The notes under the pieces were generated by a model, which searched no databases, was not told the DNA's origin, and was given only the letters and a program-made list of their open reading frames with translations. A DNA stretch of 64,000 nt from Defluviitaleaceae bacterium (GTDB lineage: Bacteria; Bacillota; Clostridia; Lachnospirales; WQUN01). The position numbers were made by a program, and so were the translations under genes. The stretch lies in the NCBI GenBank assembly GCA_009781765.1, contig WQVC01000002.1, positions 1 to 64,000 of the forward strand. Reading direction: 5' to 3'. Below are positions 1 to 64,000 of the stretch, one piece after another (the first letter of the stretch is position 1; each line of letters opens with the position of its first letter).

Positions 1-19
1 GCGCGAAAGCGCGGTTTTT
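1..19. repeat. family D GC hairpin, cut by window edge
   Basis: GCGC-GAAA-GCGC followed by GGTTTTT. It is the 3' part of the AAACCGCGC-loop-GCGCGGTTT hairpin seen complete at 10863-10890 and 13793-13820. It probably terminates the gene upstream of the window. Confidence 0.6.
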
Positions 20-46
20 CGAGAAAGTTTTTTTGAAAGGGGGTTT

Positions 47-82
47 GGGGGAAATCTTTTTTGCAAAAAAAAGATTTCCCCC
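47..82. terminator. perfect 16-bp hairpin upstream of dnaJ
   Basis: GGGGGAAATCTTTTTT at 47-62 pairs exactly with 67-82, with a four-base loop GCAA. It sits 36 bases before the dnaJ start, has no T run after it on the plus strand, and could act as a terminator remnant, mRNA stabiliser or processing site between an upstream gene (possibly dnaK, not in the window) and dnaJ. Confidence 0.55.
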
Positions 83-118
83 AAGGTCTTAAAATGGAAC
101 TGCGAAGGGGATTACAAC

Positions 119-1255
119 ATGGCGAAAAAAGACTACTACGAGCAACTGGGCGTTGGGCGCGATGCGACCGATGAGCAGCTTAAAAAGGCGTATCGCAAGA
201 TGGCCAAACAGTATCACCCCGATGCGAATCCCGGTGATGCAACGGCTGAAGCGAAGTTTAAAGAAATCAGCGAAGCGTACAGCGTTCTTTCCGACTCGTC
301 GAAACGGCAAAAGTATGACAACTTCGGTCATGCGGCGTTTGAGCAGGGTGGGGGAGGAGGAGGCGGCTTTCACAGCAGCATGGATATTGATATCGGTGAT
401 ATATTCGGCTCGTTTTTCGGCGACGGAATTTTCGGCGGCGGGCGTTCGCGTACTCCGAAACCCAGACGCGGCGCAGATGTTCAAATGCGCGTAACAATAA
501 AATTTGAAGAAGCCGTGTTCGGTGCGACGAAGGAAGTTCAGCTTCAAACGTTTGAAGCGTGTGCGCCGTGCGCCGGCAGCGGCGCGAAGCCCGGCACTTA
601 TCCCGAAAGCTGTAAAAAATGTAACGGCACAGGCAGTGAGCGCGTTACGCGGCAAAGTTTTATCGGCATGATGACGCAGGTTGTAACGTGTTCGGCGTGT
701 CGCGGGCAGGGAAAAATCATCAAAGAGCCGTGCAAAACGTGCAGCGGGCAGGGGCGCGTTCGCACGTCGAAAAAAATTGACGTGAATATTCCCAAGGGCA
801 TTGATAACGGCCAGAGCATTCGGATTGGCGGAAAGGGCGAGATGGGCGATAAAGGCGCGCCCGCCGGCGATTTGTATATCACGGTTACGGTTTCGCCGCA
901 TAAATTATTTTCGCGCGAAGGAAGTCAACTTCATTTGGACGTTCCGATTACTTTTGTACAAGCCGCTATCGGCGACGAAATTTCGATTCCGTTGCTCGAC
1001 GGCAATGCGGAAAAATATAAAATCAAGCCGGGTACACAGCCGGGTACGCTTGTAACCGTGCGCGGAAAGGGCGTTCCGAACGTTCATAATCCGCGAAACG
1101 TCGGCGATTTAATCGTAACAATTAACGTAACCGTTCCCACTGCCCTCAACGACAAACAACGCGAAATTTTAAAATCTTTCAACGACGCCATGGGTGACGA
1201 TTACGTGAATCACAAAAAACGTTGGTTGGACAAGGTTAAATCCTATTTTATGTAG
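119..1255 (+). CDS. dnaJ: molecular chaperone DnaJ (Hsp40)
   Basis: Cytoplasmic co-chaperone that binds unfolded protein and stimulates the ATPase of DnaK. Seen in the 378-residue sequence: an N-terminal J domain with the HPD motif at residues 33-35, a Gly/Phe-rich linker (about 75-110), four zinc-binding CxxCxGxG repeats with cysteine pairs at 148/151, 165/168, 191/194 and 205/208, then the C-terminal substrate-binding domain. This is the full type I DnaJ architecture and normal length. The start follows an AAGGGG ribosome site. A 10-bp stem terminator follows at 1286-1328. dnaK and grpE, usual partners in one operon, would lie upstream of the window. Identification is firm. Confidence 0.98.
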
Positions 1256-1285
1256 GCGCACACCCCGGAAAAAAACTATCAGCGA

Positions 1286-1328
1286 CAGGAGCAACTCTCG
1301 ACTTGAAAAGGGAATTGCTCCTGTTTTA
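1286..1328 (+). terminator. terminator after dnaJ
   Basis: ACAGGAGCAA (1286-1295) pairs perfectly with TTGCTCCTGT (1315-1324), followed by TTTTAAC. It separates dnaJ from the next gene. Confidence 0.75.
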
Positions 1329-1367
1329 ACGAAAACAGTCTGAAAATTAAAATCGGAGGGATTAAAA

Positions 1368-2456
1368 ATGCCGGATGCACTCAAGGATGTATTTAATCGC
1401 GAATATTTATGCAAATTAGCGGCGAATATTCAGGCGGTTTATTCGCCGTTTCGGGCGGATGATTTTGTAGCGTCAACGATGGATGAAACGTGGGACAGCC
1501 TCGAATTAAAGGGCAGAATGCGGCAAATCACTCTGAATCTCGGGAAATTTTTGCCCGCTGATTACAGAGAAGCAATTGCCGTAATTGATAAAGCGATTGT
1601 GAGCGAAGGCAGTTGGCTCGACGGTTTTTGCTTGTATTTTCCCGATTTTGCGGAAGTTTTCGGGCAGGACGATTGGGAAACATCCGTCGCGGCGTTGGAG
1701 CGATACACGCCCCACGCATCTGCCGAATTTGCTGTGCGCCCGTTCATTATAAACGACGAAGAGCGCATGATGGCGCAAATGTACTGTTGGTCGAAAAGCG
1801 ATAACAACCATGTTCGGCGGCTTGCAAGCGAAGGTTGTCGTCCTGCTTTGCCGTGGGCGCAAGCGTTGCCGAAATTCAAAAAAGACCCGACGCCGATTTT
1901 TGCAATTTTGGAGCAACTTAAAACCGACCCGGATATTTATGTACGAAAAAGCGTCGCGAATAATCTCAACGACATTTCGAAAACGCATCCCGATTTGGTT
2001 GCGAAAATCGCCCGGGAATGGTACGGCAAAAACGAACACACCGATTGGATTGTGAAACACGGATGCCGGACTCTTCTTAAAAAAGGAAACCGTGACGTGC
2101 TTGCGATTTTCGGTTTCAGCGATGCGGAATCCGTCGGCGCAAGTGATTTCGCCATCGACGCGCAAACCGTTGCGATTGGCGACGCATTTAATTTTTCGTT
2201 CGTTATAACAACAAAGAGCGCGACAAAAGTTCGGCTTGAATACGCTGTTGATTTTGTAAAATCAACCGGCAAGCGCAACAGAAAAATTTTTCAAATTTCC
2301 GAAATCGCGCTGAAAGCAAACGAGAACAAGGTTTATACAAAAAAGCATTCCTTTGCCGACTTGTCCACAAGAAAACATTATCCCGGCACGCATTCCGTTA
2401 CGCTGATTGTAAACGGAGCCGAACGAGGTACGTTGGATTTTGAATTGACGTCCTAA
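1368..2456 (+). CDS. DNA alkylation repair protein, AlkC/AlkD-like HEAT-repeat family
   Basis: Likely a DNA glycosylase-type enzyme that recognises alkylated purines. The 362-residue protein has helical HEAT-like repeats in the first ~240 residues, with the stretch RRLASEGCRPALPWA and VRKSVANNLNDISK, which I recognise from the AlkC/COG4335 group; the catalytic assignment by family is from memory. The last ~100 residues are beta-rich and resemble the Ig/SH3-like C-terminal domain found in some members of that group. The ATG follows GGAGG with good spacing. It stands alone between the dnaJ terminator and repeat elements, convergent with mutS2. Family call likely, exact lesion specificity unknown. 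Confidence 0.75.
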   Translation: MPDALKDVFNREYLCKLAANIQAVYSPFRADDFVASTMDETWDSLELKGRMRQITLNLGKFLPADYREAIAVIDKAIVSEGSWLDGFCLYFPDFAEVFGQDDWETSVAALERYTPHASAEFAVRPFIINDEERMMAQMYCWSKSDNNHVRRLASEGCRPALPWAQALPKFKKDPTPIFAILEQLKTDPDIYVRKSVANNLNDISKTHPDLVAKIAREWYGKNEHTDWIVKHGCRTLLKKGNRDVLAIFGFSDAESVGASDFAIDAQTVAIGDAFNFSFVITTKSATKVRLEYAVDFVKSTGKRNRKIFQISEIALKANENKVYTKKHSFADLSTRKHYPGTHSVTLIVNGAERGTLDFELTS

Positions 2457-2470
2457 CATGACGCAGCGTT

Positions 2471-2510
2471 CAAAATCAATCGGTAGCTGAGCGGTTGCCG
2501 ATTGATTTTG
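2471..2510. repeat. family A hairpin, copy 1
   Basis: CAAAATCAATCGG (2471-2483) pairs exactly with 2498-2510 around the loop TAGCTGAGCGGTTG. It lies 15 bases after the alkylation repair gene and may end its transcription. Other copies share the loop but not the arm sequence (see findings). Confidence 0.85.
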
Positions 2511-2523
2511 AAATTGCTGCGGA

Positions 2524-2674
2524 TATAGTGAATCAATTTGATTTGCGTCCCGTTGGCGTTAAGTGCATTGTGGTGAGCGACCGGTTGTTTTCGGGTGTTT
2601 TTCCCGAAAACGACATTGAGCGAACCGCTTACAATGCATAGCCGACGGGACGCTTCTTAGTTTGATTCACTATA
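2524..2674. repeat. family C MITE-like element, copy C1 (151 bp)
   Basis: Ends TATAGTGAATCAA (2524-2536) and its exact complement (2662-2674). Inside are nested arms (GCGTCCCGT / ACGGGACGC) and a conserved core: GGTGAGCGACCGGT, a GTTTTCGGG hairpin, then ACATTGAGCGAACCG. The same core is found at 9332-9391 and 43297-43342, and the same 13-nt ends at 50622-50648. No ORF inside. Confidence 0.85.
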
Positions 2675-2678
2675 ATTT

Positions 2679-4604
2679 TTAGCGGATTACACTCTCTCCT
2701 TCTGATTTAACAACTATATTGCCTTCTTTGTGCTTCCTGCTCATCAGATGGCGCGCTTTTCGATTTTCAACAGTGTCGAAAATGATTGAGAAATCGTAAT
2801 CATCGGGGTAAAGTTCGGCGGCCGCAATTTTCAGCTTTACGCGCTTGTGATTGACACGGTGCTTTTTGCCTTTTACCTGAACACCTATTTCGCCTTTGCT
2901 GTTGGCGCGCTCATACACGATGCCGATATCTTTTTGCGGGTACATAATTACGCTGTCGCCGATGTTAAAACGTTGGCTTCGGGGTATTGTTGCGATTTTT
3001 TCGGGTTCGCTTGAAATTTCCAAAGGCGTGACCGTAAGAATCGCGCTTTCGTTTTTCCCGGATTCAGCGACTTCATTGCGAGGAGCGGAGTATGTTATTT
3101 CTTTCGCGCGCTTTAAAAGATGCGCGGGCATACCGAGCCGTTCCGCTATATGCAACGCGCAGCTTTCTCCGGCTTCTCCGATTTCCAATTTGTACAGAGG
3201 CATAAGGCTTTCCCTGTCGAATGCCATGCGCGCATTTATTACTCCTTGCGTACGCGCGGCAAAATCTTTTATTTCAGGGTAGTGGGTTGTGACGGTGAAT
3301 AAGCAACCCTTTGCCAACAATTCTTCTAAAATTGCCGTGGCGATACCCATGCCTTCGGCAGGGTCTGTGCCGGAGCCGAGTTCGTCGAATAAAACCAGAG
3401 AATGTGCCGTGGTTTTTTCTAAAATATCTATGATGTTGGTCATGTGGGATGAAAACGTAGACAGGTTTTGAGAGATGCTTTGCCCGTCCCCGATATCGCA
3501 CCACACCGAATCAAAAATACATATGCTGCTGAGTTCATCCGCGGGAACGTGCAACCCGCTTTGAGCCATCAACGAAAGAAGCCCCGCCGTTTTTATTGCA
3601 ACGGTTTTTCCGCCTGTGTTCGGCCCGGTTACGATAATGCCTCTTATTCCGCCTCCCAGCGCGAAGTTCAACGGAACGGGTTCGCTGTTGTGCAAAAGCG
3701 GATGCCGCGCCGAAAGCAATCGTATTTCGCGGTCTTCGGTCAGACGGATTTGCGACGCTTTCATGGAGATGCTCAACTTTGCTTTGGCAAAAACAAAATC
3801 GAGAGTTTCCATTGCTTCCATGTTCATTTTGACGGACGTTAAATCATCGTGAATCAGAGCGGTAAGCGTATAGAGAATTGTGCGCACTTCGTTATCTTCC
3901 TCTGTTTTGAGCGCGGCAAGCTCGTCTTGCAGCTTGGATATTGCAGAGGGTTCGATGAAGCACGTTCCGCCCGTGTTAGACATTTCCACCAAAATGCCGG
4001 AAATTTTATTTTTGTGTTCCTTTTTTACGGGCATGGTGTATCTGCCGTTGCGAACAGCAACGAAACCGTCAACGCAATACGACCTGTTTTTTTGCAACAG
4101 AGATTCGATTTTGCTTTTAATTTGTTCACCTTTGCGCTCGATACTGCGACGCAAGTCGTGAAGCCTCGGGGTTGCCCTGTCGTCTATTTGCCCGTTGTTC
4201 AAACAACGACCGATTTCATCCGCCAAATCGGAAAGGTCAATCATGGAGTTTCCGTAAAATGCAATATCCGCTTCCGATGATTCCGCTTTTTTCAAATAAG
4301 ATTTCATTCGGGTGCATGACATAATGAATATTGCCACGTTGCTTATTTGCTCGGGGTTCAGCATTGCATCGGCGTTTATTAAGCCGATGATTTTTTCAAG
4401 CTCCGTCATAACCGCGACAGGCGGGTTTCCGACTTGCTCGATAATTTTTTTTGCTTCCGATGTTTGGTCGGCAAGCCGCTTTGCATCCGCAATATTTTTC
4501 GCCGGCACAACAGCTTTACAGCGTTCTTTTGCCGCCGATGAAACCGCGCAATCGGATAAGCGGTTAAGTATTTCGTCAAATTCCAAGGTTTTAAAATGAT
4601 TCAT
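2679..4604 (-). CDS. mutS2: MutS2-family ATPase lacking the Smr nuclease domain
   Basis: MutS-type ATPase, 641 residues. Family role in Bacillota: binding of branched DNA or, by recent work on MutS2, collided ribosomes. Seen: N-terminal helical core, coiled-coil region about 220-260, Walker A GPNTGGKT at 327-334, Walker B with DELGSGTD, and TTHYPEIK, then a KOW-like segment. MutS2 proteins usually reach ~780 residues with a C-terminal Smr endonuclease domain; here the chain stops after a tail containing YPDDYDF and NRKARH, so Smr is absent. That tail appears in a Smr-less clostridial subgroup, so this is likely a natural variant rather than a truncation. Start chosen at 4604 because GGAGG lies five bases upstream; an upstream in-frame Met at 4655 has no such site. 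Confidence 0.9.
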   Translation of the reverse strand: MNHFKTLEFDEILNRLSDCAVSSAAKERCKAVVPAKNIADAKRLADQTSEAKKIIEQVGNPPVAVMTELEKIIGLINADAMLNPEQISNVAIFIMSCTRMKSYLKKAESSEADIAFYGNSMIDLSDLADEIGRCLNNGQIDDRATPRLHDLRRSIERKGEQIKSKIESLLQKNRSYCVDGFVAVRNGRYTMPVKKEHKNKISGILVEMSNTGGTCFIEPSAISKLQDELAALKTEEDNEVRTILYTLTALIHDDLTSVKMNMEAMETLDFVFAKAKLSISMKASQIRLTEDREIRLLSARHPLLHNSEPVPLNFALGGGIRGIIVTGPNTGGKTVAIKTAGLLSLMAQSGLHVPADELSSICIFDSVWCDIGDGQSISQNLSTFSSHMTNIIDILEKTTAHSLVLFDELGSGTDPAEGMGIATAILEELLAKGCLFTVTTHYPEIKDFAARTQGVINARMAFDRESLMPLYKLEIGEAGESCALHIAERLGMPAHLLKRAKEITYSAPRNEVAESGKNESAILTVTPLEISSEPEKIATIPRSQRFNIGDSVIMYPQKDIGIVYERANSKGEIGVQVKGKKHRVNHKRVKLKIAAAELYPDDYDFSIIFDTVENRKARHLMSRKHKEGNIVVKSEGESVIR

Positions 4605-4621
4605 GTAATCCTCCTGTGTTA

Positions 4622-4650
4622 CAGCGAACGCACCGGATAAGCCCGTTCGC
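4622..4650. repeat. small AGCGAACG hairpin
   Basis: AGCGAACG ... CGTTCGCT with a short loop, in the mutS2 leader. Its TTACAGCGAACGC edge resembles the TACAGTGAACGC ends of family C, so it may be a minimal derivative. Confidence 0.45.
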
Positions 4651-4680
4651 TGCAATAATATAATTTTTATTTCGGACGCA

Positions 4681-4798
4681 AAAATGCCGCAGATAAGCAG
4701 CCTCGTAGAGTGTTGAAAAATGTCGCGAACGAACGTATGCGAACGGACAATTTTTCAACACTCTCCCTCAAGAAGAGCTGCTTCATCTGCGGCATTTT
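4681..4798. repeat. family B long hairpin B1 in the mutS2 leader
   Basis: Nested inverted repeat: AAAATGCCGCAGAT (4681-4694) with 4785-4798, AAGCAGC (4695-4701) with 4777-4783, and AGAGTGTTGAAAAAT (4707-4721) with its exact complement at 4750-4764. The loop holds CGTATGCGAAC. Related elements are at 14712-14792 and 22761-22876, each upstream of a minus-strand gene. Confidence 0.8.
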
Positions 4799-4820
4799 GT
4801 GTGATTGCGGATTATCGCAC

Positions 4821-4846
4821 AAAAAAAGATACGACCTTATCGTATC
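4821..4846 (-). terminator. intrinsic terminator of the ncRNA
   Basis: On the minus strand GATACGA-TAAGG-TCGTATC followed by seven T. Confidence 0.9.
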
Positions 4847-5021
4847 TCCCAACAGTGATGGCAGTATTCAAAAAAAGGTTGCTGATTTGACGGCACAGAA
4901 AAAAATACAGGCAAAACTGATGCCCCGTTTTTTAATTGCGCCTCGGTATGCGGTTTTAGGTTTGAATCACCGATACCACATCAGCACTCACAAAACACAC
5001 CTCTTTCTGAAATAAATATTC
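4821..5021 (-). ncRNA. ~200-nt structured RNA with own promoter and terminator; 6S RNA candidate
   Basis: A near-consensus promoter (5028-5056) starts a minus-strand transcript at about 5021 that ends at an intrinsic terminator (4821-4846); no credible ORF with a ribosome site lies inside. The 5' and 3' parts can pair: a ~14-bp closing helix from the region of 4998-5014 to about 4860-4875 (AGAAAGAGGT with ACCTTTTTTT, some G-U pairs), then TGCTGAT with ATCAGCA. The middle forms a GGTAT/ATACC hairpin and a long A/U-rich rod closed by GGCGCA with TGTGCC. Length, closed rod shape and a central open region fit bacterial 6S RNA, which binds housekeeping RNA polymerase. RNA gene likely; the 6S identity is inference. 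Confidence 0.6.
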
Positions 5022-5027
5022 ACTCCG

Positions 5028-5056
5028 AGTATATCCGTGAGCCGGGAAAATGTCAA
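5028..5056 (-). promoter_or_regulatory. strong sigma-A promoter of the ncRNA
   Basis: Minus strand TTGACA (5056-5051), 17-base spacer, TATACT (5033-5028). One of the closest matches to consensus in the window. Confidence 0.85.
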
Positions 5057-5094
5057 GGGTGAAAAATTTTCTTTCGCGATTTTCGGGAGGAATT

Positions 5095-5133
5095 AAAATC
5101 AATCGGTAACCGCTCAGCTACCAAATTGATTTT
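5095..5133. repeat. family A hairpin, copy 2 (reverse orientation)
   Basis: AAAATCAAT (5095-5103) pairs with ATTGATTTT (5125-5133); the loop is the reverse complement of the family loop, with GGTA/TACC closing it. It lies between the divergent ncRNA and rubrerythrin promoters, so it is not simply a gene-end terminator. Confidence 0.8.
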
Positions 5134-5241
5134 GACAACGCCGGTGCTTATAGTTAAACAAGGCAAAAGCGGCCTTGTTTAATCCCGCGCATACGCTCGT
5201 TCTCGAAAGCTCGCAGCATTTTTTAATGCTCTCCCCGGGTG

Positions 5242-5270
5242 TTGACAAACGCGGGGTTTTCGTTAAGAAT
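5242..5270 (+). promoter_or_regulatory. promoter of the rubredoxin-rubrerythrin gene
   Basis: TTGACA (5242-5247), 17 bases, AAGAAT (5265-5270), 49 bases before the ATG. The -35 sits in the loop of a CCCCG/CGGGG hairpin (5233-5256). Confidence 0.65.
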
Positions 5271-5318
5271 TCTGTAAAACGAGCTTGAAATACGAGAGTA
5301 CGAGAGGAGCGCGAAAAC

Positions 5319-6482
5319 ATGGACACTTCAACATTATTTAAATTAAGTTACGGGCTTTATCTGCTTACAACAGAATGCGACGGAAAAGATAACGGCTGCA
5401 TTATAAATACCGTTATGCAGGTTACAAGTTCCAATGTTTGCATGGTTTCCGTAAGCAAACAAAACCACACAAACGATATGATTATGAAATCTGAAAAGTT
5501 CAATGTTTCGGTGTTGACCAACAACACGCCGTTTGAAGTGATTGAGCATTTCGGTTTCAAGTCCGGAAAAAGCGAGGATAAATTTGCCGATTACAAGCAC
5601 GTCGAAAGAAGCGCAAACGGTATTCTTTATCTTGCGGAATGTGTTAATGCGTATCTGTCTTTTGAAGTGAAGGAATCGTTTGATTTTGGTTCGCACATGG
5701 TCTATAAATGTGAAATTGTCGGCGGCGAAACAATTTCGGACGCGCCGAGCCTTACGTACGACTATTATCACCGGTACATCAAACCCGCGCCGCAAGCCGC
5801 CGCGAAGGACGGGTATCGTTGCATTATTTGCGGATATGTATATGAGGGAGACGTTTTGCCCGATGATTATATCTGCCCGCTGTGCAAGCACGGAGCAAGC
5901 GATTTTGCGAAAATTAAAAAGGAGGAACGCATCATGTCCGCACCGAATCTGAAAGGAACAAAAACCGAAAAAAACTTGCAGGAAGCATTTGCCGGAGAAT
6001 CAATGGCGCGCAATAAATACACATATTTTGCGTCAAAGGCGAAAAACGAAGGGTATGAGCAGATTGCTGCACTTTTCGAAGAAACCGCGCTGAACGAACG
6101 GGAACACGCAAAAATATGGTTCAAGTTGCTTTGCGACGGCGACATCCCCGCAACCGCAGATAATCTTGCGGCGGCCGCCAAGGGCGAAAACGAGGAATGG
6201 ACTGATATGTACAAGCGCATGGCGTCTGAGGCAAAAGAAGAGGGCTTTGAACATATCGCGTTTTTATTCGAGCAGGTGGGCAATATCGAAAAAGACCACG
6301 AAGAACGTTATCTCAAACTGCTTGAAAATATGAAAAATTCGCAAATTTTTGCAAAAAACGAAAAATCCGTGTGGATTTGCCGAAATTGCGGGTATATCGC
6401 AGATGCGCAGGCAGCTCCCGGCGGTTGCCCCGTTTGCGTTCATCCGCAAGCGTATTTTGAATTGCGGTCTGTGAATTATTAA
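5319..6482 (+). CDS. flavin reductase-rubredoxin-rubrerythrin fusion protein
   Basis: Probable peroxide/oxygen-scavenging protein of an anaerobe. Domains in order over 387 residues: a flavin-reductase-like FMN domain (1-150), a rubredoxin (about 166-197, CxxC pairs CIIC and CPLC), a four-helix ferritin-like di-iron rubrerythrin domain (about 210-340, with the ExxH-type iron ligands), and a C-terminal rubredoxin with CRNC and CPVC. The first two domains match high-molecular-weight rubredoxin (Hrb), which passes NADH electrons to rubredoxin partners; here donor and acceptor are one chain. AAGGAGG with eight-base spacing precedes an internal ATG at 5934 (Met206), exactly where a free rubrerythrin would begin. 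Own promoter at 5242. Function by family is firm; use of the internal start is inference. Confidence 0.9.
   Translation: MDTSTLFKLSYGLYLLTTECDGKDNGCIINTVMQVTSSNVCMVSVSKQNHTNDMIMKSEKFNVSVLTNNTPFEVIEHFGFKSGKSEDKFADYKHVERSANGILYLAECVNAYLSFEVKESFDFGSHMVYKCEIVGGETISDAPSLTYDYYHRYIKPAPQAAAKDGYRCIICGYVYEGDVLPDDYICPLCKHGASDFAKIKKEERIMSAPNLKGTKTEKNLQEAFAGESMARNKYTYFASKAKNEGYEQIAALFEETALNEREHAKIWFKLLCDGDIPATADNLAAAAKGENEEWTDMYKRMASEAKEEGFEHIAFLFEQVGNIEKDHEERYLKLLENMKNSQIFAKNEKSVWICRNCGYIADAQAAPGGCPVCVHPQAYFELRSVNY
5919..5936 (+). promoter_or_regulatory. internal ribosome binding site and start for free rubrerythrin
   Basis: AAGGAGG at 5919-5925, eight bases, then ATG at 5934-5936, in frame at Met206 of the fusion. 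It could give a separate rubrerythrin from the same mRNA, or be left from a fusion of two genes. Confidence 0.55.
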
Positions 6483-6485
6483 ACA

Positions 6486-6515
6486 TTGACAAACGCCGTG
6501 TCTTTGGTGTAAAAG
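6486..6515 (+). promoter_or_regulatory. promoter of the Cys-rich gene
   Basis: TTGACA (6486-6491), 18 bases, TAAAAG (6510-6515), directly after the rubrerythrin stop codon. Confidence 0.55.
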
Positions 6516-6553
6516 TGAAACAGTACGAAATTACAGAGGGAGGGTGCGCGCAC

Positions 6554-6907
6554 ATGAAGAAGAAATTATTTATTCTTGCAATCGTGGTGTGTGTAGCCTC
6601 CCTTCTCTCTCCTTTTGCAGCCGTCTTCGGGACGGATTGCGATTGCGTCACCGAATGTTTGTGCGGCACGGACTGCAACTGCCCTCCCGATGCAGCTTGC
6701 GGTTGCGATGATACGTGTGCCTGCGAAGTTGTTTCTTGCTACGCCTGCGAACCTATGATTGTCAGATTTTCGGAGCAACAATTAAAAGCTGTTGCTTCGT
6801 TTTTTTATGCGGAATCCGGTTTGTCTTCGGCAAGCAACGGATACGAAAAAATTTTTATCGGCTGCACTTCAAATATTGTTGAAGCCCATGTGAAAATGAA
6901 TAATTAA
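6554..6907 (+). CDS. small secreted CxC-rich protein, metallothionein-like
   Basis: 117 residues, family not recognised. An N-terminal signal sequence (MKKKLFILAIVV... to about residue 25) without a lipobox is followed by a ~40-residue block holding 12 cysteines, several as CxC (CDC, CLC, CNC, CGC, CAC) among Asp/Glu, then a ~55-residue ordinary tail with one more Cys. Dense CxC is typical of metal-thiolate binding, so extracytoplasmic metal buffering is a reasonable inference; a disulfide-rich structural protein is the alternative. Start at 6554 follows GGGAGGG; the upstream Met at 6515 overlaps the -10. It lies between a rubrerythrin and an HMA-domain lipoprotein, which supports a metal or redox role. 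Confidence 0.7.
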   Translation: MKKKLFILAIVVCVASLLSPFAAVFGTDCDCVTECLCGTDCNCPPDAACGCDDTCACEVVSCYACEPMIVRFSEQQLKAVASFFYAESGLSSASNGYEKIFIGCTSNIVEAHVKMNN

Positions 6908-6911
6908 GAGC

Positions 6912-7029
6912 TACATACGGCGAACACCATCGTTCGCGACCGCGCAAGGAATTATCGTGCCGATTTCGGCATAATTTTGCCTTGCTTTTTTGCACTTACG
7001 CCCCTTGTTCGCTTGGTGCGTTTGCTGTA
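6912..7029. repeat. family C-related element C4
   Basis: Starts TACATACGGCGAACA and ends with the complement of TACAGCAAACGCACC; the right arm, read on the minus strand, matches the left arm of C3 (AAGCGAACAAGGGG then CGTAAG). The centre is replaced by a terminator hairpin. Confidence 0.6.
6944..6991 (+). terminator. terminator after the Cys-rich gene
   Basis: GCAAGG/CCTTGC outer and TGCCGA/TCGGCA inner stems joined by AATTAT/AT-rich pairs, then six T. Confidence 0.8.
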
Positions 7030-7058
7030 CCGAAAATTAAATTCAAGGAGAATGTGAA

Positions 7059-7352
7059 ATGAAAAAAATAGTTTTCGTTTTATTTGCTGTTTTAATTTTT
7101 CTTGCCGCTTGCGGCGAAAATAATGCGGTAACATCGCAGACGGAAGGCGCGACAACAACCGAACTTACCGTATGGGGAATGGTGTGCCAAAGTTGCATAA
7201 CGACGGTGGAACGCGCTGTATCCGACGTTGACGGCGTGATTAGCGTTTCGGCAAACTTTAGGGCAAACACTGTAACAATTATTCACGACGACACCGTTGA
7301 CATCAACGAAATCGAAAAAATCATAGAGCAGGAGGGCTTTAACCTGCCATGA
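7059..7352 (+). CDS. lipoprotein with a heavy-metal-associated (HMA) domain
   Basis: 97 residues. The first ~19 are a lipoprotein signal with lipobox LAAC, then a short Thr-rich spacer and a complete HMA fold from about residue 33 with the metal motif GMVCQSC (GMxCxxC). HMA domains bind Cu(I), Zn or similar ions and are normally cytoplasmic chaperones or parts of P-type ATPases and MerP; a membrane-anchored outside-facing form is uncommon. Its stop overlaps the start of the next gene (ATGA, 7349-7352), so it is translated together with the ABC permease. Inference: it delivers or senses metal at the outer face for the ABC system. GGAG ribosome site seven bases upstream. Confidence 0.85.
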   Translation: MKKIVFVLFAVLIFLAACGENNAVTSQTEGATTTELTVWGMVCQSCITTVERAVSDVDGVISVSANFRANTVTIIHDDTVDINEIEKIIEQEGFNLP

Positions 7353-8512
7353 ATACATTTAAGTTAATCACGCGGAATCTTTTTCGCAAAAAATTCAGAT
7401 TTCTGTTTACGTTGCTTGGAATTACAATCGGAATGGCGTCGTTTGTCGCGCTGTTTTCGTTGAGCGGAAGTATGCGCGCCGAAGTCACGCGGCAATCCCA
7501 CGCGATGGGCGCGAATTTAATGGTAATGCCCGACGGAATCTGCGTTTTTAACCAAATCGCTCTGCTTACCGGCGAACGTGTTTCCGAAACAATTCAAATC
7601 GAGGATTTTTACGCAATTCGTGCGCTGGAGGGGTTGAGCGTTATTCCGCACCTCACGCAAACAGCCGCGGTTCGCGACCGCGAAACCGTAATTAACGGCA
7701 TTCTTCCGCAGGAAACGTGGGATTTTCGTAACTGGCGGATGCTCGCCGGCGAATATTTTTCCGCCCGAGACGAACACGCCGTAATTATCGGCTCGAATTT
7801 CGCGCAAATGCGTGATTTGGGCGTCGGCGACGAAGTTACGATTCGCGGCTCGGAGTTCACGATTATCGGAATTTTAGCCGTAACGCACAGCAACGACGAT
7901 TCTGCAATGTTCATGCCGTTATCGACAGCGCAAACGATTTTCGGGCGCGAAGGGCTGATTTCATATATGTCGGTGGTTGTTGACGATTTGTCACGAATGG
8001 ATGAACACATTGCCGCAATTATCGAAGCGGGCACGGTTCAAACATCAACCGACGAACAGCTTTTAAGCTCGGTTCTTGCGATTATCGGCTCGGTGAATAT
8101 CACGTTACAAGTTGTTGCGGCGGTCGCACTTGTTGCGGCGGCGTTCGGAACGATTAACACGATGATGACGGCCGTGTACGAACGGCGGCGCGAAATCGGA
8201 ATTTTGCGGGCAATCGGTTGCAAACGCCGAACAATTTTTAAAAATTTCCTTCTCGAATCCGGACTGTACGGATTGTTCGGAGGGGTTTTGGGGATAATTG
8301 TCGGGCTTGCGGCGGCGTTTTTCGCAGGGGATTTTATTTCGCGAATCGGCGCGAACGAGCTGATGAAGGGCGTCACAACCGAGGCAACTTTAGACATTAA
8401 CCTTGTGCTTGCAACCATCGGCGTATCGCTTGTTTTGTCGATGTTTTCGGGATTTATTCCGGCGTTTAAGGCGTCAAAATTAACACCGACGGAGGCGATG
8501 GGTTATGAATAA
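7349..8512 (+). CDS. ABC transporter permease, FtsX/MacB family
   Basis: 387 residues: one N-terminal membrane segment (about 18-40), a large extracytoplasmic MacB-type periplasmic-core-like domain (about 45-240), then three C-terminal segments of the FtsX domain (about 250-380). This is the LolCDE/MacB-type mechanotransmission architecture, in which ATP hydrolysis moves extracytoplasmic domains and need not carry substrate across the membrane. Both neighbours overlap it: HMA lipoprotein upstream by 4 bases, ATPase downstream by 8 bases, so the three are one translational unit. Substrate unknown; the HMA partner suggests a metal, metal-peptide or lipoprotein-linked substrate. Confidence 0.9.
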   Translation: MNTFKLITRNLFRKKFRFLFTLLGITIGMASFVALFSLSGSMRAEVTRQSHAMGANLMVMPDGICVFNQIALLTGERVSETIQIEDFYAIRALEGLSVIPHLTQTAAVRDRETVINGILPQETWDFRNWRMLAGEYFSARDEHAVIIGSNFAQMRDLGVGDEVTIRGSEFTIIGILAVTHSNDDSAMFMPLSTAQTIFGREGLISYMSVVVDDLSRMDEHIAAIIEAGTVQTSTDEQLLSSVLAIIGSVNITLQVVAAVALVAAAFGTINTMMTAVYERRREIGILRAIGCKRRTIFKNFLLESGLYGLFGGVLGIIVGLAAAFFAGDFISRIGANELMKGVTTEATLDINLVLATIGVSLVLSMFSGFIPAFKASKLTPTEAMGYE

Positions 8513-9182
8513 TTCAATCATTCGCACCGAAAATCTCGAAAAAATTTATGGGAATTCGTCCGTCAAAACACATGCGCTTAAAGGCATAAATTTGGAAATT
8601 CCGCGCGGTTCGTTTTCGTGCATTATCGGAAAATCCGGGCACGGAAAAAGTACGTTGATGCACTTAATCGGCGGCCTCGACAAACCGTCCGGCGGAAGTG
8701 TTTTCATCGACGGAATAAATCTTTCCGCGCTGAACGACAACAAATTGTCGGAAATTCGTGCCGAAAAAATCGGATTTGTTTTTCAATTTTTCAATTTGCT
8801 GAAAAATCTCACTGCTGCGGAAAATATTCAAACCGCCATGATGTTCGGAAAAATTCCGACGAAAGAACATGCAAAAAAAACAGATGAGTTGCTGCAATTA
8901 GTCGGGCTTTCTGACAAGGCGAACGCAAAACCCGGCGAAATGTCGGGCGGGCAACAACAACGTGTTTCAATTGCTCGCGCGCTTGCAAATAACCCCGACA
9001 TTCTTTTGATGGACGAACCGACCGGAAATCTTGATTCGGAATCGGAAGAAGAAGTGTTGGAGCAAATTTTAAAAATTCACAAAACGGGCAAAACCGTCGT
9101 AATTGTTACCCATAACAAGGAATTAGCGCAAAAAGCCGAAATAATTTTTGAGGTCAAAGACGGAAAATTATTTTCAATTTGA
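8505..9182 (+). CDS. ABC transporter ATP-binding protein, LolD/MacB type
   Basis: 225-residue nucleotide-binding subunit for the permease at 7349. Seen: Walker A GKSGHGKST near residue 40, Q-loop FQFFNLL, signature MSGGQQQRVSIARAL near 145, Walker B ILLMDEPTGNLD, and the H-loop VTHN. The GNLDSE stretch after Walker B is typical of the LolD/FtsE/MacB subfamily. Walker A has His in place of the more common Ser/Cys inside the loop. Starts inside the permease gene (8-base overlap). Gene end is followed directly by a family C element. Confidence 0.95.
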   Translation: MNNSIIRTENLEKIYGNSSVKTHALKGINLEIPRGSFSCIIGKSGHGKSTLMHLIGGLDKPSGGSVFIDGINLSALNDNKLSEIRAEKIGFVFQFFNLLKNLTAAENIQTAMMFGKIPTKEHAKKTDELLQLVGLSDKANAKPGEMSGGQQQRVSIARALANNPDILLMDEPTGNLDSESEEEVLEQILKIHKTGKTVVIVTHNKELAQKAEIIFEVKDGKLFSI

Positions 9183-9185
9183 TGC

Positions 9186-9435
9186 GCGAATCAAGGGCAG
9201 GAAACAACGCTCCGCCGATGCCTTGTCGCGAACGCACTTGAGCAGTCCGTTCAGGCTTCGTCGGAAAATGCGCAGAAGCCCGCATTTCCCGCCTCACCTT
9301 CACGGTGCTCAACGGCGTTCGCTATTGTAAACGGCTCGCTCAATGTCGTTTTTTCGGGAAAAGCATCCGAAAAAACGACCGGTCGCTCGCCACAAGGCAT
9401 TTGCGGCGGCGCGTTGTTTTGAACTCTTGATTCGC
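9186..9435. repeat. family C element C2 (250 bp)
   Basis: Ends GCGAATCAAG (9186-9195) and its complement (9426-9435), then nested arms GAAACAACGC / GCGTTGTTTT, CCGCCG / CGGCGG and GCCTTGT / ACAAGGC. The conserved core is at 9332-9391 (CGGCTCGCTCAATGT, a 9-bp hairpin, ACCGGTCGCTCGCC). A ~100-bp extra segment lies in the left half. It starts 4 bases after the ATPase stop. Confidence 0.8.
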
Positions 9436-9460
9436 GTTTGATGTGATTTTGCAATGACAT

Positions 9461-9502
9461 AAAAAACCTATCGGTAGCTGAGCGGTTACCGATAGGTTTT
9501 TT
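9461..9502. terminator. family A hairpin, copy 3; bidirectional terminator
   Basis: AAAAAACCTATCGGTA (9461-9476) pairs perfectly over 16 bp with 9487-9502; loop GCTGAGCGGT. T-rich on both strands. Ends the HMA/ABC operon. Confidence 0.85.
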
Positions 9503-9557
9503 TATTGCATCGAAAACTGCCTCGAAGGTTGATTTTTGCGCGGTTTTTGTAACACAA

Positions 9558-9586
9558 TTGACACATTTCCTTTTTTGTGATAATTT
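9558..9586 (+). promoter_or_regulatory. promoter of the sugar transporter operon
   Basis: TTGACA (9558-9563), 17 bases, TAATTT (9581-9586), 36 bases before the ATG. Confidence 0.75.
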
Positions 9587-9622
9587 AGCAAAAATCAAAA
9601 AACCGAAAGGGGAAATTCAGAA

Positions 9623-10783
9623 ATGAATAAGATTTTGAAAGTATTGTTGCCCGCAGTAATGTTGATTTTGATGCTCGGAGCGTTTACCGCATGTGCTTGC
9701 GACGAGGACGACGCGCCGCCCGTTCAACAACAACCCGGCCAACAAGGACCGCAAGACAATGTCGAAACACCTCCCAACGTGCCCGGCGAAGCTGTCAGAG
9801 TAGGCGTATCCATGCCCACAATGGACCTTCAACGTTGGAATCAAGACGGCGCAAACCTGAACAGATTGCTTTCCGCTCGCGGGTTTGACGTTGACCTTCA
9901 ATTTGCAGCAAACGATGTTCCCACGCAAGTTGCACAAATCGAAAACATGATTGGCGCAGGCGCGGAAATTCTCGTTATTGCGGCAATCGACGGCGATTCG
10001 CTTACCGAAGTGCTTGCACAAGCATACGAGCGCGACATCACCGTTATCGCATACGACCGCCTCATTATGAACACGCCCGCAGTTTCCTACTACGCAACTT
10101 TTGACAATTTCCTTGTCGGCGTAATGCAGGGCGAGTTCGTGCGCGACGCTCTTGATTTACCGAATCAAGACGGTCCCTTCTATATCGAATTTTTCACAGG
10201 CGACCCCGGCGACAACAACATTAACTTCTTCTTCCCGGGCGCAATGAGCATTTTGCAACCTTTCCTTGATGACGGTACGCTTGTTTCTCCGTCCGGTCAA
10301 ACCGCAATTGCACAAGTTGCAACAATCGCTTGGTCTTCCGAAAATGCGCAAACCCGCATGGAAAACCTTATCGCGCTTAACAACCTTACGCCCGGCGGAA
10401 ATCCGCTTCACGCTGTTATGTGTTCAAACGACTCTACAGCACAAGGCGTAACCCAAGCTCTGCGCAACGCAGGTTGGGAAGCCGATGGTTTCCCCATCAT
10501 TACGGGACAAGACTGCGACATTATTTCCGTTCGCAACATGATTGCGGGCTACCAAGCAATGTCCGTGTTCAAAGATACTCGCGTTCTTGCGGAAAACGTT
10601 GTTGAAATGGTTGCCGCAATTGCAGAAGGCAGAGAAGTTCCCATCAACAACACAACCGACTACAACAACGGCGTTCTCTACATTCCGACCTACCTCAGTG
10701 ACCCCATCGTTGCAACTCTCGACAACTACAGAGAGCTTCTGATTGACGGCGGATACTATACCGAAGCAGAACTTTACGGCTAA
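9623..10783 (+). CDS. chvE: sugar ABC transporter substrate-binding lipoprotein, ChvE family
   Basis: Extracellular sugar receptor of the ChvE-GguAB (multiple monosaccharide) importer. 386 residues: lipoprotein signal with lipobox FTAC at about residue 24, a Gln/Pro-rich spacer to about 55, then a periplasmic-binding-protein type I fold beginning VRVGVSMPTMDLQRW, with ITVIAYDRLI near 135 and the ChvE-like segments FFTGDPGDNN and VMCSNDSTAQG. Family substrates include xylose, glucose, galactose and arabinose; which one cannot be told from sequence. Followed by the ATPase and permease genes after ~190 bases containing a repeat and a stem, which may lower downstream expression relative to the receptor. 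Confidence 0.92.
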   Translation: MNKILKVLLPAVMLILMLGAFTACACDEDDAPPVQQQPGQQGPQDNVETPPNVPGEAVRVGVSMPTMDLQRWNQDGANLNRLLSARGFDVDLQFAANDVPTQVAQIENMIGAGAEILVIAAIDGDSLTEVLAQAYERDITVIAYDRLIMNTPAVSYYATFDNFLVGVMQGEFVRDALDLPNQDGPFYIEFFTGDPGDNNINFFFPGAMSILQPFLDDGTLVSPSGQTAIAQVATIAWSSENAQTRMENLIALNNLTPGGNPLHAVMCSNDSTAQGVTQALRNAGWEADGFPIITGQDCDIISVRNMIAGYQAMSVFKDTRVLAENVVEMVAAIAEGREVPINNTTDYNNGVLYIPTYLSDPIVATLDNYRELLIDGGYYTEAELYG

Positions 10784-10801
10784 AAGTACGCACAGTGAAC
10801 A

Positions 10802-10842
10802 CGGGAACACGTGTGATTTGCAAACACGTTCTCTCGAAGCCG
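10802..10842. repeat. family E element E1
   Basis: CGGGAACACGTGTGATTTG... to CTCTCGAAGCCG; inner GAACACGTG/CACGTTC-type palindrome. An inverted copy is at 62459-62499. Confidence 0.65.
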
Positions 10843-10862
10843 TTCAGCATGTTCGTAAACTT

Positions 10863-10890
10863 CGGAAACCGCGCGAAAGCGCGGTTTCCG
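10863..10890. terminator. family D hairpin between chvE and gguA
   Basis: CGGAAACCGCGC-GAAA-GCGCGGTTTCCG, 12-bp perfect stem without a T run, followed by a second stem region (10911-10948, TGAGG/CCTCA). Placed between a receptor gene and its ATPase gene it probably works as a partial terminator or mRNA-protecting stem. Confidence 0.7.
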
Positions 10891-10972
10891 GTTAAAGTTT
10901 TGAGGGGTTCGAGGAACTTGTGTTCCCCGGAGTCCTCAATTTCTACATAAAAATTTTAAAGGAGGTACACAT

Positions 10973-12514
10973 ATGAACACTCCTTTGTTGCGCATGGAAA
11001 GTATCACAAAAGAGTTCCCCGGCGTAAAGGCGTTGAAGGAAGTCAGCTTGGAAGTGTATCCCGGAACAATTCATGCCCTTGTCGGTGAAAACGGCGCGGG
11101 AAAGTCTACCCTTATGAACGTGTTAAGCGGCACGTATTCTCACGGCAGCTATACGGGCAAAATTTTTTTTGACGGGGAAGAATGCCGCTTCGGCCGAATT
11201 AAAGACAGCGAAAAAAAGGGGATTGTAATCATCCATCAGGAACTTGCCCTCAACCCCTACATGAGCATCGGCGAAAATATGTTTCTCGGCAACGAATGCG
11301 GCAGTTTTTTCAGAATAAATTGGAATCAAACTTACTCCGAAGCGAAAAAATATTTGGACATTGTGGGGCTTAACGAATCGCCGCATACTTTGGTGCAGGA
11401 TATCGGAGTCGGAAAGCAGCAGCTTGTTGAAATTGTTAAGGCTTTGGCGAAAAATGTGCGCCTTCTTATTCTGGACGAGCCGACCGCCGCCCTGAATGAG
11501 GATGATTCGCAAAATTTGCTGAAACTTCTTGTAAAATTTAAAAGCGAAGGCATGACCTGCATTTTGATTTCGCACAAATTGAAGGAAGTCGAGCAGGTTG
11601 CGGACAGAATCACCGTTATTCGCGACGGTGCGGTTATTGAAACAATGGAAAAGGATACGGATGAAATAAACGAATATCGAATCGCCAAGGGGATGGTCGG
11701 GCGCGAACTCAACGACTATTATCCCGAGCGCGAAAAAGCTGCCCCCGGCGGAATTTGCCTCGAAGTAAAGGATTGGACGGTTTATCACCCGTTGTACAAG
11801 CATTTTAAAGTTTGCGACAACGTGAGTTTCAACTTGCGCAAAGGCGAGGTTGTCGGCATCAGCGGGCTTATGGGCGCGGGGCGCACCGAGCTTGCAATGA
11901 GCATTTTCGGGCGCAGCTACGGCGCGGATATTTCCGGCGATTTATTCATAAACGGAAAATCGGTTAAGCTGAAATCCGTCAAAGATGCGATTGCGCACAA
12001 GCTCGCTTACGTTACTGAGGACAGAAAAGCGTTGGGGTTGGTTCTTACGAATGAAATTCGCCCGAATATTACTCTTGCTAACACGCAGCGTGTTGCGGAT
12101 TTCGGATTTCACCTGAACAAAGACCTCGAACGCGCACAAGCAACGGAATATTCTGCGCGGTTCGGCGTAAAATGCACGGGAATCGAGCAGGTTGTGGGCA
12201 ATTTATCCGGCGGAAATCAGCAAAAAGTGTTGCTTGCCAAGTGGATGTTCGCCGAACCCGATATTCTCATTCTCGACGAGCCGACGCGCGGCATTGATGT
12301 CGGCGCGAAGTACGAAATTTACACGCTGATTAACGACCTCATTGCGCAGGGCAAGTCGGTGCTTATGATTTCAAGCGAAATGCCCGAGCTTTTGGGCGTT
12401 TGCGACAGGATATATGTAATGAACGAAGGCAGAATGATTGGGGAATTATCCGCCGAAGAAGCCAATCAGGAAGCCATTATGATGATGATTTTGAAATCGT
12501 CCGGAGGTAAATAA
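10973..12514 (+). CDS. gguA: multiple monosaccharide ABC transporter ATPase (two NBDs)
   Basis: 513-residue double nucleotide-binding protein that powers the ChvE-dependent importer at the cytoplasmic face. N-terminal half: Walker A GENGAGKST near 38, Walker B LLILDEPTAALN, H-loop ISHK. C-terminal half: degenerate Walker A GLMGAGRTE, signature LSGGNQQKV near 415 and Walker B ILILDEPTRGIDVG. The first-half signature is VGKQQLVEI, divergent as usual for this family (RbsA/XylG/MglA/GguA). Start ATG follows GGAGG. The 5' residues FPGVKAL and the HGSYTG region are characteristic of the MmsA/GguA branch. Downstream gene is the permease after 48 bases. Confidence 0.95.
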   Translation: MNTPLLRMESITKEFPGVKALKEVSLEVYPGTIHALVGENGAGKSTLMNVLSGTYSHGSYTGKIFFDGEECRFGRIKDSEKKGIVIIHQELALNPYMSIGENMFLGNECGSFFRINWNQTYSEAKKYLDIVGLNESPHTLVQDIGVGKQQLVEIVKALAKNVRLLILDEPTAALNEDDSQNLLKLLVKFKSEGMTCILISHKLKEVEQVADRITVIRDGAVIETMEKDTDEINEYRIAKGMVGRELNDYYPEREKAAPGGICLEVKDWTVYHPLYKHFKVCDNVSFNLRKGEVVGISGLMGAGRTELAMSIFGRSYGADISGDLFINGKSVKLKSVKDAIAHKLAYVTEDRKALGLVLTNEIRPNITLANTQRVADFGFHLNKDLERAQATEYSARFGVKCTGIEQVVGNLSGGNQQKVLLAKWMFAEPDILILDEPTRGIDVGAKYEIYTLINDLIAQGKSVLMISSEMPELLGVCDRIYVMNEGRMIGELSAEEANQEAIMMMILKSSGGK

Positions 12515-12562
12515 TTTGAGGGCTTCGTCCCACGGTTAAAAATTAAACAGACGGAGGTTTTT

Positions 12563-13747
12563 ATGGCTAAACATTTCAGGAGTATAACGGAAAAATACGC
12601 ATTGCTTCTTGTTTTGCTTTTTACAATGTTGGTATTTCAGATTCTTCTGCCCGACGGGGTATCGCTGTTCAGCCCGCACAATTTGAACAACTTGATTGTG
12701 CAAAACAGCTTCGTTGTTATTTTGGCAATCGGCATGATGATGTGTATTGCTTCCGGCGGTCATATCGACCTTGCCGTTGGCAGTATCGTAATTTTTGTGG
12801 GTGCGTTTGCGGGAATTTTTATCGTAAACATGGGCATTAACCCGTATCTTGCAATTTTATTGTGCCTCGGAATCGGCATTTTAATCGGCTCATGGCAGGG
12901 CTTTTGGATTGCGTACATCGGCATACCGTCGTTTATCGTCACGCTGTCGGGTATGTTGACTTTTCGCGGGCTTGCATTGTGGCTTATGGGCGGGCGAAAT
13001 ATCGGCCCGTTTCCCGTTGAATATCGAAATCTTTTTAACAGCTTTTTGCCCGCGCACTGGCTCAATAACCCCAACGACGACACGGTTTTTATTTCAACCC
13101 TGCTTATAGGAATTGCAATATCGGTGGTGCTTATCGCGATGAAGCTGGTTTCGTATTTTCGACGGAAAAGCAAGGGCTATGAAGTTGAAAATATTTTTTC
13201 GGAGATGCTTTATCCCGTTATAATCAGTGCTGCGGTTATTTTTCTGTTCCATCAGCTCGGACGTCATAACGGAATGCCCGCCGTTCTGCTTCTTCTCGGC
13301 GTTATTTTTGTTGCGTACAGTTATTTTTCACAAAATACTGTTCTCGGGCGGCATTTGTACGCAATGGGCGGAAACGCTAAAGCTGCGCGTTTGTCCGGAA
13401 TAAATACAAAGCGCACACTTTTTTTCGCATACGCAAATAACGGACTTTTAGCAAGTGTTGCCGCGCTTGTTGTTGTTGCACGATTTAACTCGGTCAACAC
13501 CACGGCCGGCGAGGGTTTTGAGCTTCAAGCCATTGCCGCCTGCTTCATCGGCGGCGCGTCGGCATACGGCGGCACGGGCAAGGTAAGCGGCGTTGTAATC
13601 GGCGCGATTTTCATGGGCGTGTTAAACATGGGAATGTCACTTCTCGGCGTGGACATGAATCTTCAACGTGTTACCACCGGGCTTGTTTTGCTTGTTGCAG
13701 TTGCCTTCGATATTATTTCCAAAAAGCGTCGTGCCGGCGCGGCTTAG
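12563..13747 (+). CDS. gguB: multiple monosaccharide ABC transporter permease
   Basis: Membrane channel of the sugar importer, 394 residues with about ten hydrophobic segments, BPD_transp_2 family (RbsC/XylH/GguB). Recognisable features are the SGGHIDLAVGS motif near residue 72, SFIVTLSGMLTFRG near 132, and GGASAYGGTGKVSGVVIGA near 335, which is the EAA-like region contacting the ATPase. A hydrophilic loop around 190-215 is normal for this branch. GGAGG is upstream of the ATG. The gene ends the operon, followed by a perfect 12-bp terminator stem at 13793-13820. Confidence 0.95.
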   Translation: MAKHFRSITEKYALLLVLLFTMLVFQILLPDGVSLFSPHNLNNLIVQNSFVVILAIGMMMCIASGGHIDLAVGSIVIFVGAFAGIFIVNMGINPYLAILLCLGIGILIGSWQGFWIAYIGIPSFIVTLSGMLTFRGLALWLMGGRNIGPFPVEYRNLFNSFLPAHWLNNPNDDTVFISTLLIGIAISVVLIAMKLVSYFRRKSKGYEVENIFSEMLYPVIISAAVIFLFHQLGRHNGMPAVLLLLGVIFVAYSYFSQNTVLGRHLYAMGGNAKAARLSGINTKRTLFFAYANNGLLASVAALVVVARFNSVNTTAGEGFELQAIAACFIGGASAYGGTGKVSGVVIGAIFMGVLNMGMSLLGVDMNLQRVTTGLVLLVAVAFDIISKKRRAGAA

Positions 13748-13792
13748 TTTTGATGTGAATGTTGCGCCCTTTAAAAGCGGGGCAAAAACATG

Positions 13793-13821
13793 AAAAAACC
13801 GCGCGAATGCGCGGTTTTTTT
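13793..13821. terminator. bidirectional family D terminator after gguB
   Basis: AAAAAACCGCGC-GAAT-GCGCGGTTTTTT plus T. Serves gguB and the convergent gene at 13892. Confidence 0.9.
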
Positions 13822-13891
13822 AGTGTTTATGCCTCATTTTTAACGGGTGCAATGAGGAAAAGCGTGTGTTTTTTTGGGGCGAAGCTCCGGA

Positions 13892-14596
13892 TTATTTCTT
13901 TTTTCTGAATGCGAGAAAAATAGCGCAACCGACCGCCAACAAAACAACGATTACAAGAGTGGGAATCAGAAAACCGCCGGATTCATCGGTTTCGCTTGCA
14001 TTGTTCACGGTTTCCGGTTCGACAGGGCCGAGGGAAAGTTCGTAATCGTCGTAGTAATCTGTCGGTTCGTCGTATTCGTCATCTTCGATGCCGAGGGGCA
14101 AATTCTCCACGACAAACGTAAGCATAAGCGAAGAAAACGGCTCTATCTCAGTAAATTCGTACTCGGAATGAAGCCGGAGCCACGTGTCAATTTGACCGTC
14201 GCCCGCGTAAGCGGGAATGCTGTTCACGCTGATGCCGTCGATGGCGACAGCATCGGCGTAAAGCGAGATAATTCGCGCGTTTGCAGACTCCGCGTCGGCG
14301 CGGGAAAGTGCCGGGATGTTCGTTGTAATAAATACGAGATTGCTTGCAAAGGTGGTCGGCTCGTCAAATGTCATAAAAATAATCGCCTCCGAGCCGATTG
14401 AAAAGCCCACCGATGCGTTTTCGTCATAACGGATTGAAATGCCGGCCTCTGCGTTTTCGTCGTGTGCGGCTGAAACTCCGACCTCAACTTGAGCGTCAAA
14501 TGTTGCCGTGAAAACGTCAAAGGCGGCGGACACGTGTATCACGGGCATCATTAACAGCGCGAGGGCGAAAAAAGCGGCTTTTGCAAAGTTTTTCAT
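13892..14596 (-). CDS. secreted protein with C-terminal membrane anchor, family unknown
   Basis: 234 residues, not recognised. N-terminal signal peptide (about 1-25), a beta-rich extracytoplasmic region with internal repeats of the kind SVGFSIGSE / VEVGVSAAHDENA (about 25-55), a domain of ~110 residues that could be a cohesin-like or similar sandwich fold (not demonstrable here), an acidic Asp/Tyr/Glu-rich spacer (about 160-200), then a hydrophobic segment (about 205-228) and basic end RKKK. There is no LPxTG motif, so it is anchored by the membrane segment alone. Good AAAGGAAG ribosome site. A family B hairpin lies in its leader. Confidence 0.6.
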   Translation of the reverse strand: MKNFAKAAFFALALLMMPVIHVSAAFDVFTATFDAQVEVGVSAAHDENAEAGISIRYDENASVGFSIGSEAIIFMTFDEPTTFASNLVFITTNIPALSRADAESANARIISLYADAVAIDGISVNSIPAYAGDGQIDTWLRLHSEYEFTEIEPFSSLMLTFVVENLPLGIEDDEYDEPTDYYDDYELSLGPVEPETVNNASETDESGGFLIPTLVIVVLLAVGCAIFLAFRKKK

Positions 14597-14711
14597 TTGT
14601 CATCTTCCTTTCAGGTTTGGATTGTTTATATCATGCCGGCGATTTTCGCGCAAGAGCGAGCCACGCGCGCATCGGACGCCGGGGGTATGTGCCGGGCGCA
14701 TTCTCTCGAAG

Positions 14712-14792
14712 CCGGAGGAAAAATTCCCGAGAGAGTGTTGAAAAATTGTTCGTTCGCATATGCTTGTCGCAGTTCACGGCAACTCTCTCCGG
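14712..14792. repeat. family B hairpin B2
   Basis: CCGGAG (14712-14717) with CTCCGG (14787-14792), GAGAGAGT (14729-14736) with ACTCTCTC (14782-14789), contains GTGTTGAAAAAT and TTCGCATATGC. More decayed than B1 and B3. The surrounding 14597-14955 stretch has no gene; it also holds CTCTCGAAGCCGGAGG related to family E. Confidence 0.6.
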
Positions 14793-14798
14793 AGCAAG

Positions 14799-14828
14799 AA
14801 AAAAATCGCGCATTCACGCGATTTTTTT
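14799..14828. terminator. family D terminator after the 3D/G5 gene
   Basis: AAAAAAATCGCG-CATTCA-CGCGATTTTTTT. T-rich on both strands; ends the minus-strand gene at 14956. Confidence 0.8.
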
Positions 14829-14955
14829 GTACAACGATTTTTCAAAATGTGCGAACAGACTTCTTAAGTGCGTTCGCTGTAGATTTGCTGCGGCTTCGAG
14901 GGAAACGCTCGCTTCGCTCACTGCTGATATTGGCGTTCAAAGCGCGCTTGTCGCC

Positions 14956-15993
14956 CTAAATTTCGTCAAGTATCCATACATATATATGCCGACGACCGAA
15001 TCGTCGGGCTTCTTCGATAGTGTACATAAACAGGTCGATTTTGTATCCGCGAATCGCGCCGCCAACGTCGGCGGCAATTGCGAAGCCGTAACCGTCAACA
15101 TACAGGCGTGTGCCGAGGGGAATTACGTTGCGGTCAACGGCAACGATGCCGTGTTGCACGCGCCGTCCGGACGCCGTTATGCCGAACCACGGGTCGTCGG
15201 GATGCTTGCCGGTGCAGCCGTAGTATTGGGTATATGCGGTTGCTTCCATGCGTACGCGGCGGAAGTACGTGAAATCCGGCGAGTTCGTGTTTGTAAGCGA
15301 GCCGAGCCACGCCGTACCGATGTCCAAAACCGCGTCAACCGGTTCGAGAATAACTTCCGTTAAAACGACGTCGCGCTCTTCTTCTTCTCCCCCGATGTAC
15401 ACGATGGATGTTGTTACCTCTTCAATCCCGTATTCACCCTCAATGCGAAGGTTTTGCCGCCCTTGCGGCACCGAACCCGTATGGTTTTCAATAAGCTGAT
15501 AGGGCAGGGGATGCTGCTCAACCTCAAGCCGCGTTACCCATGTAACAAAGTCCAGTACATCGCCGTTTACAACCGACCTGCCTGTGTCGCCCTGACCCTG
15601 ATAAACATGGGCGATTTGCGTTTCTGTTTGCACTTGCCTCAAAACTTCCGCGACGGTTGCGTCGGGACGAATTGCCCGCGCGATTAAATCGCCGTCGTTT
15701 ATCCGAATGTAAAATGATGTTTCGCGCTCGATTTCAATAGTCATTCCGTCCCGTAAAACCGTACCCGGCGAATGATTCAGACGGTCGGAGCGGCTGAGCG
15801 GAACGCCCGCTTCAAGCAGAAAATCCTCAACCGTGTTCGAGCCGACGCGAAACTCACTAACCACGCCGTCGTCAATCAGCACAACATTTGTGAACGCGAG
15901 TTCGTCCGCAATAAAGCTGATAATTCCGAGCGGAAAAATAATGACGGCGATAACGGCAAGCGGCAAAACAAACAATTTTTTTAAGCCTTTCAT
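14956..15993 (-). CDS. cell-wall protein with DUF348, G5 and 3D domains (YabE-like)
   Basis: 345 residues, related to B. subtilis YabE and resuscitation-promoting-factor-like proteins, thought to act on peptidoglycan. Seen: N-terminal membrane/signal segment (about 7-28), two DUF348 repeats (about 35-130) ending before VNGDVLDFVTWVTRLEVE, a G5 domain (about 145-215), a spacer, and a C-terminal 3D domain (about 245-345) with the Asp-containing stretches IPLGTRLYV, AADVGGAIRG and IDLF. The 3D domain has the double-psi barrel of MltA-type lytic transglycosylases. AAGGGG ribosome site. YabE genes are often near rRNA maturation or sporulation loci; here the neighbours do not inform function. Confidence 0.9.
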   Translation of the reverse strand: MKGLKKLFVLPLAVIAVIIFPLGIISFIADELAFTNVVLIDDGVVSEFRVGSNTVEDFLLEAGVPLSRSDRLNHSPGTVLRDGMTIEIERETSFYIRINDGDLIARAIRPDATVAEVLRQVQTETQIAHVYQGQGDTGRSVVNGDVLDFVTWVTRLEVEQHPLPYQLIENHTGSVPQGRQNLRIEGEYGIEEVTTSIVYIGGEEEERDVVLTEVILEPVDAVLDIGTAWLGSLTNTNSPDFTYFRRVRMEATAYTQYYGCTGKHPDDPWFGITASGRRVQHGIVAVDRNVIPLGTRLYVDGYGFAIAADVGGAIRGYKIDLFMYTIEEARRFGRRHIYVWILDEI

Positions 15994-16296
15994 TCAAGAC
16001 CCCTTTCGAATATAGCAGTGTTTTTGTTGATTCGTAATCACTGCGAGGCAAATTGTAACACTTGCTTAACAATTCTGCAATAATTTTCGTTCGTCAAATG
16101 CCGGCATTTTCCAAATTAGTATCGTTGCTTGTCGAAAAGTGCGTCAATCTTCGGGGCGTCGCCCCGAACCCCACGAACTTTTTTAGAAAAAAGTTCGACA
16201 AAAAATTCAAAAAATCGCGCGAATGCGCGATTTTAAGTTTTTGCCCCGGTTTTAAAGGGTGCATTCAGGGGCGAACGCTACCGGCAGCCTCAAAAC
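15994..16296. other. intergenic region with family D module, no gene seen
   Basis: The first ~70 bases are the leader of the 3D/G5 gene (TATATT on the minus strand at about 16009-16014 may be its -10). 16058-16150 shows nothing recognisable. 16155-16235 is a family D module: GGGGCG-TCGCCCC, an AAAAAGTTC stem, then the AAAATCGCGC-GAAT-GCGCGATTTT hairpin (16211-16234), which can end the minus-strand transporter gene. Confidence 0.6.
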
Positions 16297-17004
16297 CTAT
16301 TGTTCCCGGCGTTCGTTTTGCGCGCCTTCCTTCTCGCCAACCCATTTTGTCACGCGGTACGTGACGGGAATTATCGCCCATTCATACGCCCATTTTAAAA
16401 TAACGCCCAAAATAATCATGCCGGGCAACGCTCCCCACGGTATGCCGGTATCCGCAAGAAAAGCGACCGGTGCGAAGGCAATAACCACGAACATATTCGT
16501 GTCCAAAATATGTCCCACGAGGGATGAAAGCAGTGCGCGAAACGCAAATCCGCGCATGTTTTCCTTGCCGTTATATTTTTTGCGATTTCGTTCGCGAAGA
16601 CGGCGAAAAACTCTGTCGTCCGCTAAATCGCCGACGCAGTATGCCGCGAGCGACGCCACAACGATGCGCCACGAGTTCGCCAGAGCGTTGGTAAAATACA
16701 CGCCGTCGTACCAATCCGGCGACGGAAGCCGCACAATCGTAACGATAATCAGCGCGAAAACGGCGTTAATCGCCAAACTCGTCCACGCTACCCGCCGCGA
16801 CCACTTATAGCCGTACACTTCCGAAATTACGTCGGAAATGATGTATGTAACGGGGAAAGTGATTGTTCCGGCGTCAATCGACCAGCGAAAAAAAACCAAC
16901 ATGTGGTTCGCGATTACGTTCGAAATCAAGAGCGTCGCAACAAAAATGACGGCAAGATACATCAAAAGCGGCGACATTGTCGGTCTGTTCGGTTCGGTTG
17001 TCAT
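16297..17004 (-). CDS. yhhQ: queuosine precursor transporter (YhhQ family)
   Basis: Membrane transporter that takes up queuosine precursors (queuine or preQ0/preQ1) for modifying tRNA wobble position 34. 235 residues with six predicted membrane segments; recognisable family stretches are FRWSIDAGTITFPVTYIISDVISEVYG (first half) and the central LADDRVFRRLRERN and GHILDTNMFVVIAF. Start set at 17004, directly after an SD inside a terminator-like stem; an upstream in-frame Met at 17037 lies inside that stem and has no ribosome site. A preQ1-I riboswitch precedes it (17079-17117), which independently supports the substrate assignment. Confidence 0.93.
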   Translation of the reverse strand: MTTEPNRPTMSPLLMYLAVIFVATLLISNVIANHMLVFFRWSIDAGTITFPVTYIISDVISEVYGYKWSRRVAWTSLAINAVFALIIVTIVRLPSPDWYDGVYFTNALANSWRIVVASLAAYCVGDLADDRVFRRLRERNRKKYNGKENMRGFAFRALLSSLVGHILDTNMFVVIAFAPVAFLADTGIPWGALPGMIILGVILKWAYEWAIIPVTYRVTKWVGEKEGAQNERREQ

Positions 17005-17035
17005 AAAAAAAGCCTCCTGCACAGCAGCACGAGGC
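17005..17035 (-). terminator. riboswitch expression platform: terminator that also hides the SD
   Basis: Minus strand GCCTC-GTG-CTGC-TGT-GCAG-GAGGC followed by seven T, then the ATG. The GGAGG in the 3' arm is the ribosome site of the transporter, so the stem can stop both transcription and translation. A smaller GACGC/GCGTC stem lies at 17060-17073. Confidence 0.75.
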
Positions 17036-17078
17036 ACTTAATCGAGTACGCAAAACAAAGACGCAAAAGCGTCGGGTT

Positions 17079-17117
17079 CCGTAGTTTTGTTTTACGACAG
17101 GACGGTTTCGAACTGTC
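17079..17117 (-). promoter_or_regulatory. preQ1-I riboswitch aptamer
   Basis: On the minus strand: P1 GACAG/CTGTC (17113-17117 and 17096-17100), loop TTCGAAACCGTC, A-rich tail GTAAAACAAAACT, and P2 pseudoknot CCGT in the loop with ACGG at 17079-17082. The order, loop sequence with AACC, and the AAAACAAAAC tail match the Thermoanaerobacter-type preQ1-I aptamer. Located upstream of a queuosine precursor transporter, where such riboswitches are known. Confidence 0.85.
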
Positions 17118-17129
17118 TGTGAAATTTTT

Positions 17130-17157
17130 TATATATGATAGCACGGAGCGATGTCAA
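17130..17157 (-). promoter_or_regulatory. promoter of the preQ1 riboswitch transcript
   Basis: Minus strand TTGACA (17157-17152), 16 bases, TATATA (17135-17130). The -35 overlaps the stop codon of the HAD gene. Confidence 0.75.
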
Positions 17158-17786
17158 ATCGCAAAAATTTCATCCGCGCACTCAATAATATGCGTTGCGC
17201 CGGCCTCGGTAAGTTCTTCGCGAGAACCGTATCCCCAAAGCACACCGATGCTGTCGATGCCGACGGCGTTCGCGCCTGAAATATCGTGCTTGCGGTCGCC
17301 GAGCATCACGGCTTTTTTCGCACCGATACCCGCGAGAGCAATGCGAATTATTTCGGCTTTGCCGTCCTTGGAAAGCGAGCCGTCGGGTTCGTCGCCGGAT
17401 ACGGTCGAAAAATATTGCGCAAGATTAAAATGTTCGAGAATTCGTTGCGCAAAGGGCGTAATTTTATTTGTTGCAAGCGCAAGCACCTTGCCTTCGGCTT
17501 TAAGCCGCGCCAACGTCGCGGGCAAATCGGGATAAACCGCGTTTTGATAAAGCCCGGTAGTTGAAAGATACTCGCGAAATTTTTCAACGCCCTGTTCAAC
17601 GTTGTCGTCGGTGAAGCCGAGTTCCTTGAAGCATTCGCGAATCGGCGGCCCGATAAAATGCCGCAAATCCGCAAGCTCCGTTTTGATGCCGAATGCCGCC
17701 GCCGCGTACTGATACGACTTCGTTATGCCCTCAACAGGGTCGGTCAACGTGCCGTCAAGGTCGAAAACGTAAACATCGTAAGTCAT
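17154..17786 (-). CDS. HAD-family hydrolase (phosphoglycolate phosphatase-like)
   Basis: 210-residue cytoplasmic phosphatase. Motif I DLDGTLTDP near residue 8, cap domain to about 90, motif II ALATNK near 110, motif III with FAQRILEHF, and motif IV MLGDRKHDISGANAVGIDSIGVLWGYG near 165-190. The closest general match is the Gph/PhnX-like HAD-IA group; the natural substrate cannot be read from sequence. The start at 17786 overlaps the stop of the prepilin peptidase gene by four bases (ATGA), implying translational coupling. A longer reading frame extends to 17957 but runs through the peptidase gene and lacks a ribosome site. Confidence 0.9.
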   Translation of the reverse strand: MTYDVYVFDLDGTLTDPVEGITKSYQYAAAAFGIKTELADLRHFIGPPIRECFKELGFTDDNVEQGVEKFREYLSTTGLYQNAVYPDLPATLARLKAEGKVLALATNKITPFAQRILEHFNLAQYFSTVSGDEPDGSLSKDGKAEIIRIALAGIGAKKAVMLGDRKHDISGANAVGIDSIGVLWGYGSREELTEAGATHIIECADEIFAI

Positions 17787-18547
17787 GTAAAAACCTCCTT
17801 GAAATAATTGCCGAACCACAATGCCGCAAGCGAACCCGCGCACAAAAACGGCCCGAAAGCGATGTAACCTCCGCGTTTTCCCGTCGCCATAAGATAAATT
17901 GCAAAAGGAGCGGCGGAAATAAACGCAACCGAAAATGCCAAAAGCATCAACTGCCAACCGATAAACAGCCCGACCATGGCCATAAGTTTTACATCGCCGA
18001 ACCCGAAGCCGTCTTTTTCAAGCAACAGAATGACGATGCGGTCGATAATTAAAAGCGGCGCGGCTCCCGCAACTGCGCCCAAAAGAGCGTCAAGCCATGA
18101 AACCGCGCCGGGAAAAATGCCGAAATGCCCGCCGAAAACAAAAATAATACCGGCAATCGCGCCGGCAACAACAAGGCCGTCGGGAATTTCCATTGTGTCC
18201 GCATCTATAAATGAAATCACAAGCAACACGAACACAAAAACCAACAGCGGCACAAGCGAAAGGGTAGGGGAAAACCACGCCATGCCCGCAAAAAGCAACG
18301 CGCAAAGCAGTTCAACAAGCGGGTATCGCAACGAAATTTTCTTTTTGCACGTGCGACATTTTCCGCATAAAAAAAGCCAACTCACAACCGGAAAAAGCTC
18401 AAAAAATTTAAGACGATTTCCGCAGTGTCGGCAAGCGGACGGTGGTTTTACGATACTTTTTCCCGCCGGCACACGATAAATTACGACGTTCGCAAACGAG
18501 CCGAAGCAAAGCCCGAGCAAAAACGCAACGGCAATGATAAAAGGCAC
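17783..18547 (-). CDS. prepilin peptidase (A24 family, PilD/ComC-like)
   Basis: Membrane aspartic protease that cleaves and usually N-methylates type IV prepilins or pseudopilins. 254 residues with about eight membrane segments. The N-terminal domain has GLCFGSFANVVIYRVP and two zinc-type CxxC pairs (CRHC, CRTC); catalytic aspartates are in FIDADTMEIPD (about 115) and FGFGDVKLM (about 185). No pilin genes are in the window, so the substrate is elsewhere; the partner genes here (an HAD phosphatase, a hypothetical) are not pilus genes. Overlaps the HAD gene start by four bases. Confidence 0.93.
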   Translation of the reverse strand: MPFIIAVAFLLGLCFGSFANVVIYRVPAGKSIVKPPSACRHCGNRLKFFELFPVVSWLFLCGKCRTCKKKISLRYPLVELLCALLFAGMAWFSPTLSLVPLLVFVFVLLVISFIDADTMEIPDGLVVAGAIAGIIFVFGGHFGIFPGAVSWLDALLGAVAGAAPLLIIDRIVILLLEKDGFGFGDVKLMAMVGLFIGWQLMLLAFSVAFISAAPFAIYLMATGKRGGYIAFGPFLCAGSLAALWFGNYFKEVFT

Positions 18548-18576
18548 TGCAAGCCTCCTCGTAGCAGACCGGAAGT

Positions 18577-19008
18577 TTAATCCAAAACGCTGTCACCGTT
18601 TCGAAAGGCGTATTTGATTTTTCCGTCTTCAACCAAAACAGTTATGCGCTCGATATCCAGAACCAAGTCGAAGCGGCAGTTTGTTGCCGTCCCGAACATG
18701 TTTTCAATGCGATACCCGGTGGCGTCGTTCGGGTTAAACGAAACCCAATCGGACGAGCAGATAAACCGCGTGTTATCGAAGTTGTAACCGTTGTATGTCA
18801 TTCGAAAACTCGACGTCGAACCTTCGTTTCGGCGCACAGAAACAAACTTTGTTAAATCGTCGCCTTCAAACAATACGTAAGGCGAAATCCCCAAAGATAC
18901 ATCTATGAAAATATAAACTATGTTTTCGCCGAACCGCAGCCCGACATAAATTAAAGTGTCGGGATGATTTATATCTCTGCCGGCGCCTAAAAATTCATAA
19001 TCGTTCAC
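18577..19008 (-). CDS. hypothetical protein, 143 residues
   Basis: Not recognised. No signal peptide or membrane segment; mixed alpha/beta composition with many aromatic residues and six or so short beta-like stretches, a lone Cys pair in different segments. GTG start at 19008 with GGGGAGGG eight bases upstream, which makes translation credible. It shares a divergent intergenic region with era and lies 29 bases upstream of the prepilin peptidase gene, probably in one operon with it. Confidence 0.6.
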   Translation of the reverse strand: MNDYEFLGAGRDINHPDTLIYVGLRFGENIVYIFIDVSLGISPYVLFEGDDLTKFVSVRRNEGSTSSFRMTYNGYNFDNTRFICSSDWVSFNPNDATGYRIENMFGTATNCRFDLVLDIERITVLVEDGKIKYAFRNGDSVLD

Positions 19009-19075
19009 GGCAATTGCCCTCCCCGCACGATTTTTTTCGCGTTTATAATATCATACGAGAACTTTAAAAGTCCGG

Positions 19076-19105
19076 TATAATTTTTTAAAAACCTATCGGT
19101 AGTCA
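19076..19105 (+). promoter_or_regulatory. era -10 and half of a family A hairpin
   Basis: TATAAT at 19076-19081 gives a start near 19088; the first transcribed bases, ACCTATCGGTAG, match the left arm of the family A hairpin without a right arm. The -35 is weak. Confidence 0.45.
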
Positions 19106-19119
19106 ACAGGAGGAATTTT

Positions 19120-20046
19120 ATGAAGCGCATTAACGAATTTAAGAATTTCCGTTCCGGTTTTGTGACGCTTATCGGGCGGCCGAACGTCGGCAAATCCACG
19201 CTTATGAATTTTTTTATCGGCGAAAAAATTTCGATTGTATCTAACAAGCCGCAAACCACACGCAATAAAATTCGCAGTATTTTAACCGGCGAGGATTATC
19301 AAATTGTTTTCATCGACACACCGGGTATTCACACGCCAACAACCCGCTTGGGCAAATTTATGGTAAAAAGCGCGAACACCGCCCTGAACGAAGCCGACGC
19401 CGTAATTTACATGGTTGAACCCCGCGAAAAAATTCACGAAGGCGATGCGGCAATTATAAAAAGTTTGTCCGGCGTAAAAAGCCCGGTTTTTTTGGCGATT
19501 AACAAAGTTGACACAATTGCAAAGCCCGTACTGCTCAAAATTATCGAACAATACGGGCTTGCTTTTAATTTTGCCGAAATCGTGCCGGTTTCCGCGCTTA
19601 CGGGCGAAAATATTCCCGCGCTTTTCGAATCAATCAAAAAAATTCTGCCGGAAGGCCCCATGTATTTCCCCGAAGACCAAATCACCGACCAGCCCGAACG
19701 TCAAATTGCTTCGGAAATAATTCGCGAAAAAGCTCTCGCGTATTTGCAGGATGAAATTCCGCACGGGCTTGCCGTTGAAATCACGCAAATGCGCCCCCGC
19801 ACCGAAGCCGAAGACAGCATGGTTGATATCGGCGCGACAATTTTTTGCGAAAAAGATTCCCACAAGGCAATAATCATCGGAAAAAACGGCGCGATGCTCA
19901 AAAAAATCGGCACAGCCGCTCGCCACGATATACAACGACTTCTCGGCTCACCGATTTTTTTGGATGTATGGGTAAAAATCAAGAAAAATTGGCGCGATAA
20001 CGATTTTTTGCTCAAAAATTTCGGGTACAATGAGAAGGACGTATAA
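19120..20046 (+). CDS. era: GTPase Era
   Basis: Essential GTPase that binds 16S rRNA and assists 30S assembly. 308 residues: G1 GRPNVGKST (about 21-29), G2 region with NKPQTTRN, G3 DTPG (about 67), G4 NKVD (about 128), and a C-terminal KH RNA-binding domain (about 205-290) with the GKNGAMLKKIG loop. Length matches the family. AGGAGG ribosome site at good distance. Usually in a cluster with ybeY, dgk and cdd in Bacillota; here it stands alone, divergent from the hypothetical gene at 18577. Confidence 0.97.
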   Translation: MKRINEFKNFRSGFVTLIGRPNVGKSTLMNFFIGEKISIVSNKPQTTRNKIRSILTGEDYQIVFIDTPGIHTPTTRLGKFMVKSANTALNEADAVIYMVEPREKIHEGDAAIIKSLSGVKSPVFLAINKVDTIAKPVLLKIIEQYGLAFNFAEIVPVSALTGENIPALFESIKKILPEGPMYFPEDQITDQPERQIASEIIREKALAYLQDEIPHGLAVEITQMRPRTEAEDSMVDIGATIFCEKDSHKAIIIGKNGAMLKKIGTAARHDIQRLLGSPIFLDVWVKIKKNWRDNDFLLKNFGYNEKDV

Positions 20047-20356
20047 CCACGGAAATCAATTTTCGGGGCTTCGCCCCGAACCCTCTCGCGAACTGCGTTC
20101 GCCGGCCGGGCGGCCCGTCGCTCCGCGACGCCGGCTTCGCCGGGGTCAGCACCACTCGCTTTTTAAAGGGTGGCGCGGGAAACGTTCGCTTCGCTCACTG
20201 CGCCCTTTAAAAGCGAGGCAAAAACTTTAACATTGAATAAAAAAATCGCGCGAATGCGCGATTTTAATGTTTTGGTCAAACTTTTTCAAAAGTTTGTGGG
20301 GTGTGGGGTGAAACCCCACGGTTTTAATGAAAATTGATTTCCGGGACGTATAACGG
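20047..20356. repeat. family D compound module between era and leuB
   Basis: No gene. In order: GGGGCTTCGCCCC stem (about 20066-20078), a CTCTCGCGAACTGCGTTCGC / GGCCGGGCGGCC block (20080-20115) and GCGTCGC-type stems, AACGTTCGCTTCGCTCACTG (20181-20200), the AAAATCGCGC-GAAT-GCGCGATTTT terminator (20242-20265), a CAAACTTTTTCAAAAGTTTG stem and GGGGTGAAACCCC. The CTCTCGCGAACT block recurs at 39058 and inverted at 52570. Confidence 0.7.
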
Positions 20357-21433
20357 CTACTTCAACCGCTCCGTAACAAGCCGCCCCATTTCCTTTGTTC
20401 CGACGAGGCGCATTCCGTCCGACATGATGTCGCCGGTACGCGCGCCGCTTTCGAGAACGGCAGTGACGGCGGCTTCGATTGCGCCCGCTTCGGCGTCGAG
20501 GTTGAAGGAATATTGCAGCATCATTGCCGCAGAAAGAATCGTGGCGATGGGGTTGGATTTATCCTGTCCGGCGATGTCCGGCGCAGAGCCGTGAATCGGC
20601 TCGTACATACCAAAACCGTCCTTGTTCAGGCTTGCCGACGGTAACATCCCTATCGACCCCGTAATTTGACTTGCTTCGTCGGACAAAATATCGCCGAACA
20701 TATTCGTCGTTACCATTACATCGTACGAGCCGGGGTCGCGGATAATTTGCATCGCGGCGTTATCAATGTAAAGATGGTCGAGCGTGACATCGGGATAATT
20801 TTTTGCGACATCAAGAATAACCTCGCGCCAAAGACGCGACGATTCAAGAACATTCGCCTTGTCGACATTCGTAAGATGTTTTTTGCGCTTGCGGGCAAGG
20901 TCGAACGCCGTAATTGCAATGCGCCGCACTTCATCAACGGCGTACATTTCTGTGTCCCACGCCGCTTCGCCGAGAGGCGTTTGCTTGCGCCCCCTGTCGC
21001 CGAAATACATGCCGCCCGTAAGCTCGCGCACGATGAGAATATCTATGCCGCCCGCCGCGATGTCCGGGCGAAGGGGGCAAGCATCCTTGAGCGCGTTGTG
21101 CAAAATTGCCGGACGCAGATTCGCATAAAGTTCAAGCTCGCCGCGAAGCCCCAGAAGCGCACGCTCCGGGCGCATATCGCCGGGCAGAACATCCCATTTC
21201 CATCCGCCCACCGCACCGAGCAGCACCGCATCAGATTTTTTACAAACCTCAATCGTTTCCTTCGGAAGCGGCACGCCTGTTTTATCAATCGCGATTCCCC
21301 CGGCAAGCACTTCTTCGAACGCAAATTTATGACCGTAAATTTCGCCGATTTTCTCCAGAACCTTTATCGTTTCCTCAATAATTTCCGGTCCGATTCCGTC
21401 GCCCGGAATTGTTGCAATTTTAAAATCTGCCAT
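20357..21433 (-). CDS. leuB: 3-isopropylmalate dehydrogenase
   Basis: Third step of leucine synthesis: oxidative decarboxylation of 3-isopropylmalate with NAD. 358 residues, typical length. Seen: [10 protein letters not shown] at the N-terminus, [11 protein letters not shown] near 72, [25 protein letters not shown] near 140 (substrate arginine region), the metal-binding [32 protein letters not shown] region split over 225-255, and [13 protein letters not shown] near 280. AAGGAG ribosome site. leuA, leuC and leuD are not adjacent, so the leucine pathway is split in this genome. Family D modules flank the gene on both sides. Confidence 0.96.
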
Positions 21434-21469
21434 GTTAATCTCCTTAATGTTTAGAACCTTATTTAAGAC

Positions 21470-21612
21470 CTTGGACTCCGCCCAAACCCGGAAACTTTTG
21501 AAAAAGTTTCATCAAAACTTTAATTTAAAATCGCGCTTTGCGCGATTTTTTTAATTTTTGTCGAACTTTTTTTAAAAAGTTCGTGGGGGCATGGGGGCGA
21601 AGCCCCCGTAGT
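21470..21612. repeat. family D module between leuB and ald
   Basis: GGAAACTTTTGAAAAAGTTT stem, AAAATCGCGC-TTT-GCGCGATTTT hairpin (21528-21550), AACTTTTTTTAAAAAGTT stem and GGGGGCGAAGCCCCC (about 21595-21609). The last is a good terminator-like stem for ald. Confidence 0.75.
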
Positions 21613-21613
21613 T

Positions 21614-22726
21614 TTATATCAAGCTATTCAAATCGGTGTATTTCATTGAGAAAAATTCGGCAACTTCGTCGCAGGTGATGTGACCGTCGTAAACGTTTAC
21701 GCCTAAGAGTAAGCCGGGGTCGGATTTTGCGGCGGCTTCGAGTCCCATGTCGGCAATTTTTAAGCCGTAGGAGAGGGTTGCGTTTGTGAGGGCGAACGTT
21801 GACGTGTTGCTTACCGCGCCCGGCATGTTGCCCACGCCGTAATGAATGATTCCGTCAACGGTGTAGGTGGGGTTGTCGTGATAAGTGACCTTTGTTGTTT
21901 CGCAGCAGCCGCCTTGGTCAACGGCTACGTCAACGATTACAGAGCCTTTTTTCATCATTTTGAGATGTTCGCGCTTGATGAGCTTGGGTGCGGCTCCGCC
22001 GGGAATCAATACTGCACCGATTATAAGGTCGGCGTGGGGGAGGGCGGCTTCGAGATTTGCGGTTGATGAGAACATCGTTTGAATTTGATTGCCGAAAACG
22101 TCGTCGAGATACGTGAGTCGGGCGATGTTGTTGTCGATTACAACTACGTTTGCGCCCAATCCGATTGCCATTTTAAGTGCGGCTGTTCCTACAACTCCGC
22201 CGCCGATTATAAGAACCTTGGCTTTGTTTACACCGACAACGCCGCCTAAAAGTACGCCGCGTCCGCCCTGGGGTTTTTCAAGACAACGTGCGCCGACTTG
22301 AATTGACAGCTTGCCTGCGACTTCGCTCATGGGTTGAAGAAGCGGCAATCCGCCGTTTTTGTCGCGGATTGTTTCATACGCAACGGCTTTGCATTTTCTT
22401 TCCGCTAAAACTTCGGTGAGGCGTCTGTCGGCGGCAAGATGCAGGTATGTGTAAATTATTTGCCCCTCGCGCATTAAATTATATTCGGGTTCGAGAGGTT
22501 CTTTTACCTTAACAACCATGTCGCAGACAGCCCAAATGTCTTCTGCGGTTTTTACGATTTTCGCGCCGGCGGCGATATATTGTTCGTCGGTAAGGGACGA
22601 ACCTTCTCCCGCGCCCGATTGCACGAACACTTCATGCCCGTGCGAAACGTAGTCGCGAACATTTCCGGGTGTTAAGCCCACGCGGTACTCGTGAGTTTTG
22701 ATTTCTTTTACAGTTCCGATTTTCAT
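21614..22726 (-). CDS. ald: alanine dehydrogenase
   Basis: Reversible oxidative deamination of L-alanine to pyruvate and ammonia with NAD; in spore formers it supports amino acid catabolism and sporulation. 370 residues, normal for the family. Seen: substrate-side residues in KEIKTHEYRVGLTPGNVR (N-terminus) and MVVKVKEPLEPEY, Lys/His region YTYLHLAADR near 95, and NAD-binding GGGVVGTAALKMAIGLGANVVV with D following (about 175-200). C-terminal PGAVSNTSTFALTNATLSY is characteristic. A strong promoter lies at 22883-22912 and the ~150-base leader contains the family B hairpin B3. Confidence 0.96.
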   Translation of the reverse strand: MKIGTVKEIKTHEYRVGLTPGNVRDYVSHGHEVFVQSGAGEGSSLTDEQYIAAGAKIVKTAEDIWAVCDMVVKVKEPLEPEYNLMREGQIIYTYLHLAADRRLTEVLAERKCKAVAYETIRDKNGGLPLLQPMSEVAGKLSIQVGARCLEKPQGGRGVLLGGVVGVNKAKVLIIGGGVVGTAALKMAIGLGANVVVIDNNIARLTYLDDVFGNQIQTMFSSTANLEAALPHADLIIGAVLIPGGAAPKLIKREHLKMMKKGSVIVDVAVDQGGCCETTKVTYHDNPTYTVDGIIHYGVGNMPGAVSNTSTFALTNATLSYGLKIADMGLEAAAKSDPGLLLGVNVYDGHITCDEVAEFFSMKYTDLNSLI

Positions 22727-22760
22727 TGTTACCGGTCCCTTCTCCGAAAAAAAATTTGTC

Positions 22761-22876
22761 CGGGGAGAGTGTTGAAAAATAGCTTGAACTGTGCCTGCAT
22801 CGCAGTAAACCGGCGACTTTAGACCGGTTTTCGAGATGCGGCATATGCGAAAGCGTAATTTTTCAGCACTCTCCCG
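22761..22876. repeat. family B long hairpin B3 in the ald leader
   Basis: GGGAGAGTGTTGAAAAAT (22763-22780) pairs with ATTTTTCAGCACTCTCCC (22858-22875) with one G-U pair; inner AAACCGG/CCGGTTT (22807-22813, 22824-22830). Contains GCATATGCGAA. Lies between the ald promoter and ald. Confidence 0.8.
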
Positions 22877-22882
22877 AAAAAT

Positions 22883-22912
22883 ATAATAGCAAAAAGGAAG
22901 TGTGCTTGTAAA
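22883..22912 (-). promoter_or_regulatory. ald promoter
   Basis: Minus strand TTTACA (22912-22907), 18 bases, TATTAT (22888-22883). Confidence 0.65.
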
Positions 22913-22961
22913 ATAAATCTTGCGTAATTAAAAATTTTCGGTGGCGAATTGAGTGTGCGCG

Positions 22962-22990
22962 AAAAACCTATCGGTTGCCGATAGGTTTTT
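22962..22990. repeat. family A hairpin, copy 4 (loop deleted)
   Basis: AAAAACCTATCGG, loop TTG, CCGATAGGTTTTT. The arms are those of copy 3 but the conserved loop is lost. Between divergent ald and RCC1 promoters. Confidence 0.75.
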
Positions 22991-23002
22991 GCCGGCGTTT
23001 TT

Positions 23003-23031
23003 TTGCAAAAGTTTGCAGGAAAAACTATAAT
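23003..23031 (+). promoter_or_regulatory. promoter of the RCC1-purK operon
   Basis: TTGCAA (23003-23008), 17 bases, TATAAT (23026-23031). Confidence 0.75.
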
Positions 23032-23127
23032 GGGCATCTTGCACAAGTTTAAAATTTTCGGCGAGGGGCGGCTTGCAGTCCGGTAAACTTCTTGCGAAAA
23101 AATTTAAAAATTCGGAGATGATTGAAC

Positions 23128-24750
23128 ATGAAAAAAATTTTTTTGACATTGTCGGTGGTTTGCATTTTTCTCGCGGGATGCGCCGGCGGGGGAGCGTTTG
23201 TCGAATTACCGGCGGAAGGTGAAGAAATTCGCGAAGCCTCCGAACTTTATTCAGGGCTTCATTCCGATGAAAGCCATTCGGATAGCGCATATTTAAATGA
23301 AGTGCATTCGGCTCATCCGAATGGCGGGTCGGCGCATCCCGGCGGCGAATCGGACGTTCCGCAAAATGCAATCGCGATTTCGGCGTCGTTCATGCATAAT
23401 CTTGCGATTACGGCGGACGGTGCGCTTTGGGCGTGGGGCGCGGCTGATGATTGGACGTGGCTTATGTCGGTCGGCGACGGCACATCGGAAAATCGTCGCG
23501 AGCCGGTTAAAATTATGGAGGATGTTGCTCGGGCTGCGGCGGGGCCGCATCATTCTTTTGCGATTGCGGCAGACGGAGGATTGTATACTTGGGGCGGAAA
23601 TTCGTGGGGCAATGTCGGCGACGGCACAACCGAGCCGCGTCTTTCGCCGGTGCGCGTGTTGGATGACGTGGTATATGCCGTGATGCCGTTCGGTGTGCCG
23701 TGCAGTCATGTGGGATACGTCGGTGCGCGAACGTATGCGATTCGCGCGGACGGTTCGCTTTGGGCGTGGGGCAGCGGCGAAGGCGAAGCGTGGCTTGTCG
23801 CGCTCGGCGACGGCAGCGGAGAAAATCAGTTGTTGCCGGTGGAAATTTTGCAAAATGTGAGTGCGGTTGTTCCGACGCAAACGGGCGGATTTGCAATAAC
23901 CGACGACAACACGCTTTATCATTGGCACGGGCAAAGTTGGATTTTCAATTCGGAAACCGGCGAGTCGGTTGAGATTCCCGCGCGGCTTTCTCCCGAGCCG
24001 ATTATGCAGAATATCGCCAAAGTTTCGCGATGCGGAAATTTCGTTATAACCACTGCCGGTGAGTTGATGACGCCGGAAGGCGAACGTATTATGTATAATG
24101 TTTCGTACGCGCTTCGTGCGGGGCGGGCGAATTTCGCAATCACCACCGACGGTGCGTTGTACGCATGGGGGCAGAATCGTTTGCCCGACCATTGGCGACC
24201 CGGCCCGACCTTGGGCGACGGCACAACAATCGACCGCGAAATGCCGGTGCGGATTATGGATAATGCCGTGTCGATGATTGCGGTCGGCAACACAGCATAT
24301 GTAATTGACGGCGGCGGAACACTGTGGGGATGGGGAAATTTCGGTGCGGCATGGGGCGGAGAAATTGCGTTGGGCGACGGCTCGGAATTTTCCGGCAGCC
24401 ATACGGATTTATGGGAAGACGGCGTGCTCGAATTTGCATATGAATACCGCGACGGGTATCGCTTCGAAAGCGGACTTCGTTGGAATTTGCCCGACGACGG
24501 CGGAACGGGGATTCGACTTTCGCCGGTGAGAATCATGGAAAATGTGGCGCAGGTTGACGCGACGTATGTAATGTTCGACCACGGATGGATACGTTCGTTC
24601 CGCGCCTTTGCCGTAACAAACGACGGCGAGCTTTGGGCATGGGGCGCAAACGATGATTTCGACAGGGGTTTCGGCTTACTCGGCGACGGAACATCTGAGC
24701 GTCGGGTGTCGCCGGTAAAAATAATCGCTTCTTGCATGGGAGGGGAATAA
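23128..24750 (+). CDS. RCC1-repeat lipoprotein
   Basis: 540-residue surface lipoprotein: signal and lipobox LAGC at about residue 19, a Ser/His/Glu-rich spacer (25-75), then at least seven RCC1-type blades of ~50-60 residues. Repeating signatures are DGALWAWG, GDGTSENRREPV and MENVA..; the family folds as a beta-propeller that binds other proteins. In Clostridia such proteins are large surface or secreted repeats with unknown ligands. It is linked to purK with one base between stop and start, so both are on one mRNA, an odd pairing of a surface protein and a purine enzyme. Start at 23128 chosen from the GGAG site; an in-frame TTG lies at 23122. Confidence 0.85.
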   Translation: MKKIFLTLSVVCIFLAGCAGGGAFVELPAEGEEIREASELYSGLHSDESHSDSAYLNEVHSAHPNGGSAHPGGESDVPQNAIAISASFMHNLAITADGALWAWGAADDWTWLMSVGDGTSENRREPVKIMEDVARAAAGPHHSFAIAADGGLYTWGGNSWGNVGDGTTEPRLSPVRVLDDVVYAVMPFGVPCSHVGYVGARTYAIRADGSLWAWGSGEGEAWLVALGDGSGENQLLPVEILQNVSAVVPTQTGGFAITDDNTLYHWHGQSWIFNSETGESVEIPARLSPEPIMQNIAKVSRCGNFVITTAGELMTPEGERIMYNVSYALRAGRANFAITTDGALYAWGQNRLPDHWRPGPTLGDGTTIDREMPVRIMDNAVSMIAVGNTAYVIDGGGTLWGWGNFGAAWGGEIALGDGSEFSGSHTDLWEDGVLEFAYEYRDGYRFESGLRWNLPDDGGTGIRLSPVRIMENVAQVDATYVMFDHGWIRSFRAFAVTNDGELWAWGANDDFDRGFGLLGDGTSERRVSPVKIIASCMGGE

Positions 24751-24751
24751 A

Positions 24752-25924
24752 ATGAAAAAAATTTTTCCGTATCAAACAATCGGAATAATCGGCGGCGGAC
24801 AACTCGGGCGAATGATGTGTCTTGCGGCGAAAGCGATGGGGTATCGTGTTGCGGTGCTTGACCCCACACCGAATTGCCCTTGCGGACAGGTTGCCGACGT
24901 GGAAATAACTGCGGCGTACAACGACCTCGCGGCAATCGAAAAACTTGCGTCGGAAAGCGACGTAATTACCTACGAATTTGAAAATATCGACGTGGAGGCT
25001 TTAACGTGGTTGAATAAAAATTCGTATTTGCCGCAAGGCAGTGATGTGCTTAAAATCACGCGGCATCGTTATTTGGAAAAAAGTACGATTGCCGGCATGG
25101 GTATTCCTGTTGCGGATTTCGCGTTGATTCAGGATGCGGAACGGCTTAATATTCGTCCGGAAACGGTGTCCGGATACTCGCCGGTTTTTCGTGAAATTCC
25201 GCTTGAAGAGATGACGTTTCCGTGTGTAATCAAAACTGCAACCGGCGGATACGACGGCAAGGGGCAGATTGTTTTGCGTTCCGAAGCCGACTTGCCCGCC
25301 GCACGCGAGCTTGCCGCTGCGCATGAATGCATTTTGGAAAAATTCATGCCGTTTTCGAAGGAAATTTCGGTAATCGTTGCGCGAAGCACGACGGGAGAAG
25401 TTCGCACCTTCCCCGTTGCGGAAAATATTCACGTGAACAATATTTTGCATCAAAGCATCGTCCCTGCGCGGATTTCGCCTCAGCTTGAAAAAGAAGCCGT
25501 GGAGTGCGCAAAAAAAATTGCCGAAAATATGGGCGCAATCGGGGTTCTCGGCATTGAAATGTTCGTGGTGGGCGAAAAAATCGTAATCAACGAGCTTGCG
25601 CCGCGCCCGCATAATTCCGGTCATTATACAATCGACGCCTGCGTAACGAGCCAGTTCGAGCAGCACGTTCGTGCGATTTGCGGCTTGCCTCTCGGCGACC
25701 CCGCGCTGCACACCCCTGTCGTGATGGTGAATATTCTGGGCGACCATATGAATATGAAAGAACTCTGCGACCTCGCGCCGTATCTGCCGCTTTTGCCGAA
25801 CGGAAAGTTGCATCTGTACGGCAAAGCCGAAGCCAAAATCGGGCGCAAAATGGGGCATGTTAATATTTTGGGCGATGTTGAAAAAACTCTCGCCGCCGTT
25901 GACGCATCGAAAATTTGGGCATGA
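24752..25924 (+). CDS. purK: 5-(carboxyamino)imidazole ribonucleotide synthase
   Basis: ATP-grasp enzyme of purine synthesis that carboxylates AIR to N5-CAIR. 390 residues. Seen: N-terminal Rossmann-like IGIIGGGQLGRMM, the ATP-grasp core with TATGGYDGKGQ near 165, ILEKFMPFSKEISVIVARS near 195-215, and the metal site VINELAPRPHNSGHYTIDA near 275-290. The partner mutase purE is not in the window. GGGAGGGG precedes the ATG, one base after the RCC1 stop. It is not in the same transcription unit as purL: a terminator (26012-26045) and a new promoter lie between. Confidence 0.96.
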   Translation: MKKIFPYQTIGIIGGGQLGRMMCLAAKAMGYRVAVLDPTPNCPCGQVADVEITAAYNDLAAIEKLASESDVITYEFENIDVEALTWLNKNSYLPQGSDVLKITRHRYLEKSTIAGMGIPVADFALIQDAERLNIRPETVSGYSPVFREIPLEEMTFPCVIKTATGGYDGKGQIVLRSEADLPAARELAAAHECILEKFMPFSKEISVIVARSTTGEVRTFPVAENIHVNNILHQSIVPARISPQLEKEAVECAKKIAENMGAIGVLGIEMFVVGEKIVINELAPRPHNSGHYTIDACVTSQFEQHVRAICGLPLGDPALHTPVVMVNILGDHMNMKELCDLAPYLPLLPNGKLHLYGKAEAKIGRKMGHVNILGDVEKTLAAVDASKIWA

Positions 25925-25995
25925 ACGACGAAATTCGTCTGCTTTCCGCCGAGCATTTGTCCGTTTACGCCGATGTAATTCGCAACTTCGTTTAA
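25921..25995 (+). pseudogene. 24-codon remnant of a GNAT-type acetyltransferase start
   Basis: ATG overlaps the purK stop (ATGA) and reads MNDEIRLLSAEHLSVYADVI then RNFV and stop. The phrase resembles the N-terminus of GNAT acetyltransferases (LxxEHLxxYAEVIRxSF). The remainder of such a gene is missing; the terminator follows 17 bases later. Either a relic or a short coupled peptide. Confidence 0.4.
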
Positions 25996-26011
25996 AAAAT
26001 AAAAAATTTTT

Positions 26012-26045
26012 AAAATCCCGGTGACTTAAAATCATCGGGATTTTT
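26012..26045 (+). terminator. terminator after purK
   Basis: AAAATCCCG (26012-26020) with CGGGATTTT (26036-26044), extended by TGA/TCA, then T. Confidence 0.85.
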
Positions 26046-26098
26046 ATTTCCCCGGAAACGGTATTCGGCTGAATGTGTTCCCGGTGTCCTTCTTATGA

Positions 26099-26104
26099 TA
26101 TAAT
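26099..26104 (+). promoter_or_regulatory. -10 box of the purL-F-M-N operon
   Basis: TATAAT at 26099-26104; a TGTTCC at 26076 is the best -35, weak. No PurR box or guanine riboswitch is recognisable in the ~30-base leader. Confidence 0.5.
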
Positions 26105-26134
26105 TTGCGCAACAATGGCGAAAGGATGAAAAAA

Positions 26135-28354
26135 ATGAACGAACCGACAGCAAAGCAAATAGAAGAGCAAAAAATTTATGCGCAAATGGGCATGAAGGAC
26201 GAGGAATTTGAAAAAGTGTGCAGCGTCCTCGGGCGGCTGCCGAACTATACAGAAATCGGATTATTTTCGGCGATGTGGAGCGAGCATTGCTCGTACAAAA
26301 ATTCCAAGCCGGTTTTGCGAAAATTTCCGACGGAGGGCGAGCGCGTTTTGATGGGACCCGGCGAAGGCGCGGGCGTCGTGGATATCGGCGACGGTCTTGC
26401 GGCGGTTTTTAAAATTGAGTCGCACAATCATCCGTCGGCGGTTGAACCGTATAACGGCGCGGCAACGGGCGTGGGCGGAATAGTTCGCGACGTTTTCAGC
26501 ATGGGCGCGACGCCGATTGCTTCATTAAATTCGTTGCGCTTCGGCGAGCTTGATAACGAACGGACAAGATTCCTGCTCAAAGAAGCCGTGCGCGGAATTG
26601 CCGACTACGGAAACGGAGTCGGAGTGCCGACAATCGGCGGCGAAATTTGCTTCGACCCGTGTTATGCCGGAAATCCGCTTGTAAACGCGATGGTTGTCGG
26701 CATTGTGAAGCACGACGGCATAAAAAAAGGCGTCGCTCGGGGCGCGGGGAATTCCGTTATGTACGTCGGCGCACCGACGGGACGCGACGGAGTTCAGGGC
26801 GCGTCGTTTGCAAGCACCGAGCTTTCGGAGGAATCGCAAAAAATTTCTTCGTCTGTGCCGGCGGGCAATCCCGAGCTTGAAAAACGCTTAATTGAAGCAT
26901 TTTTGGCGATTGCGGAAAATCCCGCTGTAATCGGGATTCAGGATATGGGCGCGGCGGGGCTGATTTCGTCGTCGTGCGAAATGGCGTCGAAAGGCGGCAC
27001 GGGCATGAAAATTATGCTCGACTATGTTCCTCAACGCGACGAAAATTTATCGGCATATGAAATGATGCTTTCCGAAACGCAGGAGCGTATGTTGCTTGTT
27101 GTAAAATCCGGAAGCGAAGCCGAGTTTGAGCGAATTTTTGCGGATTACGATTTAAACGCCGTTGTAATCGGCGAAGTTACCGGCGACGGAATGATGAGAA
27201 TTTACCATAAGGGCGAGCTTACCGCCGAGGTTTCTGCCGACGCGCTTGCAAAATCCGCGCCGGAATATCAAAAGCCTTCGCGTGAGGCGGCGTATTTTGC
27301 GGAAAATCAGGGGATTGATACGTCGATTACCGTTGAAAATTTCAACGACATATTACCGCGACTTTTGGCGCAACCGACAATCGCAAGCAAGCGTTGGGCG
27401 TACCGACAATTTGACAGTTCGGGCGATACGGTCGTTCCGCCGGGGTCGGATGCCGGCGTGATTCGTGTGCGCGGCACGGATAAGGCTCTTGCTGCAACAA
27501 CGGACTGCAACGGTCGTTATGTTTATCTCGACCCGTATGTCGGCGGAAAAATTGCCGTTGCGGAAGCGGCGCGAAACATCGTTGCAAGCGGCGGTTTGCC
27601 TTTGGCGGTTACAGATAATTTAAATTTCGGTTCGCCGGAAAATCCGGAGATTTTTTGGCAGCTCGAACGCGCCGCCGACGGAATTTCGGAAGCGTGCGTC
27701 GCGCTTAACACGCCCGTGATAGGCGGTAATGTTTCGTTGTATAACGAACACGGCGGCACGGCGATTTATCCCACACCGATTATCGGAATGGTCGGGCTTA
27801 TTGAAAATCCCGAGCATATCACAACGCAATTTTTCAAAAACGCAGGAGACTTCATATATATGCTCGGTGAAACGAAAAACGAATTCGGCGGAAGTGAGTT
27901 GCAAAAATTGATGCACGGAAAAATTTTCGGTGCGCCGCCGGAATGTGACCTCGAACGGGAAAAACATGTGCAGGAAATTTTGCTTTCCGCCATCAAAAAT
28001 GGATTGGTTGCGTCGGCGCATGATATTTCCGAAGGCGGGCTTGCGGTTGCCGTGGCGGAATCGCTTTTCGGGCGCGAGAGTGACTTTGTCCTCGGTGCGG
28101 AAATTTTTGTTGATTGCGAAAATAAAACGGCGTTTCTTTTTTCGGAAAGTCAGTCGCGTTTTGTTGTAAGCGTCGCGCCGAAAAATCAGGCGGCGTTTGA
28201 AGCGTTGGCAGGAGGAATCCGTCCTATCGGATGCGTCACCGACAACGGTGATTTGCTTGCGGAAGCGGACGGCAAAACATTGCTGAACATTCCGGCAAAG
28301 ATTTTGCATGATGTTTGGGGAGGGTCTGTCGAATGTCTTCTGAAGGGGAAATAA
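26135..28354 (+). CDS. purL: phosphoribosylformylglycinamidine synthase subunit PurL (small type)
   Basis: Converts FGAR to FGAM with ATP; the small ~740-residue form needs the separate subunits PurQ (glutaminase) and PurS, neither of which is in the window. 739 residues. Seen: [12 protein letters not shown] near 45, [40 protein letters not shown] near 90-115, the second half [11 protein letters not shown] and [13 protein letters not shown] near 455-500, and [16 protein letters not shown] near 640. Start at 26135 chosen because AAAGGA lies eight bases upstream; Met at 26126 and a TTG at 26105 are alternatives. Overlaps purF by 22 bases. Confidence 0.95.
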
Positions 28355-29736
28355 AAAGAAAAATAAACGAGGAGTGCGGGTTGTTCGGAATTTGGGGGCA
28401 TCCGGAGTCGGTGCGGCTTACGTATTACGGTATGCACAGCCTGCAACATCGCGGGCAGGACGGAGCGGGCATTGTTGCAAAAAAGGGCAACGAGCTTATT
28501 CGTTCGCGCGGAATCGGGCTTTTGACGGAAGCGTTCACGAAGGACATGCTTTCCGAACTGAACGGCACGGCGGCAATCGGGCATGTTTTGTACGCAACAA
28601 AAGACACGCGGGGCAGTGCCGCTGTTCAGCCGTTGTTGTTTCATTTTGAAAACAGTGCTTTGGCGGTTTGCCATAACGGTTCGATTGTGAACGCGACAAG
28701 TTTGCGAAGCAAGCTGGAGGAGTACGGCAGTATTTTTCAAACTTCGTGCGTAGCGGAAATTTTGGCGCATCTGATTAAGCGTTGGCGGCAGCTTACGTTT
28801 TTTGAGCGCGTGAAGCGTTCGCTTGCGCAGGTTCACGGCGGGTTTGCGTTTCTTCTTATGACGCAGCATGAAATGTATGCGGCGCGAGATTCTCGCGGGT
28901 TGCGGCCGTTGGTTATCGGAAAGCTCGGCGAGTCATATGTTATTGCAAGCGAAACATGCGCGCTTGATGTTGTCGGCGCGACTTATATTCGCGATGTTGC
29001 TCCCGGTGAAATCGTTACAATAAACGACGACGGAATTAAATCAGATTTTTTTGCAAGCGACCGCAGTTTGCATGTGTGCGGAATGGAATACATTTATATT
29101 GCGCGTCCGGATTCGGACATCGAGGGCGTGAACGTTCATACGTCGCGGAAAAACGCCGGCAAAATTTTGTGGCGCGAGTCACCGACATCGGCAGATGTTG
29201 TAATCGGTTCGCCGGATACCGGGATTTCCGCCGCAATCGGTTACGCGGAAGCGGCTAATATTCCTTACGAAATCGGGTTGATTCGCAACAGATACGTCGG
29301 GCGCACATTTATCGCGCCGGAACAACATATGCGCGAGATGGGCGTCAAGATGAAGCTGTCTGCGGTGCGTTCAATTGTTGACGGGAAATCCGTTGTGCTT
29401 GTTGAGGATTCGATTGTTCGCGGCACAACGGTGCGATATATTTCCGCATTGCTTCGCGAAGCCGGCGCACGAGAAGTTCATATGAAAATTGCGTCGCCGT
29501 TGTATCGCTATCCGTGCTACTACGGCATTGATACGCCGTCGCCGCGAGAACTTATTGCACACAAACGCTCCGCCGCCGATATTACAAAAGAAGTCGGCGT
29601 GGATTCTCTTGATTTTATCAGCACGGAAGGGCTTGCCGAGGCGGTCGGTCGCAATTTGTGCATGGCATGTTTTAACGGCGATTATCCTACGCATTTGCAG
29701 GATTTTGCGCGAGTTGAAGAAGGGCAGGGCTTGTGA
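28333..29736 (+). CDS. purF: amidophosphoribosyltransferase
   Basis: First committed purine step: PRPP plus glutamine to phosphoribosylamine. 467 residues. After a short N-terminal segment (residues 1-14, probably a cleaved propeptide as in B. subtilis) the catalytic Cys15 opens the Ntn glutaminase domain, with GIGLLTEAF and GHVLYATKD-type residues. The PRPP-binding loop is [13 protein letters not shown] near 360. Cysteines in the C-terminal part (CAL..., CYYG..., CMAC) can supply the 4Fe-4S cluster of the Bacillus type. ATG at 28333 has GGGGAGGG eight bases upstream; a TTG at 28315 is the only alternative. Confidence 0.96.
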
Positions 29737-30755
29737 TGTCTGAAATTTACAAACAAGCAGGCGTGGATATTCATGCTGGCTATGAGGCAGTCTCACGAAT
29801 TAAAAAACACGTTGAACGGACGAAAATCCCCGGCGTGTTGGGAGGTATCGGCGGGTTTGGCGGGCTGTTTGACCTCAGCGCGGCAGGAAAATTCGATGAA
29901 CCCGTTCTTGTAAGCGGCACGGACGGAGTAGGGACAAAGCTGATGCTTGCTTTTGCCCTCGAAAAGCACGACACAATCGGCATTGATGCGGTTGCAATGT
30001 GCGCAAATGACGTTATCGTTGTTGGCGCGAAGCCGTTATTTTTTTTGGATTATATCGCGTGCGGAAAGGTTATTCCGCAAACGATGGAGGATGTTGTTGC
30101 GGGTGTAAGTGAGGGATGCGTGCAAGCGGGATGCGCGTTAATCGGCGGCGAAATGGCGGAACATCCCGACACAATGCCGACAAATGAATACGATATTGCG
30201 GGATTTTGCGTCGGAATCGTTGAGAAGAAAAAAATGCTTACCGGCGAAAATATAAAAGCCGGAGACGTTCTTATCGGGCTTGCGTCAAGCGGCGTTCATT
30301 CGAACGGATTTTCGTTGATTCGCAAAATTATTGCGGACAAGGGACTCGATTTGCGCAAAATTTATGCCGATTTCGATAAGCCGTTGGGCGAAATTTTGCT
30401 TATGCCCACGAAAATTTATGCAAAAGCCGCGCTCGCTCTTTGCGAAAAATTGAATCCCAAGGGCATGTCACATATTACCGGCGGCGGATTTTTTGAAAAT
30501 ATTCCGCGTATGTTGCCTGCGGGGCTTGGTGCGGAAATCGCGCCGCGTGAAATTCCGCCGATATTTGCATTTTTGCAAAATCAGGGCGGCATAAGTGACG
30601 CGGATATGTACAATATATTTAACATGGGGACGGGGCTTGTTGTTGCGATTTCGGCGGATGAAGCGGATGAAGCGGTGCGGCTTCTCGCGCAAAACGGCGA
30701 AAATGCCTCAATTATCGGGCGTGTTGTTGAGGGCGAAGGAGTTGTTTTCGCGTGA
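29736..30755 (+). CDS. purM: phosphoribosylformylglycinamidine cyclo-ligase
   Basis: Closes the imidazole ring (FGAM to AIR). 339 residues, family length. Seen: [15 protein letters not shown] at the N-terminus, [15 protein letters not shown] near 55-70, [13 protein letters not shown] near 130-145, [14 protein letters not shown] near 180, and [13 protein letters not shown] near 245. The ATG overlaps the purF stop by one base (TGATG); a GTG three bases earlier is also in frame. Coupled to purN by overlap. Confidence 0.97.
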
Positions 30756-31393
30756 CCGGCGAAAACAAGCCGGCCGAAAACGGGCGGCGAAGTTTTGATG
30801 GCAGCAACACTCGAATGACAAACATTGCGGTTTTTGCATCGCACGGCGGGTCGGATTTGCAGGCGATTATTGACGGGTGCGAAGCGGGCGAAATCCCCGC
30901 GCGGGTGTGCGTTGTAATCAGCAATAACAGCACGTCCCGCGCCCTTGAACGTGCGCGAACGGCAAAAATTCCGGCATTTCATGTGTCGGAAGCAAAATAT
31001 CCGGGCGCGTCGGACGAAAAAATTTTTGAAATTTTGCGCGAACATGAAGCGGGCATTGTCTTTCTTGCGGGGTATTTAAAAAAAATGCCGGAAAACGTTT
31101 TGCGCGAATATGCCGGGCGAATTTTTAACATTCATCCGTCGCTTTTGCCAAAGTTCGGCGGCAAGGGAATGTTCGGAATAAATGTACACGCGGCGGTTCT
31201 TGCGGCGGGCGAAACGGAAACCGGCATCACCATTCATCGTGTTACGTCCGAATACGATACCGGCGAAATTTTGGCGCAGAAGAAAGTTCCTGTGTTGCCG
31301 GGCGATACCCCGCAAGACCTCGCTGCACGTGTTCTTGAACAAGAGCATATTTTTTTGGTTGAATTTTTATCAGGGTGCGTCACCGTCAAGTGA
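30752..31393 (+). CDS. purN: phosphoribosylglycinamide formyltransferase
   Basis: Transfers a formyl group from 10-formyl-THF to GAR. Seen: [18 protein letters not shown] (phosphate loop), [15 protein letters not shown], the formyl-THF side [11 protein letters not shown], the catalytic N-H-D residues in [18 protein letters not shown] and TEYDTG-type ending (SEYDTGEIL). Two starts are possible: GTG at 30752 overlapping the purM stop, with GAAGGAG ten bases upstream, or ATG at 30815 where the conserved fold begins but no ribosome site is seen. I chose 30752; it adds a 21-residue non-conserved N-terminus. A hairpin without T run follows at 31394. Confidence 0.92.
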
Positions 31394-31427
31394 CAACGCC
31401 CGAATTTTGACAAAAAAACGGGCGTTG
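31394..31427 (+). terminator. hairpin after purN
   Basis: CAACGCCCG (31394-31402) pairs with CGGGCGTTG (31419-31427); the loop contains TTTTGACAAAAAAA. No T run after it on the plus strand, so probably a leaky stop or 3'-end protector. Confidence 0.55.
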
Positions 31428-31456
31428 GCGGGAACGCGCCCTGAAGGGGCTGCAAA

Positions 31457-32158
31457 ATGCAAATTCACACAATTCCTGTTCTTGACGCTTTGCGCGAGCC
31501 GAAAAATTGCGCGTTTTGCGTTATGCACGACAAGCTCGAACGCGACGCGATTCAGTTTATTCTCGGGCCGGCTTACATGGAGGACGATGTGCGCATGGAA
31601 ACGAACAAGGTCGGTTTTTGCAAGCGGCATCTTGATGCTATGTACGCCGAGCAGAATCGCCTCGGACTCGGCTTGATGTTGCACACGTATTTTCAGCGGC
31701 AAAACGCAGATTTAAATAACATCGTAAAAGGACGGATTCCCGCAACTTTTTTCGGCAAAGACAAAAGTGCGACAATCTCGCGCCTGAAAGAACATCTGAA
31801 AAAAACTCACGACTCGTGTTACGTGTGCCGCAAGGTTGAAAATACCTTTGCGCGGTACATCGACACGTTTTTTTATATCCGCGACAGGGGAGGGGACGAC
31901 GCGCGATTGATTTCGGCGCAAAAAGGCTATTGCGTGCCGCATTTTATCGACCTTCTCGAAGCGGCGGAAAAGCTCGGGCGCGGCAAGCGCGAAAAATTTC
32001 TCGATGAAATTTTGCCTGCGCAAATGGCACGGTTCGCGGAGATGGAATCCGACTTGGAATGGTTCACGTTGAAATTCGATTTCCGAAACGCCGATGAACC
32101 TTGGAAAAACTCCAAAGACGCACTGCCTCGCGCAATTGAAATGCTCGGAGGGCAATGA
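31457..32158 (+). CDS. DUF6062-like cysteine-motif protein
   Basis: 233 residues; I recognise the layout of the DUF6062 family but know no function. Seen: an early CAFC with HDK after it, GFCKRHLD near 55, CYVC near 120 and GYCVPHFID near 155, i.e. two repeats of a CxxC ... C-x-x-H pattern that could bind zinc or an iron-sulfur cluster. No signal peptide or membrane segment, mostly helical. AAGGGG ribosome site. The next gene begins two bases after its stop, with the GGAGG inside this gene's end, so it is co-translated with the one-TM protein and the CPBP protease. Confidence 0.75.
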   Translation: MQIHTIPVLDALREPKNCAFCVMHDKLERDAIQFILGPAYMEDDVRMETNKVGFCKRHLDAMYAEQNRLGLGLMLHTYFQRQNADLNNIVKGRIPATFFGKDKSATISRLKEHLKKTHDSCYVCRKVENTFARYIDTFFYIRDRGGDDARLISAQKGYCVPHFIDLLEAAEKLGRGKREKFLDEILPAQMARFAEMESDLEWFTLKFDFRNADEPWKNSKDALPRAIEMLGGQ

Positions 32159-32159
32159 T

Positions 32160-32831
32160 TTGAAAAAAATAAAAAATCACCTCAAAGAGGAGCGGGCGAA
32201 GTTCGCGCAAATGAATTTCGCCGAAAAACGTTGGTATCTTTGGGAGTATTATAAATTTCATATAGCCGGCGTTATTTTTGTGCTTTTTTTGCTCGGAAGT
32301 TTGGTGAACTCGATTTTGAATCCGCGCCCGTCGGAATATTTGTACATTGCGTGGGACGGCGTTTCGGCGATGGAATTTCAGCTTCACGAACTCGCCGAAG
32401 GGCTTTCGGTGATTGCGCCCGACCCGGCACGGCAAGCTGTTTTCGTCACGGATTTTACGACGCGCGGCATTCGTCAGCATGACGACGCAATGCAAATGCG
32501 TTTTGTCGCGATGCTTCAAATGGGCGCGATTGATGTTTTAATTACGACTTACGACGGGGTTCGTGCCGCCGTTGAACTCGCCGAAGACAGGCGCATTATT
32601 CGAAATTTTGATGCGGTGTTTGAATATTTCGACGCGACGGACATTCACGACCGAATTTTATTTATCAACGGGCAGGCTGCGGCGATTTCTCTTTACGGCT
32701 CGCCTGTTTTGGATATTTACGGAATCGACTCCGACGACGTGTTTTTGTGCGTAATTGCAAATTCGCGGCGTCCGTATGAAATTGCCAAGGTTTTGGAGGT
32801 CTTTTTAACGGAGGTGTCCGATGATGCATAG
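32160..32831 (+). CDS. hypothetical protein with one membrane segment
   Basis: 223 residues, family not recognised. An N-terminal basic amphipathic helix (LKEERAKFAQMNFAEKRWYLWEYYKFH), one membrane segment (about 35-52), and an extracytoplasmic alpha/beta region of ~165 residues with MGAIDVLITTYDGV. The N-terminal pattern resembles small membrane proteins annotated as hypothetical in Clostridia. TTG start at 32160 has GGAGG nine bases upstream and follows the preceding stop by one base; a longer frame from 32094 would run inside the previous gene. Overlaps the CPBP gene by 11 bases. Confidence 0.7.
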   Translation: MKKIKNHLKEERAKFAQMNFAEKRWYLWEYYKFHIAGVIFVLFLLGSLVNSILNPRPSEYLYIAWDGVSAMEFQLHELAEGLSVIAPDPARQAVFVTDFTTRGIRQHDDAMQMRFVAMLQMGAIDVLITTYDGVRAAVELAEDRRIIRNFDAVFEYFDATDIHDRILFINGQAAAISLYGSPVLDIYGIDSDDVFLCVIANSRRPYEIAKVLEVFLTEVSDDA

Positions 32832-33873
32832 GCGCGGACTTTTTTTTATGCTTTTTTTGGTGCTGTACAAAATTGCTTATTTGGTGATTTATTCGAATTT
32901 GCGTGTTGCCGGTATTGCTCCCGGATTTCTTGCGTCGCTGTGGTTTCAGATGTTTTTTCAGATTACCGCCTTGCTTTTGCCGCTTGCGATTTGGCTTGCG
33001 TTTTTCCGCGAAAGAGTTAATCAACATTTGCCGCACATGCGGCTCGGAAAAACAAATCTGCTTTACATTGCCGGGTTGAGCATTTTTTTGCAGCCCGTTC
33101 TGATGATTATTTCCGGCTTGACGAACTTGATTTTTCCCAATGAAATAGCTCAATTTGTTATGGGGCAGGTTGAGTATCCGTTTTGGGTACTCATTTTGGT
33201 TGTCGCGATTACCCCCGCAATTTGCGAAGAAGTTGTTTTTCGCGGATACATCCAATCAACTTTCAAGGGCAAGCCGTTTTGGATTGCGGCTCTGATTAAC
33301 GGGTTACTTTTCGCAATATTTCATTTTAACGCACATCAATTTTTTTTCACTTTTTTCGCGGGAATATTTTTTGCCTATATTGTTCACGCGACACGAAGCA
33401 TTCGTGCGGCTGTGATTTCGCATTTCATTTTAAATGCGTCGCAGGTTACGATTATGTGGATTTTGATGAATATGCCGGTCGAAGAAGAGTATTATCCCGG
33501 CGATATATATTTCGACGCCCCGCCTGAAATTGCCGACCCGGCAATAATCGGCGCGATTGTTTTTATAATTTTGTTCGCGTTTATTTTAATCGGTTCAAGC
33601 GTTGTTTCGATTTACCTGTTTCGCGGTTTCGTTCGGCATAATAAAAAGCGCGTTGATGATTACAACGCGAAAACAGAAGCCGAGGAATCATCGGAACATG
33701 CCGGAGAACTCGGAGAGGCAGCGGAAACAGAAGAGACAGCGGAAGAGCCGGAAGCACCGGAAGCATCCGCGCCTGCAAACGAAACGCCGGCTGAAAAGCG
33801 AAAAAATTTTTTTGTCGATGGCGCGATTATTTTGGCAATCGTTGCAGTGTATGTATTTATAATTTTCGCATAG
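32821..33873 (+). CDS. CPBP-family intramembrane protease (CAAX/Abi type)
   Basis: Membrane glutamic protease related to Rce1. 350 residues with about eight membrane segments. Motif 1 EEVVFRGYIQ near residue 137 (Glu-Glu-x3-Arg), motif 2 with FAIFHFNAHQ near 163, motif 3 SHFILNASQ near 205; all catalytic residues are present. After the last core segment comes an acidic Glu/Pro/Ala spacer (about 275-325) and an extra C-terminal membrane segment (about 333-350), which is not part of the usual fold. In Bacteria the family includes bacteriocin self-immunity and protein-maturation enzymes; nothing here indicates a bacteriocin. Starts inside the previous gene. Confidence 0.9.
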   Translation: MMHRRGLFFMLFLVLYKIAYLVIYSNLRVAGIAPGFLASLWFQMFFQITALLLPLAIWLAFFRERVNQHLPHMRLGKTNLLYIAGLSIFLQPVLMIISGLTNLIFPNEIAQFVMGQVEYPFWVLILVVAITPAICEEVVFRGYIQSTFKGKPFWIAALINGLLFAIFHFNAHQFFFTFFAGIFFAYIVHATRSIRAAVISHFILNASQVTIMWILMNMPVEEEYYPGDIYFDAPPEIADPAIIGAIVFIILFAFILIGSSVVSIYLFRGFVRHNKKRVDDYNAKTEAEESSEHAGELGEAAETEETAEEPEAPEASAPANETPAEKRKNFFVDGAIILAIVAVYVFIIFA

Positions 33874-34282
33874 GATGAAGTAGGGGATTTGCGTACATTT
33901 AACCCTTTAAAAAGGAAGACCCGACCTCAGGGGGGGGATGAGGTCGGGCTTTGAGGGGGGATATTTAGTTGTTCCCTAAACGGAAGTTTTAGGTCACGCT
34001 TATAATATTTGCCGGATTTAACAAAAATATACACAGCGTTAAAAAAAATTTTTTTTAATAAAGTTTTTTTATAATTCAGAAATTTTCGAAGCGGGATTAT
34101 TGGCTTGCCGAGCGGCGCAAATCGACATAATTCTTGTAAATGTTTCAATTCGTTTACAAAAACTAAAAAAAGTACAAATACTCCGGACTCAGTCCATGTA
34201 TGGGATTAACTTCCACGTGTATAATTTGCGTGTTATCTGCGGAAATGTGGGTAAATTAACAACAATATTAAGGAGGAGATTT
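33874..34282 (+). other. long leader region of the secreted-protein operon
   Basis: A terminator at 33920-33948 (CCCGACCTCA / TGAGGTCGGG, loop of eight G and A) ends the upstream operon. The rest is very A/T-rich with an A8/T8 run near 34040-34055. TATAAT at about 34221-34226 is a likely -10. 33960-34220 holds no ORF with a ribosome site and no riboswitch I can recognise. Confidence 0.5.
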
Positions 34283-35992
34283 ATGATGAAGTACAAATTC
34301 GCGAAGCGCGCAATCGCGCTTGCACTGAGCCTCACACTTGTTGTATCGTTGTTCGCGCCGATGGTGGTTTTTGCGAACGACACCGTAGTGTTCCAACTTG
34401 CAACAGACCCCTCTGTTCAAGTACAACCGGCGGGCGCAATTGAACACAGCGTTCTTGAAGACTCGCCCTACCTGCATCCCGCAGGCAATCCGGAATTTGA
34501 ACTCGTGGATAACCCCCACGGCAACGGTCACGCAATCAGAGTTACCAACAGCAGACAAAATCACTACACCACAGACATTCATTTCACAAAAGACGGCTTT
34601 AACCTTTCAAGCGGACAGTACACGATTCGCGTTCGCGCGAATGCGGAAGCAGGCTTTTGGATTTCTCACACCGACAGCCCTTGGAGTGTACTTGCCGGCG
34701 CGGATGCTATGGGCGAATACATGGAACTCACCCATACATTTACGGTTGGCGGACTCGGTTCGGGCAATCGCGGTTTGAGAATCGCATCCAACAGCCCCGA
34801 ATACACAATTTATGAAATCGTAATCGCGCGCGGAACAAGCATCCCCGCAAATCTTCCCGAATTTGCCGGCGTTCCCGACGTTGTTGCTGATGACGTTGAT
34901 GACGTCGAAGAATACGTTGAAGACGACAACGGCTACGTCGAAGACGACGACTACTACGTTGAAGATTACGACGACGAAGACTACGTTGACGAAGACGACG
35001 ATGAACCCTACGTTCCTTATGTACCCACAGTTGTCGAAGAACCGGAAGCTCCCGCTGCCGAAAGCGTTGTAATCCAACTTACAATCGGCAACGAAACAGC
35101 AATGGTGAACGGTCAGGCCATGACCCTCGACGCTGCTCCTTTCACAACGGAAGACTGGAGAACCATGGTCCCCTTGCGCTTTATCGGCGACGCCCTGCCC
35201 GGCGCGGAAGTCGATTGGGTTGCCGCTACGGAAACCGCAGTCGTTACGTTAGCTGACGGCAGAGTGCTTGAAATCGTTCTCGGTCAAGAGTTGCCCGGCG
35301 GAATGGGTGCGGCAATTTCTCGCGACTGGCGCACATTCGTGCCTGTTCGTTTCGTAGCCGAGCAAATGGGCGCAACAACCGACTGGGACGGCGATACTTC
35401 AACCGTAACAATTGTTTTCGGCGACGCACCGGCAACCGTTGCACCTCCCGTTGTACAACCGCCGGCAGGGCCTCCCGCCGCAGGTGACGCCGATTCCGAA
35501 GGCATCTTTGCAACAACCACCGAAGACGGCGACGAAGTTTCCGGCGCAATGGTAGTGCTCGGCGCAGGCGACGATGTTTGGCCGTTCGCAGGCGCAGACG
35601 CAGAAGGCGCACGTGCGTTTGAACCCGTTCCGGGGCAAACCTATCGCGTTTCCTTCAACGTAACAAACAGAGGCGCGCAAGGTTGGCGCGTTCGTTGGGC
35701 GAGAAGCACAAACCTTTTCGGCGACAACACCACTGGCGATTACGCCGTTGTAAACAACTATCCGGTTTCAACCGGCGCGGTTGCAACGGTTGTTCCCGCG
35801 CTCTTTAACCAAGACGTTTCCCCCTCGGGAACGTACACCTTGGTTGTGGACGTTACTCTCGACGCCAACGCACAAGCCGACGGCTTAATCGGAAACGTCG
35901 GGCTTACCGGCTTGTACGGAAGCCACGAGTTTACCGTAAACTGGGTAAGCGTAGAGCAAGGCGGCGACACTCTTGCATTTTGGCAAAGATAA
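34283..35992 (+). CDS. secreted protein: CBM-like domain, acidic linker, copper amine oxidase-N (stalk) domain, C-terminal sandwich domain
   Basis: 569 residues, first gene of a four-gene operon. Signal peptide (about 1-33, ending VVFAND). Domain 1 (about 35-190) is a beta-sandwich-like module also present twice in the next protein. Then an Asp/Glu/Tyr-only linker (about 200-260). Domain 2 (about 275-400) is a duplicated copper-amine-oxidase N-terminal/stalk domain with WRTMVPLRFIGDAL and WRTFVPVRFVAEQMGA, widespread on clostridial surfaces. Domain 3 (about 420-565) with GWRVRWARSTNLFGDNT is shared with the fourth protein of the operon. No LPxTG, SLH or lipobox, so it is either released or held by its stalk domain. 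Ligands unknown. Start follows AGGAGG. Confidence 0.75.
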   Translation: MMKYKFAKRAIALALSLTLVVSLFAPMVVFANDTVVFQLATDPSVQVQPAGAIEHSVLEDSPYLHPAGNPEFELVDNPHGNGHAIRVTNSRQNHYTTDIHFTKDGFNLSSGQYTIRVRANAEAGFWISHTDSPWSVLAGADAMGEYMELTHTFTVGGLGSGNRGLRIASNSPEYTIYEIVIARGTSIPANLPEFAGVPDVVADDVDDVEEYVEDDNGYVEDDDYYVEDYDDEDYVDEDDDEPYVPYVPTVVEEPEAPAAESVVIQLTIGNETAMVNGQAMTLDAAPFTTEDWRTMVPLRFIGDALPGAEVDWVAATETAVVTLADGRVLEIVLGQELPGGMGAAISRDWRTFVPVRFVAEQMGATTDWDGDTSTVTIVFGDAPATVAPPVVQPPAGPPAAGDADSEGIFATTTEDGDEVSGAMVVLGAGDDVWPFAGADAEGARAFEPVPGQTYRVSFNVTNRGAQGWRVRWARSTNLFGDNTTGDYAVVNNYPVSTGAVATVVPALFNQDVSPSGTYTLVVDVTLDANAQADGLIGNVGLTGLYGSHEFTVNWVSVEQGGDTLAFWQR

Positions 35993-36006
35993 AAATTTAT
36001 GCGTAA

Positions 36007-36043
36007 ACGGGAGAGCAGACTTCGTTGGAGGTCTGCTCTTCCG
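36007..36043 (+). terminator. intercistronic hairpin
   Basis: AGAGCAGAC (36012-36020) with GTCTGCTCT (36031-36039), extended by ACGG/CCGT. No T run; likely a processing or stabilising stem between the first two genes of the operon. Confidence 0.6.
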
Positions 36044-36072
36044 TAACATAAAAATATGAGAGGATTTGCAAA

Positions 36073-37494
36073 ATGAAAAAATTTTTGTTATTGGCAGCAT
36101 TGATTGTATTTTCCCTCGCCTTTATGACGGCGTGCGGAGGAGATGACGAACCGGAGACTGTAGACACCAACATTGAAATCGACCAAATTGAGGACGTCAC
36201 ACAAGACCCCGACGAATCCGAAACCATCGAACCCGGCGGCGAACCCGACCCCGTCAACGGTTACGATGAAAACGGATACGAAAACGGCGAACATGGCGAA
36301 AACGGTTACAACGAAAATGGGTACGAGAACGGCGACCCCGACGAAAACGGCGATGAAGACCCCGCTAACGGCGACGATGACAATGGCGACGAAGAACCCG
36401 AGCCTGAGCCCGAACCGGAACCCGAACCCGAACCCGCACCTCCGCAAGTAGTGCTTCCCGCACGTCCTGCAGGAGTTGTATGGTCGCTTTCAACCGACGA
36501 ATATTTCCAAAACATGCCCGTAGGAACACGCGGCAGCAGTGAAGACGTATTAACAACCGAATATTTGTTGGGCGCAGGAAGCCCGACCTTCCGCGTAATT
36601 GAAAATCCGCGCGGCGGCGTTGCCCTTCGCATCGACAATCGCGAAGCCAACTACCATGCGGTTGACATCGTTACGCCCGCGCTTAACCTCAACACGAGCG
36701 CGAACTCCTACGAGTTGACCGTTCACGGTTCTCTTTCCGAAGCCGGCAACATGACGGTCAGCGGCGGCGACTCTCCGTGGACCGGATTCTTCACGAACGC
36801 CGCAAGCGGTGCGTTCACCTTCACGGAAACAATCACTGCTTCCACAATTTCAGGCGCAGGCAGCCGCGGACTTTTGCGCATTTCCGCAAACAACATGGGC
36901 AACATCGAAATTCACGAAATAGTAATACGCCGTGTTGATTTGGTTGTTCCGCAGCAAGTTACAGTACCCGCACTTCCCGCAAACGTCGTTTACGCAATGC
37001 GTTCCGACGAGCTTCTCCAAGCCGTACCCGTCGGAACACAAGGCTCGGCGACTGTATTGTACACGCCGCATATCATGGATTCCGGAAGCCCCTCCATTGA
37101 AGCTATCGCTTCTCCCCAAGGCGGCGTCGGTATTCGCGTAGGAAATCGTTCTGCCGACTGGCACACGCTTGACATCATGTTTGCTGAAATGGGTCTTAAC
37201 CTTGCCGCAAACAGCTATACAATCGTTGTTACCGGCAGCGTTGCAAACGCACCCGAAGGCAGCACCGTTGATATTATGGGCACCGGCGGCGGTTGGTTGC
37301 GCTTCAACAGGCCCGGCGAAGATAACGCAGGCGTTCCCATTTCCGGCTCAACAACATTTACAGCCACCGCTGTTATAAACGCTGCGGCGTTTGACGAACA
37401 CGGCGGCGAAAGACACCGCGTTCGCTTTGCAATCGGCGGCGAAGGCTCACAACTTCCGTACAATGTCTACAATATAACCGTAACCAGAAACTAA
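36073..37494 (+). CDS. surface lipoprotein with two CBM-like repeats
   Basis: 473 residues. Lipobox MTAC at about residue 21, then a ~110-residue low-complexity acidic spacer rich in Glu, Asp, Asn, Gly and Pro with repeats like ENGYENGE and PEPEPEPE, then two ~150-residue beta-rich repeats (about 135-285 and 300-470). The repeats share VVWSLSTDE / VVYAMRSDE openings, a NP/SP-Q/R-GGV segment, and NYHAVDI / DWHTLDI cores, and are homologous to domain 1 of the preceding protein. The pattern is reminiscent of carbohydrate-binding modules but no family can be named. Sits in the operon with three other secreted proteins. Confidence 0.7.
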   Translation: MKKFLLLAALIVFSLAFMTACGGDDEPETVDTNIEIDQIEDVTQDPDESETIEPGGEPDPVNGYDENGYENGEHGENGYNENGYENGDPDENGDEDPANGDDDNGDEEPEPEPEPEPEPEPAPPQVVLPARPAGVVWSLSTDEYFQNMPVGTRGSSEDVLTTEYLLGAGSPTFRVIENPRGGVALRIDNREANYHAVDIVTPALNLNTSANSYELTVHGSLSEAGNMTVSGGDSPWTGFFTNAASGAFTFTETITASTISGAGSRGLLRISANNMGNIEIHEIVIRRVDLVVPQQVTVPALPANVVYAMRSDELLQAVPVGTQGSATVLYTPHIMDSGSPSIEAIASPQGGVGIRVGNRSADWHTLDIMFAEMGLNLAANSYTIVVTGSVANAPEGSTVDIMGTGGGWLRFNRPGEDNAGVPISGSTTFTATAVINAAAFDEHGGERHRVRFAIGGEGSQLPYNVYNITVTRN

Positions 37495-37509
37495 AAGGAG
37501 AGATTTGCA

Positions 37510-38280
37510 ATGAAAAAATTTTTTGCACTTACTCTTGTCTTGATGCTTGCGGCTTTTGCGTTCACGGCTTGCGCTTGTGATGATGCTACTGAAAATGTCG
37601 TGATTAACGACCCCGTTATCGAAGATGACCCGGTTGTTGAAGAACCTCCGGTAATCGAAGATGACCCTGTTATTGAGGACGACCCGATTGTCGAAGACGA
37701 CCCTGTTATTGAAGATGACCCGGCAGTCGAGGACGACCCCGTTATTGAAGATGACCCCGCTGTTGAGGACGACCCGGTGGTTGAAGAACCGCCCGCAGTC
37801 GAGGACGACCCGGTTGTTGAAGACGACCCCGTGGTCGAAGAGCCTCCTGCTCCCGCAGGTCCTCCTGCCGGTTACGATTTCGTGTGGAATCTCGGTGGTT
37901 TCGACTATCCCCATAACTGGGCACCCGGTTGGAACACCGACGGCAGAAGCGGTAACTCGTATCCTCTGCAAATGTCAACATTGGCGGCGGCAACTCATCT
38001 TGTAGTTGTGCTTTCGGAGGAAATCGACTCCGACATCGAACTCGTTCGCATGAGCGACGGTAACGGTTGGAGTTGGACTCAGTCCCCCATCTGGACGCCC
38101 GACGACGGCTTGAGAATTGTTGTTGAATTGCCCAGAATGCGCGGTTGGGCTGATGTTGTCAGCTCCGGGCCGGCATATTTCGGTCTCGGCGGCGTTGGCG
38201 GTTACGAAAGCCATATCGCGGAAGCGTATTTGATTCTTGACCCGTCATACGGCGGCACGGCTGCTCTTCGCCGCAGATAA
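37510..38280 (+). CDS. surface lipoprotein with DDPVVEEP repeat stalk
   Basis: 256 residues. Lipobox FTAC near residue 20; residues ~30-112 are an Asp/Glu-Pro-Val repeat of the kind DDPVVEDDPVIE, a rigid, strongly acidic stalk; then a ~140-residue beta-rich head beginning GYDFVWNLGGFDYPHN with several Trp (GNGWSWTQSPIWTP) that suggest a carbohydrate- or glycan-binding face. The head is not obviously homologous to the other heads in this operon. Strong AAAGGAG ribosome site, 15 bases after the previous stop. Confidence 0.7.
   Translation: MKKFFALTLVLMLAAFAFTACACDDATENVVINDPVIEDDPVVEEPPVIEDDPVIEDDPIVEDDPVIEDDPAVEDDPVIEDDPAVEDDPVVEEPPAVEDDPVVEDDPVVEEPPAPAGPPAGYDFVWNLGGFDYPHNWAPGWNTDGRSGNSYPLQMSTLAAATHLVVVLSEEIDSDIELVRMSDGNGWSWTQSPIWTPDDGLRIVVELPRMRGWADVVSSGPAYFGLGGVGGYESHIAEAYLILDPSYGGTAALRRR
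37600..37855 (+). repeat. minisatellite encoding the acidic stalk
   Basis: About 14 imperfect units of 15-18 bases around GATGACCCGGTTGTTGAAG. Units differ mostly at third codon positions, so the protein repeat is kept while the DNA drifts. Confidence 0.8.
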
Positions 38281-38307
38281 TTTAAAATTCTGAAAGGATT
38301 TTTTACA

Positions 38308-39027
38308 ATGAAAAAACTTTTACTGCTTGCACTTATTTCGATTCTTGCCGCATTTGCGTTTACCGCGTGCGGTAACGAAGAACCCGTTACGCCCGAACCC
38401 CCCATAACAATCGAACCCGATGTTGCTCCTCCCGAGGATGACCCCGTTGTTAACGACCCTCCGGTTGTCGAAGAGACCCCCGATGAAGAGGAAGAATATG
38501 ACGGAATCGGTCTTCTTGTTGCACGCGGCGGCGGCCCCGACGGTGCTGTTACAGGCGCACTTATCGTGATTGGCGAAAGCCACGACGAATGGCCTTTTGC
38601 CACCGGAACGGAAGGCAATGTTCGCGCATTTGACCCCGAACCGGGCGCAACCTATCGCATAACCTACGGCGTAACAAACGAAGGCACCGGCGGTTGGCGC
38701 GTGCGTTGGACAACGAACGTAAATCTTTTCGGCGACAACACGGCAGGCGATTACGCGATTGTAAACGACCATTCGCTTTCGCCGGAAGATGTTGCGACCG
38801 TTATTCCCGCACACTTCAACCAAGACGTATCCCCGACAGGTGCGTATACGTTGGTTGTTGAAATTACGCTCGACGGCGGTCAGGAATTTGACGGCTTAAT
38901 CGGCAATATCGGTCTTACCGGTACAGGCGGAAGCCATGATTTCCGCGTTGATTCCGTAAGAATTGAGCGTCTTCAAGGCGGTCACGGCACTGATGTTGAC
39001 GAGTTACTTCTTGACTGGACTCGGTAA
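38308..39027 (+). CDS. surface lipoprotein with C-terminal domain shared with the first operon gene
   Basis: 239 residues. Lipobox FTAC near residue 20, acidic Pro-rich spacer (about 25-65), then one domain (about 75-225) clearly homologous to the last domain of the protein at 34283: both have GWRVRW, NLFGDNT.GDYA, FNQDVSP.G.YTLVV and GLIGN.GLTG with GSH. The similarity is high over ~140 residues, so the two arose by recent duplication. Only the anchor differs: lipid here, stalk domain there. Last gene of the operon; two family D terminators follow. Confidence 0.72.
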   Translation: MKKLLLLALISILAAFAFTACGNEEPVTPEPPITIEPDVAPPEDDPVVNDPPVVEETPDEEEEYDGIGLLVARGGGPDGAVTGALIVIGESHDEWPFATGTEGNVRAFDPEPGATYRITYGVTNEGTGGWRVRWTTNVNLFGDNTAGDYAIVNDHSLSPEDVATVIPAHFNQDVSPTGAYTLVVEITLDGGQEFDGLIGNIGLTGTGGSHDFRVDSVRIERLQGGHGTDVDELLLDWTR

Positions 39028-39328
39028 TATGTAGTTTTTTGGGCATCGCCCCAAACCCTCTCGTGTGCTTCGTACGCTGACCGGGCGGCCGGGTCTGCCC
39101 CACGAACTTTTTGAAGGGTGGCGCGGGAAACATTCGCTTCGCTCATTGCGTCCTTTAAAAGTTCGATAAAAACAACAAAAAAATCGCGCATTCGCGCGAT
39201 TTTTTATTGCAAAGAAAATTGTTCCGGCAACAAAAAATCGCGCGAATGCGCGATTTTTAAGAAAGTTTTTGTCAAACTTTTTCCAAAAAGTTTGCGGGGT
39301 TCGAGGGCGAAGTCCCCGCAAATCCCAA
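39028..39328. repeat. family D compound module between the secreted operon and ftsZ
   Basis: No gene. CATCGCCCC/CTCTCGTG and GACCGGGCGGCCGGG block (39048-39090) related to 20080 and 52570, AACATTCGCTTCGCTCATTG (39129-39148), then two tandem terminators: AAAAAAATCGCGC-ATTC-GCGCGATTTTTT (39177-39205) and AAAATCGCGC-GAAT-GCGCGATTTT (39234-39257), a CAAACTTTTTCCAAAAAGTTTG stem (39273-39294) and GCGGGG...CCCCGC. Serves both convergent units. Confidence 0.75.
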
Positions 39329-40516
39329 TTATCTGTCAGTGCGTTTTTTCCAATCACGGAGAAAAGGCGGGGTCATATCTTCGTTTATTAAGCGGAAATT
39401 CGATTCGCGAATGGGTCTTAATTCTTCGCGTTCGTCCATGGCAACCTGAATATCGGGCGGTGCGTCGGAGTGCGAGTTGACGTGCGGCGAATGGGGCGAA
39501 TGCTGTGTATAGGGGTCGGCGGCGGCGCGGGGTGGGGGAATTGTGTTTGCGGACAATGCCGGCGTTTCGTCGAGACCGGTTGCAACAATTGTTACGCGCA
39601 CCTCATCCTTGAGGGAATCGTCGATTGTCGCGCCGAACATTACAACCGCGTCGGGGTCGAGTGCGCCTCCGACAAAGTTTGCCGCCGACGAAATGTCGCG
39701 CAGTCCCATACTCTGGTCGCCGGTGAAGCTGATTATTACAGCCTTCGCGCCGCTTATGGAGGTTTCTAAAAGCGGGCTGTTGATGGCCTCTCTGATTGCG
39801 GTTTCGATTTTATTTTTGCCGGACGCGCGGCCGATGCCCATGTGCGCAATGCCTTGGTCTTCCATGACGGTGCGAACGTCGGCAAAGTCGAGATTTACGA
39901 GACCGTCGTCCAAAATTACGCCGCTTATTCCGACAACACCCTGGTGCAAAACTTCATCGGCACGACGAAATGCGTCAACCAAAGAAACATCGTCGCCGAC
40001 GATGGAAAGCAGGCGTTCGTTCGGGATTATTACAAGGGTATCAACATTTTTTCGGAGCTCGCTGATGCCGGCAAGGGCGTTTCTCATTCGCGGGCCGCCC
40101 TCAAAGGTGAAGGGTTTTGTCACAACGCCAACAGTGAGAATGCCCATTTCGCGAGCGATTGTTGCAATTACGGGAGCTGCGCCTGTTCCGGTGCCGCCGC
40201 CCATTCCGGCAGTAATGAACAACAAATCGGTGTTATCAATGGCTTTTGCAAGGATATCGCGTGTTTCTTCGGCGGCACGACGGCCGATTTCCGGCTTGCC
40301 TCCCGCTCCTAACCCGCGCGTCGATTTCTCGCCGAGTTGTATTGTGAATGCAGCCTTCGATTTTGTCAACGCTTTGTGGTCTGTGTTTGCGGAGATAAAT
40401 TCGATGTTTTGTACGCCGTCTTCAACCATGCGGTCAACAGCGTTATTTCCGCCTCCGCCGACACCGATTACCTTAATCCGTGCTTTTAAATCGAGCGTAT
40501 TGTCAATATCTATCAA
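39329..40516 (-). CDS. ftsZ: cell division protein FtsZ
   Basis: Tubulin-like GTPase that forms the division ring. 395 residues. GTP-binding loops GVGGGGNNAVDRM (about 17-30), NTDHKAL and the tubulin signature GGGTGTGAAPV (about 104-114); T7 loop with NLDFADVRTVM near 205. A Pro/His/Ser-rich variable linker (about 320-375) leads to the C-terminal peptide MTPPFLRDWKKR, the docking site for FtsA/ZapA-type partners. The start codon is TTG at 40516 with GGGGGG eight bases upstream; no better start exists. It is alone, away from the usual ftsA-ftsZ cluster. Promoter at 40562-40590. Confidence 0.97.
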   Translation of the reverse strand: MIDIDNTLDLKARIKVIGVGGGGNNAVDRMVEDGVQNIEFISANTDHKALTKSKAAFTIQLGEKSTRGLGAGGKPEIGRRAAEETRDILAKAIDNTDLLFITAGMGGGTGTGAAPVIATIAREMGILTVGVVTKPFTFEGGPRMRNALAGISELRKNVDTLVIIPNERLLSIVGDDVSLVDAFRRADEVLHQGVVGISGVILDDGLVNLDFADVRTVMEDQGIAHMGIGRASGKNKIETAIREAINSPLLETSISGAKAVIISFTGDQSMGLRDISSAANFVGGALDPDAVVMFGATIDDSLKDEVRVTIVATGLDETPALSANTIPPPRAAADPYTQHSPHSPHVNSHSDAPPDIQVAMDEREELRPIRESNFRLINEDMTPPFLRDWKKRTDR

Positions 40517-40561
40517 TGTGGGAACCCCCCAACAGATTTTTTTATTCTTTTACCGAGTAGT

Positions 40562-40590
40562 ATAATACAGAAAAAAGAACAGCCTGTCTA
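40562..40590 (-). promoter_or_regulatory. ftsZ promoter
   Basis: Minus strand TAGACA (40590-40585), 17 bases, TATTAT (40567-40562). Confidence 0.65.
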
Positions 40591-40623
40591 TAGTTTAACA
40601 TGGAAATAAACTTTCAACACTTT

Positions 40624-40653
40624 CTATTTGGTAGCTGAGCGGTTACCGAATAG
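40624..40653. repeat. family A hairpin, copy 5
   Basis: CTATTTGGTA (40624-40633) with TACCGAATAG (40644-40653), one G-U pair, loop GCTGAGCGGT. Lies between the divergent ftsZ and pyk promoters with no T run. Confidence 0.8.
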
Positions 40654-40691
40654 GTTTTCAAAAATTTTTTCCGCCGAGATAAATTTTGTGG

Positions 40692-40697
40692 TATACT
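40692..40697 (+). promoter_or_regulatory. pyk -10 box
   Basis: TATACT at 40692-40697; no clear -35. Confidence 0.45.
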
Positions 40698-40726
40698 GGA
40701 GAAAATGAACCATGGGGAGGCACAAA

Positions 40727-42484
40727 ATGCGTAAAACAAAAATTATTGCAACAATCGGTCCGGCAAGCTGTGAACTTGAAACAATAAAAAAAATGATTCT
40801 GGCGGGAATGAACGCCGCGCGTTTTAATTTTTCACACGGCGACTATGACTTTCACGGCAAACTTATGGACACCGTTATAGAGGCGCGTGAACAATTGAAT
40901 CGCCCGATTCCGCTTATTTTGGATACGAAAGGTCCTGAAATTCGTACAAAAAAATTAAGCACAGACAGAGTCTTTTTGGAGCAGGGCAAAGAGTTTATTC
41001 TTACAACGGAAGATATTGTCGGCGACGAAAATCGCGTTGCCGTTACCTATGAAAATTTGCCGCGCGACTTGGCGGTCGGCAGCCGTGTTCTGATTGACGA
41101 TGGCTTGCTTGAAATGCAGGTTACGGAAATCAGCGGCACGGAAATCAAGTGTGTGCTTATAAATTCGGGATTTTTGGGGCATCGCAAGGGCATAAACGTA
41201 CCCGATGTTTACGTAGACCTGCCCTCCCTTACCGAAAAGGACGTCGAGGACATAAAATTCGGCATAGAGCGCGGCGTTGACTGGATTGCCGCGTCGTTTG
41301 TGCGTACCGCTGAGGACGTTTTAAATATTCGCAAAATTTTGAACGCGAACGGCGGAAAAAAGATACAAATTATCGCGAAAATCGAATCTCGCGACGGCGT
41401 GAATAATATCGGAAGCATCCTCGAAGTGGTTGACGCCGTAATGGTCGCGCGCGGAGATTTGGGCGTTGAAATTTCGCCGGAGGAAGTCCCGATAGTACAA
41501 AAAGACTTGATTACCAGATGCATTGCGGTGGGCAAGCCCGTCATAACCGCAACGCACATGCTTGAATCCATGATTTCAAACCCGCGTCCCACCCGCGCCG
41601 AAGCAAGCGACGTTGCAAACGCAATTTTCGACGGCTCGGACGTTGTGATGCTTTCCGGCGAAACGGCGGGCGGGAAATATCCGGTCGAGTCCGTTCGAAT
41701 GATGGACAGAATCGCGCGCAAAACCGAGGCGAGCATTGATTACGACTCAACAATCGCCCTGCATTATCAAAATTTGAACAAAAATATCACCCACGCAATA
41801 AGCGGTGCGGCTGTTGCAACCGCGCTTGAAATGGGGGCGTCGTGTATTGTGCCGGTTACGGATTCTGGATTTGCGGCACGAATGGTTTCGCGCGCGCGTC
41901 CGAGTTGCCCGATTCTTGCGGCAACTTCCGACCCCGTGGTTTATCGCCAATTAAACCTGTCGTGGGGTTGCGTTCCGATGCTTTCAAAAAGGCCTTTCGA
42001 CGGCGACAGCGAGGTTTTTGAAATCGCCGAAGAACTCGCCATCGAAACCGGAATTGTCAAAAGCGGCGAAGTTATGGTAACAATTGCGGGCGTTCCTGTC
42101 GGAAAAGCCGGTGCGACAAATACAATTCGTGTAGGTACGATCGGCGACGTAATTTTTACCGGAATAGGCAATAATTGCGGAATCGTACGCGGAACGGCGC
42201 GTGTTATCAGTGAAGGGTATTCCGTGGAAGCGGACGCATTTGAAAAAGGCGACATCCTGATATGTATAAGCACCGATGACTCTATGCTCGAATGCATAAA
42301 ACTTGCAGGGGCAATTGTAGTCGGCTCGTGGGAGAAACTCGATTTTTCACACGCCGAAACCGTTGCGAAAGCACTGAGCATTCCTCTTTTACGCGCCGGC
42401 GTGAAGGTAACGGATTTCGTGAAAACCGGCGGTCCTGTAACCGTTGATACAAACGAGGGTCTGCTTTTGAACGGTCACAGATAA
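40727..42484 (+). CDS. pyk: pyruvate kinase with C-terminal PEP-utilizer-type domain
   Basis: Last glycolytic step: PEP plus ADP to pyruvate and ATP. 585 residues, the long Bacillus/Geobacillus form. Seen: TKIIATIGPAS at the N-terminus, NFSHGD near 36, LILDTKGPEIRT near 68-80, the signature IIAKIESRDGVNNI near 218 with catalytic Lys, ARGDLGVEI near 247, ATHMLESMISNPRPTRAEASDVANA (active site, about 280), and an extra C-terminal domain (about 480-585) with NNCGIVRGTARVISEG, the PEP-mobile-domain-like segment. Start at 40727 because GGGGAGG lies six bases upstream; Met at 40712 overlaps that site. A strong double terminator follows. Confidence 0.97.
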   Translation: MRKTKIIATIGPASCELETIKKMILAGMNAARFNFSHGDYDFHGKLMDTVIEAREQLNRPIPLILDTKGPEIRTKKLSTDRVFLEQGKEFILTTEDIVGDENRVAVTYENLPRDLAVGSRVLIDDGLLEMQVTEISGTEIKCVLINSGFLGHRKGINVPDVYVDLPSLTEKDVEDIKFGIERGVDWIAASFVRTAEDVLNIRKILNANGGKKIQIIAKIESRDGVNNIGSILEVVDAVMVARGDLGVEISPEEVPIVQKDLITRCIAVGKPVITATHMLESMISNPRPTRAEASDVANAIFDGSDVVMLSGETAGGKYPVESVRMMDRIARKTEASIDYDSTIALHYQNLNKNITHAISGAAVATALEMGASCIVPVTDSGFAARMVSRARPSCPILAATSDPVVYRQLNLSWGCVPMLSKRPFDGDSEVFEIAEELAIETGIVKSGEVMVTIAGVPVGKAGATNTIRVGTIGDVIFTGIGNNCGIVRGTARVISEGYSVEADAFEKGDILICISTDDSMLECIKLAGAIVVGSWEKLDFSHAETVAKALSIPLLRAGVKVTDFVKTGGPVTVDTNEGLLLNGHR

Positions 42485-42527
42485 AACAAAACGCTCCCGT
42501 CTTTCCGGTTAAAAATTTGAACAATCG

Positions 42528-42566
42528 GGGCGTGTTCGTGCTAACCGACAATGCTCGAACACGCCC
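42528..42566 (+). terminator. first hairpin after pyk
   Basis: GGGCGTGTTCG (42528-42538) with CGAACACGCCC (42556-42566). Confidence 0.7.
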
Positions 42567-42571
42567 TAAAT

Positions 42572-42619
42572 AAAACAGAGTCGCAGCGTAGCAATAACCT
42601 ACGCTGCGACTCTGTTTTT
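42572..42619. terminator. strong bidirectional terminator between pyk and the ECF gene
   Basis: A 20-bp perfect stem (42572-42591 with 42599-42618), loop CAATAAC; AAAA on one side and TTTTT on the other. Confidence 0.92.
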
Positions 42620-42662
42620 GTATATGTGCGAGTGCTCGGGGGCAGAATAAGTTATCGTGTTC

Positions 42663-43247
42663 CTAAATTTGTCGTTTGTCTAATTTGCTCAAAATCGTCG
42701 CAAGCGGAGCAATTAACGCTCCGGCGGCAAAATTGCTTGCGGCGTGGAGAATATCAACCGGCAAGCCCAAGATAATCCACGTAATCATCCCATCGAAGTT
42801 CAGTCCGAAAAAAAGCGCGTGTACGGGCGCGAAAAGCGTTCCGAACGCAAGCCCGTGCAACGCGCATAATGACATGTACAAAATGGCTTTTTTTGCGGGC
42901 GGAAACCGCACTGCTGACCGCGTTTTCGGGTCTGCCTTTACAACGCCGGTATTCGTATCGGTTGTGTGTCGGCACAACATAAACAAGCCCCACAAGGGCA
43001 ACCATACATATAAATTCGGCAACCACCACACCGAAAAACCCCAGTAAACGCCGTCGAGAAGTATGAAAACGTACAGCGGAATAAGCGCGCGTTTACGATA
43101 TGTAAGCGTGATTACGGCTAAAAAAATCCCCACAAGATGCATCCCGGGCGGCAAAATTTGCGCAAAAAATTTCGCCGCAAATAAAATCGCGCCGAGCATT
43201 GCGAAAACAGTTAAATCCCGTACGGGAAGTCCGCGCTTCTCACGCAT
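42663..43247 (-). CDS. ECF transporter S component-like membrane protein
   Basis: 194 residues with five or six membrane segments: MLGAILFAAKFFAQILPPGMHLVG (first), ALIPLYVFILLDGVYWGF, WLPNLYVWLPLWGLFML, and GMITWIILGLPVDILHAASNFAAG. This is the size and layout of the substrate-binding S subunits of energy-coupling-factor vitamin importers; the vitamin is unknown. The ATPase/T-subunit genes are not nearby. No ribosome site precedes the ATG at 43247; instead a family C element ends two bases before it, which may have replaced the original leader. Terminator shared with pyk. Confidence 0.7.
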   Translation of the reverse strand: MREKRGLPVRDLTVFAMLGAILFAAKFFAQILPPGMHLVGIFLAVITLTYRKRALIPLYVFILLDGVYWGFSVWWLPNLYVWLPLWGLFMLCRHTTDTNTGVVKADPKTRSAVRFPPAKKAILYMSLCALHGLAFGTLFAPVHALFFGLNFDGMITWIILGLPVDILHAASNFAAGALIAPLATILSKLDKRQI

Positions 43248-43248
43248 A

Positions 43249-43390
43249 TACAGTGAACGCGCTTCTATGAAGCGAACAGGGGCTGTGCCGCGTAAGCGGT
43301 TCGCTCAATGTGTTTTTCTGCGAAAAACACCGGTCACTCACCGCGCGGAACTTACGCCCCCTGTTCGCCTTCAATGATGCGTTCACTGTA
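43249..43390. repeat. family C element C3 (142 bp)
   Basis: Ends TACAGTGAACGC (43249-43260) and exact complement (43379-43390). Nested arms GCGAACAGGGG / CCCCTGTTCGC and GCGTAAG / CTTACGC; core CGGTTCGCTCAATGT, GTTTTTC-TGC-GAAAAAC hairpin, ACCGGTCACTCACC (43297-43342). Sits exactly between two minus-strand genes, touching the start of one and the stop of the other. Confidence 0.85.
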
Positions 43391-43393
43391 AGT

Positions 43394-43789
43394 CTACTCC
43401 GTAAGCACGAACGCATATGTTTCGCTGTGTATTGCCGGAGTTTGGTCAACCCCCGTCATTGACATTTCGTCGCCGATGTAAAATCCCCACCATGCGTTGC
43501 CGGTTGCCGTTATGCCGTTCACCGTTGTTACAAAAAGCCCGAACGCACCGACTTCTCCCGCAATTAAATCCAATGTGAGAAGTGCCGCGCCGACAGTTTC
43601 TTCGTTGGTGGCAACACTCCAAACGGAAATTTCGCCCCGGTTATCCGCAATCAATTGAAAAACCGTTTCGCCCTCTCCGATTTCGATGATGCTTTCGGCG
43701 GGAAAATCGGCAATGTCGGGGGCTTGCGTCGTGCATCCCGCAAATGTCGCAATCGTTGCAACCGCCAAAATCAGAAAAATTGTTCGCAT
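43394..43789 (-). CDS. small lipoprotein of unknown family
   Basis: 131 residues. Lipoprotein signal with lipobox FAGC at about residue 18, a short acidic spacer, then ~100 residues of beta-rich sequence with GEGETVFQLIADNRGEISV, and a GNAWWGFYIGDEMS segment that recalls small DUF4430-like/transcobalamin-tail domains (FQxxxDNxG ... WxxYxNG). If so, it may bind cobalamin or act in adhesion; this is only a resemblance. Start at 43789 follows GAAAGGAG; an upstream Met at 43813 includes that site. Possibly co-transcribed with the ECF gene. Confidence 0.65.
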   Translation of the reverse strand: MRTIFLILAVATIATFAGCTTQAPDIADFPAESIIEIGEGETVFQLIADNRGEISVWSVATNEETVGAALLTLDLIAGEVGAFGLFVTTVNGITATGNAWWGFYIGDEMSMTGVDQTPAIHSETYAFVLTE

Positions 43790-43839
43790 TGTCAAAACTC
43801 CTTTCTCGCGCATAATAACACAAGAGGAGGGATTATGAT

Positions 43840-44730
43840 ATGTACGACGTTTTAATCATCGGCGGCGGACCCGCCGGCGCAACGGCGGCTTTTTACACCG
43901 CCCGAGCGGGGCTTAAAGTGATGCTTGTGTACAAAAATTTCGGCGCGCTTGAAACGGCGGAGCGCGTTGAAAATTTTTACGGTTTTTCAAAAATCAGCGG
44001 AAAATCGCTGGTTGAAAAAGGCTTGCGACAGGCGCGAAAATTCGGTACGAAAACTCTTCGCGGCGAAATTTCCGGACTTCGCAAAGAAGGCGATATTTTT
44101 ATCGCACGAACTATCGACGCCACCATCGAAGCTCGCGCTGTTCTTCTCGCAACCGGAGCGAGTCGCAACGCGCCGCGAATCACCGGACTAAACGATTTTG
44201 AAGGGCGCGGAGTAAGTTGGTGCGCGATTTGCGACGGTTTTTTTTATCGCGGAAAACACGTTGCCGTACTTGGCGACGGCGCGTATGCGCTGCATGAAGT
44301 CGCGGATTTATTACCGATTGTTGCGTCCGTAACGGTTTTGACAAACGGGAACGAGCCGTCGGTAAGTTTTCCCGCTAAAGTTCGTACGGAAAAAATTGCG
44401 GAAATTGTCGGGACATTTAACAGCACCGACGAAAGCGCAAGCATTTTGCCGGCTCGAAAAATTCTGTCCGGCGCGACATTCGAAACCGGCGAAACAATTC
44501 CCCTGTCAGGGCTGTTTATAGCCGAAGGCACGGCCGGCGCGGCAGAATTTGCAAAAAAAATCGGGCTTTCGAGCGGTTCGTCCGGCGAAATCAAAACTGA
44601 CGACGAGATGTGTACATCCGTTGCCGGCATTTGGGCGGCCGGCGACTGCACGGGCGGCACAGCCCAGATAATAAAAGCCGCAAACGACGGCGCAACAGCC
44701 GGTTTAAGTATCGTGAAATTTTTTCGATGA
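43840..44730 (+). CDS. thioredoxin reductase-like FAD oxidoreductase with CAIC active site
   Basis: 296-residue flavoprotein. FAD-binding IIGGGPAGATAA at the N-terminus, redox-active CAIC at about residues 131-134 (WCAICDGFF), and C-terminal GIWAAGDCTGG near 272. The second dinucleotide fold is altered: GDGAYALHE instead of GGGxSAxEE, and the HRRxxxR motif for NADPH phosphate is absent. So it may use NADH, ferredoxin or another donor, as in known NADPH-independent thioredoxin reductases of Clostridia; the partner thioredoxin is not nearby. GGAGGG ribosome site; divergent from the lipoprotein gene. Confidence 0.85.
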   Translation: MYDVLIIGGGPAGATAAFYTARAGLKVMLVYKNFGALETAERVENFYGFSKISGKSLVEKGLRQARKFGTKTLRGEISGLRKEGDIFIARTIDATIEARAVLLATGASRNAPRITGLNDFEGRGVSWCAICDGFFYRGKHVAVLGDGAYALHEVADLLPIVASVTVLTNGNEPSVSFPAKVRTEKIAEIVGTFNSTDESASILPARKILSGATFETGETIPLSGLFIAEGTAGAAEFAKKIGLSSGSSGEIKTDDEMCTSVAGIWAAGDCTGGTAQIIKAANDGATAGLSIVKFFR

Positions 44731-44739
44731 TTAAATTTG

Positions 44740-44882
44740 GGGACTCCGTCCCCAAGCCCCTGCAAGGGGTCGCAGACCCCTTAACCCCCTTTAAAAATCG
44801 CGCTTCGCGCGATTTTTTTGATAATTTTTGCCCCGCTTTTTTTTAAAAGCGGGTGGGGGGGGGGCGGGGGCGAAGCCCCCGA
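44740..44882. repeat. family D module before pgk
   Basis: GGGGACTCCGTCCCC, GGGGTCGCAGACCCC (44767-44780), AAAAATCGCGC-TTC-GCGCGATTTTT terminator (44793-44817), CCCGC-TTTTTTTTAAAA-GCGGG stem and GGGGGCGAAGCCCCC (44867-44881). Ends the flavoprotein gene. Confidence 0.8.
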
Positions 44883-44925
44883 TAGGATGAGAATCAGATT
44901 GACGTGCGATTTCAAACTTTACATA

Positions 44926-44954
44926 TTGATAACCGCGCCGCTAAATGCTAGAAT
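44926..44954 (+). promoter_or_regulatory. promoter of the glycolytic operon
   Basis: TTGATA (44926-44931), 17 bases, TAGAAT (44949-44954). Start near 44961. Confidence 0.75.
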
Positions 44955-44993
44955 TGTTCTGTTATGGAAAAAATTTCGAGAGGATGGGTTTCA

Positions 44994-46190
44994 GTGTTAA
45001 ACAAAAAGAGTATTGATGACATCAATGTGAAGGGCAAAAGAGTGCTTGTGCGGTGCGACTTCAATGTGCCGCTGATTGACGGCAAAATTACTGACGAAAG
45101 CAGAATTGTCGGTGCGTTACCGACGCTTAAAAAATTGATTGCGGACGGCGGAAAGCTGATTTTGTGTTCGCATTTGGGCAAGCCGAAAGGTCCCGACCCG
45201 TCGGCAAGCCTTGCGCCGGTTGCTGCGCGACTCAGCGAGCATCTTGGGCAAACCGTGAAATTCTTGGACTGCGACAGCGTTGTTTGTGACGACTGCCGCG
45301 CAAAAATTGCCGAAATGAAAGACGGCGAAGTCGCGATGTTGCAAAATACGCGCTTCCGCCCGGAAGAAGGCAAAAACGAGGACGCATTTTCTAAAGATTT
45401 GGCAAGCATCGCCGATGTTTATGTAATGGACGCCTTCGGTTCGGCGCACAGAGCGCACTGTTCAACCGTCGGCGTTGCGAAATTGGTGAAAGAAACAGCG
45501 GTCGGCTATCTTGTGCAAAAAGAACTGAAATTCCTCGGCGAGGCGGTAAATAATCCCGTTCGTCCGTTTGTGGCAATTTTGGGCGGCGCGAAAGTTTCCG
45601 ACAAAATTCAGGTAATCAACAAACTTCTCGATAAGGTAGACAAGCTGATTATCGGCGGCGGAATGGCGTACACGTTTTTTGCGGCGCAAGGTCACGGCGT
45701 AGGCACATCGCTTCTGGAAAAAGACCGCATCGAAACCGCAAAAGAAACGCTTGCAAAAGCCAAAGAAAAAGGCGTTGAGCTCCTTTTGCCGGTCGATACC
45801 GTTGTTGCAAAAGAATTTGCAAAAGATGCAGAGCATAAAACCGTGCCGTCGAGCGGCATCGAAGACGATTATATGGGCTTAGACATCGGCGAAAAAACCC
45901 GCGAAATTTTCTCCGACGCAATCAAAACCGCAAAAACCGTTATCTGGAACGGGCCGATGGGTGTGTTTGAGTTCCCGAATTTCGCAAAAGGCACGCTTAC
46001 TCTTGCGCAGGTTATGGCGGGAATGGACGACGCAACCACGATTATCGGCGGCGGCGACAGTGCGGCGGCGGTAAATCAGCTCGGCTACGGCGACAAAATG
46101 ACACATATTTCAACCGGCGGCGGCGCATCTCTTGAATTTTTAGAAGGCAAAGAATTACCCGGCGTTGCGGCGGTTCAAGACAGGGGATAA
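44994..46190 (+). CDS. pgk: phosphoglycerate kinase
   Basis: 1,3-bisphosphoglycerate plus ADP to 3-phosphoglycerate and ATP. 398 residues. Seen: [36 protein letters not shown] near 55, [12 protein letters not shown] near 110, [12 protein letters not shown] near 160, [10 protein letters not shown] near 205, and C-terminal GGGDSAAAV and [13 protein letters not shown] (ATP side). The GTG at 44994 is preferred: GAGAGGA lies nine bases upstream and the length then fits the family. An ATG at 44964 is only three bases from the predicted transcription start and has no ribosome site. gapA, often upstream of pgk, is not here. Confidence 0.95.
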
Positions 46191-46192
46191 TC

Positions 46193-46936
46193 ATGCGAAA
46201 AAAACTTATTGCGGGCAACTGGAAAATGAATTTGTGTGCGAAAGAGGCGGAAAGTTTCACAAAAGAAATGAAGGGGACGGTGAATACCGACGCGGCAGAT
46301 GTAGTTTTTTGCGTACCCTACGTGCATTTGAGCGCGGTTCGTGATATTCTTGCGGGCACGCACATCAAAGTCGGCGCGCAAAACATGCATTACGCTGAAG
46401 ATGGCGCGTACACCGGCGAGATTTCGGCAAAAATGCTTGCAAGCATGGATATTCCGTACGTGATTGTCGGTCACTCCGAGCGGCGCGAATATTTTAAAGA
46501 GTCCGACACCGAGGTCAACCTCAAGGCTCTGACGGCGTTAAACAGCGGTTTGACACCGATTATCTGCATCGGAGAAACGTCCAAGCAGCGCAAATCAAAG
46601 CGCACGTTTAACGTAATTCGTAAGCAACTCGCGTTTGCAATCGACGAAATGAGTGCGGAGGATATCGCGAAAATCGTAATCGCATACGAGCCGGTTTGGG
46701 CAATCGGAACGGGCGAAACCGCCACGAAAGAGCAGGCAGAAGAAGTTTGCGCGCTTATTCGCGACGAAATCAAAGCCGCTCACGGAGCTGCGGCAGCAGA
46801 TGCCGTTCGCATCTTATACGGCGGCAGCGTTTCCCCCGACAACGCCGGGGAGCTTTTCTCCATGCCTAATATCGACGGCGGACTTGTGGGCGGCGCAAGT
46901 TTAAAATCAACCTTCGAAAAGGTGGTTCACTTTTGA
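46193..46936 (+). CDS. tpiA: triosephosphate isomerase
   Basis: Interconverts dihydroxyacetone phosphate and glyceraldehyde 3-phosphate. 247 residues, TIM barrel: AGNWKMN (Asn/Lys near 10-12), VIVGHSERRE (catalytic His near 96), AYEPVWAIGTG (catalytic Glu near 167), and YGGSVSPDN and GGASL phosphate loops at the C-terminus. Two bases after pgk and overlapping gpmI by four bases, so fully coupled. Confidence 0.98.
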   Translation: MRKKLIAGNWKMNLCAKEAESFTKEMKGTVNTDAADVVFCVPYVHLSAVRDILAGTHIKVGAQNMHYAEDGAYTGEISAKMLASMDIPYVIVGHSERREYFKESDTEVNLKALTALNSGLTPIICIGETSKQRKSKRTFNVIRKQLAFAIDEMSAEDIAKIVIAYEPVWAIGTGETATKEQAEEVCALIRDEIKAAHGAAAADAVRILYGGSVSPDNAGELFSMPNIDGGLVGGASLKSTFEKVVHF

Positions 46937-48465
46937 AAAAAGATACCGTAGTTTTGATGATTTTAGATGGTTTCGGCTTGTGTGATGAGCGCGACACAAA
47001 CGCAATTGCTCTTGCCGAAACGCCGCATCTGGATTGGCTCATGGAGAAGTTTCCGTTTCAGCCGGGCGCGGCGGCGGGGCTTGACGTCGGGCTTCCCGAC
47101 GGGCAGATGGGCAATTCCGAGGTCGGCCACACGAATATCGGCGCGGGGCGCGTTGTATACCAAGAGCTTACGCGAATTTCAAAGGAAATCGCCGACGGCG
47201 ACTTTTTCGGCAACGAAACACTTCTCGGCGCGATGGAAAACGTGCGTACCAACGGCTCTGCCCTGCATTTGTACGGGCTTCTTTCCGATGGCGGCGTTCA
47301 CAGCCATAATTCGCATCTGTACGCGCTGTTGGAGCTTGCCAAACGCGAAGGCATTTCCGAAGTATACGTTCATGCGTTTCTCGACGGGCGAGATACTCCG
47401 CCCGCATCCGGTGCGGATTACATTCGCGAGCTTGAAGCCGAAATGCAAAAAATCGGCGTCGGGAAAATCGCGACGATTTCCGGGCGTTATTACGCCATGG
47501 ACAGGGACAACCGTTGGGAGCGCGTCGAAAAAGCCTATGCCGTGCTTACGTCCGGCGTTGGCGCAACCGCTGCATCTGCCGAGGACTGCATGAAAAAAAC
47601 CTACGCCGACGGCGTAAACGACGAATTTGTTGTGCCGACGGCAATTTTGCACGACGGAAAACCTGCGGCGAAAATCAGCGCGAAGGACTCCGTTATTTTC
47701 TTCAATTTCCGCCCGGACCGCGCCCGCGAAATTACGCGAGCTTTTTGCGATGCCGATTTCGACGGCTTTTCGCGCGGCGAGCTTCTTCCGCTGTACTACG
47801 TGTGCTTTACGGAATACGACTCGTCAATCGCGAACAAACATGTCGCGTTTCGTGCGCAATCCATGGACAATGTTTTGGGCAAATATTTGTCCGACAAGGG
47901 GCTTACGCAGCTTCGCTTGGCGGAAACAGAAAAATATGCGCATGTCACATTTTTTTTCAACGGCGGCAACGAAGCCCCCTACGACGGCGAAGACAGGATT
48001 CTTGTGTCGTCGCCGAAGGTTGCGACATACGATTTGCAGCCGGAAATGAGCGCGCCGGAGGTTGCGGATAAACTCATTGAGGCGATTGAATCGCAAAAAT
48101 ATGATTTGATTGTCGTAAACTTTGCAAATTGCGATATGGTTGGGCATACGGGCATTATGCCTGCGGCAATTGAAGCCGTTCAAACAATCGATACATGCGT
48201 AGCTCGCGCCATGGGTGCGATGCAAAAAAACGGTACACGCATGTTTTTTTGCGCCGACCACGGCAATGCCGACAAAATGGGCGAACCGGATTCGCCGTTC
48301 ACCGCCCACACAACAAATCCGGTGCCGTTTGTGCTGTTTAATTGCGGTGACGGTATCTCACTTGCGCCCGGCGGTCGCCTCGCGGACATCGCGCCCACGC
48401 TTCTTGATTTAATGGGCTTGCCCAAACCGCCCGAAATGACAGGAAAAAGTTTGCTTGTGAAGTAG
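46933..48465 (+). CDS. gpmI: 2,3-bisphosphoglycerate-independent phosphoglycerate mutase
   Basis: 3-phosphoglycerate to 2-phosphoglycerate; two-manganese alkaline-phosphatase-fold enzyme. 510 residues. Metal site LMILDGFG, phosphoserine site QMGNSEVGHTNIGAGR near residue 60, DGRDTPPASG near 155, phosphatase-domain NFRPDRAREITRAF near 257, and metal residues NCDMVGHTG and CADHGNADKM near 395 and 435. TTG start inside the tpiA stop (TTGA). In sporulating Bacillota this enzyme is regulated by pH through Mn binding. Confidence 0.97.
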   Translation: MKKDTVVLMILDGFGLCDERDTNAIALAETPHLDWLMEKFPFQPGAAAGLDVGLPDGQMGNSEVGHTNIGAGRVVYQELTRISKEIADGDFFGNETLLGAMENVRTNGSALHLYGLLSDGGVHSHNSHLYALLELAKREGISEVYVHAFLDGRDTPPASGADYIRELEAEMQKIGVGKIATISGRYYAMDRDNRWERVEKAYAVLTSGVGATAASAEDCMKKTYADGVNDEFVVPTAILHDGKPAAKISAKDSVIFFNFRPDRAREITRAFCDADFDGFSRGELLPLYYVCFTEYDSSIANKHVAFRAQSMDNVLGKYLSDKGLTQLRLAETEKYAHVTFFFNGGNEAPYDGEDRILVSSPKVATYDLQPEMSAPEVADKLIEAIESQKYDLIVVNFANCDMVGHTGIMPAAIEAVQTIDTCVARAMGAMQKNGTRMFFCADHGNADKMGEPDSPFTAHTTNPVPFVLFNCGDGISLAPGGRLADIAPTLLDLMGLPKPPEMTGKSLLVK

Positions 48466-48476
48466 GAGGAATATTC

Positions 48477-48608
48477 GTGCAAAATCTTTGCTCCGTATGT
48501 TGGACTGAGCGCAACGAATCCGCAGAAAAATGCGCGTCATGCGGACTTGAAAAAAGTCAGGAGTGGATTTCCGAGTTTTGGACGGATGAAAAGGAGGCTG
48601 TGCCATGA
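48477..48608 (+). CDS. 43-residue zinc-ribbon-like small protein
   Basis: Reads MQNLCSVCWTERNESAEK then CASCGLEKSQEW and an acidic end. Two CxxC pairs (CSVC, CASC) 13 residues apart make a minimal zinc ribbon or rubredoxin-like knuckle. GTG start with AGGAGG seven bases upstream, 11 bases after gpmI, and a four-base ATGA overlap with the next small gene. No known family named. Function unknown; placement between gpmI and eno suggests it is made in step with glycolytic enzymes. Confidence 0.72.
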   Translation: MQNLCSVCWTERNESAEKCASCGLEKSQEWISEFWTDEKEAVP

Positions 48609-48751
48609 ACCGCATTGAGATTGTAGGATTTGCGAAGTCCCTGAAAGCACTTGCTAAAAACAAACTTTATGACGATATTGAAGAAGTTTTAGATGCCGTG
48701 CTTGAAGAAGCTCAGCTTGAAAAGAGGAAAGAGAAGTCGAAGGAGGATTGA
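48605..48751 (+). CDS. 48-residue charged helical small protein
   Basis: MNRIEIVGFAKSLKALAKNK followed by LYDDIEEVLDAVLEEAQ and a Lys/Glu tail: one or two amphipathic helices, no signal or membrane segment, no Cys. ATG overlaps the previous stop (ATGA), and AAGGAGG lies seven bases upstream. Looks like a small adaptor or regulator; unknown family. Confidence 0.68.
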   Translation: MNRIEIVGFAKSLKALAKNKLYDDIEEVLDAVLEEAQLEKRKEKSKED

Positions 48752-48754
48752 TTC

Positions 48755-50289
<1,535 letters not shown>

Positions 50290-50330
50290 CCTCGGATTGC
50301 AAAAGCAATGAAAGAGGAGGGTGGGTTAGT

Positions 50331-50510
50331 ATGGATTTTTCTTTTGACGCCAATGACATCACCGCATTGCGAGAGGCGTTGACTTTAGCGTTGTTACACC
50401 GCAGAGGAGAACTCGGGTCGGCCTCCGGTAACGCTAAAGGTGCGATAGAAAACAGCATCGCTCGCTTAAAGCGACTTAACTCTAAAATTGAAAATTGTTT
50501 AAGTAAATGA
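50331..50510 (+). CDS. 59-residue small protein after eno
   Basis: MDFSFDANDITALREALTLA then a basic His-Arg-Arg turn and NSIARLKRLNSKIENCLSK: two amphipathic helices, basic, one Cys. AGAGGAGG ten bases upstream, 41 bases after the eno stop and before the terminator, so on the same mRNA. Family unknown. Confidence 0.6.
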   Translation: MDFSFDANDITALREALTLALLHRRGELGSASGNAKGAIENSIARLKRLNSKIENCLSK

Positions 50511-50533
50511 TTCTCGACACAATCAAAAAAACT

Positions 50534-50562
50534 AAAAAAATCGCGCTTTGCGCGATTTTTTT
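50534..50562. terminator. family D terminator of the glycolytic operon
   Basis: AAAAAAATCGCGC-TTT-GCGCGATTTTTTT, followed at 50582-50612 by the usual AAGCGGG and GGGGCGAAGCC segments. Confidence 0.88.
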
Positions 50563-50621
50563 AGAGTTTTTGTCTGGCTTTTTTTTAAGCGGGTGGGGTT
50601 TGGGGCGAAGCCACAAAAAAA

Positions 50622-50648
50622 TATAGTGAATCAAATTGATTCACTATA
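50622..50648. repeat. solo family C ends
   Basis: TATAGTGAATCAA (50622-50634), one A, TTGATTCACTATA (50636-50648). Identical to the two 13-nt ends of C1 (2524-2536, 2662-2674) without the 125-bp interior. It lies in the leader of the ABC exporter gene, 20 bases before its ATG. Confidence 0.85.
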
Positions 50649-50667
50649 ACAAATCGACGGTGAAAAC

Positions 50668-52395
50668 ATGAAACTTGCAATCAAATTGATTAAAGCATCG
50701 CGAGAGTATTGGGGACATTTGCTCATCGCGCTTGTTGCAATTGTCGGCATGACGGCGGCGCAGCTTTACGCGCCGCTTGTTGTGCGCGAACTTACAAGAA
50801 TGGCGGTTGAACGCGACGAGCGTCTTATAGAACAGGCATTGCGGCTCGGGCTGATTCTCGCGGGGGTTTATTTTGCGCAGGCGATTTGTGCGTACATACG
50901 GTCGTATTATACGCACTATGCGGCGTGGCACTTTGTCGCAGATTTGCGTACAAAAATTTACGCGACGTTGCAAAAATTGTCCATGAAATTTTATCACGAT
51001 AAACAAACCGGGCAAATTATGTCGCGCGTTGTGAATGACACGCAAAATATCGAGGTACTCATTGCTCATGCTGTGCCGGATATTATCGTAAATGCGGCAA
51101 TTTTAATCGGTGTAGCAATTATTTTATTTGCGATTAACGCACAACTCGCGGCGTTAAGCCTGATTGCCATGCCCGCGTTAGTAATTATTTCCGTTGTGTT
51201 TGCAAAGAAAGTTTTGCCGATTTTTCGCGCGGGGCAGCAGGTGCTTGGCGACCTTAACGCGAATTTGCAGGATAATATCTCGGGCATGAAGGAAATTCAG
51301 GTGTTTAATCAGCACGAGCGCGAAGAAGCGAAAATTCGCAAAGGCGCGCGCGCTCACGCCATCGCGATTCTTCGTGCGTTGCGACTTTCAGCAGCATACG
51401 GCAGTGCGGTTCAGTATCTTTCGAGCATTGGCTCTGTGATTGTAATTGCATACGGCGGAATTATGGCGTTGGAAAACCCCGAGCTTATCGCCGATATTGT
51501 GGCATTTTTGATGTTTTTGAACATTTTTTATCAGCCCGTGACTATGCTTGCCCGCGTCAATGAAGACCTGCAAACGGCAATTGCCGGCGCAGAGCGTGTT
51601 TTTGAAATTCTCGACGCGGAAATAGACGTAAAAGAACGCGAAAACCCTCACGAGCTTCAAAAAGTTCGCGGACATATCGTGTTCGACAATGTCTCGTTTC
51701 ATTATATTGAAGGCAACGACGTGCTGAAAAATATTTCTCTTGAAATTAAGCCGGGCGAAGTTGTCGCGCTTGTCGGCCCGACCGGCGTAGGAAAAACCAC
51801 GTTCATCAATCTGCTTAATCGCTTTTACGACCCCGTTGACGGCGCAATCACTCTCGACGGCTACGATTTGCGAGATGTTTCTCTCGGCAGTTTGCGCCGC
51901 TCCATGAGCAATGTCATACAAGACGTCTTTTTGTTCAACGACACCTTGGCGGAAAATATCGGCTACGGGCGTCCGGAGGCAAGCCGCGATGAAATCATCG
52001 CAGCGTCGCGACTTGCCCGCGCCGACGACTTCATCGTCGGGCTTAACGACGGCTACGACACCGTTGTCGGCGAACGCGGATTGCGACTTTCCGGCGGGCA
52101 AAAGCAGCGTGTTTCGATTGCTCGCGCCGTTCTTCGCGACCGCCCGATTCTTATTCTCGACGAGGCAACCGCCGCCGTTGACGTCGAAACAGAACGGCAA
52201 ATTCGCGACGCCATGGACGATGTGATGCGCAATCGCACAACGGTAATTATTGCGCACCGCCTTTCCACAATAAAAAAAGCCGACAAAATCGTCGTCCTCA
52301 ACGAAGGTCGCATTGAGGACATCGGAACGCACGACGAACTTGTTGCTCGCGGCGGGCTTTACGCGCATTTGACGGAGATAAATATGTACGCATAG
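50668..52395 (+). CDS. ABC exporter, fused membrane and ATPase domains (MsbA/MDR type)
   Basis: 575-residue half-transporter acting as a dimer. Six membrane segments in the first ~300 residues with the coupling stretch KLSMKFYHDKQTGQIMSRVVNDTQ near 95; nucleotide-binding domain from about 335 with Walker A GPTGVGKTT near 372, Q-loop VIQDVFLFND, signature LSGGQKQRVSIARAVL near 475, Walker B ILILDEATAAVD and H-loop IIAHRLST. Substrate unknown (drug, lipid or peptide). A single gene with no partner next to it, so probably a homodimer. Its ribosome site is weak. Confidence 0.95.
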   Translation: MKLAIKLIKASREYWGHLLIALVAIVGMTAAQLYAPLVVRELTRMAVERDERLIEQALRLGLILAGVYFAQAICAYIRSYYTHYAAWHFVADLRTKIYATLQKLSMKFYHDKQTGQIMSRVVNDTQNIEVLIAHAVPDIIVNAAILIGVAIILFAINAQLAALSLIAMPALVIISVVFAKKVLPIFRAGQQVLGDLNANLQDNISGMKEIQVFNQHEREEAKIRKGARAHAIAILRALRLSAAYGSAVQYLSSIGSVIVIAYGGIMALENPELIADIVAFLMFLNIFYQPVTMLARVNEDLQTAIAGAERVFEILDAEIDVKERENPHELQKVRGHIVFDNVSFHYIEGNDVLKNISLEIKPGEVVALVGPTGVGKTTFINLLNRFYDPVDGAITLDGYDLRDVSLGSLRRSMSNVIQDVFLFNDTLAENIGYGRPEASRDEIIAASRLARADDFIVGLNDGYDTVVGERGLRLSGGQKQRVSIARAVLRDRPILILDEATAAVDVETERQIRDAMDDVMRNRTTVIIAHRLSTIKKADKIVVLNEGRIEDIGTHDELVARGGLYAHLTEINMYA

Positions 52396-52458
52396 TTTTT
52401 AAAACCTTGGGGACGCTGTCCCCAATCCCCTGCAAGGGATTTCATCCCTTGACCCTTT

Positions 52459-52486
52459 AAAAAATCGCGCGAATGCGCGGTTTTTT
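52459..52486 (+). terminator. family D terminator after the ABC exporter
   Basis: AAAATCGCGC-GAAT-GCGCGGTTTTTT (one G-U type mismatch), preceded by GGGGACGCTGTCCCC (52411-52425) and GCAAGGG...CCCTTG stems. Confidence 0.8.
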
Positions 52487-52529
52487 AATAAAGTTTTTGC
52501 CCCGCTTTTTTCAAAAAGCGGGTGGGGCT

Positions 52530-52615
52530 GTCTCCCGGCGAAGTCGGGTCGCGTCAGCGAGGCCGCCCGGCCAGCGAACGTAGTTCGCGAGAGGGTGCGG
52601 GGCGAGCCTGCGGTC
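52530..52615. repeat. family D extra block, inverted copy
   Basis: TCTCCCGGCGAAGTCGGG, GGCCGCCCGGCC and GCGAACGTAGTTCGCGAGAG. Read on the minus strand this repeats 20080-20150 (CTCTCGCGAACTGCGTTCGC, GGCCGGGCGGCC, CTTCGCCGGG) and, partly, 39058-39090. Confidence 0.7.
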
Positions 52616-52633
52616 TCGGCAAAAAAATTATCC

Positions 52634-52661
52634 TTGCAAAATCGGAAATATTTGGTATGAT
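52634..52661 (+). promoter_or_regulatory. promoter of the spoIIA operon
   Basis: TTGCAA (52634-52639), 16 bases, TATGAT (52656-52661), 33 bases before spoIIAA. In B. subtilis this operon uses sigma-H; I cannot see a convincing sigma-H pattern here. Confidence 0.45.
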
Positions 52662-52694
52662 ATATCTACATGACAAAATATGGAAGGGGTTCGT

Positions 52695-53060
52695 ATGGGA
52701 TTGAAAACAGATATAAAACTGAATGTTCACGGGCGGGTACTTGTTGCCGCGCCGACAGGGGAGCTTGACCACTATCGGGCGGAGCGTCTTCGGGCGCAGA
52801 TTGATTCGATGTTTGAAAAATCGTCGTGTCGGCACATTTTGTTGGACATGGGCGACGTTTCGTTTATGGATTCGTCGGGCATCGGCATGATTATCGGACG
52901 ATACAAAAAGGCGGAAATGAGCGGCGGACGCATTGTTATTGCAAACATGAGCGAGCCGATTTCGCGACTCTTTGATGTATCCGGGCTTTCTAAAATTGTG
53001 TCACGGGCGGAAACAGCTCAAACCGCCATGCATATGTTGGGGGGCGCGTTTAATGAATAA
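52695..53060 (+). CDS. spoIIAA: anti-sigma F factor antagonist SpoIIAA
   Basis: STAS-domain protein that releases sigma-F by binding SpoIIAB, switched off by phosphorylation. 121 residues with the phosphoserine motif MDSSGIGMI (Ser60/61) and the HILLDMGDVSFMD strand. Start at 52695 follows AAGGGG by five bases; Met at 52680 is out of range. Overlaps spoIIAB by eight bases (ATGAATAA). Confidence 0.93.
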   Translation: MGLKTDIKLNVHGRVLVAAPTGELDHYRAERLRAQIDSMFEKSSCRHILLDMGDVSFMDSSGIGMIIGRYKKAEMSGGRIVIANMSEPISRLFDVSGLSKIVSRAETAQTAMHMLGGAFNE

Positions 53061-53487
53061 AATCAGGTTGGAAATTGCCGCCCTTACGGAAAATATTTCG
53101 GTGTCGCGGGTTGTTGCGGCAACATTTGTCGCGCATCTCGACCCAACCGTTGAAGAGGTTACGGAAATCAAAACGGCGGTATCGGAAGCTGTTACAAATG
53201 CGATTATTCACGGTTACGGAGAAAATCAAAATGAATTTGTGCAAATAGTTTTTTCAGTCGAAGAGCGCGTGGTTATAATTGAAGTTTGCGATAAAGGCGT
53301 CGGAATTGAAAATATTGAATCCGCACGCGAGCCGCTGTTTACAACGAAACCTGAGTTGGAGCGGTCCGGCATGGGTTTTACCGTGATGGAATCGTTTATG
53401 GATTCCGTTGAGGTTTCGTCTGCGTCGGGTGAGGGGACAAGCGTCAAATTGACAAAAAAAATCGGCGGGTCGAACGATGACGCTTGA
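53053..53487 (+). CDS. spoIIAB: anti-sigma F factor SpoIIAB
   Basis: Serine kinase of the GHKL ATPase fold that holds sigma-F inactive before septation. 144 residues: N-box EAVTNAIIHGY (about 45-55), G1-box CDKGVGI near 82, and RSGMGFTVMESFMDSV near 108. All motifs needed for ATP binding are intact, so the switch should work. Overlaps both neighbours (8 and 11 bases), giving fixed stoichiometry in the operon. Confidence 0.94.
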   Translation: MNKIRLEIAALTENISVSRVVAATFVAHLDPTVEEVTEIKTAVSEAVTNAIIHGYGENQNEFVQIVFSVEERVVIIEVCDKGVGIENIESAREPLFTTKPELERSGMGFTVMESFMDSVEVSSASGEGTSVKLTKKIGGSNDDA

Positions 53488-54193
53488 TTTAATCGCGCGG
53501 GCGCAGGCAGGCGACAATGATGCCGCCGAACAGCTTATTCGGGACAACAGCGGGCTGATTTGGTCGGTTGTAAAAAAGTTTGCCAAGCGCGGATACGAGC
53601 CGGATGATTTGTATCAAATAGGCGCGATAGGACTTTTAAAATGTATCAGAAAATTCGACACGTCGTTCGAAGTGAAGTTTTCGACGTATGCAATTCCGAT
53701 GATAATTGGTGAAATCAAACGATTTTTGCGCGACGACGGCATAATTAAAGTTTCGCGTCCGATGAAAGAATTGGCAACAAAGGCGCGTTACGCAACCGAG
53801 GCACTTACGGCAAAATTCGGGCGTCAGCCCACGCTCAGCGAGCTTGCGGAGGAAATCGGCGCGGAAACCGAGGATTTGATTATCGCGACGGAGGCGGCGC
53901 ACGATGTTGAGTCGCTTCACGCCACAATTTACCAAGGCGACGGCAGCCCTATTTTTTTGATTGACAAAATCGCCCAAGCCGATGATGACAGCGAGAAAAA
54001 AATAAATATTATCGCACTGAAACAGCTTATTTCGCGATTGAAACCCAAGGAGCGACAGGTAATAATTTTGCGATATTTCCGCGACAAAACGCAAACCGAA
54101 GTGGCGAAGGCGATAGGGGTATCGCAGGTGCAAGTTTCGCGGATTGAAAAAAAAGTTTTGCAGAGTTTGAAAAAGGGGTTGGAAAGCGAGTAG
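53477..54193 (+). CDS. sigF: forespore sigma factor SigF
   Basis: RNA polymerase sigma-F, first compartment-specific factor of the forespore. 238 residues: region 2 with PDDLYQIGAIGLLKCIRKFD and FSTYAIPMIIGEIKRFLRDDG (about 42-85), region 3 PMKELATKARYATEAL, and region 4 helix-turn-helix KTQTEVAKAIGVSQVQVSRIEK (about 205-226). Its presence with spoIIAA-spoIIAB shows the core of endospore development is kept. Starts inside spoIIAB. Followed after ~115 bases by the atp operon promoter. Confidence 0.95.
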   Translation: MTLDLIARAQAGDNDAAEQLIRDNSGLIWSVVKKFAKRGYEPDDLYQIGAIGLLKCIRKFDTSFEVKFSTYAIPMIIGEIKRFLRDDGIIKVSRPMKELATKARYATEALTAKFGRQPTLSELAEEIGAETEDLIIATEAAHDVESLHATIYQGDGSPIFLIDKIAQADDDSEKKINIIALKQLISRLKPKERQVIILRYFRDKTQTEVAKAIGVSQVQVSRIEKKVLQSLKKGLESE

Positions 54194-54275
54194 CCTCGAT
54201 AGTTTGTTGCGCTTCCTTTTTAATGCTCCCTTATTTTGCCGCTTTTTAAAAATTTTTCAAAGTTATTGAAGGGGA

Positions 54276-54303
54276 TTGACTTTTTTTTTGAATGCGCTAT
54301 TAT
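54276..54303 (+). promoter_or_regulatory. promoter of the atp operon
   Basis: TTGACT (54276-54281), 16 bases, TATTAT (54298-54303). The first codon of the first gene begins six bases later, so the mRNA may be leaderless. Confidence 0.7.
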
Positions 54304-54309
54304 AGAGTC

Positions 54310-54588
54310 ATGGAAAACGAGAGTTCGAAGCCTCGCTCCGAAAAGCCTCCCTCCGAAACGTCGGAACACGGCAAGTTTTCCGGGCGGGACAGAAAAAATC
54401 TTATACGCGCGGTCGGAGTGGTGACGCAACTTGGCTTCACGATGGCATTGTGTGTGCTTGGCGGGGTTTTGCTCGGAGTTTTTCTGGACAGTCGCTTGGG
54501 AACAAGCCCGTGGTTGACTTTAGTTCTCTCCGGCATAGGTTGCTTGGCGGCGTTCAAAGCGATGTTCGACATCGCGAAAAAGATTTAG
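54310..54588 (+). CDS. small AtpZ/AtpQ-like membrane protein of the ATP synthase operon
   Basis: 92 residues: a charged N-terminus (about 1-35) and two membrane segments (about 36-60 and 65-88) with LDSRLGTSPWLTLV between. This is the layout of the AtpZ/AtpQ/AtpR-type accessory proteins that precede atp operons and help assemble or load ions into the c-ring. The ATG has no ribosome site and lies six bases after the -10 box; upstream ATG at 54292 overlaps the -10. In-frame alternatives are worse. Leaderless translation is the simplest reading. Confidence 0.75.
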   Translation: MENESSKPRSEKPPSETSEHGKFSGRDRKNLIRAVGVVTQLGFTMALCVLGGVLLGVFLDSRLGTSPWLTLVLSGIGCLAAFKAMFDIAKKI

Positions 54589-54596
54589 GGGCTTTT

Positions 54597-55190
54597 ATGG
54601 ATTACAATGTGGACACCGTTGCAAACAGGATGATTTTGGTGATTGTCGGGCTTTCGGGCTTGATGGCTGTTGCGAGTGTGCCGTTGTATATGCTTCTTGC
54701 TCAAAATGCGGATTCTTTCACTTTTGCCGCGCTTATGGGCATTCGTAATCCCGGAGCGGTAACAGTTAGCGATGCAGTTCCTTTTGTTGCAGGAATCGGC
54801 ATGGTGACGGCGGTGAACGTCACGAAAATGTTTCTTATGAAACGTGCCGTGAAAAATGCCGTTGAGCGCGACGCGCTTTCGGCAACTACTTACTTAAAAG
54901 GGCAGTATTTTGTTAGGCTTATACTTATGGTTGCGGTGTTGCTTGCAGCGGGACTTTTGCACACGAACGTCGTAAATGATGCGGGAAATCCGCAGATTGT
55001 AAATTTGATGGGTGCATTTTTCGGGGTTCTTACGTTTCCGGCTGCATCATATCTGATGAGATTTTTTCTGAGCGATGCGTTGGTTGACAATCCTGATTTA
55101 TATGTTAGGCATGAAGAAAAGAGTGCGACACAAAGCGCGATTGACGAGTTAGATGCAATCGGTGCGGATAAGGACGAGGCGGGGGAATAG
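54597..55190 (+). CDS. atpI: ATP synthase subunit I (AtpI family)
   Basis: 197-residue membrane protein with four hydrophobic segments (about 12-32, 55-75, 100-122, 132-155), PF03899-like, followed by a charged tail. AtpI acts as a chaperone for c-ring assembly or Mg transport in related systems. ATG at 54597 is five bases after AGGGG and eight after the previous stop. Ends two bases before atpB. The assignment rests on position and segment layout more than on sequence motifs. Confidence 0.75.
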   Translation: MDYNVDTVANRMILVIVGLSGLMAVASVPLYMLLAQNADSFTFAALMGIRNPGAVTVSDAVPFVAGIGMVTAVNVTKMFLMKRAVKNAVERDALSATTYLKGQYFVRLILMVAVLLAAGLLHTNVVNDAGNPQIVNLMGAFFGVLTFPAASYLMRFFLSDALVDNPDLYVRHEEKSATQSAIDELDAIGADKDEAGE

Positions 55191-55192
55191 GC

Positions 55193-55882
55193 GTGGATTT
55201 TAATATTCGGGTTTTCACAGGCATCAGAATTACTGACGGACTGGAATTTTTAATCACCGAAACCACCGTAAACACATGGATTGTCATGGGTCTGATTTTG
55301 CTTTTTGCAATTATTGTTCGCATAAGAATAGCCAGAGTTGACCCGCTTGCAAGACCGAAAGGGCTTCAAAATTTCATTGAAATGTGCGTTGACGGTTGGG
55401 AGAAGTTTTACGCGAGCAATACAAACCCGATAGTAATGTACCTTGCGCCGTGGTTTTTTACGCTGATTCTGTTTCTCCTCGTATCAAACGCAATCGGAAT
55501 AGTGGGGCTGCGTCCTCCTACTGCGGACTGGGGCATGACGTTCCCCCTTGCACTGTCCACATTCCTTCTTATACAATTTGCGGGTGTACGACATCGCCCC
55601 AAATCTTACTTAAAAAGCATTTTTCTCGAACCGGTGTTTTTGTTCGCGCCGCTTAACGTAATCGGTGAGCTTGCGCGTCCGATTTCGCTCAGTTTCCGTT
55701 TGTTCGGAAATATTTTCGGCGGCATGGTTCTCCTTACACTGCTTTACAGTCTGCCGTGGTTTGTGACGCTTCTTCTTCCCATTCCGCTTCACATGTATTT
55801 CGATCTTGCTGCCGGGCTTCTTCAGGCGGTTATCTTCACAATGTTGAGCCTCACGTTTGTGAGCTTGGCGGCGGCTGAATAA
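55193..55882 (+). CDS. atpB: F0 subunit a
   Basis: Ion channel half of F0. 229 residues with five or six membrane segments. The essential stator arginine is in ARPISLSFRLFGNIFGGMV (about 160-178). An early GLQNFIEMCVDGWEKFY helix is typical. GTG start, with GGCGGGGG upstream. The residues lining the channel in sodium enzymes cannot be judged without alignment. Confidence 0.95.
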   Translation: MDFNIRVFTGIRITDGLEFLITETTVNTWIVMGLILLFAIIVRIRIARVDPLARPKGLQNFIEMCVDGWEKFYASNTNPIVMYLAPWFFTLILFLLVSNAIGIVGLRPPTADWGMTFPLALSTFLLIQFAGVRHRPKSYLKSIFLEPVFLFAPLNVIGELARPISLSFRLFGNIFGGMVLLTLLYSLPWFVTLLLPIPLHMYFDLAAGLLQAVIFTMLSLTFVSLAAAE

Positions 55883-55932
55883 CCCGAAGTCACGGTTAAG
55901 ATAAAAAACATATCCCTAAGGAGGAATTTTTT

Positions 55933-56229
55933 ATGGAGGCATTGGCATTAGCCGTTGGTTTGTCCAACATTGCGGCCGCAATCGCACTTTTGAACGGTAT
56001 TTTGACAACACTCGGTCAAGGCAAGGTTGCTGCTCACGCCGTTGACGCAATTGCGCGCCAACCCGAAGCGAAAGGCTCGATTACAACAACGATGCTTATC
56101 GGTTGCGGTCTTGCAGAAACGTCCGGCGTTTACGGTATCGTTATTGCTGCGCTTTTGCTGTTCGCAAATCCGTTCTTGGACAGATTGTTTGACCTTGCGC
56201 CGACACTTGTTTCAATGTTGCCGCTGTAA
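55933..56229 (+). CDS. atpE: F0 subunit c with sodium-binding signature
   Basis: 98-residue hairpin that forms the rotor ring. Polar loop ARQPEAKG at 41-48. Ion site residues by position relative to Ilyobacter tartaricus subunit c: Gln29 (GQG), Glu62, Thr63 (AETSG) and Tyr67, i.e. the Q / E-S or T / Y signature of sodium-translocating rings. The first helix lacks the usual GxGxGxG motif: it reads IAAAIALLNGILTTLGQG. Most c rings keep that glycine pattern for tight packing, so ring size may differ. AAGGAGG ribosome site, the strongest in the operon, as expected for the subunit needed in most copies. Confidence 0.96.
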   Translation: MEALALAVGLSNIAAAIALLNGILTTLGQGKVAAHAVDAIARQPEAKGSITTTMLIGCGLAETSGVYGIVIAALLLFANPFLDRLFDLAPTLVSMLPL

Positions 56230-56253
56230 GCTAAAAAGTAGGAGATGATTCAG

Positions 56254-56817
56254 TTGAATCCTCTGTTTTTATTAGTCAACGGAACCCCCGAATACAGGAG
56301 TGTTCTCAGCCTTGACTTTCAAAACTTCTTTGACGGTGGACCGAATATTTTTAATTTCATCGTTACGGTTGTGCTTGTTACGTGGCTTTTGTACAAGCCG
56401 GTGAAAAAAATCCTTGCCGCTCGTGCAGAGCGTATTGAGGGCGATATGAGTGACGCTGCGTTAAGTAAGGCAGACGCCGAGGAACTCAAGGAAATGTATG
56501 AAAAGAAGGTCAAGGATATTGAAGCGGAACGTGCTGCTGTTTTGGATGAGGCGCGCAAGCTCGCCGGCGAAAACCGCACGAGAATCTTGGACGAAGCAAA
56601 AGTCGAAGCCCAAGATGTTAAAGACCGTGCTGCTCGTGACGTTGCAAACGAGCTTGAGCAAATCAAAGGTACAGTGCATCAGGCAATCGTCGATATTTCA
56701 ACTGACATGGCGACGAGACTGATTGCCTCTACTATTGACAAGGCGGCGCACGAGAAATTATTCGACGAAGCAATGGTAGAGCTTGAAGCGACTACGGCTT
56801 TTAAAGTTTCGGCTTAG
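56254..56817 (+). CDS. atpF: F0 subunit b
   Basis: Peripheral stalk. 187 residues: one membrane segment (about 26-46), then a long charged right-handed coiled coil with KPVKKILAARAERIEGDM and many Ala/Glu/Lys. TTG at 56254 is chosen because GGAG lies nine bases upstream; ATG at 56245 abuts that GGAG and could not be used with it. An unusual ~20-residue N-terminal extension precedes the membrane helix. Confidence 0.92.
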   Translation: MNPLFLLVNGTPEYRSVLSLDFQNFFDGGPNIFNFIVTVVLVTWLLYKPVKKILAARAERIEGDMSDAALSKADAEELKEMYEKKVKDIEAERAAVLDEARKLAGENRTRILDEAKVEAQDVKDRAARDVANELEQIKGTVHQAIVDISTDMATRLIASTIDKAAHEKLFDEAMVELEATTAFKVSA

Positions 56818-56897
56818 ATTTGTTGCGAGTAAAGGAAAATTCGAAGAAAGGGACGTAGGCGGCTTGATTGCCGCGACATGCGTCAAGCGTGTGACAT

Positions 56898-57425
56898 ATG
56901 GCTGATTTGGGTATTCGTTACGCCACCGCGTTGTTCGATATTTCGCAGGAAAATGGTCTTTTGGACGATTACCTCGAACAAGCGCGACTTATTCGCGATA
57001 ATATCGTAGATGAAGATGCACAGAGCATTTTGACGCACCCGCGTATTTCTTCCGAGGAGAAGTTTGCGTTTTTGCAAAAGGCTTTTGAAAAAAATATCCA
57101 TTGCGACCTTATGGGCTTTATTCGGCTTGTCGTCACAAAGAATCGCGAGGCTTTTCTTTTACCTGCAGTTGACCGACTTATCGATATGATTAAGGAGTAC
57201 AAGCGGCAAACAACGGCGAAGGTTGTATCTGCTGTGCCGCTTACCGACGAGCAAGCTGCAAAACTCACAACAGTTCTTTCGAAGAAGCTGAATAAACAGG
57301 TTGACATTACGGTTTTGGTTGACCCGTCGGTTATCGCGGGTATAAGTATTCAGGCGGACGGCTACTTTTTTGACCGTACTGTTCGGACGATGTTGAAAGA
57401 TATGAAAGAAAGCATTGAGCTGTAA
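56898..57425 (+). CDS. atpH: F1 subunit delta
   Basis: Links the peripheral stalk to the alpha3-beta3 head (OSCP homologue). 175 residues: IRYATALFDISQENG at the N-terminus, C-terminal domain with VDPSVIAGISIQADG (PxLIGGIxxxxG-like). The 80-base gap upstream contains a GCGGC/GCCGC hairpin and no ribosome site at normal distance; a stop codon is two codons upstream, so the start is fixed. Weak initiation fits its single copy per complex. Confidence 0.94.
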   Translation: MADLGIRYATALFDISQENGLLDDYLEQARLIRDNIVDEDAQSILTHPRISSEEKFAFLQKAFEKNIHCDLMGFIRLVVTKNREAFLLPAVDRLIDMIKEYKRQTTAKVVSAVPLTDEQAAKLTTVLSKKLNKQVDITVLVDPSVIAGISIQADGYFFDRTVRTMLKDMKESIEL

Positions 57426-57459
57426 AGATGAATCTCAACATGTTGAAGGGGAGTAAGTT

Positions 57460-59010
57460 ATGATACTCAAACCTGATGAAGTTAGTTCAATTATCAAGCA
57501 GCAAATAAAATCTTACTCCGCAAAAATGGACGTTGCCGAGGCGGGAAGCGTTATTCACGTTGGTGACGGAATCGCGCGTGTTTACGGGCTTAATAATGCC
57601 ATGAGCGGCGAGCTTTTGGAGTTTCCCGGCGAACTTTACGGCATCGCGCTGAACCTCGACGAGGACAGTATTGGTGCAGTTCTCCTCGGTTCGGACAGCC
57701 ATGTCAGCGAAGGCGACCCGGTAAAACGCACAGGGCGCATCGCGGAAGTTCCCGTTGGCGACGCGCTTTTGGGCAGAGTTGTTGATCCGACCGGTGCACC
57801 CGTTGACAACAAAGGGCCGGTGTTGAGTAAAAAAACTCGCGTAGTTGAGCGTATTGCTCCCGGCGTAATTGAACGCCAAGAGGTAAATGTTCCCCTTCAA
57901 ACGGGAATTAAGGCAATTGACGCAATGATTCCTATCGGGCGCGGTCAGCGCGAGCTTATTATTGGTGACCGACAAACGGGTAAAACCGCTATTGCAATTG
58001 ACACAATTATCAACCAGACACTTATAAATAAAAAGATACCCAATCCCAAGCCCGGCGAAAAGGATACACGGGTTTATTGTGTTTACGTTGCAATCGGTCA
58101 GAAAGCATCAACTGTTGCACGTGTTGCCCGGACTCTCGAAGATGCAGGCGCGATGGAATATACTTGCATTGTGAGCGCGAATGCGTCCGACTCTGCGCCG
58201 ATGCAGTACATTGCACCGTATGCGGGTTGCGCCATTGGTGAGGAATGGATGGAGGAAGGGCGCGACGTTTTGGTTGTGTATGATGACTTGTCTAAACATG
58301 CCGTTGCGTATCGTGCGCTTTCGCTGTTGCTTCGTCGCCCGCCCGGTCGTGAGGCATATCCGGGCGACGTTTTCTACTTGCATTCACGTCTTCTTGAGCG
58401 CGCTGCATGTTTGACAAAGGAGCGCGGAGGCGGAACTCTTACCGCTCTTCCTGTAATCGAAACGCAAGCAGGAGATATTTCTGCGTACATTCCTACGAAT
58501 GTTATCTCGATTACTGACGGGCAAATTTTCCTCGAATCGGATGCTTTCAATAAAGGTATTCGCCCTGCGATTAACCCTGGTCTTTCCGTATCTCGTGTTG
58601 GTGGCGCGGCGCAAATTAAGGCGATGAAATCCGTTGCCGGGCCGCTCCGATTAGAGCTTGCTCAGTTCCGTGAATTGGAAACTTTCGCGCAGTTCGGCTC
58701 GGATTTGACAAAGGATACTCTTGAGCGCCTTGACCAAGGGCGTCGCATTGTTGAAATTTTAAAGCAAGCGCAAAACGCGCCGCTTCCCGTTGAACAACAG
58801 GTTCTTTTGTTCTATGCGATTACGAAAAAGCATTTCGGTGGCGTCCCCGTCGAGAATATACAAAAAACGGAAAAAGAATTTTTAACATTTTTTGCAGAAA
58901 AGCACGACGATATTTTGGCAAGGATTCGCGTCGAGAAGCAAATCGGCGAGGAGCTTGGTGCAAAAGTTGAAAGTGCCATCGCTGATTTTAAAGCGACAAT
59001 ACAGGCGTAG
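57460..59010 (+). CDS. atpA: F1 subunit alpha
   Basis: Non-catalytic nucleotide-binding subunit. 516 residues: N-terminal crown with [14 protein letters not shown], Walker [10 protein letters not shown] near 170, [13 protein letters not shown] near 270, the arginine-finger region and [12 protein letters not shown] near 405. Slightly longer than the usual ~503-510. GGGGAG ribosome site. Confidence 0.97.
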
Positions 59011-59034
59011 AATCACAAATAGGAGCGTGACTTT

Positions 59035-59958
59035 ATGCCCTCAATGAAGGCAATTAAGCGTAGGCGTTTGACCGTAAAAAATATTTCGCAAATCACAAAG
59101 GCCATGAATCTTGTGGCGACATCGAAGTTGCAGCGCGCTCGCGCGAATAAATCTGCTGTCGGGCGTCCGGTGCAAGCTACTTTTGATATTGTTTACAATG
59201 CGGTAAGCGACGAGCGCGCTTTGGCGCAGCCTTTTGTTGCGTCTCGTGAAGTAAAAAAAACAGCGTATGTTTTAATCACGAGTAATCGAGGGCTTTGCGG
59301 CGGGTATAATTCAAACGTATGTAAAGCACTTAACGTACATGCCAAAGGCAAGGATTTTGTGATTTTGCCCTTGGGTACAAAAGGGCGCGATTATTTCAGA
59401 CGGCGCGGCGCAGAGCTTTTGGATATGCCTTCGACATCAGAAACACCGAATTTTGCCGAGGCCAAGGCTGCCGGCGACAGACTTGTTGAGATGTACGAGG
59501 CTGGAGAAATCGACGAAGTTTATCTTGTTTACACGCAATTTTTTACAGTGCTTTCGCTTGAGCCGATTATTCGAAAGGTTTTGCCTCTCGACCCGGATTA
59601 TTTGCGCCGCGTTGTTGGGACACATCTGAAAGATGCCGAGGAATGGGAAAACTTAGGCTTTTTTTCGAAGCCCGAGCCCAAAGAAGAGTCGAAATTGAAC
59701 CAAGAGGTTGAGTTTGATTCGGGCATCGAAAACGTGCTTCGGAACTTGATTCCGTGGTATTTGAGTATGTATCTTTACGCCGCGATGGCGTCGTCTGCAC
59801 TTTGCGAGCAAGCTGCTCGCATGACGAGCATGGATTCCGCCACCAAGAACGCCGGCGAAATTATTGAAAAGTTAACATTGCAATTCAACCGTCAGCGTCA
59901 AAGTATTATCACGCAGGAAATTACCGAGATTGTAAGCGGAGCGAACGCGCTTCAATAG
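59035..59958 (+). CDS. atpG: F1 subunit gamma
   Basis: Central rotor shaft. 307 residues: N-terminal coiled-coil MPSMKAIKRRRLTVKNISQITKAMNLVATSKL (in two stretches), SNRGLCGGYN near 83, and C-terminal helix ATKNAGEIIEKLTLQFNRQRQ. It has ~20 residues more than usual, in a charged segment EWENLGFFSKPEPKEES near 205-225. A GNAT gene, not atpD, follows. Confidence 0.95.
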   Translation: MPSMKAIKRRRLTVKNISQITKAMNLVATSKLQRARANKSAVGRPVQATFDIVYNAVSDERALAQPFVASREVKKTAYVLITSNRGLCGGYNSNVCKALNVHAKGKDFVILPLGTKGRDYFRRRGAELLDMPSTSETPNFAEAKAAGDRLVEMYEAGEIDEVYLVYTQFFTVLSLEPIIRKVLPLDPDYLRRVVGTHLKDAEEWENLGFFSKPEPKEESKLNQEVEFDSGIENVLRNLIPWYLSMYLYAAMASSALCEQAARMTSMDSATKNAGEIIEKLTLQFNRQRQSIITQEITEIVSGANALQ

Positions 59959-59974
59959 AGGAGGCATTTCGCGG

Positions 59975-61857
<1,883 letters not shown>

Positions 61858-61914
61858 ATTTCGACGAAAGGAACGCGGGCGACGAAATTTCGACGTTCAG
61901 CGAGCGGCAAAATT

Positions 61915-62355
61915 ATGGCGGATGCAGTAGGTAAAAAATTAGAATTGCGGGTAATCGCGCCGACAATGGCGACGGACAAAAACCCGTATAAATTCAGAAA
62001 GTCTGTTGATATGGCGATTATGCGTTGTACGACGGGCGATATGGGGATTTTGCCGGGGCGTATGCCTGTTTCAATGGTTCTCGGTACAGGCGTTTTGCGC
62101 ATTTTTGACGAGGACACCGAGCGGCATATGGCAATTCTCGGAGGCGTGGCACATGCGGCTGACGACGTTGTAACGATTTTATCTGACGCGGCATTCATGC
62201 CGGATGAAATCGACGCACAAAAAATTTCCGAGGAAATAGCAGAAATTCGCCGTCTTTCAGACGAATCTGCCGACTTGGACGAAAAGCAAAAGTATCGCGA
62301 AGATATTTATCGTATGCAGATTCAGCTTGAAGTAGCGGAAACAGCAGGGAAATAG
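61915..62355 (+). CDS. atpC: F1 subunit epsilon
   Basis: Rotor subunit and inhibitor. 146 residues: N-terminal beta barrel (about 8-95) with TGDMGILPGRMP near 45 (GxxGxLPxH-like), C-terminal helical hairpin (about 100-140). Compared with typical ~135 residues it is slightly long. The 57-base gap before it has no clear ribosome site, as for atpH. Terminated by the family A hairpin at 62398. Confidence 0.94.
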   Translation: MADAVGKKLELRVIAPTMATDKNPYKFRKSVDMAIMRCTTGDMGILPGRMPVSMVLGTGVLRIFDEDTERHMAILGGVAHAADDVVTILSDAAFMPDEIDAQKISEEIAEIRRLSDESADLDEKQKYREDIYRMQIQLEVAETAGK

Positions 62356-62397
62356 CTCACATGACGCGGGTAAAGGATGCCCGTTTTTCGGAAAATT

Positions 62398-62438
62398 AAA
62401 AACCTATTGGTAACTACCGGTTGCCAATAGGTTTTTTT
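62398..62438. terminator. family A hairpin, copy 6; atp operon terminator
   Basis: AAAAACCTATTGG (62398-62410) with CCAATAGGTTTTT (62424-62436) then TT; loop TAACTACCGGTTG is a rearranged form of the family loop. Compared with copy 3 the arms change C-G to T-A at the same level, keeping pairing. Confidence 0.88.
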
Positions 62439-62458
62439 TATTGCATAGGAAACTGCTC

Positions 62459-62499
62459 CGGCTTCGAGAGAACGTGCGGCAAATTACACGTGTTCCCGG
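62459..62499. repeat. family E element E2 (inverted)
   Basis: CGGCTTCGAGAGAACGTGCG ... CACGTGTTCCCGG, the reverse complement of 10802-10842 with six or so differences. A GCGCGC-AGT-GCGCGC palindrome follows (62508-62524). Confidence 0.65.
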
Positions 62500-62571
62500 T
62501 GCACGATGCGCGCAGTGCGCGCTTTTTTAATTTTGCCGCTCTCCGGACTTTCAGACCGTTTTCATGCAACG

Positions 62572-63345
62572 CTAATCGTAGAAATCAGGAGCTTTTTTCA
62601 AGGACGCCCAAGCGTTAGGGTCATGGCCGGTTATAATTTTTACGCCCTTTTTCTGCAAATCTCGAAACATTGCCAACGTTCTGATGTACTGAGAGCTGCT
62701 GCACGACGAACCGGGGAGTTTCAATTCGTTAAGATTTTCCTCGGTAAAACATGCGTCTTGGGTTAAAAGTATCGACCCGGATTTTTGCAAATTAACCATC
62801 AGCGACTGATGCCCCGGTGTATGCCCCGGCGTGTAGTAAATAATTATTTTTCCGTCGTTGAACAAATCGTGCTTGTTGTCGTTCCAACCGTCCAACATCA
62901 GCCAATTTACATCTTTATCAAAATCTTCGCGCAGATACACAATTTTCATAAACGGGTCGGGCATGTAAGCATAATGCAATTCCGCCCGCTGAACAACATA
63001 CGTTGCGTTCGGGAAAAGCCCGATGCCTCCCGCGTGGTCAAAATGCAGATGCGAGCAAACATGATAAACAATTTCTTCCGGCTTGATGCCTGATTTTTTC
63101 AAGGCGTCGAGTACATAACCCTCGCCGAACTCGGCAGGGCGGAACGAGTCCCAAATAACTTTGTTTAAAGTTTCCGGGTCGTTTACCGTGGTTTGGTTGT
63201 GGCCGGAGTCGAACAGTACGTAGCCTTTTTCATGCTCAATTAAAAAATAAGGCACGGGAACGTCAAATTTTGTCCCGCCGCTCCCCGCGACAAAAACGCC
63301 CTTGTCGCTGTACAAAACACCGCATTGCATTACATACAATTTCAT
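62572..63345 (-). CDS. metallo-beta-lactamase-fold hydrolase, N-acyl homoserine lactonase-like
   Basis: 257-residue MBL hydrolase. Metal motif SHLHFDHAGG (HxHxDH, about 103-112), further ligands H in GHTPGHQS near 175, D in LLTQDACF near 195 and H in ITGHDP near 240. The N-terminal MQCGVLYSDKGVF, the FDSGHN segment and length match the AttM/AiiA-type lactonases. In an anaerobe the true substrate may be another lactone or thioester. GGAGG ribosome site. Divergent from nothing; follows the hybrid kinase gene end by 18 bases on the same strand. Confidence 0.88.
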   Translation of the reverse strand: MKLYVMQCGVLYSDKGVFVAGSGGTKFDVPVPYFLIEHEKGYVLFDSGHNQTTVNDPETLNKVIWDSFRPAEFGEGYVLDALKKSGIKPEEIVYHVCSHLHFDHAGGIGLFPNATYVVQRAELHYAYMPDPFMKIVYLREDFDKDVNWLMLDGWNDNKHDLFNDGKIIIYYTPGHTPGHQSLMVNLQKSGSILLTQDACFTEENLNELKLPGSSCSSSQYIRTLAMFRDLQKKGVKIITGHDPNAWASLKKAPDFYD

Positions 63346-63362
63346 AACAATTCCTCCGAATT

Positions 63363-64000
63363 TTATTTTTCAGCAGTAAATACGCTGATTTTTTTCACCA
63401 ACAACTCAAAATCTATGGGCTTGCCCAAATGGTCATTCATGCCCGCTTGCATACATTGGTCGATATCTTCCTGAAAAACGTTGGCCGTCATTGCGATAAT
63501 CGGTATTTCACCGCCGAAAGGAAGTTCCCGTATGCGGCGCGTGGCGGTATAGCCGTCCATAACCGGCATCTGAATGTCCATGAGAATGACATCGTACCGT
63601 TCGGGGGCGTTATGAAACATGCCCACAGCCTCTACGCCGTCGGACGCGCATTCAATTGCGATGCCTGTAGGTTCGAGGATTGTCATTACAATTTCGCGAT
63701 TTATTTCCACGTCGTCTACCAACAGCAGCCGACAATTTTCGAAAGCAGGAAGCGTTTGTTTGTCCTCGTTGCTGCCGTTTTCAGCGTCGCCAACCTCAAA
63801 TTTCAGCGTAAACAGAAATTTCGCGCCTTTGCCCGGCTCGGATTCAATTGAAATTTGCCCGTCCATTGCCTCAACAATTCGTTTGCAAATGGCCAACCCC
63901 AACCCGACCCCTCCGAATTTACGGGAAGCACTGTTCTCGGCTTGCTCAAAAGCGTCAAACAAACGGGGCTGATTCGCTTTTGATATACCGATGCCGGTGT
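63363..64000 (-). CDS. C-terminal part of a hybrid sensor histidine kinase (truncated by window)
   Basis: The gene begins beyond the right edge. Visible: the end of the HATPase domain (ISKANQPRLFDAFEQAE, GVGLGLAICKRIVEAM G2 box, GAKFLFTLKF) and a complete receiver domain (about the last 125 residues) with DD in LLLVDDVEIN, phospho-acceptor Asp in ILMDIQMPVMDGY, Thr in AMTANVF and Lys in HLGKPID. The frame is open to position 64000 without a start, so the Met at 63962 is internal. Signal sensed and output are unknown. Confidence 0.93.
   Translation of the reverse strand, partial: TGIGISKANQPRLFDAFEQAENSASRKFGGVGLGLAICKRIVEAMDGQISIESEPGKGAKFLFTLKFEVGDAENGSNEDKQTLPAFENCRLLLVDDVEINREIVMTILEPTGIAIECASDGVEAVGMFHNAPERYDVILMDIQMPVMDGYTATRRIRELPFGGEIPIIAMTANVFQEDIDQCMQAGMNDHLGKPIDFELLVKKISVFTAEK

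Follow-up and report, generated by a model that had tools for sequence, protein, structure and literature searches.

What can an ABC system of the MacB/Lol type do with a metal-binding domain that is tethered outside the membrane? A short gene cluster in a gut bacterium raises this question. It lies in a 64,000-nucleotide stretch of DNA (the window) that covers positions 1 to 64,000, forward strand, of Defluviitaleaceae contig WQVC01000002.1 (assembly GCA_009781765.1). A first-pass annotation, made from the letters of the window, had read the cluster as metal capture or redox protection at the cell surface, driven by a mechanotransmission ABC protein. The answer that we favor, with a probability of roughly 0.5, is that a thiophilic metal is handled at the membrane surface, between a tethered carrier and the permease, with ATP as the energy source.

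The triad and its upstream genes

We found that the lipoprotein, permease and ATPase genes (the triad, Table 1) bear out the proposed coupling of a lipid-anchored HMA domain to a MacB/Lol-type ABC system. The lipoprotein has a lipobox, retains the CxxC pair and belongs to the HMA family (51.9 bits versus a PF00403 gathering cut-off of 24.8), its stop codon overlaps the permease start codon as ATGA, and the permease and ATPase genes overlap by 8 bases. The overlapping start and stop codons indicate that all three genes are probably translationally coupled. The ATPase has intact Walker A, signature, Walker B and H-loop motifs, and the permease, probably a homodimer, is predicted to fold like MacB, LolE and HrtB, with HrtBA among its fold matches. 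By family and predicted fold, a mechanotransmission-type ABC protein was therefore the right class to name. The window's genome encodes only distant paralogues of the permease. Sugar-ABC genes adjoin the triad past position 9182, and an Rfam comparison of the window matched no riboswitch or other known RNA in the leader.

Table 1. Features of the triad and of the region upstream, in window coordinates
Feature	Position	Strand	Description
Flavin-reductase/rubredoxin-like/rubrerythrin three-domain fusion	5319-6482		Gene before the Cys-rich gene
Secreted Cys-rich protein, 117 aa	6554..6907	+	Signal-peptide-like N-terminus; 14 Cys in total, 12 within residues 29-65 (37 residues)
36-base element	6872..6907	+	33/36 identical to G007:C6:56369-56398, same site upstream of the HMA gene
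Hairpin with T-run, probable intrinsic terminator	about 6944-6990	+	Fold -22.8 kcal/mol, z -2.33; between the Cys-rich and HMA genes
HMA lipoprotein	7059..7352	+	Single HMA domain, GMVCQSC; lipobox LAAC; PF00403 E 1e-13; putative tethered metal carrier
MacB/FtsX-type ABC permease, single subunit	7349..8512	+	PF12704 MacB_PCD 1e-26; PF02687 FtsX 2e-23
LolD/MacB-type ATPase	8505..9182	+	PF00005; best NCBIfam match LolD TIGR02211 7.7e-71, under cut-off

Two upstream genes had been drawn into the same function, and their descriptions were accurate: the 12 cysteines counted in about 40 residues of a secreted protein fall within 37, and the gene before it encodes a rubrerythrin fusion. The fusion, probably a peroxide or oxygen detoxification enzyme of an anaerobe, did not recur in any neighborhood that we inspected. 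We therefore rejected it as a component of the system; the redox protection proposed through it rests on one genome, and the fusion is probably a bystander.

The Cys-rich protein is a possible extracellular metal sink. It matched no Pfam or NCBIfam family and has no convincing homologue among 40 related genomes. Because a terminator-like hairpin separates its gene from the HMA gene, it is probably transcribed separately from the triad. Such a protein is a recurring part of the architecture, with a small secreted Cys-rich protein found upstream of 15 of 51 family loci and of 0 of 16 controls (a sixteenth match, L081, was omitted as it resembles a ferredoxin-type membrane protein). We also considered, and rejected, homology between the window's protein and those upstream of the OB-type loci described below (2.8 bits, from composition only); they share a position upstream without a sequence relationship.

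The last 36 bases of the Cys-rich reading frame form an element that recurs upstream of the HMA gene in a second genome of the genus, where no open reading frame starts at the copy. It is present once in each of 2 of the 10 genomes of the genus and missing from the other eight, with no copy expected by chance, and it is possibly a cis element, an operator or a leader. Separately, a near-palindromic 19-mer, CGGTAACCGCTCAGCTACC, has four copies in the window (2482, 5104, 9473 and 40630) on both strands, where none are expected. We rejected the idea that the 39-nt inverted repeat at 5095 and 9462 marks the ends of a mobile unit: its core motif recurs at 2482 and 40630, and the copy at 9462 by itself makes a hairpin with a T-run, so that a repeated terminator-like element is more likely.

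Distribution of the family and exchange of the partner domain

A scan of contigs with one protein as the query gave nothing. When an alignment was used as the query against the contigs of named genomes, about 60 permease relatives were recovered (38-64% identity). A neighborhood search for the triad, as the first-pass annotation had suggested, showed the order of HMA, permease and ATPase genes to be kept in at least 10 further loci, mostly from termite-gut Firmicutes (the termite source is our reading of the isolate names). The triad is therefore not a chance arrangement, and the lack of conservation that the first-pass annotation had named as refuting its proposal does not apply. An ATPase gene lies 3′ of the permease gene at every relative locus where the contig reaches that far. 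The hosts are termite-gut Firmicutes and Coriobacteriia, Geobacteraceae, Nitrospirae, other Deltaproteobacteria, a Gammaproteobacterium and Sinanaerobacter, and the wider family spans Nitrospirae, Geobacteraceae, Actinomycetota, Gammaproteobacteria and a Vibrio plasmid. Close permease relatives occur in 7 of 60 related genomes; they are rare in wider samples (11 of 392 genomes of the order, 1 of 398 of the phylum and 1 of 291 of the class), in which few candidates were scored per genome and the phylum and class matches are the window's own genome.

The gene directly upstream of the permease encodes an HMA protein in 10 loci besides the window and another small tethered protein in 45. Scanned representatives of the latter matched nothing in Pfam or NCBIfam, and an AlphaFold model of one has an OB fold (pLDDT 90-98 over the core) whose structure matches are general for OB folds, with Cu(I)-CusF among them. 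Cysteines are present in both kinds of partner: GMxCxxC is invariant in all 11 HMA partners, and at least two cysteines lie within the last 105 residues of all 45 OB partners. The lipobox cysteine is found in 10 of 11 HMA partners. Since the tether is a lipid in some partners and apparently an uncleaved helix in others, the shared feature is tethering rather than lipidation.

In a maximum-likelihood permease tree, the HMA-type permeases fall into one clade (support 100/99) nested in OB-type branches; its 13 rows also take in one OB-type row and one row from a contig that ends before the upstream gene. Consequently, an HMA domain seems to have taken over the position of an OB-fold partner, and the simplest reading of the tree would be one replacement followed by one later reversal. 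The window's permease ends a long branch in this tree (0.55; most of its nearest relatives have 0.11-0.24), which suggests that it evolved faster in the window's genome.

Four permease residues, C65, W129, D183 and D184, are invariant in 56 of 56 family members, the window's included. All four lie in the extracytoplasmic domain, with C65 just past its first strand. The segment that carries C65 is gapped in 36 of 44 comparison permeases, and the lone comparison row with a cysteine at this site (L103) is really a family member.

Metal genes, thioredoxins and competing readings

We found ArsR and MerR regulators, heavy-metal CPx/P1B P-type ATPases, CusABC and TlpA near the OB-type loci. By phmmer counts, ArsR, MerR, P1B or Cus genes are near 15 of 60 family loci and 1 of 20 control MacB-type loci (P = 0.045), where the rows are phylogenetically non-independent and the control L103 is an actual family member. 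On a Vibrio campbellii plasmid, the genes run ArsR, OB protein, permease, ATPase, TlpA, two SMR proteins, a hypothetical protein, a P1B ATPase and a thioredoxin, and the locus adjoins Tn3-family transposase and recombinase genes. On the Pelobacter plasmid pPRO1, genes for a secreted HMA protein and a DUF2318 protein precede a distantly related FtsX/LolD pair (27% identity). This pair is flanked by P1B ATPase genes and a TolC/RND set and has a metal regulator next to it. This distant pair behind an HMA protein suggests that the pairing of HMA domains with FtsX-type ABC systems arose more than once.

The context of the HMA-type loci is thinner than that of the OB-type loci. An ArsR with a Cys-rich tail lies directly upstream of the HMA gene in L046, the sole HMA-type locus with a metal-type regulator. 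L045 has TlpA and CcdA genes. In L047, two extra HMA-like secreted proteins, one with a degenerate second domain, are encoded 5′ of the HMA lipoprotein (about 3868-6001).

The first-pass annotation had held that linkage of the HMA gene to ordinary P-type ATPases in relatives would speak against its proposal. Such linkage exists on the OB side of the family, in L067, L088, L097 and L138, and no CPx ATPase with a DKTGT motif was found in the examined flanks of HMA-type loci. In three unrelated hosts, the heavy-metal P-type ATPases carry CSC in place of CPC (L097, 8411-10942; L138, 8642-10747; L067, 3005-5101). An MtrA (tetrahydromethanopterin S-methyltransferase subunit A)-like corrinoid-type protein with a DUF4346 domain adjoins the OB-type system in L070, L084, L089 and L097, which may point to methylated metal(loid) chemistry.

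From gene order, gene overlap, cysteine sites, the replacement of the domain and the metal context of the OB-type loci, we infer metal binding, contact between the partners, direction and purpose. In the proposed mechanism, the CxxC pair of the lipid-anchored HMA domain would bind a thiophilic metal (for example Cu(I) or Zn/Cd) on the outer side of the membrane, where the domain would be positioned next to the extracytoplasmic part of a homodimeric MacB-type permease. As the LolD-like ATPase binds and hydrolyzes ATP, this part of the permease would be driven to change its conformation (mechanotransmission), the metal would pass from the carrier's CxxC to or past Cys65 of the permease, and the carrier would be emptied as the metal is cleared or passed on. 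An OB-fold Cys-pair protein would take the carrier's place in most of the wider family, and the HMA domain in the window's clade. One point against this mechanism is that a monoderm cell lacks a periplasm that could hold the metal, so clearance would have to consist of release into the medium.

The purpose is most likely detoxification or resistance, rather than delivery. Because the unit's relatives lie beside metal-resistance genes, it probably provides an undescribed route to clear or move toxic metals at the cell surface. The metal role first proposed for the cluster thus stands insofar as OB-type homologues adjoin metal-response genes; its appeal to the window's Cys-rich protein, which has neither a convincing homologue nor a probable shared transcript, does not. 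Against the metal reading, three quarters of the loci have no adjacent metal genes, the window's own neighbors past 9182 are sugar-ABC genes, HMA domains also have non-resistance roles, and C65 could instead be a redox or structural residue.

The same parts could serve metal delivery, with a tethered chaperone and the ABC proteins loading a surface metalloenzyme. NosL-NosDFY offers the parallel, as a lipid-anchored copper chaperone and metal carrier stands there beside a non-transporting ABC system thought to act by mechanical motion; its carrier and permease folds are presumably different, and the triad apparently comes without NosD and without a nearby NosZ gene. Across the inspected loci, no metalloenzyme gene recurs next to the operon, the Vibrio and Pelobacter plasmids provide a resistance-type context, and fermentative anaerobes have few cuproenzymes. 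We consider delivery decidedly improbable.

The main rival to metal handling is a thiol-redox support machine, in which the ABC proteins and the tethered Cys protein would move reducing or oxidizing equivalents over or along the membrane and any metal would be secondary. It resembles a proposal for the Fet system, whose FetBCD is proposed to supply reducing power together with thioredoxins and a CxxC protein (PMC10783030). A TlpA-like thioredoxin is encoded 3′ of the ATPase in L078, L088 and L138 and near it in L100, TlpA and CcdA genes precede the HMA gene in L045, and disulfides are possible for the partners' Cys pairs and for C65. However, TlpA appears in only 5 of 60 loci, the HMA domain is a metal-transfer fold and no known disulfide carrier, and the ArsR, MerR and P1B neighbors favor metal. 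We therefore regard this rival as rather unlikely.

A signaling or cell-wall control machine like BceAB or FtsEX, triggered by metal through the tethered domain, would account for a two-component pair just 5′ of the OB gene in L083, for BlaI/BlaR1-like genes in L077, L085 and L090, and for an M23 peptidase gene 3′ of the Pelobacter pair. Such neighbors are found in a minority of loci, differ in kind and were not seen near the HMA-type loci, which leaves this reading very improbable. In L085, the BlaR1-like M56 peptidase (4204-5385) has a Cys-rich C-terminal tail and is encoded beside the BlaI-like regulator, 5′ of the OB-type system.

Known systems and P1B ATPases

The triad shares its permease and ATPase superfamily and fold with MacB, LolCDE and HrtBA; it differs from them in having an unfused ATPase, one permease gene, no membrane-fusion protein, the extra Cys65 segment and a Cys-pair partner. 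Scores against LolCDE fell below the cut-offs (94.7 versus 362 for lolCE and 238.1 versus 307.8 for LolD), and MacAB-TolC is excluded by separate genes, by the lack of a membrane-fusion protein in the locus and by a score of 72.3 bits versus 966. The known roles of MacB-type ABC machines concern drugs, peptides, heme, lipoproteins and wall control. An ordinary exporter of a small molecule, peptide, heme or lipoprotein, with the HMA lipoprotein as an accessory or sensor that transfers no metal, would fit the resemblance to MacB, LolCE and LolD and the fold match to HrtBA, a two-gene MacB-type heme exporter. The missing membrane-fusion gene, the near-constant presence of a Cys-pair protein in the partner slot and the location of C65 in a family-specific segment argue against it, and we judge it improbable. 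Lol-type lipoprotein extraction by the family is likewise unlikely, as some partners are anchored through a transmembrane helix instead of a lipid.

FetMP-FetABCDEF, the Campylobacter P19 cluster, resembles the triad in its MacB/FtsX-type permeases and ATPase, its CxxC membrane protein and thioredoxins, and its link to metal (PMC10783030). Compared by gene content, Fet differs in its second permease, its DUF2318/YHS membrane protein, its FTR1-type iron permease and P19, whereas the triad combines a single permease with an HMA or OB partner and lacks an iron permease; positions 5319-9182 contain a single permease gene and no DUF2318, FTR1 or P19 gene.

The carrier itself resembles CopZ and MerP in its HMA fold with GMxCxxC and differs in its lipid anchor, its location outside the cell and its coupling to an ABC permease; its scores are below the NCBIfam cut-offs (51.7 versus 91 for CopZ and 33.2 versus 92.6 for MerP). 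Staphylococcus aureus CopL is reportedly a copper-binding surface lipoprotein that keeps metal sequestered on the outside of the monoderm cell. CopL works with P1B copper ATPases and is not known to contain an HMA domain or to be paired with an ABC system.

The triad is not categorically new, because its ABC core belongs to the known MacB/Lol-type superfamily. At the same time, no curated family covers an OB- or HMA-partnered permease system, and our literature search, by title and abstract, found no paper describing an HMA-lipoprotein/FtsX/ATPase gene set. The earlier statement that no named system has this composition agrees with these results, as no curated family scored above its cut-off. 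It is possible, as a tentative extension, that the family forms an unreported class of metal-handling ABC systems, in which membrane-tethered OB or HMA thiol domains, interchangeable in evolution, pass metal to a MacB-type permease through a dedicated cysteine and which replaces P1B ATPases in the window's genus. If true, extramembrane metal handling would gain a further mode, a metal-dedicated MacB-type ABC system whose carrier changed its fold but retained its Cys pair. C65 and the CxxC pair offer a direct test site, and some hosts are named or isolated (Sinanaerobacter, Geotalea and the Vibrio plasmid), so that genetics may be feasible there.

The proposed replacement can be compared with whole genomes. 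Apart from the HMA lipoprotein, no HMA match was found in the window's genome, and the same holds for three others of the genus (G002, G007 and G009). The P-type ATPases of these four genomes all carry PEG/PET-type motifs rather than CPx, and a P1B query matched nothing in them; as the assemblies are 71-94% complete, the absences are provisional. We rejected the replacement of P1B ATPases as a general rule, since several HMA-type genomes outside the genus carry them. Within the genus, the HMA system occurs without P1B ATPases in these four genomes (P = 0.07).
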